From the NCBI RefSeq assembly GCF_025024155.1, contig NW_026251809.1, forward strand, positions 1-64,000: 64,000 bases of DNA. Direction: 5' to 3'. The translations under genes were made by a program, and so were the position numbers. The DNA is from Gamsiella multidivaricata. Its lineage: Eukaryota > Mortierellomycota > Mortierellomycetes > Mortierellales > Mortierellaceae. How positions within the stretch are numbered: position 1 is the first letter of the stretch; each line of letters starts with the position of its first letter. Below the pieces are notes generated by a model. It made no database searches. It was not told the DNA's origin and saw only the letters and a program-made list of their open reading frames with translations. Below, in pieces: positions 1 through 64,000 of the stretch.

Positions 1-270
1 TCCAGCAACCCGTGCGCATTGGCGACCTCCCAGTAAGTGGCATAAATCTCGCCGGCGCCTGGATTCGTGCAGAGATGATTGAAGTTGGTCGCTCTTCCGG
101 CATGCAGGAGCAAAAGACGCAAGCAGTAACGATTGCGATCCACGCTGTTCGTAGAGTTTGGGGCCGCGTAGTGCAGTCGGTCGATGGGTAACGCATCTAA
201 ATCCAATGCGCTATGCCGGCGATTGTAAGCGGCAATTAAATCAGCGTGCCTGGCGAGAGGTATAAGCTCA
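1..270 (-). pseudogene. Helitron helicase-like fragment (runs off left edge)
   Basis: One open frame reads leftward from about position 270 to the window edge. It includes RYCLRLLLLHAGRATNF and later YATYWEVANAHGLL. This matches the linker that Helitron transposon proteins carry between the Rep-like N-terminal domain and the PIF1-type helicase, where the pattern R-Y-x-L-R-x-L-L-x-H followed by T-F-x-E-A-x-x-x-G-L-L is typical. No start codon is visible and the frame is preceded on its 5' side by an A18 tract (278-296), so this may be an exon or a truncated copy. The helicase motifs would lie outside the window. The identification rests on recognising this short linker; moderate certainty. Confidence 0.5.
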
Positions 271-277
271 TCCCATA

Positions 278-296
278 AAAAAAAAAAAAAAAAAAA
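278..296. repeat. A-homopolymer tract
   Basis: Run of about 18 adenines beside the Helitron-like fragment. Similar tracts occur in introns and spacers across the window. The stretch from here to about 770 contains one further weakly open minus-strand frame (268-564) that I do not recognise and do not call as a gene. Confidence 0.8.
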
Positions 297-770
297 GCCT
301 GCCTTTCGAGCGTGTTCTGGGGCTCTCAGGACAGTCCTTGAAGGTGATTTTGGAGTAGCCAAATTGACCAAATTTACATGCTCGAGGTGCTTGGACAGGT
401 CCAGCAGCAGGACTATAGATTCGATAAATTCGTGCCAAGTCAGCATGGAGACCAATGTCGATATAATAGGTAACAAAGGCGCACTTCACATACACTTGGC
501 TGCACGCTGTGACCATGTTCTCGATAGTTAATGTACGAGGGATGCAGTGGTTGGGGAGGAGCAAAGGGAATGGCTTTGAGTGGTAAGGCTCAAGCAGCGA
601 ATGTGAAAGGGTGAAGGGGGTGTTTGGCAGTAGTGGATGTGGGAGGGAGTTTATTTTTGGCGAAGCGAAAATTGTGTTGGCATCAAGAAAGAGTATTGCA
701 AAGGGCTATCGATCCATGAGTCATCGAGAACTTAACATCGTATGTTTATCAAAGAAATAGCACTGATTTA

Positions 771-989
771 TTAGATGTGTAAAATAGTCTTGACTAACCC
801 GTCGAAGTCATCGAGGGGGATGCTCATGGAACCCTCTACTGGCTGCCTCACTTTGGGCTTGGGATCCCATGCAGTGACGGAATCATCCGTGAAGACGCTT
901 TCGTCGATGTTCTCCAGGCCATCAAAGTCATCCGCAAGGATACTCACATTATCCTCCATTGGCTGCTTCACCCCGAGAGGCAATTCCCA
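771..989 (-). CDS. Possible terminal exon with a 29-residue internal duplication
   Basis: A minus-strand frame of about 73 residues with no start codon of its own, preceded by a stop, so at best a last exon. It consists of two similar halves: the first has GVKQPMEDNVSILADDFDGL, the second has KVRQPVEGSMSIPLDDFDGL, each preceded by a Trp (W-E-L-P / W-D-P-K-P). The conservation of DDFDGL in both halves suggests protein-level duplication and not chance. I do not recognise the family. The next 300 bases upstream on this strand show no clear partner exon. Confidence 0.3.
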   Translation of the reverse strand, partial: WELPLGVKQPMEDNVSILADDFDGLENIDESVFTDDSVTAWDPKPKVRQPVEGSMSIPLDDFDGLVKTILHI

Positions 990-1499
990 TTCTCAAGACT
1001 TGCATGTGTATCTGCACTTGGGCATGTAGTAAGGGGTTCAGAGTAGGATGGTGGTAGGTGGCGGTGATAGAGACGGACGGAGAGAGAGAGCGAATGAGAG
1101 AGAAAGACGGAGAAAATATGTTTATGAGGGAGAGAGTGGTCTATACGACATGGCAGAGCACCCTCTACCCAACTTTCTGGATAAGGAGCCTTGGAAAAGG
1201 TATGAATTAAGGTTAGAGTTACTACCTAATCCTTACAAGCTTGTTTTTTATTTACGCGTATAGAACATGAATCTCCTTCGTACTGCCTTTCCGTGCAGCC
1301 TCTCATCCTTCATTTGTACCTTTCTTCTTTCTTTTCCTCCTCCGCTGCATCGCGTCTTATCTTGGATCATCCATTATTCTTTTCCGCGCTGTCTCTGCCC
1401 TCTCGCAGGCTCTTCACGCACTTTATACAATCTTTTTTGTCTGTTCCTTCTATATCAGCAGCTCATGGGAAGGCATGCCTGAAGGATTGAGAGAATTCA

Positions 1500-2400
1500 G
1501 GTCCTTCTCGGGGCATGCGGGACCGTCAACATCGTCTGCTACTTGTACTAGCTGTGATAAACCTTCCCCTTGGCTTGATGTCTACTAACAAGCATCTGAG
1601 TTGTCATATTACTCACCCTGTCGGCGCCGGCATTGAGTGTCGTCAATATAGCCCGACTTCCAAAGAGAGCTAGCTGCAAGGGCGCAGCCCAATGTCCGAG
1701 TAGTTTTTTTGATGAGCTGATTTACGCCCGAGCTGCTTCAAGTGACGGGGTTGGGTGGATTAAAGATATACTGCTCCGAGATCCTGATCAAATCGTCGTG
1801 CGGACCTGAAATCATTATTGACTCCGTGCCATTGCCAATATCGCAGCCATTTTGCGGAAGGCTGGTTGAGCGGATCTTCCTTTGTTCGCATGTTATCTAT
1901 AAAGGGCAACGTCTGTACGTGCGGCCGGTCTTTCGAGAGTTCTTGAGGCAGGCATCCTTGATCTGGTCAGGGGTCCCTCGATGCACTGCTGGCAAGGCTT
2001 AACGAAAATCGCCCCCAAAATTCGATGCTCTTGGCACCATATTGAATGTCCAGCTTCTGCATGATGTCGTGAAATGTGGCATCTACCTCTCGAAAGATAT
2101 GTCGGTGGTGCATTGGTACCTCATTCCAAATGATAGCCTCTACTTCACGTTCGTCTTTATAGAAATGCCACCATCTGGCACTCTGTTAGAGACATATCAA
2201 CAACTGGATTCTTCCCTTCCCACTTCAAAATATCAGCCTTTGCCGCTCCCTTGGGGAAGCATGGACAGCAGAGTCCCTCTTCTTTACAGTGATATCAGCC
2301 TTCTTGCGCTTGGCTCGAAATGCACAAACAGCCAGAAAGGGGATTTTCGACTAGCCACTCTCAAGGGTTGCACTTAATGAAGCGCTGAGGCCGTGGGATG
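1500..2400 (-). pseudogene. Decayed coding sequence, unknown family, one ankyrin-like segment
   Basis: On the minus strand protein-like segments appear in shifting frames separated by stops. Near 2010-2200 the frame reads WWHFYKDEREVEAIIWNEV and then IFREVDATFHDIMQKLDIQY; near 1940-1985 it shifts to TPDQIKDACLKNSRKTGRTY; near 1745-1830 to a segment containing MISGPHDDLIRISEQYIF; near 1617-1690 to APLQLALFGSRAILTTLNAG, which resembles an ankyrin repeat and ends at a possible GTGAGT donor. The number of frame changes within 900 bases argues for a decayed gene or transposon-borne gene, though a multi-exon gene cannot be fully excluded. No family assigned. Confidence 0.35.
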
Positions 2401-2594
2401 CAAATGAAAGAAAGGAAGAGTGGTATGGGCATGTCCTAGACCAAGTATGCGCTGTGGTTATCATGACGCGACATGAGGGACATGGCGACATGACTTACCT
2501 CTTAGGGCAGCCATAGTATCTCCGTAGATAGTAGTTCTTCTGGGTCTTTTCGTACTTAAACCTAGGCACGTTGTAGGGTGTAAGTGGTGGCAGT

Positions 2595-2645
2595 GAGAGA
2601 GAAAATGAGAGAGCAAGAGAGAGAGAGAGAGAGCGAGCGAGAGGA
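2595..2645. repeat. GA-rich microsatellite
   Basis: Imperfect (GA)n tract just downstream of the MSH4 stop codon, followed at about 2670-2681 by a T12 run. A comparable GA-rich tract lies at about 1078-1112. Together they make the 3' flank of MSH4 low complexity. Confidence 0.8.
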
Positions 2646-2743
2646 AGAGCGATAGAGGGAGATCGAGTGTTTTTTTTTTTTTGGTATTTTTATTGATAAT
2701 GATTGATGAGCACCAGCTGCAGTGGTCTGTTTTCTACTGTCAT

Positions 2744-5700
2744 CTACTGATGGCCGAGCCCTGCGCTCGAACGACGGATAGCTAGCATCTGCGAAATGGC
2801 CTTCCCTTGTGCATCTCTGAGGGCAAGCACCAAGTCCTGTTGTGTCATTCCATTCGAACACTGCTGAATCACCACGACATTGTGAGCGATCTATGTATGC
2901 ATCCAACGTTGGCGATAAGATAGATTGATTAATTTTCAACCAAAGTGCAGTCTAAATATGCCACACCCCCGTTTGGCACTCTATTGCAGCTCATGGTGAT
3001 CAATACCTGTGCCAAGGCGCGTCGACGCGCAACCACCTTACTGTTCTCCGACTGGTGCCATGCATTCTCCTGCAGATATGTAAGTTTGATGGACACATGC
3101 TCTGCACGTGTGGTGATGTCCTCCGAAAGTTGAAGTGTCCTTGCCAGGGAAAGTCCTACAGTCAAGTCACTTAGTCCGATTTCTTTTTGCCTCGCCTTCC
3201 TTGAACTGCAAACCACGATATACTGACCATAATGAGTCTCCTCGGCAGATCCAGTTGAAAGACAGTACTTATATACGATACCAGACGTATCACGACCATC
3301 GCATTTCAACTGTAAAAAAAAAATGCGCATCAATCGATGATTTGGTAAGTGCATATTAGGCAGTACATGCCACTTGGGTTACAAGTACAATTTTTGCATA
3401 CCTCAGTCTCCAGATGCAGGTTAATAACATTATGATACACAGTCAGACTGCTGGTCAGCTCATGAAAATGGGTTGCAAATAACACAAGAGCATGCGTGTG
3501 AATCAACTCTTCGCAGACAGCAAATGCGATCCCAAGGCCATCGTAGATGGACGTGCCTAGCAGATACAACACGAATAAAATTTATGGACATATATTATTT
3601 CGTGCGAATGAATTCGACGTTCAGGCAAGACTCCAGGGCACTTGCCTCGGCCCAGCTCGTCAATGACGACGAGGCTGTTCTTGTTGACGTTCTGTAGAAT
3701 ATATGCAGTTTCCTTCATCTCCATCATGAACGTCGACGCATTGAGTTCGATGCTGTCATCGTTGCAGATTCTACTAAACAGCTTTCATTGGCAGAAACGC
3801 GCGTCAAAACAGACTTGACAAGGCGCAGTGGGCCCCTAAAAATTATGCGCATCCGTTTTCGTACCCGGTGCATGATGCGAAACGCAGCGTATTCCGCTGG
3901 TACACTATCAGATAAAGCGCCAGCAAAAGATATTAATGACGCATTTAAATAAAGTATGGATACCATGCAGAAATTGCAAAGACAGAATAGCATTCGCCCA
4001 GCCAACCTACAAGCTGCCAATTTGAGCCATGACCGTTAAAAGTGCTACTTGTCTTAGATAGGTTGACTTGCCGCTCATGTTCGGTCCCGTAATGATTTGA
4101 AAAGTGTTGGCTGAACTAGCATAGGTGTCATTTGCTACGAATGGTGCAGAGTAAAGTTTCTCGATGATAGGATGTCGGCCTTGCTTGATAACAATCATGT
4201 CTGTGAACTCGGGCCGGACATAATTATTCACAGTAAGGATATATGCAAAGGACAGAAGCATGTCGATCATGGCAACGGCCTCTGACGCATTGTAAAGAGC
4301 TCCGATCTTGGATCGAATGCTACTGGAAAGATCACTGACTATTTTATCGGACATCAGATAAACCTCCGTCAAGGAATCGTTTATCTTGGCATTTTTTTTC
4401 ATGAGTTCGAGCGTCGTGAAGATTAGGATCTTGTTTTTCTTGACAACATTGATAAATATCAGCGGGAGCATGCCGACCTCAAGCCGATCCACACTTGTCG
4501 AGAGGTAGTAGCCCATCGTCATACTGAACTGTACTTTAAGATTGATGTTGTACTCCTCGACGTATCGATTGACGGCCTCGAAAATGTCATTGATGGTTTC
4601 CTTGTATGTTTGACGTGCAACGTCGAGCAGTCCGTTACATCCTGCCTTAACAGCGAAACATCGCTGATTGCGCAACCCAACTGGCGTCTTTTCTTGCACC
4701 ATGTTCTGCTCGATGACGCTGTCGATAAGGTCCCCTAACTTTCTGAGTCGGAAATCGGTCAGAAGCCGATGGACTGTCTTCAGGAGCCGGTTTTGGCATG
4801 AGTGCATGGCTTCCGCAACTTTCCTGATAGACTGTAGCGTATGCTTTAGGTTGATGATGTGGTTGATGCTCTGTTCGGAATGCTTGACACTGAGTTTAGC
4901 TGGGACTTGTATGAACGACGTTATGAGATGATCGACGTCTTTAATTGCCTTGAGCGAGGATCGAAGTGCATAAAAGGTATCCTCAGCCTGGGAGAGCTCT
5001 TGAACGCAATCCAAACGTGTGTTGATGGCTTTCTCGTCCGTGAGAGGCTGCAAAATATTAGAGCGAAGCAGCCTGGATCCCATGGGCGTCATGGTTGCAT
5101 TCAGAATACCAAACAGCGTCTCTTTGTCGTTCCGGCTTGATAGGTTGATTGTGAGCTCGAGATTCCTAGCGGTGGCGCTGTCAACGATCATGCTCCCTTG
5201 ACAGATCTGATATTTGAACAGGACAGTGTGGTTGAGAAAGGTGGCGTTCCGAGTTTCCTCAATATGGTGCATGACCGCGGCCGTTGCCGCCAAACAAAAA
5301 TACTTTGTAGGGATATCAAGCAACAACGACGCCGAATCCTCCTTGATGATATACTTGTTGATGTACTGAAGCCCTATATTCATAGAAACAGCCGGTCAAT
5401 TAAGGTTTTGGATGATACAATTTTGGTGGCAAAGGGCAAGTACGCAACTGAAGCTCTGTACCAACTGAATCGTTAAAGAGACGACGAGCGACTGGGATGA
5501 TGATACTGGATGGAATATTTTCCTTAATAATATTAACCAGCTTTGAATTGACAGGATCCATAGCTGTATTCGGTACCAGGATCTAATAGGAAACTCCCAA
5601 TGTCTCTGGTTAAACCTCAGCGTTGGCGTGATGCTTTTTGGTGGCGCGATTGATCCTGCAGCATCAAATGTACCTCAGAAGGCTCGTAGAGATTCAGTTT

Positions 5701-6172
5701 TTGCAGGGTTCTGACATACGTCTGCGAGTCTGCTATCTAGATGCGGAGCAAATTGTGAGATTTGTTGCTTCAGAATAAATGCTTAACAGATAACCGAACA
5801 AAGGAGTGATTAGGATACCTGACAAAGGATGACCTCGCTGGTTTTGAGGTCGCAGAAACACATTCCGACCTCTGCTCCTGCCCCTCGACCCTCGACGACT
5901 GCAACGACGAAGCTGTCTGTGGCCTTTGAGGAGATGCTTAGGCAGGAGCCCCTTGAGATACGCGAGGGAGCACCATAGGTTCTGCTGTTCTTGGTCTGAG
6001 ATCGAGTACATACGCCTGAACGGGCGGATCGTCCGGAGAGAGAGCCAGTATTAGGAGGTGAGCAGGGTGTGGATGACAGGGAGCGGTTTTGATGATGATG
6101 CAGGAAAGGGCCCCGGTGCTCTTGAATATGCGGAGTGTATGGGGAAGAAAAGGATGATGGATTGGCAGACAT
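2744..6172 (-). CDS. MSH4: MutS homologue Msh4 (meiotic crossover factor)
   Basis: Msh4 pairs with Msh5 as a MutS-gamma clamp that stabilises meiotic recombination intermediates; it lacks the mismatch-recognition domain of Msh2/3/6. Ten exons are predicted: 6172-5819, 5736-5674, 5582-5462, 5373-4011, 3904-3865, 3781-3646, 3556-3402, 3309-3228, 3155-3007, 2860-2744, giving 859 residues (human MSH4 936). Visible motifs: VVAVVEGRG near the N-terminus, Walker [16 protein letters not shown] at the end of the large exon, [25 protein letters not shown], Walker [10 protein letters not shown], and LFATHFHEL. All phases close. The intron at 3557-3645 has a GC donor (GAG|GCAAGT). The last exon ([13 protein letters not shown]) was chosen because reading straight on gives a low-complexity tail encoded by the GA repeat. 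The start is the Met of MSANPSS, downstream of a poorly conserved in-frame extension. Confidence 0.92.
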
Positions 6173-6493
6173 TGGTAATGCACAATAAATAAGAAGAAAG
6201 AGAGGTAAAGAGAAGAGAAGGGGCAGCGAGGAATGTGTCCCTTTTTCCACTTCATTTTCGTGCCACCAAAAAGACAACGAGTCTTGTACCTGCCACTGCT
6301 ATTGGCCAGGGCAACCTTCGCACACAACCCCCATTGAACAACTTTACACATCCTTTCTTTCTCATCCTTTCATCATTCCATTCTCCCATTCTCCCACCAT
6401 ATCTACACCCTTACATTCGCCCATTACATTCTCTTCCCCAGTCAGATTCTATTCTTCCCACACACTCAGCAGCAGCTGATCAAAGGACTTGTT
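6173..6493. promoter_or_regulatory. Divergent promoter between MSH4 and the Gln-rich gene
   Basis: 321 bases separate two start codons on opposite strands. The plus-strand side is pyrimidine-rich (TTTCTTTCTC, CATTCCATTCTCCC), as is common immediately upstream of fungal start sites. No TATA box or recognisable operator was found. The arrangement implies that both genes share one nucleosome-free region. Confidence 0.5.
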
Positions 6494-9400
6494 ATGGCAT
6501 CCAGTTCACACCATGTATCCTCCCCAGACCTACCTGTCACTACCACCGCTTCACCTGCGCTTCCCAGGCTGACCCAGTCCCGTTCACCTCATCAACAACA
6601 GCAGCCCCAGCAGCCCCAGATCTCACCCTCTCTACGATCACCTGCGACCTATACCCGCACCATAGAGACGCCTTCCATCCTTGTACCCTCACCTTCTGCA
6701 ACCCTCAAGACCGCCCCGAGAGTAGGCGTTCTTCCTCGGCCTGGAGGTGGCATGAGCCCTAGCACGCACGCAGCAGGGCAAAAACCCTCACTGAAGCATC
6801 ACCAGCAACATCCACAAAGCTCGAAGGCTCAAAGGCTTCTATCATCGACGCAGCGATCCATGCCACAGCAACTTCAACAAAGTATGAACATGACAAGCGA
6901 TTCTCCAAAGGTAAACAAGCTCAAACATTCAGGAAACAAAGGAACTGCTTCCTCTTTTGAAATGCTTTCTCTTCATGGCTTAATTGGTTCTCTTTGACCG
7001 TTGGCAATCTATATCTGGAGCAATACTGCTGCTCAATGCAATATTGAGTGTATCGTATGTGGATTTGGAAGTCGTGGTATCGTGGTACCTACTCAGCACA
7101 TCCACGATCCCTCGTTTCTCTGTAATCATGAAACTGCATACTCTCCTTCTTTGTGGGATTGCCACACAAAAAAGAAGGCTGCTCATCGTTTCCTCTATAT
7201 TCCATTCATTAGTCACAGTTGAGTGTGAGCCCGAGACTGCCGGTCGTTCAGGACAGTATACCGGCGCTGAGCGAAGAATCTGCACTAGGGCACGGGCGTG
7301 AACAGGGACAGAATCAGGGTCAGGGTCAAGGATCATCGCCAAGCATGGCCGCTGTCGGAACTGGCGTACCAATGGTCCCTTCGATGCCTTCACGGCCAGT
7401 TTTGCCGCCATCGGTGGCGACAACAGGATCATTTGTCATCGCACTCTCCTCATCAAACATATCTCACGCTGCTAACACCTCGACCCCTAAACCTCGCACC
7501 ATACCCCCAACATTGCCACCAGCGAGGGCGCATGGGATTCATGCGCGTCCCTTAGTACGACCATCGTCAACTCTGCTATCGAATTCCCCAACAACCCGTG
7601 CAAGAGCGTCTTCCCACGCCTCAGAGTCTTTTCGTGCGACGCAGTTAGGCTTCGCCGGCGACAGTTTGATCAACACCACGCAGCCGCCTGTACCACGCGA
7701 CTCAGTATACCCAGCTCCAGCGCTCCAGGCACCACAACAGGCACATCAGCCTAGACAGCGGCAGTCAGTGTCCTCTGTTCGATCTCCTGTGGATTCTGTA
7801 GGTCACTTCCGTCCTGCGCCTCCTCCTACACGTCATTCATCAAGTATTGTGATTCCCAGTATACGATCTCCAGTGACCGCCAGCTCTGTGCAACAGACAA
7901 TAAGTGCTCCTACTGCGGAGTCAACGAGCGAGGACAGATCGAAAGATTCCACGACGCAGGAAACGTGCTCATATTCTAGCACCACAGATCTAGGTCTCGA
8001 GGAAGAGGAGGAAGAGGACGAAGAAGACGGCATTAAATACCTGGAAGGAGGAAAGCAGAAGAACTCGCTACAGAGGAAAGGCAGGAAGAGTTTAGAGAAG
8101 ATGACAAGGTTATTGGCTGAGAAGAGGAAGAGGTCTCGACAACTGAAGACCTTGACATCCATGCCCTCAGAATCCTCTTCGGCATCGCCCTCAGCAGAAG
8201 CTTCCACAGCCATGAAAGCAGATATAACAGCACCGAAGCGACAGTCATTGTGGGCATCTCTCTTTGGAAACGGTACGCACTGCCTTTGGTATATGAAATA
8301 GCGAATGCTTACGCTGAATTGCAGGCTCTAATGCCTTCGTCCTTTATTGCAGGTAGCGCAGAGGCAAAGCCAGTCCTCTCTGATTCTCTCGTCAGGATCA
8401 ACCAATCGACGCAGTCTTTGGTTTCTTTTACCAGCCATGACAAGGAGCAACAAGAAGTGGTGAGCAGCTCGTCTGAAATCAGTGCGCCCATCTCCCCGCG
8501 GTCAAAGGAGAGGTTATCTGAGCCCTCTGCCGATAGCGATGGTTCTGAAGAGTTGGCATCCTCGCCTAAACAATTTTCATCTGGAGAATCTATTGCAGAA
8601 TCATCGACCGTTTCATCACCAGGCAGGGATGATATTCTTGAGGTCAATATCATTCGACATGAGCGGTCAAGGACTCTTCCAGGAATACTTCCTCAGTGGG
8701 ATGGTAGTATCTTGAGGTCGCTCACCAGAGCTCTTAGTGCAAAGAAGACAGTGACGCCGCCACTGGAAAGCGACAGTAGTGATACCGATGTCACTGCTGA
8801 GACCGCCGCCGAGAATGACGGCACTGCCGCGGACGATGAGGATGGCGATGAGGATGCCGACGAGGATGCTGGCGAGAGCCTTGAAAGCGTCAATACTGGA
8901 AGTTTGTTATTTGAGCCACAACAGGTCGCCATGTCGGAATCCGCCAAGAGTATCTCGGAAGAAGCTCAGTCAGCATCGCTCAGTGCTCCAGCCAGGGCAG
9001 CATTATCCATACGCACCCATGTTCCACGAGAGAGAGTCCTGATTGCCGAGGCGCAGGTGCAGATAGGCGATGATATGGACGAAGACAATCCGTTTACAGA
9101 TTCGCATGCGCTGACGATGACGTCTTCAGGCGTATATTTATCTGCCGTATCTAAGGACCAGCTATCAATTGCAAACACATCCGCAGGATCATCGCCCTCA
9201 CCATCATTGTCGTCCCTGTCATACTTCACTGGGTCAGTGGCGTCTGGATCGACTTGGTCTCTACAAGGATCGCGACAATCTTTGATGAAGATGATTTTTA
9301 AATCAAGGACAGAAGCGGTACCTTCAGGAGGTGGAGAGGCGACTAGCGGTTCTGAATTATCCGCGGAATCTCTTTATCGCAAAGGCGAGGGCTCTCCAGG

Positions 9401-12312
9401 ATCAGCAGGGCCTTCGACACCCTTGCAGTCGCCTCAAGTCGATCTATTTTCCGATTTCGAGTCGAACGCAGCCCTGGACACAGTTCTGGACGTCCAAAAC
9501 ACTGACGTGAAGCGTCGGTCCTTTGTCATCCCTGGCGCCTTTCCGGGTGGGGAGCGGGCTTCGGAGGAGACAGCGACAGAGTCAGAATCTGGATTCACGC
9601 AGTCATATGTTCCGATGTACACTGCCTCGGAGGGCGATTCTCTGGCAGTTGATCAGCCTGAGGAGCCGGCTCACTATCCTGACAAGGACATCAGTAGATG
9701 CTCGGATTTGAGGGAAGCGCAGCAGAATTATGGCAGTGACTCTAGTGAACATGAGGAGGAGATGATCAGCACCCAGCCTTCCAAGGGTTCATATGAGCGG
9801 GCGTCTTTTTTGCAGATGCAGCACTTGCCCCACTACAATCCTTCATCTTCAGCGTCTTCGCATCACTATCAACTGTCGTATTCGCAGGAGCTGACCAGTC
9901 CAGCAAGAATAGTCGCTAAGGCCAATGATGAGCAAATGGATCAGGAGTCTCTCCAGATTGGGGTATATAGGACTTCGGTGGCATCGTCACAAACTCCTAC
10001 ACGTATCTTAATGAAATCAAAGTCCCCAGCTCTGCACAAAACCAAGCAAGTGCCTGATAGCCAAACAAAGCGGGAACATCCATCGCCGTCGGTCCTTTTG
10101 ATTGCTCAGACCTCAAAAGAATCGGCTTTTGACTCAGTATCTGTGTTCTCCGAGAACAGAGTATCTTCCGGGAGTCCCGCTATGCTTTCTCTCGCAAGTA
10201 GTAAGAGTGATATCTTAGGTACCCAGTCAACTAGCTCTCGTAATTCTGGAGCCACAGTCCCCGACAATTCGATCGACTACTGCCGCTACAAGGAGGAGGT
10301 GATCGACGTCATTGTAAAGAACCCCAAGCCGAACTGGAACCATGTGCAGGACTCAAAAGATTGGCGTCTGAAGGGTACGGCTAGAGCAATTTTTAATAAG
10401 GGCTCGGCAGCATCGTATGGCGCTGTTGAACCTCTTGTAGTGGATCTTGTCTCCTCAGGTTTGCGCTCCGTAGGACAAAACGTCTCATCACTGTCAACCT
10501 TCTCCTCCTCAGACATCGTTAAGCAGGGGACTATACCACATCCACAGCAAGCCGCCACGCAGGTGCCCCGCACTCATTCATCACAAGTCAGGACGAGTCC
10601 TCCACCACCCCCACCGCCGCGCAATACCAGGCGACCTCGTTCAAAGACACTGAGTCGACATGCGTCAATGGAAATCAGGCATCTCTCAGCCGAAATTGCG
10701 AAGGCGCAGCTTGCGAAAAGCGATGTAAATGCGACTGACACGACAGTGCCTAGTGGGGAGCAAAAGTTCCAGGGGAGTGACACCTCGGGCAGGCCGGATA
10801 AGGGGCACATTATGGAGGAGATGGGGTCTGAGCAAGCACGGAATTTCAACGAGGACTATCTTTACTTTCAAAACGACAAAACTCGACAGGACTTTCGATC
10901 CAATGCCATCATGTCGCAGGGGAGTGCGAGCAACTATGGTCAGACATATAGAAAGGATAATAGCGCTATCAACTCGTACTTGGAGCCTGTGGAACAGCAA
11001 CCTCAATTGCAGCACCGACCGTCATCGACGCAGTACTACCCAAACCAGCAGCAGACAGGTACTTCAAACACCCTGGTGGCGACTTTACTGGAGCAGATTG
11101 CTTCCTTGCAGCAGCAACTGTTGCAACAGCAACAGCAACAGCAGAACTACCAATCTCTTGTCCAACTGAATGATGTGGAAGCTTTCGGATCCATCTCGAC
11201 GGTACCAATGTCCATGATGGATCAGTCTGAAGGCATGACCATGAACAGTTACCTGCTTGGCAGTGGCCCTGTCAAATGTGTTACCCAGGACCAAGGCCAG
11301 CCAAAAGGACATTACGATGATCAGTCTGCGCAGTATATCAACCAACCTGGACAGGTCATGGAGAACGGTCAACACTCTCAGTATGACTATATCCAGTCAT
11401 CTACGCAGCAGGTGGAAAACGACCTGTATCCGATTCAGCCCCAGCAGGAGGAGCCTCAGCTTCAGCCCCGACGCAACCATTTCTACGATGATGACCAACT
11501 GCAGTTGCTGCAACAGCAGCGCACTGAAAGAGTACGACAGCTCTCGGACGAGCACCTTATCCAAATGCCGCGCAACTCTGAAGAGTCGCTCCGAGGGTTT
11601 TATCAGCACCAGCAAGATCCGATGTTGGATATGCCCCAGGATCAGGGCTATGGCTTTCAGAATCCTGTTAGCGCTAACGATATCCAGACCACGTACGATC
11701 ACGATGGGTACCAGAATCCATTCAATGACCAGCAGATGCAGGATCAGCTTCAGTATCAGCAGGGGTTGCTTCATGGACAGCCCATGACTTTTGGAGAAGG
11801 ATACGACTTGATTCCCGCCCGAGATTCTACGGAGCATGGAGAGTTGAGGCTAATTGTTGACGACCGCCATATGGACGACTATTATAACCGCCATCAACAC
11901 GGGAAAAATGAGGAAGTTCAGGAGCAGAAAGGGTTAACGCTACAGCAGCTCCGACAGCAGCATCAACACAACCAGCAGAATCAGCAGACCCAGATGCACA
12001 GCCAGCAGTATCGCCACTCAACAGATATCCACTACAGCAACCAGGGTAGCCAGGATGGCTATCAGCTTCTTGATGTTGCAACGACGAGACCTTTGTCGGG
12101 TGGAATTCTAAACACGAGTATGAGCCATGTAACCGGCATGGTTGCGGGGTCAGATTTCGGATATAGTACAGGAGCTCAATCATTGAACCCATTTGCACCT
12201 AATTACATGTCCCATGGGCAGCTACAGCAGAACAATGTGCGACGCCATCACTCGATGCATTATCCCCCACAGACTGCTGTTCTAACGTTGGGCACCCCTG
12301 AGCCTCAGCAGC

Positions 12313-12370
<58 letters not shown>

Positions 12371-12375
12371 GTGGC

Positions 12376-12433
<58 letters not shown>

Positions 12434-14057
12434 GCAGTGGCAACAACAACAACAACTACAGCAATTGCAGCAGTTGCAACAGCAGCAACAATCTTACTCA
12501 AATGTGCAGCTGGCACACCAGCCTCGGCCGCCGGTTTGGGCACCTCAGCACCTGACTTGCTTGCCATTCTCGTCCAATATGCATCGATGTCAGCTCTCAG
12601 ACCTACAGCAAGAGATGCCTAATCTACCACCAGTGAAGGAGCTACTCTTGCTCTCATCGTCAACTTCAATTATGAACATGGGTGACTCACCTATGATCTC
12701 GTCATCCGGATTGGGTAGCTCTTCAGGATCGTCTTCGGCACCACTGTCGTTGCTCTCAAATGTTGTGCAGCAGGAAAAAGTCCGGATCGAGGGTAAGACG
12801 TCTTCGCAGAACGGTGCAGCAGGTTGGTCGGAGAGACCCTTTTCACCAGTTCTTCCAAAGGCCAAGGATGACCACCATTCAGCCATTAATAATTTGACGA
12901 GCCTCGCGGCGACAATGATGGCTTCATTGACACCAGAGGCTAAGACGGTTATGGAGATGTCTACAAGCGCACCAGATTCGCGTATGCAGACGAAGGAGCA
13001 GACGGAGAGGATTCGGAGACATTTTGATAGCTATCTTGCGGACCCAAAGCGGCGAAGCCGGCATTTAGATATGGAGGTGAATGACTCAAAGGATCAGATT
13101 GGATACGATGGTACGGATGATAGCCATAATGGATATGTCATTGACCGCGACGACCCTATGGATGCGACCTCGAACTCGGATTCGGAATCGGACTCGGAGG
13201 ATGAGAACGAGAAGCAGGGTGTACTTATGAGTTGTACAGCGGATACGCTCTTAGCAACAGGCGCCAGTACGTTGGGTAGGAGCAAGACTATTGCCAGCAC
13301 AGGGATTAGTTCCCGAGAATCGAAGGGATCTGCGCATCGGAATTCGACTCGTTTAGTTCCAAGCAACGGCAGCGGCAGCGGCAGCGGCACGAGTGGTGAG
13401 GAATATGACATATATCGGCCTGCGAAGGATATTTTGCTCCGACATCATTCGAGTTCTGGAAGTCTGCGGTCTGTGGCACGGCATGGCGACCAGAGGCGTT
13501 TGCCTCTAGAGAGCGAGCCTCAACTGAAGACTGATAAATATGAGACACCGGGTGTTCATGTGCAGCCGACAGGCCGTATTGGTGAGCATGGTGTTAGGGC
13601 CGGCATGGAGGTTGTAACTGGAAAGCAGCGGGTTTCACCGGCAATAGGGTTTGGAGTGACAGAACTGAGCTCGATATTGTTACCTCAACTACCATCTCAG
13701 CAGCAGCCTTCGCAGAGCCAACGACAGCCGCCACTACAGCAGCAACAGCAGCAACAGCAGTCTCGCAAAAACTTGCCGGTGCCGCCTGTAGCATTATCGC
13801 GCCCTCCTGTGAGTTACAAGGTCCCGGTGGGAAGTCCCCGTCTTGTGTCGATATCATCGGCATCTATGCTGACGACGACGAACGGGAAGACGGTGATGGA
13901 TGAGGAAGGCGGTGACTGGGGGTTGACTGCACAGCCTCGACGGTATAACAGCGTGAAGCTCGGGATGACTGGAGTCACAGGCGCGACACGTCGTGCGATT
14001 GGACGGCCTGTTGAGCGGGGACATGGCATTGAGCGTGGACCTGAGGACTGTGTTTAG
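6494..14057 (+). CDS. Very large Gln/Ser-rich protein of unknown function
   Basis: Three exons, 6494-6910, 7219-8272 and 8353-14057, with introns of 308 and 80 bases and matching phases, encode about 2391 residues. Most of the chain is predicted disordered: Ser/Pro/Thr-rich N-terminus, an acidic run (about residues 388-400), a basic Lys/Arg stretch (KKNSLQRKG, EKMTRLLAEKRKRSRQL), then long Gln-rich regions. Two almost pure CAA/CAG tracts encode polyQ interrupted by single Trp residues (12306-12500). A short ordered-looking module near residues 1125-1180 stands out, with EEVIDVIVKNPKPNWNH and WRLKGTARAIFNKG. A repeat of Ser-Gly codons lies near 13370. No catalytic domain, signal peptide or membrane segment is seen. 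A scaffold or transcription-related role is conceivable from composition alone, but I do not assign one. Confidence 0.75.
12306..12500 (+). repeat. CAA/CAG trinucleotide tracts encoding polyQ
   Basis: Nearly pure CAA repeats with a CAG-TGG interruption near 12369-12376 and again near 12433-12441, inside the Gln-rich gene. The codon is mostly CAA, which is less prone to expansion than pure CAG. On the opposite strand this produces spurious Val-rich open frames. Confidence 0.95.
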
Positions 14058-14129
14058 CCGTGCCTCATTATTGACAGTTGAATGCAGATCTTATCTTACC
14101 GTGAAAAACGTGCATTGCACTGTCTGCCC

Positions 14130-14510
14130 TCAATATGTGCATGCATTAGTCATATATCTACAACCCATAGTTAGGCATACGTATTTCAAAAACAGTGGTA
14201 TGCCTATTCCATTCTCACGCATATTTGGGGATGTTGCGCTTTAACACCCCGATCCACCCCTATACCTCCCTCTACCTCCCTCCGTTAGCCTTTCGATTCA
14301 AAAGATAATGCGACAGAGCAGGGTATATTCTGTGCGCACGAATAAAAGATTTAATTTCAAATATCGGAAAGCCGATGCACAGCAGAAGCATGAAGCACAG
14401 CAGAAGCATGAAGCACAGCAGAAGCATGAAGCACGACTGAAGAAAGCCGCGAGCAAACAGGCGCGTCTAGGATAGCTCATCGATTCCATCCTCAATCATA
14501 TCCGGGACAC
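14130..14510 (+). repeat. Dispersed repeat, copy A, containing a 55-residue ORF
   Basis: Homologous to 34585-34870 in inverted orientation. Shared blocks include ACAACCCATAGTTRGG, TTCAAAAGATAATGCGAC, TGTGCGCACGAATAAA, AAGAAAGCCGCGAGCAAAC and TCATCGATTCCATCCTCAAT; similarity stops abruptly after ATCATATCCGGGAC. Inside lies an ATG-initiated ORF at 14308-14475 ending KKAASKQARLG, highly basic, with QQKHEA repeated three times in tandem (18 bp unit); copy B has the unit once and is frameshifted relative to this ORF. The family is unknown; a 3' remnant of a mobile element or of a duplicated gene are both possible. Confidence 0.6.
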
Positions 14511-14988
14511 TGGAGCCATCTTCAAGCTCTCGAGATCCAAAAACGATGCCAAGGGGCCACAAATAAAATGGTAAATTGAAGATGAATTGGAGGGATGTTT
14601 CGACGCACTGTGTTTTATATTACATCTTGATATACATAGCATTCTAGTATGGCTCAAATTCCAATTGGGAGTAGTTTTTCATTTACGCCAGATCCCCCAG
14701 ACACAGTCGGCCGAAAACCACCTAATGATAGCTCGGAAACGACCTCGCACTAATCAAGTCTAAAGTGGAGGAGCGAATATCTTATGCTCCTCCTCTTTCC
14801 CCTCGTTCAAAACCGCCTTGCCCTGGAAGCGTTCCACTAGGCGGACATCTGCTCTTTTCCCCACCGCCGTAGTCAACTCCTCCTAGGGTTGTTATCGCTC
14901 GAAGCCCTTGACCACTCCTCTGGCTTTCATTTATGAAGAGAGAGAGTGTAGAAGATATGTAGGTTTTATTGTAGCGATATACATATTT

Positions 14989-17197
14989 TTACAAGAAGGG
15001 TTCGGTGTGTGGGTTGTGGATGACGGATTCCCATACCACTGGTATGTTCTGTGGCCGGATCGCATGCAAAGGCGGTGGTGGGCTGCTTGTATTATCAGGG
15101 GTTGAATTAAAGGCAGCGGCAGAGGTATGTAAATTGTCCGAGGGCAAACTTAGGGTGTCGCTGGCTAGTAAGCTGTGAGGGTTGTTGCTCAATACCGTGT
15201 TCGAAGAAGTGGGAGAGAAAGAAACAGGGGTATTGGGGATCCACGATGCAAATGCCTTTGAGATCGAGCCGTATCGTGATTGTATCGAATCCTGTGCCAG
15301 TTCCTTCTCGGAGATCGATTTTACAAATACTGGGCGCGGGTGTGTCGAGAAACGGAACTGGTGCTCTACTGGGTCGGAGATCGGCTCCAATGGTGCTGAT
15401 GGTACGATGCGGGAATGACGCGTCGAAGGAGAATGCAAGGGTATAGAAAATGGATAATCCATCGAATAGGCTGCAGGCTTTTGTGGACCTCTGTCAAATG
15501 AGTAATAAGGTATCTTTTGCAGTTCGTGGAGACCAGAATCGGTAAGGTGGTTGGAGGATTCGAGTATTCCTGCAGTAATGCCAACGTCACCGCCATCAAC
15601 TACAATGTCGCCAGAACCGTTGATCGCCTCGTTTTTGCCTTGCTTCGTTATCTGACCTGCTTTCCGCTTAAGGACTACACAACGATAGTAACCAAAATAG
15701 AACGCGGCTGCTAGAACAGCTAGTGCCCCTAATGCACTTCCAGCAACAAGGCCGATGGAAGGAGTCTTTGATGGGGGCGATGTTGTCGTTGGTGTGGTGG
15801 ATGGTGGAGCGGAGGAGGGATCAAAGACAAGGCTATCGGGAACACTCACAGCATATGCAGGATTATCACTCTGCCAGGATCCAGCAATTCCTGAGTTCAG
15901 GTTAAAAGCTCTGATAGTTGTTTTGTTGGCCGTATCTGTAGACTGGACAAAGGCAAAGGCGGTTTCGCCGTTGTAGCCGCCGATGGGCTGAAAGATATCG
16001 AGGTTGGATGTTGGGATGGGATCGGTCATCTGAGAGCGGATGGGCGTAGTAGCAGTGGTGAGATCCACGCTTGCGACCGCTTGTGCAGCCTATCGAAACA
16101 AAAGACCGGCGTTTTTAGTGCGAGGGTTATCTCCAATCTATACAAAATACTGCGATCTGTCAGGTATTTACCCCGTTACAGATAAAGACAAGAGAATTGG
16201 CAAAAGTTCCCGTGAATGAGTCGATGGTATCATAGCAATAGACCATGATGGACGTGTTGTAAGATTTAATGCTGGCTGTCGGGAGTGCGGAGGCGATTTT
16301 CGAATTTGTAAACGGGACTGAGAATGCATTGCTGTTGCTGGTGCGGGCGGAGGATGTCATGGACAGGAGAAATAACTGGCTGTTGAGAAATTGTATACTG
16401 GTCAGGTTTCCATAAGTCGCCGCGTCCTGAATTTCATTCGATAGAGTCATTGTGTGAATAAAGTGAGGGGTGTTAGCGTGGCTGAAAAGTGTCCAAGGAG
16501 ATCATTAGTCATACTGTCTATCTGCATCCTTGCTCCTTACAATAGCCCACTGAGGTCCTTGTCGGAGCTGCAGGGCCGTTCTGTCTAATACGCCGAACTG
16601 TACTCCTGGAGCGTCAGAGTCGATGTATGCATGTATAAAAGTGCTATCGCCTGACGCCTCCTTGACAGGGAAGAGCAGTGTGTAAAGGATGATGACGCCC
16701 AGCTGTAGGGTTGTTGAACATCGATGTTCTTCCAACCACCAGTTCCTGTGCTGCTTACGCCATCGTTGGCAGGGAAAGATGGATTGTACTGCAAGCCAGA
16801 GATAGCCCCAGAACCTCCTGCAGACTTTATGACGTTCTGGCCCAGATATGTGAAGATGCCCTGGAATCAACGGCAGAAAAAGCGATAGAGGTAAGAACAG
16901 ATGCCACAGCTGTGATATAGTTAGCTGATCTTTTTTATATTGTTATATTACCGTACTATCTACGCCGCATGCTTGGCTCTTCTGCGATTGTGTGATATCG
17001 TAAATGGATGTCAATCGAACTGTCGAAACAACTTTCCAGCTCATGTCCACGAGAGAGACAGGGTCCAGATTCGACTTGACTAGAATCAGCAGCAGCTCCT
17101 GTGCAGCAGCGCCCAGTGCAGAAGAGTTGAATCCTGTGGAAAGTCCATAAAGCGCATGTCCATCGCTGGCGACGCAGAACAGCTTCAGCACGCCCAT
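14989..17197 (-). CDS. Single-pass membrane protein, unknown function
   Basis: Five exons (17197-16952, 16860-16759, 16702-16541, 16426-16172, 16089-14989) join in phase to give 621 residues. The first ~360 residues are Ser/Thr/Asn-rich with several N-x-S/T sites and contain SIYDITQSQKSQACGVDST and GIFTYLGQNV. A Thr/Pro/Ser-rich stalk (SAPPSTTPTTTSPPSKTP) leads to one hydrophobic segment at about 366-392 (SIGLVAGSALGALAVLAAAF), followed by basic residues (VLKRKAGQITKQ) and a disordered tail. This order suggests an extracellular N-terminus and cytoplasmic tail. No clear signal peptide is seen at the chosen start, MGVLKLF; the true first exon could be missed. The 56-base intron (16703-16758) is short but removes a frame change. 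Function unknown. Confidence 0.7.
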
Positions 17198-17555
17198 GCG
17201 AGCGGTGATAGTGATAGGGAGGGTGAGTGTGGCCCGATATGATAGTGGATATGGATAGATATGGGTTTGAGGTGAAGAGGAAATGAAAAGAGAGAAAAGC
17301 AGTTGTCGCAGGTAGAAAAACACATGCGTGCTACTCATTTCCTCGGCTCTCACTTGTTACCGTTGTTGTTTGTCTGACTACCGGCGCTGCGACTACCCCA
17401 ACAGTAGTGTTCAAGCCCAACCAAGCGAGTTTTGTTATAGGTAGTATACAACGATTTATTGATGTCCAAACACATTAGGATATGCAGTTGATGAAGAGGA
17501 ATGGATGCTAAAAGGGTACAAGTCGGTGGGTCGATAGGATGCCCAAGGGGTCCCC

Positions 17556-17565
17556 CCCCCCGCTT
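17556..17565 (+). repeat. C-homopolymer in the 3' flank of the ATPase gene
   Basis: Run of ten cytosines about 12 bases beyond the ATPase stop codon, probably within its 3' UTR. Listed because it is a likely point of length error in assembly. Confidence 0.85.
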
Positions 17566-17577
17566 GATTGGTTTCTG

Positions 17578-20500
17578 TTACCTCGCCTTGGTCATCTCGT
17601 TTTCTTTGTTCTTCTCGTTGTTGTCAATCGCCGAGTCCGTCTGCGACGCCTGGGTCATATATGTACGCATGCGATCCATCTCCATCTCACTACCTTCCAA
17701 GTGCAGAGGCTTCATCAATCTGATCTTGATCTTCTTGTAGATCTCTGCAAACGCAATAAAAATCACCAGGGATGCCAATACCAGGCCCCACTCATATGTC
17801 ATGGCTGAGTGCTTGAAGACGTTGTGGTTCAGACCAGGGATGTAGACGACAGGGAAGACAAGGAGGGTACCAACAACAATACTCATCCAGAGCATCGTGT
17901 TGTGCTTCAACGTCTTAAGGTTCTCAATTGACCAGCCAGTCTCGCGAAGGGCACGGCAATTCACAGCATGGGCAAGAATCAAGAAGGTCATGCAGCAGTA
18001 CGAAGTCGCACGCGCACGGAAGACGCCCTCACAAGACGCCGAATAGTGAGAGTTGCACCCAGATCCAAGGTTTCCATCGTTGAATCCAAAGATGACGATG
18101 ACGAACGACGCGAATGAAAGGGCACCCATGGCCAAGCCGTAGATAAAGGTATCCATCACAACCTCAAACGAGAACAGACCTTGCTTGGCAGACCGTGGGG
18201 GCTCTCGCATGTTGGACTCACTTGGTGGCTCCAGTCCAAGACCCATGGCAGGAGGAGAGGATGTGATCATGTTCAAAAACAGAATCTCGACAGCGCTCAT
18301 GGGGAAGACCGCCATGTTATCATTGTCCTTGAACGCCAAGCCGATAATTAGAACCACAATCTCTGCAACGTTTGCAGACATCAGGTGCTGGACGAACTTT
18401 TGGATGTTGGCAAACATGCGGCGGCCTTCAGCAACAGCCCTGACGATCGTCGCAAAATTGTCGTCCGTCAATACAATATCCGAGGCTTGCTTTGCAACAT
18501 CCGAACCAGACTGGCCCATAGCGATTCCGACATTGGCAGCCTTGAGCGAAGGCGAGTCGTTGACACCATCACCGGTCATGGTAGCGAACAGGTTGCGGCG
18601 ATGGAGGGCAGCGATCATCTTGACTTTGGTGTTGGGTGAGCAGCGGGCAACGACACGTGGGAGTTCAACCAGTCTGTCGACTTCTTCGTCTGACATGGCA
18701 TCGAACTGAGCGGCTGTCATGATCAGGGGGTTGTTCTTAATGGAAACGTCCTCGGGAATGATAGCGACCTCCTTGGCAATCGCAGCAGCCGTCGAAGGAT
18801 GATCGCCCGTCAGCATATGGACACGGATACCGGCCTCATAGCACTGAAGCACAGCAGGACGGGACTCGGCACGCGGAGGATCATAAATACCAACCAGGCC
18901 TAGGAAGGTCATGCTGGATTCTATTTCGTCGCGGTCCAATGCGCGGACAAGATCTGCGCCTGGGATAACTTCAAGTTTGCGGTACGCCAACGTCAGGACG
19001 CGGAGGCCCTTCTCAGCCAACAAGCTCATCCTCTCCATGACCATATTCTCGAATTCAATGTGATCATCCTTCTCGCCTACCAAGCTGTGTTCGGCATCAC
19101 CCTCACACCAAGCAGTGCAGCAGGGAAGAACACGCTCAGTCGCGCCCTTTGTGAAGATGTAATGGTCGCCAGAAGACTCTTCGGTAGGGGGTGCCTGGTA
19201 GAGGACCGACATGCGCTTGACAGAGGAGTCGAAAGGGAACTCGGCGACGAGGTTGAAACCTTGCTCTACCAACTCGGGCTTGGCCAGACCAGCCTTGTGG
19301 GCAAGAACCTGGAGAGCAATCTCTGTGGGATCACCAATAGCAGACCATTCCCCATGGGTCTCTGGGTGGAGTGTACGACGGAGCTCAGCCATGTTACAGA
19401 GGGAAGAGGCCTGGAGAAGACGGAGATAGTGGTTGGAGCCGCTTCCGGCGACGCTGAGCTCCTCCTTGGCTGGGAATGCGCCGTTGACTATCTCACCCTG
19501 GCGGTAGATCTCGCCTTCGGGAACAAAACCAGTACCGGTGATGCGGTAAAAGCCATCGCCTGGGAGCCACATGCGGACGGCCACCATTTTGGACTGGGTC
19601 AATGTGCCAGTCTACGTTCATAATCAGAGATGCGCCGAATTAGTAGCTGCATTTATGAATTCTGTACCGATGAAGTAGCTGCAGCAACATTATTAGCTTC
19701 ATAGACTCTTACCTTGTCTGAGCAAATATTAGTGACAGCGCCCAGACTTTCCAAACTAGATAGACGACGAACAATAGCCTTGACACTTGCCATACGACTG
19801 ACACCAAAGGCCATGGTCAAGGTGACGACAGCGACCAGTCCCTCGGGAATGATGGCAATGGACACCGAAATAGCATAGATAGCAGTTTCCTCCGAGTACT
19901 TGAATCCGTGGACACCAAACACAATGATGACAAGCATAATGGCCGCCGCAAAGACAAAATATGCCATCTTATTGAGGCGCTTCTGAAGAGGGGTCTGTTC
20001 GTCGCCATCGACGCTCATGAGCGAAGTTGCGATCTTTCCGATCTGGGTGTCCATTCCAGTGCCGATGACGATACCCTTAGCACGGCCCTTGACAACAGTG
20101 GTGGAGGAGAAGACCATGTTGAGGCGATCGCCTAGGGCCTCGTCGACTTTGTCAATCACGGCCAGGTTTTTTTGCACCGGTAGGGACTCGCCTGTGAGGA
20201 GGGCCTCGTCGGTCTCGAGGTTGAAGACCTCGAAGAGTCGACAGTCGGCTCCGATGACATCTCCGTCCTCGAAGATCATGATATCTCCGGGCACGGCCTG
20301 GTTGTTGGGGATGGTGAGGCGAGTTTCGTCGCGGATGACCTGGGCCGTGGGCGAGGACATATTGCGGAGGGCCTCCATAGTCTGCTCGGCGTTGAATTCC
20401 TGCCAGAAACCGATTGCAGCATTCGTGATAATAATGAACAAAATCACACCGCCTTCAGCGAAATCCCCTGTAGCGAACGCCAGGACCTGTTTTGTCATTG

Positions 20501-20816
20501 TTTTGAAATGTTAATGGAGTAAGTGGCGCATTCCGTTCGCCGGAAAGATGGATCTTGGGATAAGGAAAGAGGAACTTACAGTGGCAATGAGCAGGACACA
20601 AACGAGAACGTTGGCTACCTGGCGCAGGAGCACCTTGTACCATTTGACACCGCCCTTGCCCTCGAGTTCATTGGGTCCGTGGGACTTGAGTCGGTTGGCA
20701 GCTTCTTCGGAGGAGAGACCTTCAAGGATGGAGGTGTTGAGTTGTTCGACGACTCGGTCGACAGAGTAAGAGTGATAGGGCGTCTCTGGCTCGAGATCGA
20801 TGGTCTTTTTACCCAT
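17578..20816 (-). CDS. ENA1: P-type ATPase of the ENA (type IID, Na+/K+ efflux) group
   Basis: Predicted alkali-cation efflux pump of the plasma membrane or endomembranes. Three exons, 20816-20580, 20486-19713 and 19611-17578, encode 1014 residues. Seen in order: N-terminal GLSSEEAANRLKSHGPNEL, actuator loop LLTGESLPVQ, membrane helix motif IIPEGLVAVVTL, phosphorylation site ICSDK joined across an intron to TGTLTQ, nucleotide-binding KGATERVLPCC, hinge GDGVNDSPSLKAA, and a C-terminal membrane region with GVFRARATSY. The last motif and overall spacing resemble fungal ENA pumps; IPEGL is more like animal Na,K- and Ca-ATPases, whereas yeast ENA has a different sequence there. Type assignment is therefore good, ion specificity inferred. 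An in-frame upstream Met at 21035 would add a Pro/Ser-rich extension, but MGKKTIDLEPE is the likelier start. Confidence 0.88.
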
Positions 20817-21247
20817 AACCTTGGCGGGGTAGAGGATAGGAGGAGATGTTTGTAAAGACGAGGCGGGGGGTCGAGGAGGAAGGGAGTGCAGGCCACGGAG
20901 GTCACGAAGGGGGGGTGGAGATGGGGTCGACTGCTGCGGAGGAGGGGATGGATTGGTGAAGGAAAAGGAAAAGAAAATGGAAAAAAGGGAAGAATGGGGA
21001 GTCGACTTTTTAAAAGGAACGAGGGGACGCTTCATTTTCCCAGCAGCAATACAGTTTCAATACAGTGGAGTAGAGTAAAAATAAAGCGCAGTGGGCCAGA
21101 GTAAGGCAGAGCAGAGTAAAGTAAAATGTTTGAGACTCGCTATCGGCCCCTGGACCGAGATACCCTCTCCCTGGCCATCAAGGGGGCCATCCATTGCCGC
21201 AGCACGCGATACTAGGGGGACCCAGCATGATTCCTTATCCATCGAGG

Positions 21248-21292
21248 GCTTGTCTGCTTGCCTGCTTGCCCGCTTGCCTGCTTGCCTCAACG
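21248..21292 (+). repeat. Short tandem repeat (GCTTGCCT units)
   Basis: Five imperfect copies of an 8-base unit (CTGCTTGC / CCGCTTGC) upstream of the ATPase gene. Between 20817 and about 21900 I see no gene; the part next to the start codon (20900-21130) is purine-rich on this strand with repeated GAGTA and GCAGA motifs and probably holds the ATPase promoter and 5' UTR. Confidence 0.7.
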
Positions 21293-21909
21293 GGCATGGG
21301 TGTGTACAGAGATAAGAAGAGGGGGAAGTGCGGACGGCACAGGTCATGGTGGGAAAGGATGTGGTCTAGTCGAGGGAGGGCAGAAACAAGGTTAGCCTTG
21401 CAGCCGAACCTTAATCGGCCGATTGAATTGCCTGTTAGATCAGACAATAAGCCAAGAACTCGGTAAGACGTACACGCTTGCCTCTTTGGGGATGGGCTGT
21501 CTTAGCTCCTGCCCTATGAGAACACTGCATACGTACATCGGACAAAGGGCAAGAGCACCACCACAACACATCTTCTAGAACCCTAGAACCATTAGGCTGC
21601 TGTCAATACCAGCGATGTAGTTCGATGAATACCATTCATGCCTCCCATCCCCATGGATCCAAGTACGCGTCTCAGCCGACATACGGGACATGTTGTAACG
21701 CCGATCTGGAACAAATAAACACGGACGGACATCGGAAGAAACTAATCAAATCTCCTCCTGAGTATGCGTGGAGGCTGCATCTTCAGTCTGGTGTTGGTAG
21801 TAGAAGCCCGTTGCGATGTGCACGAACCCTGTCTGTGTGTTCCAAAATGGCTAGTTTACCGGGATTAAAATGAATCTATTGCCTCCCAACGCCGGCTCTT
21901 GTCTTGTCT

Positions 21910-21955
21910 TTTTTTTTTTTTTTTTTTTTTTAAAAAAAATAAAAAATAAAAAACC
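21910..21955. repeat. Poly-T followed by A-rich tract
   Basis: About 22 thymines directly followed by A8, then interrupted A runs. The T/A junction can fold back on itself. Located in a gene-poor interval with no supported coding sequence on either side. Confidence 0.85.
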
Positions 21956-22424
21956 GCCCAGCAGGGACAACAACCCAAATGATTTCACCTTTCAACGTGG
22001 ATCAATCAATTGGCCCACCAGGCTGGTTCTGAAGATACGATTCGACGATCTAGTCAACCTCGTGCCTGAATCTATGGCTGGTTCTGAGCTATGCGGGATG
22101 AACCTTGAATATCTTGTTTTTGTATCTTTACCGAGGAAAAGCGAAATACGAACCTGCTGGCTGTTGTTCATAGCCCTGTTGGCCATGGAAGGACTGGAAG
22201 CGGAGGAAGAGAAGGTTGTTTTTCCTGTGGCTCCACCGGAAATCATCAACGGATCAACAAAGTCGCGTGTGTTTCTGTGCATCAGCCAATCATCGTGCGC
22301 CCTGCGGAGAAATCCCCATGGCATTGGCCAACCAGATTGCGCCCTCGAGCACGCGCCAGCTCCCTTTTCCTTCTGCCTTCCGAGGCACAGGATCTGTTTC
22401 GTATTCATCCGTAGTCTACCAATG

Positions 22425-22690
22425 TATTAACTCCAGACCACTGCCACCTGTACACTTGTCTTTATGTGCATCAGCGACCCATTCGACATAGGGGTGGACG
22501 GAGCTGATATGGCCGTTGAAAAAAGGCCAACCGACATGGAAATCACCAGTTCCCACATCCATGCCGATGTAATATCGCTGTACTATGGATAAATCCCATC
22601 GATTCTCAACGGTTCCTATAGGGAGAGAACCCGAGACCAAAATCAGGCGGCTGCTGCTAACGCCTAGCAAGACGACGCTTGGGTGAACGC
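22425..22690 (-). CDS. Unrecognised open segment, possibly part of a decayed gene
   Basis: A minus-strand frame with protein-like composition, including GTVENRWDLSIVQRYYIGMD and VEWVADAHKDKC, ends at a stop near 22416. It has no convincing start codon and no identified neighbours. It may be a terminal exon or relic. Weakly supported; no function offered. Confidence 0.2.
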
Positions 22691-22841
22691 GGGGCCACTG
22701 ATGCGATAGTCCATGGCCTTCACTGCAAACTCTCCGAGACGTTTGCCTAGAAGAAAGTTACCCTTTATCTGGATGGTCCACTCCCACTGCGCAAAAAAGG
22801 GGCGCGCATGATAGGAGAGCTGAGCTGATCCTCAAGCGGCA

Positions 22842-24396
22842 GTGGGTTGCCTACCACTCCCTCGTCCGAACAGAAGTTTTGATGAATCACTCCATGGTCC
22901 ACTCGACGCAAGCTCAGCAGCTCCACTGACCCCAATTAACACCTCCTCAACACCCATTCGAATCATCGGCGTTACTGCTTTTCCTCCCATGGGCATTATG
23001 CCTCCACCAACACCGATATCTCGTTCTCGAAAGACCAAGATTATCAAGGAGATCCAGAAGGCCAAGCGTTTCTGGCAAACCGCCAACGGACGCATTTCTT
23101 CGACTGACCTAAAGCCTTGGCTGGGATTTTTGGTGATGTACCGGCGAATCGGACGTGTGTATCTCTACCCTAGCCTCGCCTGTGTATGCCGCGGCAAGCG
23201 ACTCCGACTATCTTTCCACATGGCCGACACTCTCTTCCGACAAAGCCCCCAGAACAGGTCTGAGTTCCAACGCATCAAAGTCTCGATCGATATCCTTCAA
23301 TAGCTTGCTCTCAATGCAGTGATGTGGATCGTAGGCGGTATAATCACAAAAAATGACTACGTCAAGAATGTGAGAGGTTACAGCCTCCTCAAAAATATCC
23401 AAGTGCTAAGAAACATCCCAAATGCGCATGGCCTTACAATGCCTCATCTTATGTAGGAGTATTGCAACGCTACAACGAGTAAGCTGAAATTGCCGAACTC
23501 ACATCCGACCAGTCATTGCGACGCCATTTTTGACATCTTCTTCCTGAAGCACGAAGTCCAGACTATCTTCGATCCGGACACTCGTTTCGTTCCAATGGAG
23601 TTTGATGGCATAATGTACGACGCTGTTCTGGAGGTGGACGCGTTTTTGGCACAGTTCAGGGCTATGAGACGTCGGCATCTCACATCGGCTTCGCCCCTAA
23701 TCCTCCTGCCACACAGACAACGCGGAATGAGAACATGGTGCCGAACCAGTAGCGAATCAAGACATACCAAACTCCACCAACCCCGACTCAAGCACCCGCA
23801 CCAGCCACTCTAATGCCAACCAAAGCCAACCAAAAAGAGAAAGCAGAAACCGAAACCCATATTCAACCCGTCGTCCAGACGTGCGAGAGCCATTCCCTCT
23901 GGGACCGTTGGCACGGACACATTCAAGTCCAGGAAACAAGCAACCATCATGGACACGACTTTCAATGTCATTTCCGGGACAGTTGTATTGGACTGCGGCA
24001 CTCTTTCGGCAAAGCTGAGGATCGGTTTGTCCGAGGTCATGGATTCTGACGAGACTGAACGGGATCGGTTCCACAAGCACGTCGTTCACACAATCCAAGA
24101 GGTGGTACGCGCTGCGACAGACGCAGTCAAATACGCTCAGCGGGCGATTACGGCGTACATTGGCGCTCTCACGGCTCCCCGCCCTGGTCTGACACGATCA
24201 AACATCGACTACGGGAGGGAATAACTTGTCCAGCTTAGCGGCTTCTGCAATAGTGCCTTTTTCCAAAACATCCTCAGCGATATCATGACCATCCATGACC
24301 AAGGGGACACAGCATTAAGAGGCCCACGAGCGGATATCATGGTCAATGCCTGTGTGAGGGAAATAGCAAGGAGCTACAGATGTATCCATTTCAACG
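22842..24396 (+). pseudogene. Decayed gene of unknown family, interrupted by a mariner insertion
   Basis: Protein-like segments occur along the plus strand: RSRKTKIIKEIQKAKRFWQT near 23020-23080, IFDPDTRFVPMEFDGIMYD near 23565-23620, and a longer frame from 23949 with ISGTVVLDCGTLSAKLRIGL and FHKHVVHTIQEVVRAATDAV. That frame meets a TAA at about 24222 and then continues open in the same frame (QLSGFCNSAFFQNILSDIM, VNACVREIARSYRCIHFN) up to the left end of the mariner element at 24399. Beyond the element the frame stays open for about 35 codons. The in-frame stop plus the insertion mark it as a dead gene. Family not recognised. Confidence 0.4.
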
Positions 24397-24398
24397 TA

Positions 24399-25027
24399 CA
24401 GTCACCTAGCAAAACTAATTGGTCACTTTAATTCTTCTAGCCATGGAGCAAATAAATACATCTTCTCTTCAACACGACTTTCCTTCTCCAAGCACAATCG
24501 ACAGCAGCTTGAGTAACCACCTTGGAAGATGGCGCCCCAGTGTAAAACTGCGCGCTGTCAAAGAATTGGCACCAAGCATATGGCTTTCGCAAGATAGAGG
24601 ACTGGCCAGCCAATTCCCCAGATTTGAACCCCATCGAGCATGTCTGGTCCCTCCTTGGTACCGCCCTCAATCGACGACAAAGACAACCCCGGGACATCGC
24701 AATCCTGGCGATAGCTCTAATTGAGGAATGGAATGCTACCACAAGAACAGCTGGCAAGGCTGGTTGACACGATGACCCAGAGACTGAAATTCGTGAAAAA
24801 GTACAGAGGTGGAAATGGCAGACATTGAACGAGCCGCAACCCTTTCCTTCAGCATACACCATCCTGACATTCACCAAGGATATTTCCCTAGAGCTTCTCG
24901 ACAGACATGAAGGCTTCCATAGCGACTGCATACCTTTTTAGGTGCGTTGTATATAGGTAATTTGAAAAAGAATGCGAAAAGCGTGGATGAAAATTAAAGT
25001 TGCCCAATAATAATTGTTAGGTGACTG
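24399..25027 (+). mobile_element. Tc1/mariner relic with terminal inverted repeats and TA target site
   Basis: Left end CAGTCACCTAGCAAAACTAA and the reverse complement of the right end, CAGTCACCTAACAATTATTA, match over roughly 38 bases (both continue TTGG-CACTTTAATT with few differences). A TA dinucleotide flanks each side, the signature of Tc1/mariner insertion. At 629 bp it is internally deleted. Inside, the C-terminal part of a DDE transposase is readable: GAPV near 24528, then SPDLNPIEHVWSLLGTALN with the final acidic residue of the DDE/D triad, then LARLVDTMTQRLKFVKKYRG after a frameshift. Stops and shifts show that it cannot make transposase; it could only have been moved in trans. Confidence 0.85.
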
Positions 25028-25313
25028 TACAAGAGAGGAGGCACCTTTTAATGTCTGTCCACAGTAAAAGAAATGGCCTTTCCACCTGCGAGACTACATG
25101 GCATGGGTGCCTTACACCATTTTAGCGCAATCGTCTGAGACCAACATCCTTCATTCTTATTCTTATAAAAACACTTTTGTCCCTTTCTTTTTCTCTTTCC
25201 TCAGACCCACATTCTCACGTCATCACATCCTCACATTCTTGCATGCTCTTCCTTATTTCCCAACCATCTTTCGCTGTCGTTTCTGACGGAACCTTTTCTT
25301 TCTCTGCTCTACA

Positions 25314-25778
25314 ATGGGCATCCTGGGCTTGTGGCCCTCTCTTAGAAGGAAAAGCTACGAGGCAGCTCTCTTAAACACCTTTGAGCCCGGTCGTAAGCGT
25401 CTTATCGACGTACAGACGTGCATTTTCTCCACCATTCGCTGCACATATTCATCATGCGCCGTGGACGACGAGGTACACCTAGTTGCCGAGCGTAAACTGG
25501 GAGGGCTTGCGACTTTCTCAAACTCGGTTCTTTACCTGGATGGCTCTCCAGCAGAAAAGATACTCACTCACAAGCAGCACAAGCAGCACAAGCAGCACCG
25601 GCGCCAGCGCCAGCAGCTAAACCCCTTCGATCAGCGCCACGCCGAGCCAAGATCAATCTCTTGGCCCCAAGAGAGCCAGCTCAACGCAGGGGGCAACGGA
25701 AAGGGTGCGGGAAAACGCGCGCGCAGCTGTGTGTTCGCAAGCACACTATTTCCTACCGATTGTGGCGGCCAGGTTTAA
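25314..25778 (+). CDS. XPG/FEN-like N-terminal (PIN-type) protein, truncated
   Basis: 154-residue ORF beginning MGILGLWPSLRRKSYEA, the N-terminal signature of the XPG/FEN nuclease superfamily in the form expanded in Mortierella-like fungi. It continues with RLIDVQTCIFSTIR and LGGLATFSNSVLYLDGSPAE, the latter corresponding to the strand that carries a conserved Asp in the PIN fold. After residue ~95 it degenerates into KQH repeats and a basic tail and stops; the XPG-I domain with the remaining acidic metal ligands is missing. It is therefore a truncated or pseudogenised member and unlikely to be an active nuclease. A related start is found at 41522. A CT-rich leader precedes the ATG. From 25779 to 26008 I see no feature. 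Confidence 0.5.
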   Translation: MGILGLWPSLRRKSYEAALLNTFEPGRKRLIDVQTCIFSTIRCTYSSCAVDDEVHLVAERKLGGLATFSNSVLYLDGSPAEKILTHKQHKQHKQHRRQRQQLNPFDQRHAEPRSISWPQESQLNAGGNGKGAGKRARSCVFASTLFPTDCGGQV

Positions 25779-26008
25779 ACTATTTTCTCTCTTGATACAG
25801 AAAAGTCGGTCTTAAAACTTACTAAGACAAAGCAAAGGATATAAAGAAGTAGACAGACAACACGCGGCTGTATTCAAATATAAAATTAGATTATGCCTTA
25901 TTAATGCTGTACTTGTTTGTAAACTGGTTGATCTATGTATGCGAACCGCTTTTTGGTCCTGATGTAATGTCGGAGATGCGGATAAAGAAAAGAAAGAAAA
26001 GAAAAGAA

Positions 26009-26022
26009 CCCCCCCCCCCCCC
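26009..26022 (+). repeat. C-homopolymer (14 bases)
   Basis: Poly-C run in the 3' flank of the first arrestin-like gene, following an A/G-rich stretch. Likely length-unstable. Confidence 0.85.
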
Positions 26023-26091
26023 GATGGTATAAAAGGATCAAAAATGCTGTGTCTGTAAAAGCTCTCGTCTGCTGATGTTCCCGAAGCGAGT

Positions 26092-28422
26092 CTACTCCGA
26101 TGTCCTCACAGGCACTGCATTAGGTGCGGCAGAGGTCGTTTGGACAACACTGTTACTGTTGCTGCTGCAACCGCTGTGATCGTTGGTATTCAACGCGCTC
26201 TGAGGTTCCTCATCATGAGAGGGGATCGGCTGATGCAATGGGGATGATACATCTGTCTCCTTCACCACAGCCAGCGAGACAGGCGTGCTGTCCACAAATG
26301 AAACATCTGTAGATATTGGCTCTGACGGACATGCCAGGGGAGAGGATGATAGCGGGACAGTTGAAGGAACGGGAGAGTAGCTTGCACCTAGCAAGCTGTG
26401 TGGTAAAGATTGATGATGATGATGGAAATGGTGGTGATGGTGCGAAAGATGAGGCACCGTGAGGCTTCCTGTAGACAGGCTTCGCTCCGGACTGGCGTTT
26501 CTGCTGGGAGCCCGACTGGTGTTCCGACTGACGTCGCGAGAGGTGCCTCTGCTGTTAGCATCTTCTTCAGATTCAGCGTATGTTGGCAGATGGATCCTCT
26601 GAACCATCAACCGCAGCAGGTCGTCCTCCGCAGGGTCCATGTTTCTCTCGGAATCGAACGAAACCCTAGGGGTAGTGAACGAGGTGAGATATGATGGTAG
26701 CTCACCGTCGAATCCGTCTGCTTCCTCCTCGGGATCCATCTGGTACTCGTCCTCGAATGCTAGGACCTTGAGTCCGATTTCGTTCTCAACTCGGAAGCGC
26801 TTCGTTCCGTCTGTGCCTAGGATTGAGAATCGCAGGATGTGTCCAACCTTCATGAGCCCATTGTCGGCCGAGGGATTACACTGGTTTAGATCGGATCCCA
26901 TTTGCGGCATATCGAAGAGCAGCACCTTGTTCCAGTTCCATGCCTCAGTCTCGTGATTAGGAGGTCTTTCCCATCCTTCACTTTTTTGGATCTTGACCAG
27001 CCTCATATCGACCCGCTTACGTCCATCAGCCCTGTAGACCACTCGCTCCCAGAGTCCGACTTGCAGTACCTGAACATGCGTGCGTGCAGTGGGTGCTGTG
27101 ATGGAGACCTGCAATGGGATCTTTGTGCTATGAGGCACTCTAACCTGGGGCATTGTAATCTTGTACTTGACCTTGTCCTCAGGACTACTGGCTGCACGAC
27201 CACCTCGCTGATAAGCACGCGAGGCCTGGACAGGATGTCGACGATGGATGGTGACGGGCATTGTGACGGTGGAGGAATTGAAGTTGGTCAAGCCGGGCCT
27301 GGTCAAAGTTGCGGTGAGTCGGTAGGCAACCTTGCCGTGGGTTGTTGTCAGGGTCTCAGGCAGGGTATCGGGGAGTTCGAGCGCGAATGGGTATGCGTGC
27401 TGTCCCGACTGCAGCAGAGTGGGTGGTTGCTTGTGCTGGTGTGAAATGAGGTTCCAGGTATGCTCGATATGAGGGGCAGTTGTGTGCCGTGTTGCGGGCG
27501 AGTACGCATTGTCTATTGATATAGCAAAGTAGAGCAGAGCAGAGCAGAGTAGATATGAATGATTGGATTCCATGATTAGTAATTGGTATGGTCGAGAAAG
27601 AAAGACATGGAGAATGAACAAAGTCATAGTGGATCTGTCTCTGTCTTTCTAATAACGCTTCTTCAATCGATTATTGTCCCGCGTACCATCGATCCAGGTC
27701 ACGGACGATCGGCCAGAGAACTCAAGCTGGAGGGTCTTGACTTTGATATTCTTGTACAGGTTCACATAGACAACTCCTTCTAATGTGGTGACCTGTCCGT
27801 TCATGAGAACGATCTCTGGCTGAGCCAGTTCGATTCTAAGGGTCTTGGATGAGACCGCAGAATGGTCGCCGCTGTGGCTGCTCCCGTGAGAAAAGAACGA
27901 AAAGGGTGAAATGGAGTGTGCTTGATGGTGCTGTTCAGAGCTGGCGGTATGGCTTGGAGACGCCGTTGCAGACAAGGGGCCTGAGGATGGTAGACTGGCG
28001 TCTGAGAAGCTGGAGGGGGACCTTGCACTGTTCGGAGTAGCAGGTGGGTGTGCGAGGACGGTTGCGGTTGTTGATGGGACGGGTGGTGTTGAGGATCGAC
28101 TGTAGCTCTGAGGAGAGTGATCAGAGAAGTGCCGGGATGGATGGTGGTGGAGTGTGCGATGGTTCTCCATAGAGTCATAATCGGTATCCTGGTCGTCTTC
28201 GTCGAGGGCAATGCCTGCGCCATGGTGGTCCATGTTTTGGTGGTCCTCTGAGGGTGCAGGAGTGGCTCCCTGGGCCCTCATGGCTGGGGGCAGCCTGTCA
28301 AAAGACGAGGAAGATGAAGAGGAGGGTGCACACATGGGGTGTTGGTCTGGCGAGGAGAGGGGCGACTCTGCTGGAGAAGCAGTTGCGCTTGCGGTGTTGT
28401 GCCCACGGTAGAGTAGATGCAT
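26092..28422 (-). CDS. Arrestin-like (alpha-arrestin) trafficking adaptor, 718 aa
   Basis: Two exons, 28422-27687 and 27512-26092, spliced in phase (TWID|D-N-A-Y-S). Alpha-arrestins recruit Rsp5/Nedd4-type ubiquitin ligases to membrane transporters and trigger endocytosis. A Ser/Pro-rich N-terminal extension of about 190 residues precedes an arrestin N fold (LRIELAQPEIVLMNGQVTTL, VYVNLYKNIKVKTLQLEFSG) and an arrestin C fold (PQVRVPHSTKIPLQVSI, VGLWERVVYRADGRKRVDM). The C-terminal region is disordered with His-rich and Ser-rich runs and carries LPSYL and LPTYAE, PY-like motifs that could bind WW domains. The gene lies 1.2 kb from a second arrestin-like gene on the same strand. Cargo unknown. 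Family assignment is firm; ligase recruitment is inferred. Confidence 0.85.
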
Positions 28423-28514
28423 TGTGTCGCTGTCTGGTCTGTTGCTGTGTGTCCTGTGAAATGATGAAGGATGTTACTATTCCCTACAACATAAGTCTTT
28501 CCTGCTGAAGATGG

Positions 28515-28580
28515 CTGTCCCTTGTTTGTCCTTGATTGTCCTTGGTTGTCTTTGGTTGTCCTTGGTTGTCCTTGACTGCC
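28515..28580 (-). repeat. Tandem repeat of a ~10-base unit
   Basis: Six imperfect copies of TTGTCCTTGG (minus strand CCAAGGACAA) about 95 bases upstream of the first arrestin start codon, followed by purine-rich sequence and a T15 run at about 28722-28738. Probably part of the promoter or 5' UTR; no known binding site recognised. From here to 29640 no gene is seen; there is a (TG)n run at about 29084-29102. Confidence 0.7.
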
Positions 28581-29649
28581 TTGAGTATTCTTGACGGAAG
28601 GAGGAGTGTGTGAATGGAGGGAGGGAGGAAGAAAGAAAGAAAGAGAGAAGAAGAGAGGGAGAAAAAGAATTTTTTATTGGTTTTAGAGTTTTGGCCCTTT
28701 GTACCGCCCAATTGGTAAAGACTTTTTTTTTTTTTTTTTACCCTCAACGACGATGACATCCTCCCTTTGACAAACAGCGACAGCAGCAACAACAACAACA
28801 TCATCATCAACAACAAGACTGGCTGACAGGCAGATGGTCATGACTCTGATTGTTTGTTGTGCTGCAATGGCATATGTGTATGTGTAGATGTGTAGGTGTA
28901 CTCTGTCTCCTCCCGTACTGTGTCAAAGGGCATTGGCCAGCTCCCATGACCGCGGCGACCACCATTTGCCGCAGTCTCATCATTGGCCACGCTCATATTT
29001 TGCCATTGTCGCTGCCACGAGGAAGAAGGGTAGCCAGGTTGGAGGTTCTCTGTCGGTCTCTTTCCCTCTTTGTTGCATTGACATGTGTGTGTGTGTGTGT
29101 GTGGCAAAAAGAACAAAAAAACTGGGTCCAGTGGACTCGGAACCAAGCAGCATGCAGGTAAACATCGCATGTCGCATGGCTACAGATGCAAACGATAAAT
29201 ACCCCTCGAAGATCTCCATTGCATCGACGGTGTTCAGGGGTCTGTGAATGTGCTGCTTGTCCTACAATGGCTAACCGACGTGCTCAGTCCATCCTCCGTC
29301 ATTTCGGTTTCAGTCGCCGAACAAAAAAAAAGACAAAATAAGACTCAGTGGCTCCCACGCTTTCACAGAAGGAAATTAAGCAAAAGCTACAAAGCGACAA
29401 AAGACGTGCTTCTTCTCTTCATGGCGACATTCCCTTTTGGACTCCTCTTACACCCTCAATGGGTCCAATGGCTCAATGGGTCCTCCTTTGAGGATCGACT
29501 AGACTACGGCAGTAGTCGCCATGGATATTACCGTCGACCTCACGAAGATCTGTCCTATCTATTCAACATGCAACGTACAGAGTCTAGAAAGTCATCGCGG
29601 AATTGAAAGCGCGCTTTTTTTTTTATCTTTTTTTATCTTTTTTTATTTT

Positions 29650-31939
29650 TTATCGCCGCTCTACTTCGGCGTCTTCGCCTTCTAGTCTTCTAGCTGCTCC
29701 GCCCAAGACTCCCATCGCCGTCCCACTTGCCTCTGCCTCCCCATGGTCGTCCTCCAGCTTCTCTTCCGCATACGCAGGTAGACCTGTCGCCTCAATCACA
29801 CTCTCGTACGTCGGCAGTCCCGCCTCCGTCTCGCCCGCTGCCTGTGCTAGCGTCGATGCATCCACCAGTGCCGTCGACACCACTCGCACCACTCGCACAG
29901 GGATTTCCTCTGTTGCAACCGAGCACCCGTACGCTGAAGGCTCCGATTCGAATGTAGGCGTCGACAGCTGAGATACATCCTTCAATTGTTCCGACAACGG
30001 TGGTGCCATCTCCTCCAAGAGCCGACTTGATTCATCTCTCTGCAAATGATGGCGACTCGCAACCGTCGACGACCCACTGCCTTCCCCATCCTGCAGAGTC
30101 CCTTTCTCGTCCGCGACATATCTGGGCCGCTTGTCCTCTAGGTCCATACCAGTCGCTTCTTCGTCCTCCCCAATGATTTCTATCTCTATCGTGTCACCTT
30201 CCTGATCCCATAGTGTCGGCTCCTGCTTCTGATCTCCTTGAAATGCAGCATCCTGTTCCTCTTGCCTCCCCTCTGGTGCTGCACTTGGTGCTGCTCCTGC
30301 AACCATTTCCTGCCCTACTGGGCCCTGTTCCTCCAATGCCTTTGGTAAGTCTGATCCTAGGACAGACAGCGGCGGTATTGACGATGGCGGCGCAATCGCA
30401 TAGGTATCTTCGTCGGTTGTGTACTCAATCTCGACCCTTAACGCATGACTGACCTGCAGCCAGTTACTCTGCACATCAACACAGAAATCGGGCGAAAGTA
30501 CCAGCTGCAGGTTCAGCGTCTGCCTCTGTAATTCCTCAGTCGGTTCCTCGAAATAGACCTCAAGCGGTTGTGCGATCGCCCGGGTTAAAAGACGCGGTGC
30601 TGGGGGAGGTCCAGCTGAGTAAGGAGTTGGAAGAGATGCATGCTGAGATCGTGGTGAAACCGCTGACGAGTGCGCTGAGGTGGCGAGAGGTACAACCGCC
30701 CTAGGAACAGCCGCGAGAGATGATGTCCGCTGGTATCTAATATGATCATATCTTGGTCCGTTTTAGCAAGCTTGGGCTATGATCTGGTGATGCTCATAGA
30801 ATACCTTGGTAGCATGTTCCTTACCGATCCGTCTCAATCTGCTCAAACACAATTTTGGCCTTGCGCAGCCTCACGTTTCGAGTCCTCGGCTTGGCATATA
30901 ACTCCACTGCCAAGAGTGTGTTTTCGCAGTGCAGCAACCGCGGCACTTTGATTTGAATCTCGACCCCGCCACTGTCCAAGCCCATGGCCAGTCTTGGCTG
31001 CAAATGAACCGAGGGGTATACAATCCGATGGATTAGAACGGGTCGTCGCAAGATGAACTGCTCCGTAACTGAGGTACTGGTCCCCTGTGCAAACGTCAGC
31101 TCAAGGCTGATCTGAAGCTCATATCGAATCTTGCCGATCGCCAAATCCGTACTGTCTGGCAAATGTCCTGGTAGTGTTAGATCAATTGGTAACGAGTCGT
31201 GATATTTTCCTATTGGTTTGACTGGCGCGAATGATGACGGTGTAGGTGGAGCGGACCCGAGAATCATAGGGGTTGGGATATAATCATGCGTATGGTGAAC
31301 AGGCGTCTCTGTTGCTCCTCCTGCTCCGGCCTCGTAGCGCAGTACTGCTGTGTCCTAGCACGCGAGCATCCAGAGAAAACACGAAAACAACGGCTAGCGG
31401 TATTAGCAGAACATCCATTGTGCAAAGTAGGAATATAAACGCAAATGACTGACTGGAAAGAGTAAGGACGGCGTTACCATCAGGCACAAAAAATAAAAAA
31501 AATAAAAAAAAGAGAAAAAAAAAGCACATATTACCGCGTATCCCATAAAGTCTATCCTGGCATCCTTGAGCAACAGTTCCGAGTCGGCAATCCAATCAAG
31601 TTCCACGGTTCCCTTCAATGAATACTGAAAGCCATCGTTGGAGCTGTCGTAGATCTCGACGGTATCCGATTCCAGCTCCAGGGTGGCAGTCAGACCCAAG
31701 GATGTGGTGTGAGAATAGAGCTGCTGCGACACGGCAACCACATCCTGGGTGCTCATAAACCGAAACGCAGAATACGGCGGCTCATGGTCCCGGCTGGGCG
31801 GATGATCACTGTGGAGTTGGTCATGGCCTGCTGCGGCTCCATTGTCATGGAGGTGGTGTTGAATGTCCGAGTATGATGGCGTGCTCTCGACGAACGCAGG
31901 CTCCGCAGCGTCTTGTCTCTGGTGGCATCCTGTTGACAT
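29650..31939 (-). CDS. Arrestin-like (alpha-arrestin) protein, 673 aa
   Basis: Three exons, 31939-31535, 31354-30825 and 30736-29650, join in phase. The first exon carries an arrestin N-like segment (LGLTATLELESDTVEIYDSS, LKGTVELDWIADSELLLKDA), the second has GKIRYELQISLELTFAQGTS, HRIVYPSVHLQPRLA and VPRLLHCENTLLAVELYAKP typical of the arrestin C half, and the third ends in a long acidic disordered tail. PY-like motifs TPSYSD near the N-terminus and LPTYES / LPAYAE near the C-terminus could engage WW domains of an Rsp5-like ligase. Intron 1 contains A-rich runs. It is arranged head-to-tail with the other arrestin-like gene, but the two share little obvious sequence outside the fold, so any duplication is old. 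Confidence 0.8.
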
Positions 31940-32509
31940 GGCTGAGTGGCTCTGAAACGCTGTGTCCAGTATGTTTTATCCTGTATGCTGTCTTTCTGGC
32001 TCGTTGGTTGGTCCTTGTTTTGCTGAGGCTGTGGTTGCTGCTTGCTGGCGCTTGCCAAAAGGAGGAGGGGAAGGGGGAAAGGAAGGAACACAACCAAATT
32101 TGTGTTCTGTGCCTTGCAAACGAAGCAGAGACGGTTTGACTTGCTTATTCATCTCCTCGTCTATTCGCAACCCGGATATAGGACATGCTCCTCCACGCAT
32201 CTAGCACACCCTTACTACAGCCACTCCCGTTGTCGGGTATCGAGAGAAGTGAGGGCTGCTATGTGAAGGACGCGCTGAAGAGAGCCGTCCACCGCATGGA
32301 CGCACTCAATCGAAACACGTACTGCCACTGAATCTTGGCACGACCAAACTGGCAAAGGAAACGCAGTGGACTGAAGAAAGTCGCTCGCTGGTTCTTTGGT
32401 ACTAGGGAGAGAATTGGCCCAAGACCATAACGGGGGTGAGGTAAGGCTCACTCTCTCTCATTCGCACTTTCACGCCCCCACATCCTCGCCCTCTCACTCT
32501 CCCACACCC

Positions 32510-32790
32510 AACCGAAGAAATTCTCTCTCTCCAATCCGAGCGACTTTCTCTCCGACAACCGGCTCCTTGTGGTCAATTGGCCTTCCGAGAAGGAACGAAA
32601 ACACGATAATGAACCCTACTTATTTGTGCACGACATTTTTGCGGCCTGGCGTGCTATTTTGGCGATTACGGCATTCGACCATCGCGTGTAACGACACCGA
32701 GGAGTTTCGGTGGGCTCTTAATGATGCAACGAGAGCGGAAGCAAATTTATCCATCCCCCTTGGTCCTCTTTACTGACAGCATTGAGTGGG
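32510..32790 (+). pseudogene. Decayed coding fragment, unrecognised
   Basis: A plus-strand frame reads SDNRLLVVNWPSEKERKHDN and YLFVHDIFAAWRAILAITAF, then hits a stop near 32690, while a neighbouring frame continues with NDTEEFRWALNDATRAEANL. The pieces look like one protein broken by a frameshift. No family recognised. The remainder of 31940-32500 holds no supported feature. Confidence 0.3.
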
Positions 32791-32959
32791 GTCGACCCCT
32801 TCCCTGCGCAACATTGTTTATATCGAGTACAGCGAATGATCTGCTCCACAGGACCCCCTCATCCTTTCCTACCGGCCGTGGCTCGATCCTTGGGTGCTGT
32901 CCTACATGATTCGAACTGTGATGTTAACCCTGGTGCAACCTTTGAGCTCCCCACTCTCT

Positions 32960-33460
32960 TCATCCCAGAGCTAAGGTTACTATCAGACAGTTCTGGGAGC
33001 CACTGTGCTCGACTGTTTCCGCTGGGGTCTCCCTGGGGCGTCTTTCCTTGTTTATTGGCGTGCTCTTGTGTTCTGAGTGAGTCTTGTCAGCCGAAGCAAG
33101 AGATATTCGAATTCTGCGGGCTCTTTCGCGCATAGAAACACTCTCAATCGCCAGCCTCATAGCTTCCTTAACTTTGGCGGGGTAGCGGGCTTCATGAGAG
33201 AAAAAAGGTGTTGATTAAGGAGAGGTGGGCGTGGTTCCAAGTAAATTGAGGAGGAATCGGTACCTGCAGCGTCCCGATCTGCAGTTTGATGTCAAGCTCC
33301 AAAGCTGTTTCAGGGACACTTCGCACTCGAAATACCGATACATACCTATCAACGATAGCTATTGCTCTCAAAGTACATCGCCCTATTTTTCTAGTTTCAT
33401 CCCAATCTGGCGAGTATTGGCAGAGAATCTACAGAAAGAAAAATATGTAGGCGAACACTG
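32960..33460 (-). CDS. Possible multi-exon fragment of unknown protein
   Basis: Minus-strand segments with protein-like composition: AIAIVDRYVSVFR followed by ETALELDIKLQIGTLQ ending at a CAG|GTACCG donor, then YPAKVKEAMRLAIESVSMRE and RARRIRISLASADKTHS ending at a stop near 32958. The two could be joined by an intron of about 60 bases. No start or upstream exons were secured, and the family is not recognised. Confidence 0.25.
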
Positions 33461-33734
33461 AAGCAGTTTTGCACTGTAGTGTAGATCTTTAGTGTCGACA
33501 GGGTTGAGACTGCGGCCATTGTACAGATCTGGTCAGGGTCAATACCAAGAGTTGCTGCTTGGTGTGCCGGGGGATGAGGCTGTTGTCCTGTGAAGACTTG
33601 CGGCATTTGATAATCTTTTGTTCGGCTAATTTAGAAGGCATCGTAGGTTGTCCCTGTCATTTCGATATCTGTGAGCGTTCCTGTACCTATAGGCGACTGC
33701 AGGGTTGCTTGGTCATCGCGGTTGACCACGAAAG

Positions 33735-33894
33735 AACTACAAGCAGATGAAGATCTGGCAACTTGTAGCTAGAGGCGACGACACTCTTCGTTTAAGAGAG
33801 TTTGAAGGGTCTTCTGGATCCTCATCGACGTCCGATGGCGCGTCGTCGCATGATGAGGCCATGGCAACAGTTATTGGGCTTGACTCAAATTAGA
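33735..33894 (+). CDS. Short open segment, possible terminal exon
   Basis: Plus-strand frame KNYKQMKIWQLVARGDDTLR followed by a Ser-rich run and ATVIGLDSN before a stop at 33892. Composition is protein-like but no start, partner exons or family were found. 33900-34580 contains no supported feature. Confidence 0.2.
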
Positions 33895-34584
33895 CAACTC
33901 GCGGTGGCCATTATTGTCCCTGATACAATACGGCATATTAAACGGTTTTTCGTCAATGTTGTCGACATCCATCACTTCTTTATCATTGTGTCGTAGGCTA
34001 GTAAATACAGACGGAGTTCAGTTGTGCTGCTGCCCTTGTACTTGCTCCTTTTTCTGTCGCTCTACAACGTTATTTTACTTGCATAGCCATCCCTTTCGTG
34101 CCAGTATGTTAGTGTTTGTGGTGCGGTAGAACAATTTGCTGATCAAATGACCTTTCTGCATGATAACCAATGCTTCCGTCTAATTCGCTTTATCATAGTT
34201 CATAACCCTTCTGGAGATGGATTCCGAATGGGCGTCGCTTTAGATAGTATTATTCTCAATAAATAGTTTTTGGAATTGATATTTGTCGACCGGTCATGTA
34301 AATAATCTTATATCTGACGCGAAAAGACGGACGTTACGGCTGCAGCTGTGCAGTAACGTACCGGTTGACAAACATAGGATTATTTACACAATCCCAAAAA
34401 CATCGTAAGATATGCTTTAGTAGGAGGAAGATGCATTGTAAGGTACGGAGCGAAGAAGAAATGCGAAAGGCGCGGCTTTTGTAGGCGTCAATGCATGGAT
34501 GTACTGCCAAGGCACCAAGCCTTTGTTTCGGCAGCCCTTGAGAGATGTAGGGAAATAAGAGGACAAGGTGTGATTGATGGCCTG

Positions 34585-34870
34585 GTCTGTCCCGGATATG
34601 ATTGAGGATGGAATCGATGAGCTATCCTGGACGCGCCTGTTTGCTCGCGGCTTTCTTCAGTCGTGCTTCATGCTTCTGCTGTGCATCGGCTTTCCGATAT
34701 TTGCCTTTATTCGTGCGCACAAAATACAGTTTGGCACGTCCCGTCTCTGTCGCATTATCTTTTGAATCAAGGCTAACGAAGGGAAGTATAAGGACCCAAC
34801 TATGGGTTGTAGGACAATGATTAAAGGCATATTATGTATATATCCTAAGTCTACTGCGCTCGCCGTCGGG
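34585..34870 (-). repeat. Dispersed repeat, copy B (inverted relative to copy A)
   Basis: Reverse-strand counterpart of the repeat at 14130-14510. It retains the segment encoding KYRKADAQQKHEARLKKAAS with a single QQKHEA unit. The ATG that opens the copy A ORF is present but out of frame with this segment, so the small ORF is broken or copy A has acquired a restoring indel. The boundary at GGAATCGATGAG...TCCCGGATATG matches the abrupt end seen in copy A. Confidence 0.6.
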
Positions 34871-34950
34871 CTATGTTGACAGACAGGCAAAGAGAACAGA
34901 TTCTTAAAGGCGATGTTTGCAAATAAATCGTTTTAAACACGCTAATCGGG

Positions 34951-37900
34951 TTACTTCCACGTCAAGTTCGTGACTACGCAAAGTAATGGAGATCCTAGGA
35001 CGTTAGCATACATCAAGAAAGCAAGCACGCAAGCAAGCATTGTCATGCATCTCCTACCGGAATTGGACGAGGCGGATCGGAAGTTGCCCAGTTTTGGGAT
35101 ACGGCTGCCACTACCGCCACTACTATTTCCATTGTCAGCCTGATGGGCACCCACTGCGCTCATCGATGGCGAATGCAAAAGCACGGTGCCACCTTGACAA
35201 AAGCCCGTTGGGGAGGGATCCAGCGGATGAACAGAGTCCAAATGGTGAAGATTATGATAATAGTCGTTTGCGCCAGCGCCATGTTGTGTCCGCTGGCTGA
35301 GATGCGAAAATGCTACGGACGACGACAGTGGAGACGCTGAACTGTAATGCGAGCTCTTATCCACGACCAAAGACGTGGTCGATGACGCTGGCGAGACAGT
35401 AGCTGAGAACATACCCCTATTATGCACGCTCGAGGATTCCATTCGTATAGACGACGATGAAGATGATGACAGCGGAGATGTAGGAGAGCCTGCGTGAGCC
35501 ATAGAAGATACAGAGCTGCCATATGCAGTGTTGACTGGCGGCAGAAGGTTATTGACAGGCGCCTGTGATAACGACCTCGGCTTTTGGACCCTAGATCGTG
35601 TCTTTTTGTTCAGCGGGCAACCTGACCCATTCAGCAGATGTTCCTTCCACTCTGCTTCGTCATTGCAAGGCAGGATATTTTGGCAAAGTGGACACCGAAT
35701 AGTCGTTTCAGAAACAGCTAATGCAAGAAAGGTCGCACGATAAATAACTGCGATCATTGCCAAGAGGGAGAGTAGAGCAGTTTGAGCAGCCATTACGCTT
35801 ACCGATACATCCCGCAGCGACATGGGCAAGGAACACATCTGCGGCCATGATTTCTCTGCAGGTCTCGCATTGCTTTACAAACTTTCGCTTCGAACATTCT
35901 TTCAGCATATGATCCGCCAATGTGGGAACCTCGATGATCTACATCAGCAAGCAGAGTAGTCATCAAACCAAATAAGTACAGCAGTTGACATAGCGCCGAC
36001 CGAAAATCAAGGCTTCAAGTGCACTTACGATTTTGCAGTAAGAGCAATTGGCAAGCATGGCGCAATCGTTCCAATAGTGCACCACTAATCCTTCGTCCGT
36101 AAAAGCATTGTTTCGTTCATCGCAAAATACACAGAATCGATCTTGCGTTGGTCTAGAAGCGTTCGGTCCCTTTGGTACATCGCTTCCAGACAAATTCCCG
36201 ATAGTCGTGTCCTGCCGTGAGTTTTTCGTCACGAGAGAGGAGCTCGATTTTGATTTTGATTGGAGCGGTCGGGCCGGCGTTCTAGGTGTAATTAATAGCC
36301 CTCGAGGAAGAGGCGGCTATTGTACGTCGCAGGCATTTGAATTAGTGCATAATTGGAAAGGTGTAAGTCGGATTGCAATGTCTTGTACCATACCTTAATC
36401 TCCTCTGATGCTGTAGAATCATTCTCATCCTCAGGCGAAAGTGCGCTTTGCCGTTTTACCATGGTTCTTGGAACACCTACAGTTACCACATCAGAGCTAA
36501 CTTAAGTGGCCAAATCATGAGAGGAAGCAATCATTCGCGATTAAATAGCACATACCAGTGTACAGTGCTTGTGTTGCCTTGGCAGAGGACCGTAAAGGCA
36601 TCTTCAGGCGCGCCTGGTGCGCAATCGCTGCATCTGACCGCTGTCGTGAGCTTTGGCGACTGGGTTTGGTTAGACCAGGGGAATCGGGCTCGACCAAGAG
36701 ACTTTTCAAGGAATCCATATGAAGATTTACACCAAGCGGATTGGGAGCCGGGCATCGCCTGCTAGTCGATGGCACAGGAACGGATGAGTTTAGCGACAGG
36801 CGCAAGTCCTGAGTCGATAGTCCGGTAGACCTCAATACCGGCCGTGACAGCGCAGGCGAGTTTACAGCCGATGACCTCGGTTTCTTGGGCACCAGCTCCT
36901 TTTGGATGCTCTATGTTGCATAACAGTTAAGCGAGAATAAGAGAACGGTGCTAGAGAATAGCTGACCACACAAGCGTCTGATGCCTTTGCTCTTACCTCA
37001 ATGATAAGAGGTTTTACGCCCGGCAGGAATTGCTCCACTCTTGTCTTACTCAAGAATTTGCAGACGTCAATGATTAGCTTACGAGTTGCAATGCGCACCT
37101 CGCCGTTGGTATGGCTGAGATAAGGAACCGCAAACTCAGTGATATTCTATTAGACATAATTCAAAAAACCAATTGTCAGTTGTTGAGTGAAACGACCCAA
37201 AAGCAGAGGTCATCTACTACAGCAAAAGGTCTAATGTTGCCTTACCTCGAAGTCGAGGCCGCCTGCAGTCCCCTTGCCTTCGGATCTATCAAACACACCG
37301 AATTCGTTCACGAGTCTGGCAACAATTTCAATCCTGGATTGTGCTTGCCGGTAGGGTACTGTGTTCCTTGCTGGCTTGAATACCAGAGGAAGGATGGCGT
37401 ATGGAGTCGTCCTGAAACTGTTACAAAGCATTACGAGTCGGTCGATGGTTCCTTGGGTCACACGCGTGTTTAGATCCGATGCCTTAATCAGTAATAGTGA
37501 GAAGATCGGTTCCAAGGAACGGTATGTTACGGCATTCGGAATCTCGTTCTGAATGCAGAATTCTACGGTGACAGATAGGTTTACGATGAATAGCAGCTCT
37601 CGTCACAATGTATAACACAGGGTCTCATTTTGTCGATTAAGACTTACTGACAACTTGATCAAGCAGCGCTAACGCAAGTGTCACGACCTTCTCGCGAGTG
37701 TCTGTCAAGGCTATCGAAATGACTTGGAAAACGGCTCGCGCTAGTAAAGTCTAGTGTTTGCGCCGATGTTAAACGAGCTGTCCCGTCATCAAGGACTTTA
37801 AACCAACCTGTTTGTTGCCTAACCAACTTACTCGATCGTTTTGCTGGTCGTTGTCGTCCTCGTCATTCTCATTTTCCAGATGCTCCTTGACACATTCAAT

Positions 37901-40426
37901 AGCGTATAGTCGGAGGTGGAGCTCGCGACTAATGAGGCATGAGACGACTTTGCTGGGAAATACCTGAAGCGACACAGAGAAGCTGGTTTGTTCCTGCTCT
38001 GTCAGCTCATCTAAATGAATCGTGCTGATATCATCCTGTCCAAGAATGAGCTGGCTGGAAGAAATGAATGAACGATCTTTTATGGCGGGCTGAGAAATCA
38101 CTTGTTGTAGTGCTTTTGAGCCGTTCCTGGGTAACAAGGGTAGTCTGTGCGACGACTGCGGTCCTGAGTATCTAGCGCCGCTCAGCTGCTTTGAGACCCC
38201 AGTCGAGGACGATCTGAAAAGAGGCGCCGGTATCTTTCCTGAATAATCGCCCCTTCCCGCCCTGTCTAGATCAGAGCTGCTATCGCTGGGTGCTGAGGAG
38301 CTGCGATTCAGGACGGCTGGAGGAAAGATGCTTCGGCGACTGACAGGAACCCGCCGTCCATTGGTCCCGATGCTGCTGATCGGCAGACTGCATGCCTCAG
38401 CAGAGACTGATATATTGCTAACTGAAACGCTCTATAGTACCCAGAGAAGACTAGTCGTTAGCCGAATGGTCCGATGTGCGGTCGAAACACATGTAGCCCA
38501 TGAGTCTTGCAGCGCTGCAGCAATAAGGTACCTTCGAAGCAATAAGTGACTTCTCATTATCGTTCTCCTCGTAAATCACGTCCGACCGTGCCAAAGAGAC
38601 GACGGTGCTTTCATCTGTTGCAGTGATGACAAAGCCTCCCTGAGACAGCTGAGTGTTCATCCTTGCTTTCACAACTACAACCTTAGTCTATGGTACATAT
38701 GGTACATAAGAGCTAAGTTAAAGCTATTTCTAAACAATTAGGTTGATGAATACCACCAGCTTTGACGTATTACCTTCAACTCCTGTGCCAGATCAAAATC
38801 ATCATTTTCAGCAGCTTTGTGCTTCTCAATGTTCAAGGTCTGAATTTCGTCCGCAAACTAGTGACATGTCAAGCATCAGTATCCGTGGCCAGGCTTAACA
38901 CTGTGAAAAACTGAAGCGATCTTACTACTCACCTTTACCGTCTCCTCGTAACCAGCTTTATACAATTTTGCAGACGCGAAGTCCTCCACTAACAAAAGAT
39001 GAGAGAATATTCACGACCGTGAGCATCCAATGGCATCCAAATGCTAATCAAACTAAGAGCAACGTCTGGTGCCTACCCTTTACTGCGTCCTGCTTTGCCC
39101 TGACGAACCCCACTATCAGTTTCTCTACATCTTGATCCATGTAACTGGCTGGCTGATCCTTTATTTCCGCTATTGACAATCCCCGCACTGCATCCGACAG
39201 GTTGGGGACTTCAAGAGTCTCCAAAACTGGAATCGAAGAGTGTGGAACCGTTGTCTCTGTAAGTCCCTGACCTGGTCCATTCACGACCTCGAATTCGTTG
39301 AAATCCAAGCGTTCCGATTCTCCTTGCAGCTCATCTTCAAGTGTCTCGCCCAGCACATTCAACGCCAATATCGCAACTTGATGGTAGATATTGAGAGGAT
39401 TCACATGGCACTGGCGAATGACGACACGTAGATACTCGCCCTCGACATCGACATTAATCGATTTCAACTCTCGCCCCGAGAAGTTGGAGGCAGTGTTGCT
39501 GTCAAAAGAGATGGAGCCAAGTTTTTGAAACTGCAGCACTGGCAAATTCTTCTTCCTGGCATCCACTCTAGGGACGAGATCAAGTCCGGCATCCTCGTCC
39601 TCATCCTCATATGCGCCATCGTTGTTTCCATAGTTGTTGTCATGATCGGCATTAGTGTTCCCATCAATGAGAGATTGACGTCCTGTGGCATCTGCGTTGA
39701 TGGACTGAACACCTTTCCTCGAGCCCATCCAAAAGTCCAGCCTGCTCGCAATCTTGTACTGGTGGGACAAGATCTGAATCTTTCTCACCCTGGAGTGCCC
39801 ACATGAGAATCGCAGCACCAAATCCTGTGGGTAGCTGCAGAATCTAGATGGCGATTTAAAAAGAGATGTTAGATGCGCATTCGATGACCACGATGCCATT
39901 CTCGGAGTATTCCTGTAGTTTACCTTGGAGTGTGCCATCCTTTACCGGAGGAGGTGTGCATTAGTCCGACAAGCTCCTCTGGTGAAAATCCTTTGTCCCA
40001 TCCTGAAGCCATTTGAATCTCATACGGAAGCCGCTGGGGTGTCAGAACCATGAGATATTCCTGAAGTGCCTGAGCATTGCTCTGCCACGGGGCTCCTGTG
40101 TGGCTGTCACGGTCTCGTAGTGAAACGATCAATTGATCGTCCGCGCTATCCTCTGAGCGCTGTCGCAAAGAACCAAGGGACCCAGCCAAGAAAGGCACGC
40201 TACTTTGATAGAATATAAATCGTCAATTGGTGGATTGTAAATGGTCGCACTTTTTGTTACACTGTGAACAATAGGATTGAGGTGTAAATGTGCGATTAAT
40301 GGTGTTGAGGACTTACGCTCGCGAGCGACCGATGAGCGACCGCCTGCGAGGGCGGAGACGGAGGCTCGATGCAGGCTTTTTGGAAGACTGGACATGCGTC
40401 GCTTCGTAGGTCGTAGGAGGTCTCAT
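34951..40426 (-). CDS. CEP104: CEP104/FAP256-like microtubule plus-end protein with TOG and zinc fingers
   Basis: CEP104 (FAP256 in Chlamydomonas) sits at ciliary tips and centrioles and binds EB1 and tubulin. First exons are 40426-40317, 40199-39924 and 39843 onward, joined in phase; about 16 exons in all. Seen in order: N-terminal beta-sandwich (GWHTP|RFCSYPQDLVLRF, RKIQILSHQYKIASRLDFWM, GRELKSINVDVEGEYLRVV), coiled-coil exons (EDFASAKLYKAGYEETVK, HKAAENDDFDLAQELK), HEAT/TOG repeats (LEPIFSLLLIKASDLNTRV, VRIATRKLIIDVCKFLS), then the CEP104 zinc-finger array (CVFCDERNNAFTDEGLVVHY, HMLKECSKRKFVKQCETC, RCPLCQNILPCNDEAEWKEH). Near the C-terminus GSGSRIPKL gives an SxIP EB1-binding motif, as in human CEP104 (SKIP). 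The final exon junction is uncertain: reading through adds a hydrophobic segment, splicing at SSNSG|GTAGG avoids it. Assignment is firm from domain order. Confidence 0.85.
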
Positions 40427-41521
40427 AGCGAGTGCGTAGGAGGAGGCGTGGCAGGAAGAGGGCTAGAGATGCAAAGTGGCACAAAGAGGATCCAGAGGCC
40501 TCACTTTGTGGTCTCTGTCGAGCGTTGCCAGCAGGGAGGAGAGAGATGGCAATGAGGACTTGGATGTTGGAGTATAGGATGGATGGATTAACAGAACAAA
40601 GAGACAATGGATTCCACTCTATTGTCATCAACGTGAATATGAAAGAATAAGAAAGACAAGGGCAGAGCAGATAACTGAGCGTGCACCTGCAGGTAAACAA
40701 AAAGGCCACGATGCATGCACTGCATGTAATAAACCATAGTCCACCCATCAAACCCGCCAAAAACAAACAAACAAATAAACAATAGCGACTTCCCATTTGT
40801 CTTTGCAGCTCATATCCCCGCCAATGGGTTGTATAAGCTACGTGGAAAACATTGCCGAGGGCACTCATTATTTTGACATTTAACGGGTATCATCCAAGGT
40901 TGTTCAAAATGGGAACAATTGTGCTTCAGAGTCACAGAGATGCCCTTTCTCGCCTCTTGTGTCGTCTCGTCTTCTTTTGTTCGTTCGTTCTTCCGCAGCT
41001 CTCTTTCCGCCTCACTGCTGCTATTACCATTATGGACCAAAGTGGGCGGATAGAGATATTTAAGCTGATTACGGTTGATCTCCCGTCATTTATTTGCTCT
41101 CTACTCTCCTCTTTTTTTATCTCGCTCTCTTTTTTGTTTCCTTTTCGTCTTGCTCTTGCACGTTGGACTAAAAAGCCCGATCGTGCGATAGTTGATAATT
41201 CTATCCTTGTTGTTCAAACAACCGAAGGTTTTGTGCGAACGATAAGTCAGCTGTATAAACTATTGATCGTCCGTATTAGGTTAGATAGTTTTTGCCGCCA
41301 ACCTGACTTGATCAAGTGTTACTCAGGGGCAAGCAGCCAGCCAACAATGTACTGTGCTGGTATCCTGGAGGTTTTTGGCGAAAGGGATTAGGGCTCTATC
41401 CATGCCCAAACGAGCACTCTTCCTCTCCTTTCCCCTTTCCTCTCTTTTTTCAGGTTTCTTTGATCACCACCTCTACACCGAACCTCTATATCTGGCGACC
41501 TCATGTTTTCACAACTCTGCG

Positions 41522-41650
41522 ATGGGCATTGGCGGCTTGTGGCCTTTCCTGAAAAAGAAAGGGTATGAGGCTACTATGCGCTTTGAACACTCTGTTCTCC
41601 CCAGTCCTTTTTATAGCGGCCCGATGCGTCAAGTAGACATCAAAAAATAA
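41522..41650 (+). pseudogene. XPG/FEN-like N-terminal stub
   Basis: ORF starting MGIGGLWPFLKKKGYEATMR and stopping after 42 residues (VDIKK, stop). The start is the XPG/FEN N-terminal signature also found at 25314, but everything after the first strand (V-D-I) is missing. Only 26 bases separate its stop from the first codon of the Fanzor-like pseudogene, so the two may derive from one locus by internal deletion, or the stub may be an independent relic. From 40427 to 41521 I see no gene apart from the CEP104 promoter side and a CT-rich leader. Confidence 0.5.
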
Positions 41651-41676
41651 TAATAAAGAAGAAGAAGAAACCGACA

Positions 41677-44080
41677 ATGAGTGCAACGAGTAAGAAGAAG
41701 ATAGCGGTGAAGCACATGCGGAAGATCAATATGGTCCGTGCTCTGTAGCAGGAACGTCTTACATTAACCCTCGATATTAAAACTCTATTCGCTGAACGTC
41801 AACAGGACTTGGACCAAGAACCCGATTTGGCGTCCGAAGCGCTCGGATGTGTCCAGGAGGCTGTCCTCCTCTCAGCGAACACCAAGTGATCCTTCAAGCA
41901 ACTTGTTGGTTGATTTATTAAGTGTGTTACTACTTCAGACATCTTCAAGGAATTGGATCGAGAACCGTTAGACCATATCTCTGTGACATCTCTATTCGTG
42001 CGAGCCCCCTGGCAAAACGTGGATTGGCCAATGCATCCAGTGCATGCAACGCTTCATCGGTCGAGCACAGGACCTGGGCCTGCTGGACATAGGGAATGAA
42101 GCTGCAATAAGGACGAGAATATCATAGCCAGGATCGACATTGCTGCGATCCGCTGCCTCTCAGTTCTCAAATGAGTTCAGGTGAATCTACAGAAACAGCA
42201 CCTTGGAGCTATATGAAAAGGTAAAGAGTTTTATTGACTTTAGTTCCAGCTGAGGTTTAACTCAGGGAGTAATTTAAGAGAATACAAAGTTAACAGCATT
42301 AGCTTTCGCTATAGCAGTTCAAGACTCATAAGAACAAGGGGCTATTATCAGATGAGCGCAGCATCAAGAGCCGTTGCGACTTCTCGGCCATCGAAAATTT
42401 TATCCACTTAATCCAAATCAGTAAAAACCTTCGGAGGCTCGTTTCTGTAGCGCCTATCAGCCAATCTTTCGTCTCATACTCGGAAGTGGAGCTGCTCCAG
42501 ATCTTTTGACAGAGCGAGGTGCTCAATAAGATACTCAGGGTGCTAATTAGAACAACGAGTTATGCTCCTGCGCTTTGAGACGCAGAATACTGGCTGGCCG
42601 GCCAAGAACCAGAGTTCCTCGTTACAAGGCTGCTCACAAATGTAGGACAAGGTGAATCCAAACGGCGTAAGCCAGGATCCCCGAAACCGTACAGGAACAC
42701 AGCAACGACGATGCCCTTGAGCGAAGTTCAACAGTACTTTATGTTCATTCGTCAAAGTGACTTCGATTCCAGTACCTACACCAAACGCGACTATCTCCTC
42801 TGTGGATCTCTTAGGACTGATAGTTTTCATCCTCAAGTACTCACCTTCAAGCTGAAGGAGCTGTAGTCAGTTCGATACAGGCGACTCCCCAAGAATGTTT
42901 TGTCCCTTCGAACCACATCCACAATCGGAGGAGTGGATTATTACTTGACCGAGGTCCGAAACACTGTGAAGACCCAGCAGGATGTTATCGACCTTTGGGA
43001 ATGTGCGCCCGATTAAATCAAGGTCCTGGGTCTCGATTTCGGCCAAGCCTGTGTAGTCGGAACCGGTGCGTTGCTACCAAAGAACGATGGTCCTGCCAGT
43101 ACGACGACGGGACCTGGAAGAAAGGATGATGATGTCGGCATGAGCAGCTCCTCCGAGGATACAACCCCTACTCCCGTTCCTGTCACCTATTACAACCTCG
43201 CAGTGAAACAGAAGACAGTGTACCAGCCCACGCTCATGCACAGAAGATGGATGGAAGAGCAAAAAAGCATCGCTCCAGGCGACGGTATAGAATCCATCAA
43301 CGACATCGAGACCAGCTTTGCGAGCTATGTTACGGAGCTGGAGAGAGTAGAGGAACAACTGAATGAGTTTTACAACAGCAACAACCGGTTCAAGAAGCAT
43401 AAGTGGGGCGCGAGAAGGGCCAGAGATGCGGAGTACAGACTCATAACGGATCGCCTACTCAAGTTGGTCGGAGGATCGTTCGGTAGAAAGAGAGAGGAAG
43501 CCAACAAGATTGTGATTGGGGTTGGTCTAGGCAAGCTTTCGACCAAGACGAGACTTTCCTCCTTGCACGAGTCCTTTCTGTCGTACTTTGTTCAGAAGGC
43601 AAGAACACTATCACAAAGTTATATAAAATCGTTCTATGTTTTTATTGACTTCGTCTTGATGTCCTAAAGGCCAGGTCCCTAGGCTACATCGTAGTTGGAG
43701 TGAATGAGTACTTGTACTTCGAAGAAGTGCCCGACGTGCAAGGAGTTTGTCGGACAGGTCGAGATCCGCAGGCAATGCTGATCAACCTGTGGCACTTTCA
43801 TGCACCGCGATATTATGGCAGGGCACAACATTTGCAACGTCGTTCGCAGCCATTTAGTCCATCAACAGCGACTGCTCTATCTTCAGGCAGTAGATAAGGA
43901 CAGGCACTGCCCTTAGATGCAAGATGCAAGATCGTACACAGAAACCGGGGGCAGTAGCAGCAGCGGTAGCGCAGTGGGGCAAGGGCAAGGGCAAGGACGA
44001 GCTCGAGGACGCAGGCGAGCAGCCTCATCCTTGGAAGGGGATGGACTGTCGCACTCCACAGTTCAGATGCAGTACTCTCT
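41677..44080 (+). pseudogene. Fanzor-like (TnpB-related RuvC nuclease) pseudogene
   Basis: Fanzors are eukaryotic RNA-guided nucleases related to transposon TnpB. Readable parts: N-terminal LTLTLDIKTLFAERQQDLDQ and TSDIFKELDREPLDHIS (frame from 41677, with stops at 41746, 41887, 41905); frame change, then from 42351 IENFIHLIQISKNLRRLVSV and VGGVDYYLT-type segment (IGGVDYYLTEVRNTVKTQQD); RuvC-I core IKVLGLDFGQACVVGTG with the catalytic Asp (43022-43071); KIVIGVGLGKLSTKTRLSSL; a 71-base GC-AG intron (43599-43669); ARSLGYIVVGVNEY; after a one-base frameshift the zinc ribbon TSKKCPTCKEFVGQVEIRRQ, C, an in-frame TGA, S-T-C; and RuvC-III MHRDIMAGHNICNVV with its Asp. A Gly/Arg-rich tail follows to about 44080. 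At least seven stops and two frameshifts show that it is dead. Family identity is strong, exact N-terminus uncertain. Confidence 0.75.
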
Positions 44081-44290
44081 TGCAAGGATGTGTTCTGTGA
44101 CGTATTTGAGCCTGAATTGCTCTGCACTCGATCTAGGATTTTGTTCCTCGTTCTTTCAGCTTCTATTGCCTTACAGGGCACAGCACGCTCCAGTAGCACA
44201 CCAGACCAGAGAATTGCGACTTGACACTGAATCGGATCAACTCCTCTTCATCCCTACGTTCTCTCCCACTCATCACCACATACCATCATC

Positions 44291-46536
44291 ATGTAAGTCT
44301 CGCGGCATGTTCCTCGCACCACCCAAAAATATTCTTTTTGCAGCGCCAGCTCGATACCTCTATGCACCAAACGCCGTTCCCTGGCGCTAAAGCTGATCGG
44401 TACCCATCATCACCATCAAAGAAAAAAAAAAAAAAAAAAAACACGCTATCTGGAGATCTGCTTGCAGAAACAGTGAAACGATATCACTTTACAGGGAACA
44501 CCATATGGACACAGATGTGCCTCGGCATCATGTTTGATAACTTGCGCTGACTGTGCGGCATTCCCATCGCGACGTTCAATAGGTCTGGAGGATCAGCTGT
44601 TTCTCTCATCAACCCTAACTCGGAGGTCGCTCGCCGTGGCCAAGCTCTGCAGCTGAATATCAATGGTGCTGTTGGTCTAATGGAGGTCGTTCGTTCCAAC
44701 CTCGGCCCCAAGGGAACCATCAAGATGCTGGTCAGCGGCGCTGGCGATATTAAGCTGACCAAGGACGGCAAAGTTCTCCTCAGCGAGATGGTACGACAAA
44801 ATATATACCCTTGCTCAGCTTTGATGTGCTGTTCTTTGCTCATGTATACTAGCCTGGTCTCTAACGCGTCTCGTTTCATTGTCCCTGGATTCGATGGAAA
44901 CCGATTTGATGCTGCTATCAGCAAATTCAAAACCCTACTGCCGCCATGATTGCCCGTGCAGCAACAGCTCAGGATGAGATTACTGGAGACGGCACAACTT
45001 CGATCGTCATGCTCGTCGGAGAATTCATGAAGCAAGCGGAGCGTCACATTGCCGAAGGTCTTCATCCTCGCATAATCACAGAGGGATTCGAGCTCGCGAA
45101 GAAGGAGTCTCTTAAGGTACGTTACGCTCGACCACAAGCTCCACAAAGTATAGAGCCATCCATGTATTAGTTTGAAATTTAACGATGACTTCCATCTTAT
45201 TGTCGTCACTCAATAGTTTTTGGATACTTTCGCTGTCAAGAAGGAGATCGATCGTGAGCTGCTCATTTCTGTTGCTCGCACTTCACTCCGCACCAAGGTC
45301 CACCGTGCCTTGGCCGACACCCTTACTGAGGCTGTTGTGGATGCCGTTCTGACCATTTACCGCGAGAATGAGCCCATCGATTTGCACATGGTTGAGATTA
45401 TGGCGATGCAGCACAGGAGTGAAACCGACACTCGTCTTGTCCGCGGATTGGTCATGGATCATGGCGCCAGACATCCCGACATGCCCAAGAAAGTTAAGGA
45501 CGCATATGTCCTCACCCTTAATGTCTCCCTGGAGTACGAGAAAAGTGAGGTCAACTCTGGATTCTTCTACAGCTCCGCGGAACAGAGAGAAAAGCTGGTC
45601 GAGTCAGAGCGCAAGTTTGTGGATGAGAAACTGAAGAAAATTGTGGAACTTAAGAAGCAGGTGTGCGGCGACTCTGGCAAAGGCTTCGTCATCATCAACC
45701 AGAAGGGCATTGATCCCCTGTCGCTGGATGTCTTGGCAAAGAACGGAATCTTCGCTTTGAGGCGCGCCAAGAGAAGAAACATGGAGCGCATGCAGCTGAT
45801 CTGCGGAGGTATCGCCCAAAACTCTGTCGATGATCTTTCACCTGAAGTTCTCGGATGGGCTGGACTGATCTATGAACACACCTTGGGTGAGGAGAAGTTC
45901 ACATTTGTTGAGGATGTCAAGGACCCCAGCTCAGCAACCATTTTGATCAAGGGTAAGAGGGCAGGCGGTATCATGTGCGCATATTCCGTCTCGTGGAAGA
46001 TGTCTTAACCGCCTTTGAACAATCTATTTATTATATCTTAATTGTGCGACACGGCTCTAGGTCCTAACCCTCATACGATCCATCAGACCAAGGATGCCAT
46101 CCGCGATGGTCTCCGTGCTGTTAAAAACACTTTGGAGGATGGATTGGTAGTACCGGGTGCCGGTGCCTTCCAGGTCGCTCTCCATTCTCATCTTCTCAAA
46201 TTCAAGGATACTGTCAAAGGTCGTGTCAAGGCCGGTATCACGTCCTTTGCTGAGGGCGTTTTGGTCATTCCCAAGACACTGGCCTCAAACGGTGGCTTCG
46301 ACCCTATGGATGTGATTGTGACCATGCAAGAAGAGTACGCGGATGGCCATATTGTTGGTGTTGATCTTCAGAGCGGAGAGACGCTGGATCCCGTTGCAGA
46401 GGGCATCTGGGACAACTACCGTGTCGTCCGCAATATGGTGCAGAACGCGTCCGTGATTGCCACGAACTTTTTGCTAGTGGACGAGATGATGCGAGCTGGT
46501 CGCTCCTCGCTGAAGAACGATAATCACATGGAATAA
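44291..46536 (+). CDS. CCT6: T-complex protein 1 subunit zeta (chaperonin CCT6)
   Basis: Subunit of the cytosolic chaperonin that folds actin, tubulin and other proteins in an ATP-driven double ring. Predicted exons: 44291-44292 (A-T of the start codon), 44583-44790, 44922-45116, 45217-45952, 46061-46536, giving 538 residues (yeast Cct6 546). Motifs: [47 protein letters not shown], the ATP site [79 protein letters not shown]-terminal [13 protein letters not shown] and [10 protein letters not shown]. The start was chosen because AT|GTAAGT joined to TAG|GTCTGG restores ATG-TCT-GGA in frame with the conserved N-terminus; no other in-frame ATG precedes it in the second exon. Intron 1 (290 bases) contains an A19 tract. 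Confidence 0.93.
44293..44582 (+). other. Intron splitting the CCT6 start codon
   Basis: Donor GTAAGT directly follows C-A-T; acceptor TTCAATAG precedes GTCTGGAGGA. Joining gives AT+G. The intron is longer than most in the window and holds an A19 homopolymer around 44420-44440. Confidence 0.65.
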
Positions 46537-46710
46537 GTTGGTTCGCCGGGCGGAACCACTCAAGGGACCCAGGGGTTGTGTAGATTCATCGTGTCCAGAT
46601 CAGGAGACAAACAGTAAAGTCGTATACAGCGAATTTTTTTTTTTTATATGTAAAGTACATGTAAAGATGACATATGGTACAATGATCCGAAGGATCAACT
46701 AGAAGAAGGC

Positions 46711-47907
46711 TCAATCTTGGAAGCAATCCATCATGGCATCGAGAGGGTTTGAAGGATGAAGTCGTTGTCGCTTGCTGGCGTCTGCATCTAACAGAAGATA
46801 AGGTAGCACAGACTGTTAACAGGAACTCTGACAGCCCAATTCATTTGTTCAGGTGAGCGCATTTAAATGCACCGTACCTGGAGTCGCAGAGAGCATTTGA
46901 TGCTTTCGCTTGGCCGAAAGGACATCATGTCTCGAACTCAAGATGCTCACCAGCCTGGGCACTGTTGAAATTCGTAGATCGGTTTAGTGCTCCATTCTCA
47001 CTATTTGACAGCTTGACAATATAAACAGACACAGCACCCCGATACATACAAATGACCTTCATTCTTTCCAGCTCCTGAATGACATGCGAGTCTGGAGACA
47101 GAATGTTTTTTTGTATTTCTCCCGCATCCAGCCTCCTAATTTCGGTCCGTAGTGTCTATGTAAAGAGAGTCGAATTAGCATGCAGAAGAAAAGTTGGCTG
47201 AAGCAGAAGGAATCCTTGAGTGGTCTCTACCCTGTAATACTCGTGTTTGTCTTTCAACTCCTGGTATCTGGTCTGCATCGCGACAATCCGGGACCGTAAA
47301 TCTGCATACTTTTGTAATCTAGACAGGCTCGGAGTCGGAGCTAGGGGTGCGATGGATGATGAATACAACGAAGGGTCATTCGAGGTAGCGGAGAGTCCCG
47401 CTTCATCCTGGTGTTGCTGCCATGTCTCTGGGAACATGTCGATCCAGTCCGACTCAAGAATTTCCTGAGCGCTCTTTGTCCTGATGATGACACCTCCTTG
47501 CCGCGCCTTCTTGCGGAGCTCATACTGGTTCGCCTCCAATTGCTCTAGCATCTGACGGATAGATTGACTGTTAAAGGTCATACGCGAAGACTTTGTGCTG
47601 ATGGTATGCACTATGAGATTTGGAGGCAAACAGGATTTTAGTCGTGCTTTCGAGAGAAACGAACAGGCAATTGACCATCTCCATTTATCTGAAGCAGTGA
47701 CAAACGTTTTGACAAGACAGCAGAGACGACGCCCTCCGGGATGGAAGTATGGGCCTCGCCCCTAGCGTTCAACCGTGCCCGATGGTGTCTCCAGTCAGAC
47801 GGCGGTTGCATGGGTGTCTCCAACAGCCTGACCTGAGCGTTGATAAAAGCCTTTTTGTCGTGGTAGTACCGTCCCTGACCGACAAGGGTATCTCCATGGG
47901 TGGTCAT
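46711..47907 (-). CDS. fta4: Kinetochore protein Fta4 (CENP-U-related)
   Basis: Fta4 belongs to the inner-kinetochore Sim4/COMA-type network that links centromeric chromatin to the Mis12 complex. Five exons, 47907-47676, 47610-47231, 47155-47050, 46961-46878 and 46787-46711, join in phase to 292 residues. The family signature KAFINAQVRLLETPMQPPSD-W with IPEGVVSAVLSKRL near the N-terminus, then MTFNSQSIRQMLEQLEANQY, SDWIDMFPETW, and a coiled-coil region (LSRLQKYADLRSRIVAMQTR, YQELKDKHEYYR) are seen, as is a basic C-terminal part (LSAKRKHQML, ASKRQRLHP). The spliced junction VILPRLVSILSSRHDV was selected over a nearby alternative donor that leads to a stop. It converges with CCT6 (175 bases between stops) and diverges from PCF11. 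Confidence 0.85.
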
Positions 47908-48360
47908 GACGATGCGTTGAGTATTCTTATTATCCGGCTTGTCGTAATTTTCGGTGATGATTCCCGTATAGTGATGACACTCGGCTGGTGCAGATGGTTG
48001 CTGTGTATACGAACAAGGGAGCTATAGCCTTTTGAAACGTGAACCAGTCAAGGTCAAAATCTCTCTCCCCTGAGCCTGGCAAGAGCAAGTGGCTTTGTAG
48101 CTTTGTGGAGATGAGGTAAAGGCCTCCCCTCCCCCATCATTCTCTTTCCCTTCCCTTTGTCCGCCTATCCGTTCATCCAGCTGCCGCTTTCATCGGACAA
48201 GCACATTACGCTAACAACCTCATCAAGCATCAACACCGATCTTTTATTCGATCAAACCCTTCAAGCGCAAGCAAGTGTCTTTATTGTGGCCCTTTGGTTG
48301 ACTGCTGTCGTTATTCGCCCTCACAGTCCGCACTCAATTACCCGAGCGGCAGCCAGAGTC
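47908..48360. promoter_or_regulatory. Divergent promoter between fta4 and PCF11
   Basis: 453 bases between two start codons on opposite strands. The PCF11 side is pyrimidine-rich (CCTCCCCTCCCCCATC, TCTCTTTCCCTTCCC). No TATA or named motif identified. Confidence 0.45.
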
Positions 48361-51300
48361 ATGTATCAGCAGTTCCAGCAACAGCCGCAGCACTCCCAAG
48401 GGAGCCAGCCCAATGGAGGACATCAGAACAGAGAAGGCGTAGACCCAATTCACATTCGACAGCTATACAGGAACGAACTTGCGACGCTGACGTTCAACTC
48501 AAAGCCGATTATCACCAGTCTGACGATCGCCGCACAGGAGAACATTGGTGTGGCCAAGGTTATTGTTCAAACAATCGAGGACAGACTCAGAACCGTAGGT
48601 GAACACGTTATTTTCAGCGTGCTGCCTTGTCGCCACGTCGTGGCGGTCTTCAGTAGCTCACGATCCCTGCTTCTTCATATTGTTCGCTTGATAGGCACCA
48701 CCAAACCAAAAACTGCCTACGCTGTACTTGATCGACTCCATTATCAAGAACGTTGGCGGACCCTATCTGCATCTGTTTGGACGATCAATTGTCACTCTAT
48801 TTCTGGACGCGTATGCAGTTGTGGATCCTACCGTTAGGGCCAGCTTTCAGAAGGTGTTGGGAACATGGCCCAATTGGAACACTCAGCTTTTCCCGAGAGA
48901 TGCCATTACAAGAATTGAGCGTGGAGTGATGTCGATTCAACAGCAGCAGCAGCCATTTCAGCCAGCGGCAATGCATGTCAATCCTCACTTTACGGAACCG
49001 CACCCACGGGATAATGCGTTCAATGCTCAGGATCCTAGACAAATGGTAAGGAAAGCATATAACAAGCATTGGAAAAGACTGTTTCGTACGACTATTGCAT
49101 GGTCTAGGGCTTCTTTTTTCTATCCATGTGTTCGCATGTACGGCCATCGAGACTTGCGGACACCTCTGGCCGGCCAACAGGACAAGGGATACGACCTATT
49201 GCGCAGCGTCGCTTGGACAACAGATCGTTGGTCCACAGAAGATCAATGGCTTCGCTCTTTCTCTCAGACCGAGATCGGCTTCTTTTCTCTTTTCGCTTTT
49301 CTTTCTTTTTCTGGCCTTGTCTTGCTTCAAGAATAAAAAAAAAATGTGGAGCGTCGGCATCGTCAGAACATCAAAACGCAATTAATCTTTGGGAACAAAA
49401 GAACACGGCCACCAATACCACCCAAGCTGAAAGGACGCCTTTGTTGAACCAAGGAAGACTCATGAAGGATACAAATCAAAGGGATATATTTGCGGATGGG
49501 CACGACTGGATGTATTGCTGTATTTAAGATAGCTTTGCCTTAGAGGTGTCTTTTTTCAGGATGGAGACTCCTACTTGCTCTTTACTTACTGCCTCTCTTT
49601 AGACGCCTTTGTCTGTCATGATCAATTGACTTCTGACCATCTGTATCTTTACTCTTTTCTGCGACATCATTGCCATGTTTTACATTGGCATGCTTCAAAT
49701 TGCTTTTCGGGGCGCTTTACGTGAACTTTCTTTCGCTTTACTGATGCCTGGATATCACGTTCGAATCCATATATGACGAAAACGCTATCTGTGGCCACTC
49801 CAGAACCGTCCGGCCGAGCCCAGCGTGGATAAAGTCCTGATGCAGGACATTCAATTACTTCTCCTCCATAAGCAGCAGGCGATCATTGCCAACCCAGGGG
49901 ACCAGGCTAGTGCCAAGCAAGCGACTATACTTCAGCAGGTTCGTGCTTCTCTGTTCGTTGTTAGCATAACTCAACTGTATAGAGGCAAGATGCTCCTATT
50001 TCTCATGTCGATAAAAAAAAAAAAAAAAAAAAAAAAAGGGCAGAAAACTTCATGCCTTGCATAAAAGAAATGATATCGTTGAGATTGCCGGTTATCTCTT
50101 TACCATTATAGCAAAACATGATTGCGAATGAGGATGATTCCCTTTGCATCTGCGATGCACTCCGCCTCAGATCCTAATGTGTATGTGCTTTTTCAACTTT
50201 AGTTGCTGAATATTGTGCAGACGACTCAACTGACGCCTGAAAATGCCAACATGATCAGGCAGCAGCTCTCCCAGCTCTGGACGGCCACTCCAGGTCTCCC
50301 TGGGTATCCTCCAGGGGCGATGGGTCAGAATCTCGCTATGGCGCCGCCTCTACTGCCACCTAATATGATGATGGCGCCTTCCAACAGCGTCGCGCCATCA
50401 TCGTCGATTATGTCCGTTGCACCACCAGTTCCACCCTTTCCCGGTGTCGCGCCACCGCTCTTTGCTCCACACTTGCAACCATCTCCCGGATCATTGTCTA
50501 GCCCTATGGTCCCGATGGCATCTCTACCGACTCCAATGCCTATTCTTTCAGGGAACCTTCCGATATCTGGAGCGGGAATGCCCAACATGCCATCCGCGCC
50601 CGTCATGACTGGAGTTGTCGCACCACCACCGCCGCCTGTGGCATCTACCCCATCAATACCACTACCTACTACTGCAGCTGTACCTATTCTGCCCGGACAA
50701 GCGAGCGATCTGTTTGCTAGTTTGATGCAGTCGGGTCTGTTAGGACCGAACGGCACGTTGAACAACCAGCTCTTGCAGAATGCTGCCAACATGAATCGCG
50801 CCCCACAGTCACCTATGGTCGCCACGCCTCCACTTCCAAGCGCGCCTCTTGACCGCGTGGGCCAGAGCGAGCAGGATCAAAGCATCATGTCTCTTGGACT
50901 GATCGAACTTACGAGTCAGGATATTCAAAGGTTACAATGGCGGTGATTGTGTTTGTGCGAACATCGATATATGAACACAACTCCATTGACTGATCATCAT
51001 GCTTGTGTTTTTCTGTAGGAGGGCGACCAGCGTCTATCCAGGTCATGTACGGCACACCGCCCTTGCAGTGCAACCAGTGCGGCTACCGATGTCCTAAATC
51101 TGCAGACGCACAAAAGAAGATGGATGCGCACCTGGATTGGCATTTCCGCCAGAATCGTCGTATGAAGGATAAAGCCAAGAAGAGCCATTCTCGAAGCTGG
51201 CTTGTTGGAGAAGAGGTATACATGGAAAACACTAATGGGCATATCATTTGCTCCGCAAGCTTGGACTCTAACTCGACTCATCGTTTTGGACCCTGTGTTT

Positions 51301-52195
51301 CACTAGGATTGGATACACTCTCGAGAAGGCGATTTGGGACACGGCCAGCAGCCTGTGTTTTTTGATTTCGGGTCTGGCATGAGCAAGGCCGTGAGCAAGG
51401 ACGAGTTGGCGCTACAGGAAGAAGTCGCGCAGCTCAAGGAACAAATCGTATCTGAGACTTCGCTTGTTCAGGATCTACGCGGGGATGAGAGAGATACAGT
51501 CACAGTCCAAGGGGCTATGAACACCATTTCTAAAGGCTGCTCAGTCTGCAAGGAAAAGTTCATCAAGATCTGGAACGAGGCTGAAGAAGAATGGTCCTAC
51601 AAAAATGCAAGCGTCGTCGATAAAGTGGTAATTGACGGCTATTTTCCTGAATTTGATGATCTGTGAGTTGGCGTGGCATTTGCACTTAAAGAAAATGACT
51701 TGTGTTTTCATGGATATAGATTTATCATGCAACCTGCCATGCAGATCTAGTTCGATCAAATCAACGCCAGGCTGCGTTGGTAGAGGCTGCATTGGCTGCA
51801 GCGGCTGCAGCTGCAACGACAGCGAGCGCAGAGGCAACTCCCCAGCAGACCAACAAAAACGCGTCGTTCCTTGTGGAGCCAAAGATGGAACAAAAGGATA
51901 CCAAGGCCGACGACCTGTTGCTGTCTGATACTACTCAAGTCGAGCAATGGCCCGATATCATAAAACAACAACACTCTGTCGACCAAGAGATGACTGGAGC
52001 AGACTCCGATTTGCCGCTATCGTTGAAGCGCAAGGTATTGCAAAACTAGCTGTGGCACTTTGCTTACTTTTGCCTCGCTAATAACAAGTTGCTTCTGTTG
52101 TTAATCTGTATCTTCTTTGTGGCATCATGGGATAGCTCGAGATCGACCAGCAAGAAGAAGAGCAGATGGCGACAAAGAAAACTATTCTTGCGTAG
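48361..52195 (+). CDS. PCF11: Pcf11, pre-mRNA 3'-end cleavage/termination factor
   Basis: Subunit of cleavage factor IA; its N-terminal CTD-interacting domain binds phosphorylated RNA polymerase II and couples 3' processing with termination. Predicted exons: 48361-48594, 48695-49045, 49804-49938, 50203-~50914, 51019-51215, 51307-51627, 51720-52034, 52136-52195; about 774 residues. CID: LYRNELATLTFNSKPIITSL, KLPTLYLIDSIIKNVGGPYL, LFGRSIVTLFLDAYAVVDP, LGTWPNWNTQLFP. A Gln and then Pro/Met-rich middle follows. C-terminal zinc-binding parts: PLQCNQCGYRCPKSADAQKK, HLDWHFRQNRRMKDK, CSVCKEKFIKIWNEAEEEW and, across an intron, IYHATCHADLV. Intron 2 is 758 bases, unusually long here. The exon 4/5 junction is the weak point: the best-looking donor (AAAG|GTTACA at 50930) is out of phase with the acceptor at 51018, so an alternative donor at 50914 was used. 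Confidence 0.88.
50012..50037 (+). repeat. A-homopolymer inside a PCF11 intron
   Basis: About 25 consecutive adenines within intron 3 of PCF11 (49939-50202), the longest mononucleotide run in the window. Confidence 0.9.
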
Positions 52196-52376
52196 GACTC
52201 TTGATAATCTGCTATCTATCTTGTAATAAAGCACTCACGAATAAACATGGTGCTTGGTACATTTAGTAAGAGCAATCGACATAATTGCAAAATATGCCCG
52301 CGAACGATTGCCGTTTTATTATGATGCGTCTAGCAAGGCTTCGTTTGATCTCTGCAATGCTTGTTCTGGACTGTGA

Positions 52377-54936
52377 TCAGGGTGCTTCAATCATCTCTGT
52401 GTCCTGTTCAGCAGCGACAGCGGGGGTTGTATCTGCTGCTGTTTCCATTGTCGATAATGGCGGAGCTGTCTCTTTTTTCTTCAACTCTAAACCCGCAGGA
52501 GCGACCGTTTCCGAATCCATGACAATATCTTCGTCCTTCCCAGCTTCAGTAACGGGTGCAGTCGCTGGCACAGGCACAGTCTTTGCTTCTTCAGATCCTG
52601 CCTTTGTGGTTGTTGCAAAGGTGATAGCCCTGGATGGTTCTGACATGCCGTTTTGGTGTGCTCCATTGCCATTGCTTGCAGCGATACCAGCAGCATTCAC
52701 AATGTCATGAGCCGACTGTAATTTCGTAGCCGCAGCAGGAAGTATGTCGACAGTACCACGGGCCCGTCGGCTCGATAAACCACCCACCGAAGATTTGGAT
52801 ACCCTTCCATGCCGCACTGATTTTGAATACCGAACACCATTCGATGCATTAGTCTCCTCATCCTCCGACTCTTCAAACTCGTTCTCTGGCACCACTCTCT
52901 TGTCCCATAGTCTCTCTATTAGCGCAACAATAAAAACTATGATAAGGCGAGCGGAACAATAAAAACTTTTCGAAATATCTGGTAAGCACTTTACGATTAC
53001 TTACGAGGGACTCGCTTGTCTGGATCGTCCTGATCCTCGTCATCCGACAGATCCAGATCACGAGGCACAGGCTGCATCTGAACGGAAGGTGCACCCTTTG
53101 ACCGTGCCAAGTTCTCGAAGACCTGCTGTTTGATTTTTTCCAAGTACTCAACAGTGTTCGCGTTGTCCATATTGCTTGGTTTGACGTCGAGTTCGTAGTC
53201 TGGTCCAAAGTACTCGTAATAATCATTGAAGGGCATGTCTGGCCCAACCTCCTGTCCCACTGCGACGCCGGTCTCATAGCACCACGCCCTAGCAACATTG
53301 CGCATTGTGTATCCTCCACCTCCAACCATCAGCAATGGCAGATTCAGACTCTTCACAAACTTGACGCAGTTTGCATGACCTAAAATATCATACATAACGT
53401 GCGTCTCAGTCTAATAATTCGGAGCAACAATAGCAAATTAACGATATGTAAGCAGGAGGTCTCCTCTTACCCTTCATAGACAGATTGAAGCACCCAAGCT
53501 TGTCGCCACTGAGAGAATCAGCTCCGCACTGTAGTACGATCGCGCCGGGCTTGTACCAGTCCACTACATGCTGGATCACCGGCTCAAAAATGCTCTTGTA
53601 TGTGACATCATCGATTCCGTCTCTCAGTGGAAAGTTGACAGCATAGTACTTTCCTGATCCTGCGCCAACATCCTGAAGATATCATAGAACAGCGGTAGCA
53701 ATGAGTTAGCAAATCCATTCTTTGCCATTGTAGCCAGTTCAACATCTCTACATTGCTTCAAACTGTACCCTGACTTCTCCTGTGCCTGGAAAATACTCTC
53801 CATGCTTGTGAAAACTGACGGTCATGACACGGTCTGTGGTGTAAAATGCCTCCTCCACCCCATCCCCATGATGGATGTCAATATCGATATAAAGCACGCG
53901 TGGATGATACCTCAGCAGCTCCAGGATGGCGAGCACGATATCGTTCACGTAACAGAATCCACTGGCCTCTGTCTTTTTGGCATGGTGAAGGCCTCCAGCC
54001 CAGTTAACCGCAATGTCGCATGAGCCATTATTCAGCCTTGCAGCGCCCTCTGCTCCATATTCACCAAAAGAATGTGAAGAATTGAGTCATACTAACTTCA
54101 ATGTCAATCATTTGCGCCAGAAGAACACCAGTACTGTGGAACACTGAGCTTACCCATAGATCCCCCAGCAGAGAGTTGGCAGTATTCAAAGAGACCCTCA
54201 AAGATTGGACAATCATCTCCTACGTTGACTAGATGAAGAGGTTTCCGATTTCGTGGTCAATCTTCTGCATCTCATGACACTGAATAATTTCTCACGAATG
54301 AAAAAAATTCCTGGTTACATTTCATTTGCTCTTTGGCATAAGCGTCCATGTTATCAGGCGAGACCCGGGACAGAAAGTCGATGTACTCATCCGTATGGAA
54401 AGCCGTCATTTCTTTTTTGCTTCCGGGGCGAGCTCTCTAGCAATTGCAAAACAGAAGCAAGCTAATAGATCAGAACGATGGTCACTCGCTTTCATCTAGT
54501 AACAACTGTTCTCGGGCAATTGATCAACTGCAAACGAAGCAGCGGACGATTGTTCTCTCCGGCGTGCATCCAGGGGCGCTGCCCCTTCCAAGAATATGGC
54601 TCTTACGTAAATTTCCATCTTATTGTACAATCCATAATTCATGACCAGACTGTGGCACATTCGGATACGATGAGGCTTCATAGGGTGTCCAGGTCCATAA
54701 TGATAATTGCCAATGTTCTGGTCGTAAAAGTAGGCGACGCGCTTCTTGGGCTCGGCGCTTTGTTGTCCTGCTACCTGCATCATTTCCATATCAGCCCGTC
54801 TTGCAGCCTTTTTTTCCGTGTTCCCGAAAAAAGAGAAGATAAAGAATCATATTAGCGTTGCTGGAAAGAACGAAGGACGTCTCATAAGTCCATGTGGTAG
54901 AGTTGCGCGCTACCTCTGATTCGCCTCCGCGAGCCA
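52377..54936 (-). CDS. RPD3: Class I histone deacetylase, Rpd3/HDAC1 type
   Basis: Zinc-dependent lysine deacetylase of Sin3-type corepressor complexes. Eight exons, 54936-54913, 54807-54607, 54436-54319, 54228-54154, 54052-53769, 53672-53471, 53379-53005 and 52915-52377, all in phase, encode 605 residues. The 8-residue first exon (MARGGESE) is followed by [60 protein letters not shown], the catalytic [20 protein letters not shown], zinc-site [34 protein letters not shown] and [20 protein letters not shown] with the transition-state Tyr. All zinc ligands (Asp, His, Asp) are present. The tail from about residue 430 is acidic and disordered with a Gly/Arg patch ([12 protein letters not shown]). 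It converges with PCF11; stops are 181 bases apart, so 3' ends may overlap. Confidence 0.95.
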
Positions 54937-54999
54937 TGTGTTCGAGTGATGTTGTTTCTTATACCGGAATCCGGCTGTGGGAGAAAGGCGTGTGTTAGG

Positions 55000-55026
55000 A
55001 GTGAGAAGGAGAGAGAGAGAGAGAGG
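55000..55026 (+). repeat. GA microsatellite upstream of RPD3
   Basis: GAGAAGGAGAGAGAGAGAGA-type tract about 65-90 bases upstream of the RPD3 start codon, on the complementary strand a CT tract of the kind seen before fungal transcription starts. Between 55030 and 55960 I find no gene or recognised element. Confidence 0.7.
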
Positions 55027-55970
55027 AATTGAGGCAGGGACAAGAATGAAGAAGAAACAGAGCAACAGAGCGACAGATGCAGAGAAGTCGAGAGTGGGAT
55101 TCGCTAGAAACCCTTAAGGAGCGTTATCGCCAGCTGCGGCACGTTTATTTCCAATCAGAATCCTTGCGCTCCATGCACCCCCATGCGCGTGCTATCTCTC
55201 TCTCACACAACGCACACGCAGAAAGCGCTAATAGGCATTGCATTTCGATAAACACATACTGACAAATATTCGAGGTGTTATATTTATGGAAGTTAAATCT
55301 CATGTCCCGCTGAAAAAAGAGGAATGGTATTCCCAAGCCCTAATAGATATCCGAAGGACGCGTTATGCTATTGTCCATTCATTCATTCCTATTCAATGAT
55401 TGTTCATGGCTTCAATACGATTTTATGCCCGCAGAAAGTCAGGGTCAAGTAGATACCAAGGTAGCAGCCGAGATCAACGAGATACAATAAACCCTGCTAT
55501 ATGGCGTAAGATAATGGCAAACAATGATGATATTTGCTTCATGTCGGATTACTTGTTAATTAACTGCTATAGAACTAGGTTTCTAGGTGTATATGTGAAA
55601 CTACCCTCCCCCAAGGCAACCCCAGGGAGGAAAGGTATGAGCCTCGGTAGGAGTAATCGATATTATTTTATAAGGCTCATATAAAGGTAGTCGAAGAAAA
55701 AAAGTAACAATCTCAGCGAGTGTCAGGCATATCGAGGAAAAAGAGCATAACTTCGTACTGTAAGGAATTGGAAAGGAAATAAAAAAGTCCAGTCTCAATG
55801 AGAATAAAACACGCTAGCGCTTATGAATGCTTCAGCTGCGTAATTACTCAGCGCTCACAAGCTTTATTCCTTTGAAGCTATGCATAAGGAAAGCCCTGGA
55901 TATAACAGATCAAATCAGTCGTTTCTGGAGTCGCGACAGTGCTTACGATCTCTGTGGAATAAGTTTAAGA

Positions 55971-56039
55971 TTGCCTGTGAAACTGACTTGCTTCTTTATT
56001 CATGACCAAATAAAGAACCAGGTCGTTTTTCACAGGCAA
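55971..56039. repeat. Perfect-ended long hairpin (inverted repeat)
   Basis: Left arm begins TTGCCTGTGAAA and ends CTTCTTTATT; right arm is AATAAAGAA...TTTCACAGGCAA; the loop is CATGACCA. Arms of about 30 bases pair with four or five mismatches. It could be a fold-back element, a hairpin RNA gene or a terminator-like structure; nothing else in the gene-free surroundings (55030-56850) explains it. Confidence 0.65.
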
Positions 56040-56854
56040 CTCTAAAGAGTCTACGCTTAAAATAAAGGACTAGTACCGACTCATATTACGAATTAAGGTA
56101 ATTAAGGCTTGAGACGGGTCTACTCCCATTTTCAACTGCAACCAGTGGCATTTACTTACCCCACACTGTCACCCGTACTTTAGTCAGGTTGCGTCCCCGT
56201 CGCACCGAACCTCATGCGACTACGGCCGCCATCCAGGGGATCTCGACTGCCAATCACGACTCGACCTACGGCTTCTAGAAAGACATAGCAACGAATAGTG
56301 TTGCTCCTCAAAGTCCAATGTCCGTATCAAGTCACGAGTGCGCTCTCTTGTCTGATCAAGTAGCCCTATAGGATACGTCTGGCTACGCACGCGTTCCTAA
56401 TGGAATAAACCTTGTACTACATTCCCCATGCGCGGGGTCTATTAACCAATCGTTCAGACACGTATACTCCAAGGCTTGCCTCAGGTCTCAGCCCCATAAA
56501 GCGTATAGTCCCATCAGAGCCATAGATTCTCAGTCTGTAATACAACATCTCTCTATCCTGGTCCCTGCCCTTGCTCTTTATTCTGCATACTACTTATATG
56601 GCTGCCTTCTGCCAAGCATTAGGCCAAATCAAACAGAAATGATATGTGGATGGGAAGTGTGAAAGAGGGAAGCAGAGAGGTCGACAAGGTAAGAAACGTA
56701 TTGCAGACTGAGGTTCTATGTTATGGATGCCACGGTTCTATGTATGCGATCTATGGTTCGTCCCAGCGTTCTTTGGACTCGTACAACAAGGTGCGACATG
56801 TATTTGCTAGGAATAGGACAATGGACTAAGGCAAAGTGCAATGTACTCGGCAGG

Positions 56855-57080
56855 TATACAGTGGCTTCCAAAATTGTCCGGATGTTTTCGGCTTTTTAGT
56901 ACAGCTGCTGCTACTCGGCAAGCAGAAGCGCTAGAAGGCTGTAATTCCAGAGCTATTGGCCAATCAATGGCGGACATACTACCGACGCTCAATGAAAGTA
57001 GGTCGTATTATGGTAAATTTCTGTAAGATGTGAAAAATAGTATCCATCCGAACAGTTTTGAGAGCCGGCCCTCTAATGTA
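56855..57080. mobile_element. Probable mariner-type MITE, diverged
   Basis: The left end TACAGTGGCTTCCAAAATTG continuing TCCGGATG matches, inverted, the stretch at about 57044-57072 (CATCCGAACAGTTTTGAGAG followed by CC) at about 19 of 24 positions. TA dinucleotides lie at both outer edges. The CAGTGGC-TTCCAAAA-TGTCCGGA style of end is common among Tc1/mariner elements. The interior of about 170 bases shows no coding potential. Called as a short non-autonomous element; the right boundary is approximate. Confidence 0.5.
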
Positions 57081-57847
57081 CGATATTCGACTATCAGCGC
57101 TTGATGTTAGCGCCCTTGCCCTGCTAGCTACTCTGAAACGCCCTGGCATAATGCGGATCAAACTCTGGCGAACTTCCATTATTTCAAATTTGCGTAATTC
57201 ACTTCCAAAACTCCTGCAGTCCTTTGATGGGTGGCTTCACCTCTTCATCTCCTCCTGCAATTGTTTACAACAGTAGCTGAAAAGACGGCTGATGATAATA
57301 TCCCTACATCTCGGTTATGAGACTCTATTCAAATCGATATTCGCCTTTTGGCTCGCTGATGACGCGGTGTAATGTTGAGTGATGTTCCTGGATAGAGCAT
57401 TTACGCACAAATTCACTTGTCATCATCCGCGCCATAGCTTCGTAATCAGCCATAGATATGTGTTCGCGCTTGAAGACACGGTCCCTGGCCTTTCAATAGC
57501 AGTGAAGGGACCCCCCTAGAGAAGTAGTTCGTATTTGCTTTGCGACGAAGCGAGCTGTCTCATTGCGCTGAAGTATCTATTTAAGAGCTCATACATTTTC
57601 ACCTTAACGTTAGTGTAGGTTACTTTGAAAGAGAACGGCTATCGGTACGGAGTCCAGGGCTGCATGCGCGAATTTACCATATGGGAGTGATAGCCATGAT
57701 CATATTTTTATGTAAGTTTTAGCAACTTGTGGGTAATGAGCACGGATGAGTTTCTTGACGCTCTCGTTCTATTTCCGAACAGACATTCCTATTGACGGTA
57801 ATTTAGTGCTTTGAGAAAACAACAATAATAATGCGTTGTGGGCCAGC

Positions 57848-58275
57848 ACAAGTACAAAGCGTCTGGATATATCACCTTAAAGCAATAGCCTTGGTTTCTG
57901 CGGATATGGCGAGAAAGGTCTAGTGGTACGCAGACTCCAGGCTATGATCCCAGCATCAACAAACACGCTCACGTCGTGTCTATCTTCGTACAGACATTTT
58001 TTAGCGATCAATGTACCACTTTGAAGAACATTGCTGTGAGAGCTGCAGGTGGGTGGCGCCTGAGCTTACCGCTATGGAGGAAAAGCATAGGCTATGCATG
58101 GAGCAAGAAGTCATGGCACTTGTACATACGCCCGAAGATACTCTGAACGCGTATACCTGTCTATTTTTCACGAAGATGCTCCGATTAGTCATCAGTCTAT
58201 TGCGTTAATGGGCATCGTTGCGAGGATACAAGTGCGATGTGTCTAGACATACCGCTTTGAAGGAAGAGCCTGGTT
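57848..58275. repeat. Two diverged copies of a ~55-base segment within decayed DNA
   Basis: ACAAGTACAAAGCGTCTGGA (57848) and ACAAGTGCGATGTGTCTAGA (58228) begin two segments that stay alignable for about 50 bases (through TAAAGCAATAGCC / TGAAGGAAGAGCC). A weaker third similarity (ACCACTTTGAAGAACATTGC) lies at 58015. Spacing is irregular. The remaining parts of 57080-58940 hold no gene that I can support. Confidence 0.35.
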
Positions 58276-58940
58276 GCGCTATTGACGATGAACCCTTGGT
58301 TCCATCTAAACCTGATCTGAGCGCCTGTCCCACGTCTGTCGCCCGCACTGACATTCAGCCTTGTGTTTAGATTATTACTTTAAAACAGTTACTGTATGCT
58401 GTCAGCGAATAGGTATCCAAGCTTACCAAAGACACGAGACCGCGTCGCGGCTTAAAGAGTGCTGCAGACCACGCAAGCGAGTGTATCCTATATTAGGCAC
58501 ACGCGTCCTTGAGGATAACGGCTATCAGGTCGATGCTTGCGTTAAAAGTTGGCTCGAGCTGATATCATGTTGAAGCACGTATGGAGAAAACGATGAAGCT
58601 GTGTGGCGCTTGAATATACCATAGATGTGAGCCATCTCGCGCGACCAGGATGATACTGCGCGCGCGGAGTGAATGGGGCGATTACTTGGAGGTCGCCGTT
58701 GAGATTAAAGGCTCTCAAGCTGAAAGTCGCACCTCTATTGGCGCGAGCTGAGCCAAGATCCCTTGAGAAGGAAACTTCAGTTCACAGACATGTCGATGAT
58801 GGTGACGAAGTGCAACGAGGATCATGGTGAGGTCAATGAAACAAATAGTCTTGAGACTCTCCTTGCAAGGTGACGATGCCATATCCTTTGTGCTACATTT
58901 GTATACTCAGCAGTTTATTTAGCATCACTCTTTACGCTGT

Positions 58941-61566
58941 CTAGATGCCTGTAAATCCGCCCATTGCGCTCTGGGGCATTTCCTCCGCACCCAAATTCAC
59001 ACTCGGCGTCAATGCTGACACCAGCAGACCTTGTGCTACTGCATCCTGTCCAAATGACGACGACGGCGATCTGGTTCCACTGGCCGCGTTGGGTGGTATC
59101 GCGTAATTCGAGCCATCTACCATTGATATTTGAATCTCTCGCTGGTCATATCTCTGCATTTGCTGTTGTTGTTCCATTGGCTGCTGATAGCACCTGTTTG
59201 CTACAGAATACGGACTGGCGGGCGGCGGAACTTGCAATGGCATCATTCCTCTTTGACCATTGATCCCGCTCAAGGTGTTCGAATCGTTCGATACATTCAG
59301 AGGTGAGCTGCTGTCCACACCCATATATGAAAACGGAGACGACGGCCGCTGTTGTTGCTGCTGACTGTCCAAGTAGCCCATGGCCGAACCCTCGCTCGTG
59401 ACTGATGTGAGAGAGTCCATATGAGCGCGACCCTGTCCAAATGCGCCTTCGCATACGGCCATATTGTTCTGCGAAGAAAGTGATGGCTCTGAGTTCATTG
59501 ACGCAAAAAATGACGAATCTTGCTGCATGGAGGACCGCAATCGCTGCTGTTGTTGCTGCTGTTGTTGCTGCTGTTGTTGCTGCTGTTGTTGCTGCTGTTG
59601 TTGATACTGATCCCGGTACGGTAATTGCTGCGCTGGTTGCTGAAGCGGATGATACTGTGCTTGCGAATGTGCTGTTGTCAGCATCTGCCCGCTATTTGCC
59701 TGAAATAAGAACGGGAACACCTCACTCTTTGTCGTTTTCAGTTCCTCTGCAGTTCTCTTTATCAGCGGAGGTGGGATCGCTGTTAACTGTGTCTCATCCC
59801 GTTGTGACGCCATTGCTGCTGCCGCAATACTCGTATATTTCCTCTGCTCAGTCGCCCCAGTCTTAGCCTTCACGCTCGAATTACGGGACTTGCGTCTCCG
59901 GACCTTATTGATATCGTGGATCCGAGTGTGCTCCTTCAGGACATCGGAGCGTGAGAACTGTTTGCCGCATCCTTCGTGCGGACAAACAAAGGGCTTTTCA
60001 CCGCCGTGCGACCGAACGTGACGAGCAAGATGTGCGGAGCGGGTAAAGGTCTTGTGACAGTTAGGCCAAGGACAGAAATGGGGCTTCTTGAGAGGAGCGA
60101 CGTCGTAAGGAGTTTGAAGTGCCGAGACGGGGGTGACTGTGGACGGTGGGACAATGGGGGTCATATCCATCATCACCATCATGGATGAGCCCATTTGTTC
60201 CATCTCTGTAAAGTTGAATTGAGGCGTAAAGTATAAAAAGGGCGCATTAGTGATCATTGTTCCGGGGAAAATCAGGGTTTGCGCAAAAAAAAAAAAAAAA
60301 AAACAAGTGTTCATACGTACCGTTTTGTCCAGGAAGCGACATTCGCTTGTAATAAGGTCCTTCTTGGAGACGTGGCGAAGAATCTTGACGGGTGAGATCC
60401 ATGCCAGTCTCAAGTGTCAGTAAATGGCTGTTATCCCTCTTGACTGCACAGTTTGCTGTTATCGGAATAGTATCCTCTGCGGCTGGGGAAACCGGGAGCT
60501 GTGGCACCGCAGAATACGAGGATACCATGGCAGGATCTGACGTGGATGTGGAGACCAAAGGTAGGTTCAACGGTGTGCTTGATTCAGTGAGAGGTGTGGG
60601 ATACGGATATGATGCATATCCAGATGAGGGTGACTCATACAGGAATACTGGAGCTGAGGGGGGAAAAGGAGCAGTCGGTGATTCCTCGCAAGGGAGAAGA
60701 ACAGTCGGTGTCACTGTGGTGCATGCGAGCGGTGCGGACTGAAAGATGGATGTCATATTGCCTGGCTGGGATCCGGCCATGATATGATTATCTTTCGAGA
60801 CTGAGTTCGTATGCGTCTTGGTGTGCCGAGTGAGTTCGTCGCTGCGAGAAAATCGTTTGATGCACCCAGGGTATTCGCACACATGTGTCTTCTCTCCGGT
60901 ATGTGTTCGAATATGTCGTTTGGAGTGTTCAAGACGATAGAATGACTTTTGGCAGACAGGGCACTGGAACGGTCGCGCTGGCTCATCCGCACCATAAAAT
61001 CGAAAAGATTCTTGACTGGGAAAAGGTGTGGGCAGCTGTGATTGTGGGATAGAAAGATAAGATGGCTGAACCGCATTCGGAGAGGCGATAGTTGCGGCCG
61101 AAAAGTTGGTCGGTGTTGAAGTAGTATTTGAAATGACTGTGTTTGCGGTTGACGTGAAGCCCACGGAAGAAAAGGCCATGATCTTGCCTGCAGCGATCAG
61201 GGGCCGAAGATCCGACGTTGCAAACTGTGGCGTGGATTTTTGTAGAGTGAAGGGGAGGCTGGACTGAAGATCGGCAACCTTTGGCACTGATGTCGAGGTC
61301 GAGAAGAGATAAGGATCTGAGGCGAGAGTGCAGATGAGGCTATCTGGGGAAAGTGATTCCGACGAAAGAAGCTGGATCAGATCTGGCAAGAGTGGTTCGG
61401 GCGGAGGGGTGTAGGGCGGGATGCAGTGTGAGGAACAAGGAGAGGAGAGAGTCGATTCGGGAGAGAGTGGAGGAGATGCTGATGGTGATCGATGGTCGGA
61501 GATGACCTGCGATGGGTCAAGGAAGGGTGGAAACTCTGTTAGGCTGCTGTGGTGGATACTTGGCAT
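58941..61566 (-). CDS. Transcription factor with two separated pairs of C2H2 zinc fingers
   Basis: Two exons, 61566-60321 and 60205-58941, in phase (G-Q-N|E-M-E-Q) give 836 residues. The first pair near residues 200-255 reads [20 protein letters not shown] and [19 protein letters not shown], very close to the Mig1/CreA-type pair that binds GC-rich boxes. The second pair, about 190 residues later in exon 2, reads [20 protein letters not shown] and [19 protein letters not shown], followed by a basic RRRKSR stretch. The N-terminus is Ser/Pro-rich; the C-terminal half is Gln-rich with a 20-residue polyQ (59540-59605), as in activation domains. Intron 60206-60320 contains an A20/T20 tract. A role in nutrient-dependent regulation is suggested only by the first pair. 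Confidence 0.85.
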
Positions 61567-62160
61567 TTGAAAGGAAGAAAACGTGGTTTCTATGAAGGAG
61601 GGGGTGCCAAAGTCAAAGTTCGCTGGTTATTTCTTCTGCATCAAACCATAAAACCGGTAATAAAGTGCAGTGAAGGCAAGAGCAGCGAGGAAATGAAAGT
61701 GTGAACCAGAGTGCGAATGAGGAAACAAACAAAGAAGAAATGAACCTTGAACAAAGTCAACTTTAAAAAAGTATCGCTCCTGGGCCGGTTCTTTTTTCGT
61801 TTAAATCAACGATGGGTTACGGCAAAAGGAAGAAGCAGTAGGAAGGAAAGGCGGTAATGGTCGGATGCAAGTGCAAACTGCGAACTATGGGAAGGGGGCG
61901 GTGGTGGGCGTAGCCAGGGAGGGGTCCGGGAGTCTGAACGTCAAGCAATGAATTACCGATACTGTGGATAGGGCGAAGACCGAGGATGTGAGCAGTTTTG
62001 CTCTGCGTACGGAAATAAAAATATCCAATAGGTTCAAACGGGGAATGGACGTCCTGTGTATGTGTGCAGTTACAGATGTCTTTTTAGAAGTGGGGACACC
62101 GGAGCATCAGGCTGTGTTATATAGCCAATTACGGAGGGACTAAAGCGGAAAAAGACCGCG
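61567..62160 (-). promoter_or_regulatory. Upstream region of the zinc-finger gene
   Basis: No coding sequence seen. Purine-rich on the minus-strand-proximal part (CTTTCATTTCCTCGCTGC), with a GGTGGGCG box near 61905. It presumably holds the promoter and 5' UTR. No specific binding site can be named. Confidence 0.3.
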
Positions 62161-62169
62161 CGCGGTCAA

Positions 62170-62472
62170 TTAGCAACACAAGAACCAGAGACAACAGAAG
62201 TGCCGCCACCAATCCTGGCCCTCGACATTTCGATCATTTATTGGATCCCCCGGCTCTGTCTCTCCGCACTCGAGTCTTACTAAACCTACAGACAAGCCAC
62301 TCGTCCATTGACTGGTTGCGCCGAAACCGCCTTTGTTGCGACACTTGGAGCAAAAGAAGATTACAGAAGGTCCAAGATCCTTCCCAGCAAGCTGGTCCGT
62401 TTCATACGCATCTGATTCTGGCCCAGTCTGGATTCTGAGTACAGTGACACATGCAAGGTAAAGTGAGGCCAA
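62170..62472 (-). CDS. Small ORF with clustered cysteines, unrecognised
   Basis: A minus-strand frame of up to 100 residues containing ETDQLAGKDLGPSVIFFCSK, then C-R-N-K and a Gly-rich segment, ending CCLWFLCC. The C-x-x-C in F-C-S-K-C could belong to a zinc-binding fold, but no family is recognised and no ATG-based start is convincing. It lies between the GST gene and the zinc-finger gene. Confidence 0.2.
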   Translation of the reverse strand: MASLYLACVTVLRIQTGPESDAYETDQLAGKDLGPSVIFFCSKCRNKGGFGATSQWTSGLSVGLVRLECGETEPGDPINDRNVEGQDWWRHFCCLWFLCC

Positions 62473-62568
62473 GTAGTACCGCGGTCTTGGCGGGGTGTGT
62501 GCAAAAGGAGTCTTTATTTTTGAAGATGGAATAGCTGTCGAGAAATAGGAAACAGGCTGTTGAAGAAC

Positions 62569-63805
62569 CTACTTCGTCGAAGGGTAGAGCTCATCGCGAG
62601 GGATGATCTCCGTCTCGTGTGAGGCGAGCTCCTCCCACTCCCTCATATACTCGTTCTTCAGCATGTGCTCGACATAAGCAGCAGCGTGCTTGCCTTGGAT
62701 CTTGGGTCTCAGTCCATAGGAACGCAAACGGAACATCACAGGCGCATACATGGCATCCAAGGCAGTGAAGCGACCAAATAGATAACCCTCGTCGCTATCC
62801 TTGGCAACAGCCTTGGAGCGCAGACCCTCCCAGATGCTGGATAAACGGTAGATGTCCTTCTCAACCTTCTCGTTGTAGAACTTGGGGTCGAACTCACGTC
62901 GTTCGCGAAGGTTCATGGCGTAGTTTCGGATGGCGCCAAAGCTGGTCGCCATCTCTGCGGAAAGTGAGCGGGCATAGGCACGCTCATATCGGTCGCTGGG
63001 CCAGAGCTGTGGATAATCTATGTAGACGCAGGGTATATTGCTACGGCGATTAGATTCCCATCCAACAACATACTTTGGATTTCCACAAGGTCTCAAGCTG
63101 TGGGCCACTTTATCCTCCATCCCAAGCGAACCACCTGCACTATTTCATCCGATACATCACCATGCAAGGTACCGGCGCCTCCGCAACACAGGCACGATCC
63201 TTAGGCCTCTAGGCTTTCCTTGTACTCCATCTCCACATATCCCATTCATTATTTGCAAGCACTGAGTTAAAAGGTTCCCACACCCATGTAACGCCTCTCC
63301 AAATCCCCTTTAGAGACAAACCCCCACCTCTGTCGTTCCTACCCTTCATTTTGTCTCTCCTCTCTTTATTCAGTTGGCGTTCTCATCTATCAATGACGAC
63401 CCCTATTCCCAAGAAAGAGTGAACACAGGTCGCAGTTGGTCCCACTCTGTGTCTCATCCCATACCCAGTTTTCTTCCATGGGCAGCCATGGAATCAAAGT
63501 CCTTTGGGCGACTGAATAAGCGTACCTTCAGCTAGATACTCCATGATCGCAATCGATTCAAAAATAATGTGCTTTTCGCCACCAGCTCTCTTTGACACAT
63601 GAAGAGCGGGGACCTTCGAAGTAGGACCCGCGCGACGCATTAATTCGTCGGCAGCAGGCAGGCCCAGGTCTGGAATCTCCGGTGTTCCAACGATCAGCAT
63701 CACGGTCTCAAACTCGATCTTCAGAACCCGCATCGCCAGCCAGGGTCGGAGGGACCAGGACGAGTAGTTTCGGTTCAGAAGATAGAGACAGAGATCGAAC
63801 GACAT
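62569..63805 (-). CDS. Glutathione S-transferase family protein, 242 aa
   Basis: Two exons, 63805-63526 and 63017-62569, joined in phase across a 507-base intron. The N-terminal thioredoxin-like domain has LLNRNYSSWSLRPWLAMRV; N-Y-S-S-W-S is the active-site region of a bacterial-like GST subgroup, with a Ser as likely catalytic residue. TSKVPALHV supplies the cis-Pro and ESIAIMEYLAE the glutathione-binding Glu-Ser. The helical C-terminal domain begins YPQLWPSDRYERAYARSL and contains GRFTALDAMYAPVMFRLRSY, the N-capping motif of the GST core. Length is normal for the family. Substrate unknown; detoxification or a side reaction in metabolism are both possible. The first exon is preceded by an in-frame basic stretch without an ATG, so MSFDLCLY is taken as the start. 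63806-64000 shows no further feature. Confidence 0.85.
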
Positions 63806-64000
63806 GGCTCTGGTTATGATATGAGGGTATAGGGGGTTTCTTCCAAGAGCTGAGGACAGTGGGCGCCTCAAAGGTTGATTCGCAGTTCGGGATGGGGATT
63901 CGGAAAGCAAAGGAATGAGTTGGGCATTCAACAACCGGCCTCGACAGGACCTCTTAAAATTCTCACGCTGTTTTGGATTCAGCGGACTCTCTTTATTGCC

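Follow-up and report, generated by a model that had tools for sequence, protein, structure and literature searches.

A decayed Fanzor relic in Gamsiella multidivaricata points to a probable FEN1–Fanzor fusion lineage in Mortierellaceae

The window, that is, the whole stretch of DNA analysed here, comprises 64,000 nucleotides and corresponds to C4:1-64000 of the 37.5-Mb, 180-contig genome of Gamsiella multidivaricata; its features are collected in table 1. Among them is the remnant of a gene for a Fanzor-type RNA-guided nuclease, which aligns to the Dissophora globulifera protein P0127 between about 41599 and 44030, split over three frame segments of 44–52% identity. In 20 block-shuffled windows, the best E-values reached by chance were 0.1 for P0127 and 0.54 for P0128. 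The match of P0127 to the whole window (tblastn, E=2.9e-174) lies far beyond this control, and the sequence is thus a real but badly decayed gene. A second relic, nearest to the DPG-type protein P0146 (best of 20 shuffled windows, 0.057), comprises an XPG part at 23116-23708 and a Fanzor N-part at 23931-24386, and a third fragment retains an XPG N-terminus only. At 33487-33567, a match resembling RuvC-I (E 0.15) was rejected because shuffles reach 0.057. As to other neighbours, a peptide within 24546-24764, WPANSPDLNPIEHVWSLLG, is presumably similar to the DDE motif found in Tc1/mariner transposases, and we take the sequence at about 44.6-46.5 kb to resemble a TCP-1/CCT subunit.

Table 1. Position and basis of the features found in the window.
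Feature	Position	Strand	Basis and remarks
Second XPG-Fanzor relic	23116..24386	+	tblastn to P0146, E=8e-21 and 8e-17
Third fragment, XPG N-terminus only, MGILGLWPSLRRKSYEAAL...VLYLDGSPAE	25314..25559	+	tblastn to P0128 residues 1-86, E=6e-10
XPG/FEN1-type N-terminus, 40 codons, MGIGGLWPFLKKKGYE...VDI	41522..41641	+	tblastn to P0128 residues 1-40
Fanzor N-terminal (linker/REC) segment, frame 1	41599..41979	+	tblastn, P0127 residues 375-494, 44%; 4 stops
Fanzor N-terminal (REC) segment, frame 2	41987..42226	+	tblastn, P0127 residues 539-615, 52.5%; 2 stops
Fanzor WED/REC and RuvC segment, frame 3	42315..43664	+	tblastn, P0127 from residue 613, 49%
RuvC-I, GLDFGQACVVG	43029..43061	+	catalytic Asp codon 43035-43037; DFG rather than DPG; relatives aligned
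GYIVVGVNEY	43682..43711	+	relocated RuvC-II Glu codon 43706-43708; frame differs from RuvC-I frame
Zinc ribbon (TNB) and RuvC-III, MHRDIMAGHN	43713..43832	+	PF07282 (Cas12f1-like_TNB), 26.5 bits against a cut-off of 26.3
C-terminal tail	43832..44030	+	HLVHQQRLLYLQAVD, then low complexity
Right end, terminal hairpin	44056..44129	+	ends GAATTGCTCTGCACTC; most conserved core 44082-44129

An earlier note on this DNA had read a nuclease relic from four motifs, RuvC-I, GYIVVGVNEY, a CPTC ribbon and MHRDIMAGHN, and all four are present as claimed, the third ribbon Cys of the relatives being replaced by a stop (43779-43781). RuvC-I lies within an open frame of 216 codons (43017-43664), itself part of the third segment, which matches P0127 at E=0.0 in a 3.5-kb target (tblastn). 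The first segment has a low-complexity first part that overlaps the XPG stub in a different frame, and its portion 41707-41979 was matched at E=9.8e-16 when P0127 was run against the filtered whole window (tblastn). Downstream, CPTC begins at 43728 and MHRDIMAGHN occupies 43800-43829, with its Asp codon at 43809-43811; ribbon and RuvC-III are read in yet another register, a frameshift lying between NEY and TSKK. The stops and frameshifts described earlier are likewise confirmed: in addition to the three frame segments and this further shift, the Fanzor part holds 16 stops (4 + 2 + 10), some of which fall in the out-of-frame, intron-like sequence that precedes GYIVVG. Broken as it is, the window copy cannot function. 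A Pfam scan of three open pieces of the window returned one irrelevant match only (E 0.12).

Related sequences are numerous in the same genome. The nucleotide query 41400-44500 has at least 66 matches, the 216-residue RuvC-I frame used as a protein query at least 157, and PF07282 at least 109 at E ≤ 0.001, five of which fall under the family cut-off. A public protein search gave 166 matches; among the 120 listed, the named organisms are Mortierella and its kin, the rest being metagenome proteins. One of these proteins, P0001, comes from G. multidivaricata and is 99% identical to one genome copy over 66% of the query. The expectation that intact relatives exist in the genome holds in so far as long open frames are present, but of the eight copies whose DNA was read through both halves of the element (see below), none could be shown to be wholly intact. 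Ten copies (L050, L052-L060) form a young, near-identical Fanzor subfamily, seven of which (L052, L053 and L055-L059, on contigs C12, C140, C121, C62, C88, C33 and C111) sit no more than about 4 kb from the high contig end and face away. No telomere repeats were found in the pieces read near these contig-end copies, whose position could reflect subtelomeric placement or assembly breaks at repeats.

The relatives allow the catalytic centre to be assigned. In the ungapped rows of alignment A4, the RuvC-I Asp is kept in 45 of 46, the Glu in 23 of 25 and the RuvC-III Asp in 25 of 26, and the window has the same residues in the order D-E-D (I-II-III), at 43035, 43706 and 43809. The TnpB/Fanzor order of motifs read from the window is indeed that of its homologues, which carry the RuvC-I Asp, the Glu, the ribbon and the second Asp in sequence. 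In the relatives, NEYYTSKKC places six residues from the Glu to the first Cys, with which the window agrees except for the intervening frameshift; in the published description of Fanzors, as far as available, the relocated Glu likewise stands six residues before the zinc finger. The suggestion that the Glu of VNEY is this relocated residue is well borne out, as all 12 relatives aligned have it, six residues ahead of the first ribbon Cys. At the canonical TnpB position, about 50 residues before the zinc finger, no invariant Glu was found in alignment A1 (P0033 residues 626-694, the first ribbon Cys being residue 701). All 12 members of A1 have the CxxC...CxxC ribbon of TNB, a count that is not independent since they were picked for a listed TNB domain. 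AlphaFold models of two relatives match the solved structures of SpuFz1, GtFz1 and PpFz1, with TM-scores that are modest (about 0.4–0.6, scaled to target length) and an rmsd that is large across long alignments. None of the solved Fz1 chains was matched by sequence profiles, whose top match, the mimivirus TnpB-like L79 (E 3.5e-4), covered the ribbon only. Fanzor identity is thus upheld by the PF07282 match, the motif order of the homologues and the fold.

One published hallmark of Fanzors, the DPG of RuvC-I, is replaced by DFG in the window and by DLG, DFG or similar in most relatives. A pattern search for the RuvC-I DxG, made without alignment in 146 proteins, gave 132 matches, of which 97 have Leu, 11 Gly, 10 Ala, 5 Pro (P0045, P0078, P0100, P0136 and P0146) and 9 another residue at the middle position. 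The Fanzor fingerprint, DPG plus the relocated Glu, is described in the available part of its source as near exclusive, not as invariable; the absence of DPG from the window and most relatives nevertheless lowers the claim to strict Fanzor1 membership. A DPG lineage ties the D-φ-G relatives of the window to the fingerprint Fanzors: three of its copies in the genome (C139, C166 and C126) read IDPGEVYT and a fourth (C115) IDPDEVYT, with XPG and Fanzor exons in all four. The ribbon of C139 starts HEYYTSARCP, and stops occur in some DPG-lineage copies, among them C166, in its XPG part.

The relatives are more than Fanzors. In the gene models of eleven named Mortierellaceae isolates, a 5'-nuclease of the XPG/FEN1 family lies N-terminal to the Fanzor: D. 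globulifera (P0127, locus BGZ99_006411), Entomortierella parvispora (P0129, locus EMPS_00083), Benniella sp. (P0132), Mortierella sp. AD010 (P0128), AD011 (P0131), NVP41 (P0121/P0126), GBA35 (P0122) and GBA43 (P0109), Linnemannia zychae (P0136), L. gamsii (P0124/P0028) and L. elongata (P0123). The models differ in completeness: those of P0126, P0127, P0131 and others begin only within the XPG domain, P0109, P0028, P0121, P0122 and P0124 are without a complete ribbon, P0123 stops before RuvC-I, and XPG start and ribbon occur together in P0128, P0129, P0132 and P0136. The alignment of the metagenomic P0146 to the family profile extends through both halves and takes in 840 columns (E 1e-33). In the genome, an XPG-part query gave 115 matches, merged into 95 loci, 53 of which have a Fanzor ribbon on the same strand 1–6 kb downstream (median 3.27 kb), against 2, 3 and 3 loci in control arrangements and 0.7 expected. 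The 42 loci with no ribbon match in the tested place would fit decay together with a strict ribbon search.

Fusion is the simplest reading of the two halves, as judged from sequence. An alternative, which we consider quite improbable, is that an XPG-type nuclease and a Fanzor are neighbouring genes merged by automatic gene models. Indeed, the fused proteins are predicted models, and in the genome the halves sit in several frame segments with intron-like gaps. Against it, P0146 covers both halves, and one linker, VFNRYxTVDRPPE...YKYRxRYAIKTRSQLKKHDPPExMKQYQLKPW, is conserved across the fusion models and recurs in the genome copies C93x, C13x and C97x. Moreover, in C97x a single frame connects the XPG tail, the linker and the Fanzor N-part, with 2 stops in 483 codons against 10 and 22 in the other frames; the same path is broken in C13x (two stops in the gap) and C93x (a frame change). 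That the locus is an ordinary Fanzor relic with an unrelated neighbour or host gene of XPG type is highly improbable, for although the window copy has a 40-codon XPG stub only and characterized Fz1 proteins mostly measure 600–700 residues (available part of PMC11423790), this reading leaves unexplained the XPG–ribbon linkage with its controls, the two-domain models from eleven isolates and the deletion derivatives (L012, L034, L036) that retain the XPG start with the right end.

The better-kept relatives of the window copy would accordingly each encode one protein of about 1,180–1,290 residues, in which an XPG/FEN1 5'-nuclease is joined by a basic linker to a C-terminal Fanzor with REC, WED, RuvC with the relocated Glu, and zinc ribbon. 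We hold it very probable, taken jointly, that this is so and that the locus in the window derives by decay and internal deletion from a Mortierellaceae transposable element; the architecture of the fusion lineage is well supported. The plain Fanzor reading of the earlier note was right for the C-terminal part but overlooked the XPG/FEN1 half and the DFG in place of DPG.

The N-terminal half also has a predicted fold and active-site residues of its family. The models of the same two relatives match FEN1/EXO1, that is, the XPG/FEN1 fold. The Pfam XPG-family cut-off was passed by 2 of 26 distinct proteins scanned, some of which have no XPG part, and the others showing XPG fall below it. Seven acidic residues of the XPG/FEN1 active site, assigned by motif and by profile alignment to RAD2 and numbered as in FEN1, are found in the relatives and conserved in nearly all rows aligned there. 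Among C139, C166, C115 and C126 (six pairs, stop codons left out), dN/dS is 0.31–0.63 for the XPG part (295–299 codons) and 0.19–0.48 for the RuvC part (170–177 codons), which indicates that both halves are under some constraint, the XPG part less.

In the window, the copy passes from 40 XPG codons straight to the Fanzor N-part, the remainder of the XPG domain and the linker being missing. The stub is 47.5% identical to P0128 (E=7.9e-7; tblastn, 3.5-kb target), and its start is common to P0123, C120x, C93x, L034 and others. The nucleotide-nearest copies of the 5' half are C95, C90 and C109 (71–76%); those of the 3' half are others, such as C53, C57, C13 and C98 (79–83%; one short piece 87%), to which the 5' half has no match. 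These nucleotide matches by themselves suggest that the copy (41677-44129) is a mosaic. The extent first given, 41677-44080, was too short, as the XPG-type N-terminus lies at 41522-41641 and the right end at 44129.

The right end is where similarity between copies stops. The segment 44052-44131 has 20 matches in its own genome, the window's own included, and the retained termini end at ...CTGTACTC, then run into unrelated flanks; the window has ...CTCTGCACTC at 44129. The last 48 nt of the hairpin recur across 15 aligned copies (window included), 11 of which have the 5' arm CAGTTCAGATG, exactly or nearly so, and in L018, L023 and L037 similarity is confined to about the last 48–60 nt. The base after the conserved end is often T (e.g. 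L080, L082-L085 and L087) and is G in the window; the true right end may lie one base further, or the T may belong to the target. Thus, of the element ends that the earlier note had been unable to identify, the right one is now placed, whereas the left end of the window copy was not found. Upstream of the XPG start, the motif GGAAATAGCGAAGCGTATCCAAGTA occurs in six distinct copies (C57, C13, C98, C120, C141 and C115), in some of which similarity continues further upstream, so that the left end is placed approximately only; near the window copy this motif was not found (best 15/26). Terminal inverted repeats were not found either, neither with the first 24 bases of the right-end reverse complement at 68 loci (best 17/24) nor with all 40 bases in the window (best 24/40). 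L012, L034 and L036 are deletion derivatives with a common breakpoint; together with L027, they break at about 2191/4097 of C120x. The common breakpoint suggests the multiplication of a non-autonomous form.

The last 74 nt fold into one long hairpin in all five copies folded, four of which have z-scores of −1.14 to −1.80 against shuffles, whereas the window (44057-44130, z −0.14) is no stabler than its shuffles. In the 15-copy structure, 17 pairs include 9 with pair-keeping one-sided changes and 1 with two-sided changes, with 7 broken cells. Column shuffling of a 19-copy alignment gave 0 of 200 trials as stable, a weak control because it destroys sequence order. Rfam returned two sub-gathering matches in 39000-47000, neither at the right end. 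By analogy with SpuFz1, whose right-end RNA bears a flank-derived guide according to the available part of PMC10432273, the hairpin is a candidate guide-RNA scaffold. Covariation in its predicted structure is weak.

From these parts we tentatively propose, at somewhat less than even chances, a two-nuclease homing machine, in which a guided Fanzor cut and FEN1-type processing would be carried out by the same polypeptide with a flank-derived guide. The right-end hairpin would be transcribed as an omega-RNA scaffold, with its guide drawn from the flanking DNA (44130 onward in the window). The Fanzor half would cut the matching site without the element, the FEN1 half would trim the 5' flap or displaced strand from that cut, and this trimming could bias repair towards using the element-bearing chromosome as template. 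End-only deletion derivatives might supply extra guides in trans.

It is unlikely that the FEN1 half serves instead the element's own excision and insertion, as a substitute for a transposase, and not the processing of guided cuts: the many copies with common termini point to past mobility and no further long domain was seen in the copies read, but FEN1-family enzymes trim flaps and, to our knowledge, are not known to join DNA. Less likely again is an action on RNA or R-loops, such as maturation of guide RNA ends, or a role as a catalytically idle structural module. FEN1-family 5'-nucleases do have RNase H-like activity, and dN/dS of the XPG part reaches the upper value given above; the idle module, however, is disfavoured by the conservation of the acidic residues.

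Compared with Fanzor1 (SpuFz1, GtFz1, PpFz1), the lineage shares the RuvC D-E-D order, the relocated Glu, the TNB ribbon and the fold, the solved chains being reached by fold only and not by sequence profile. It is likewise carried by a multicopy element that has a structured right end and occurs with deletion derivatives, which recall the 'ghost' Spu-1 elements of Spizellomyces in the available part of PMC10432273. It differs in the length of the fusion (about 1,180–1,290 against 600–700 residues), the N-terminal FEN1-family nuclease, the intron-like gaps, a RuvC-I that is mostly D-Leu-G (also Gly, Ala or Phe) and not DPG, and the absence of detected terminal inverted repeats. The extra domain of PpFz1 of Parasitella, FRI, is, as far as its source was available, a small cyclophilin-binding insertion in RuvC and not a nuclease. 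With TnpB (IS200/IS605, IS607), the lineage has in common the TNB ribbon, the RuvC core and, in most relatives, a hydrophobic residue in the RuvC-I DxG, but the relatives' Glu is in the alternative place and the proteins are eukaryotic, intron-bearing and far longer. Cellular members of the XPG/FEN1/EXO1/RAD2 family are stand-alone repair nucleases, whereas here the domain is joined to an RNA-guided nuclease and has been amplified as part of a mobile element.

In a literature search with partial journal coverage, we found no description of a Fanzor–FEN1-family fusion or of Mortierellaceae Fanzors, and the combination of the two nucleases looks new. A 2023 Science Advances survey of eukaryotic Fanzors may include Mortierellaceae sequences. 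Names beginning 'Mortierell' are absent from the main text of PMC10711439 and PMC10432273, and 'Mortierella' from PMC3627910, in the parts of these sources that were available. In the available part of PMC11071296, a single sentence mentions 'Fanzor flap endonuclease homologs (Fendons)' from two large-DNA-virus contigs; it gives no domain architecture, and a fusion may or may not be meant. BFVD holds Fanzor-like and FEN1-like proteins; among the 50 matches listed none is named as both and the longest has 876 residues, a comparison of names and lengths that a viral fusion could escape. Viral contigs scanned with the family alignment A3 gave 103 pattern matches, none of them confirmed.

In known Fanzors, one RuvC site cuts DNA and the ends are left to the host. 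If the proposed working is true, a eukaryotic mobile element would, through a natural flap-nuclease fusion, link guided cutting with the processing of the ends. This would bear directly on the question, still open, of how Fanzors serve their own transposons, and the fusion would offer natural components for genome editing with a preference for templated repair. The results also suggest that a large lineage of Fanzors goes unnoticed when DPG is used as the fingerprint. The importance of the relic is as a pointer to a FEN1–Fanzor lineage that has multiplied in Mortierellaceae.
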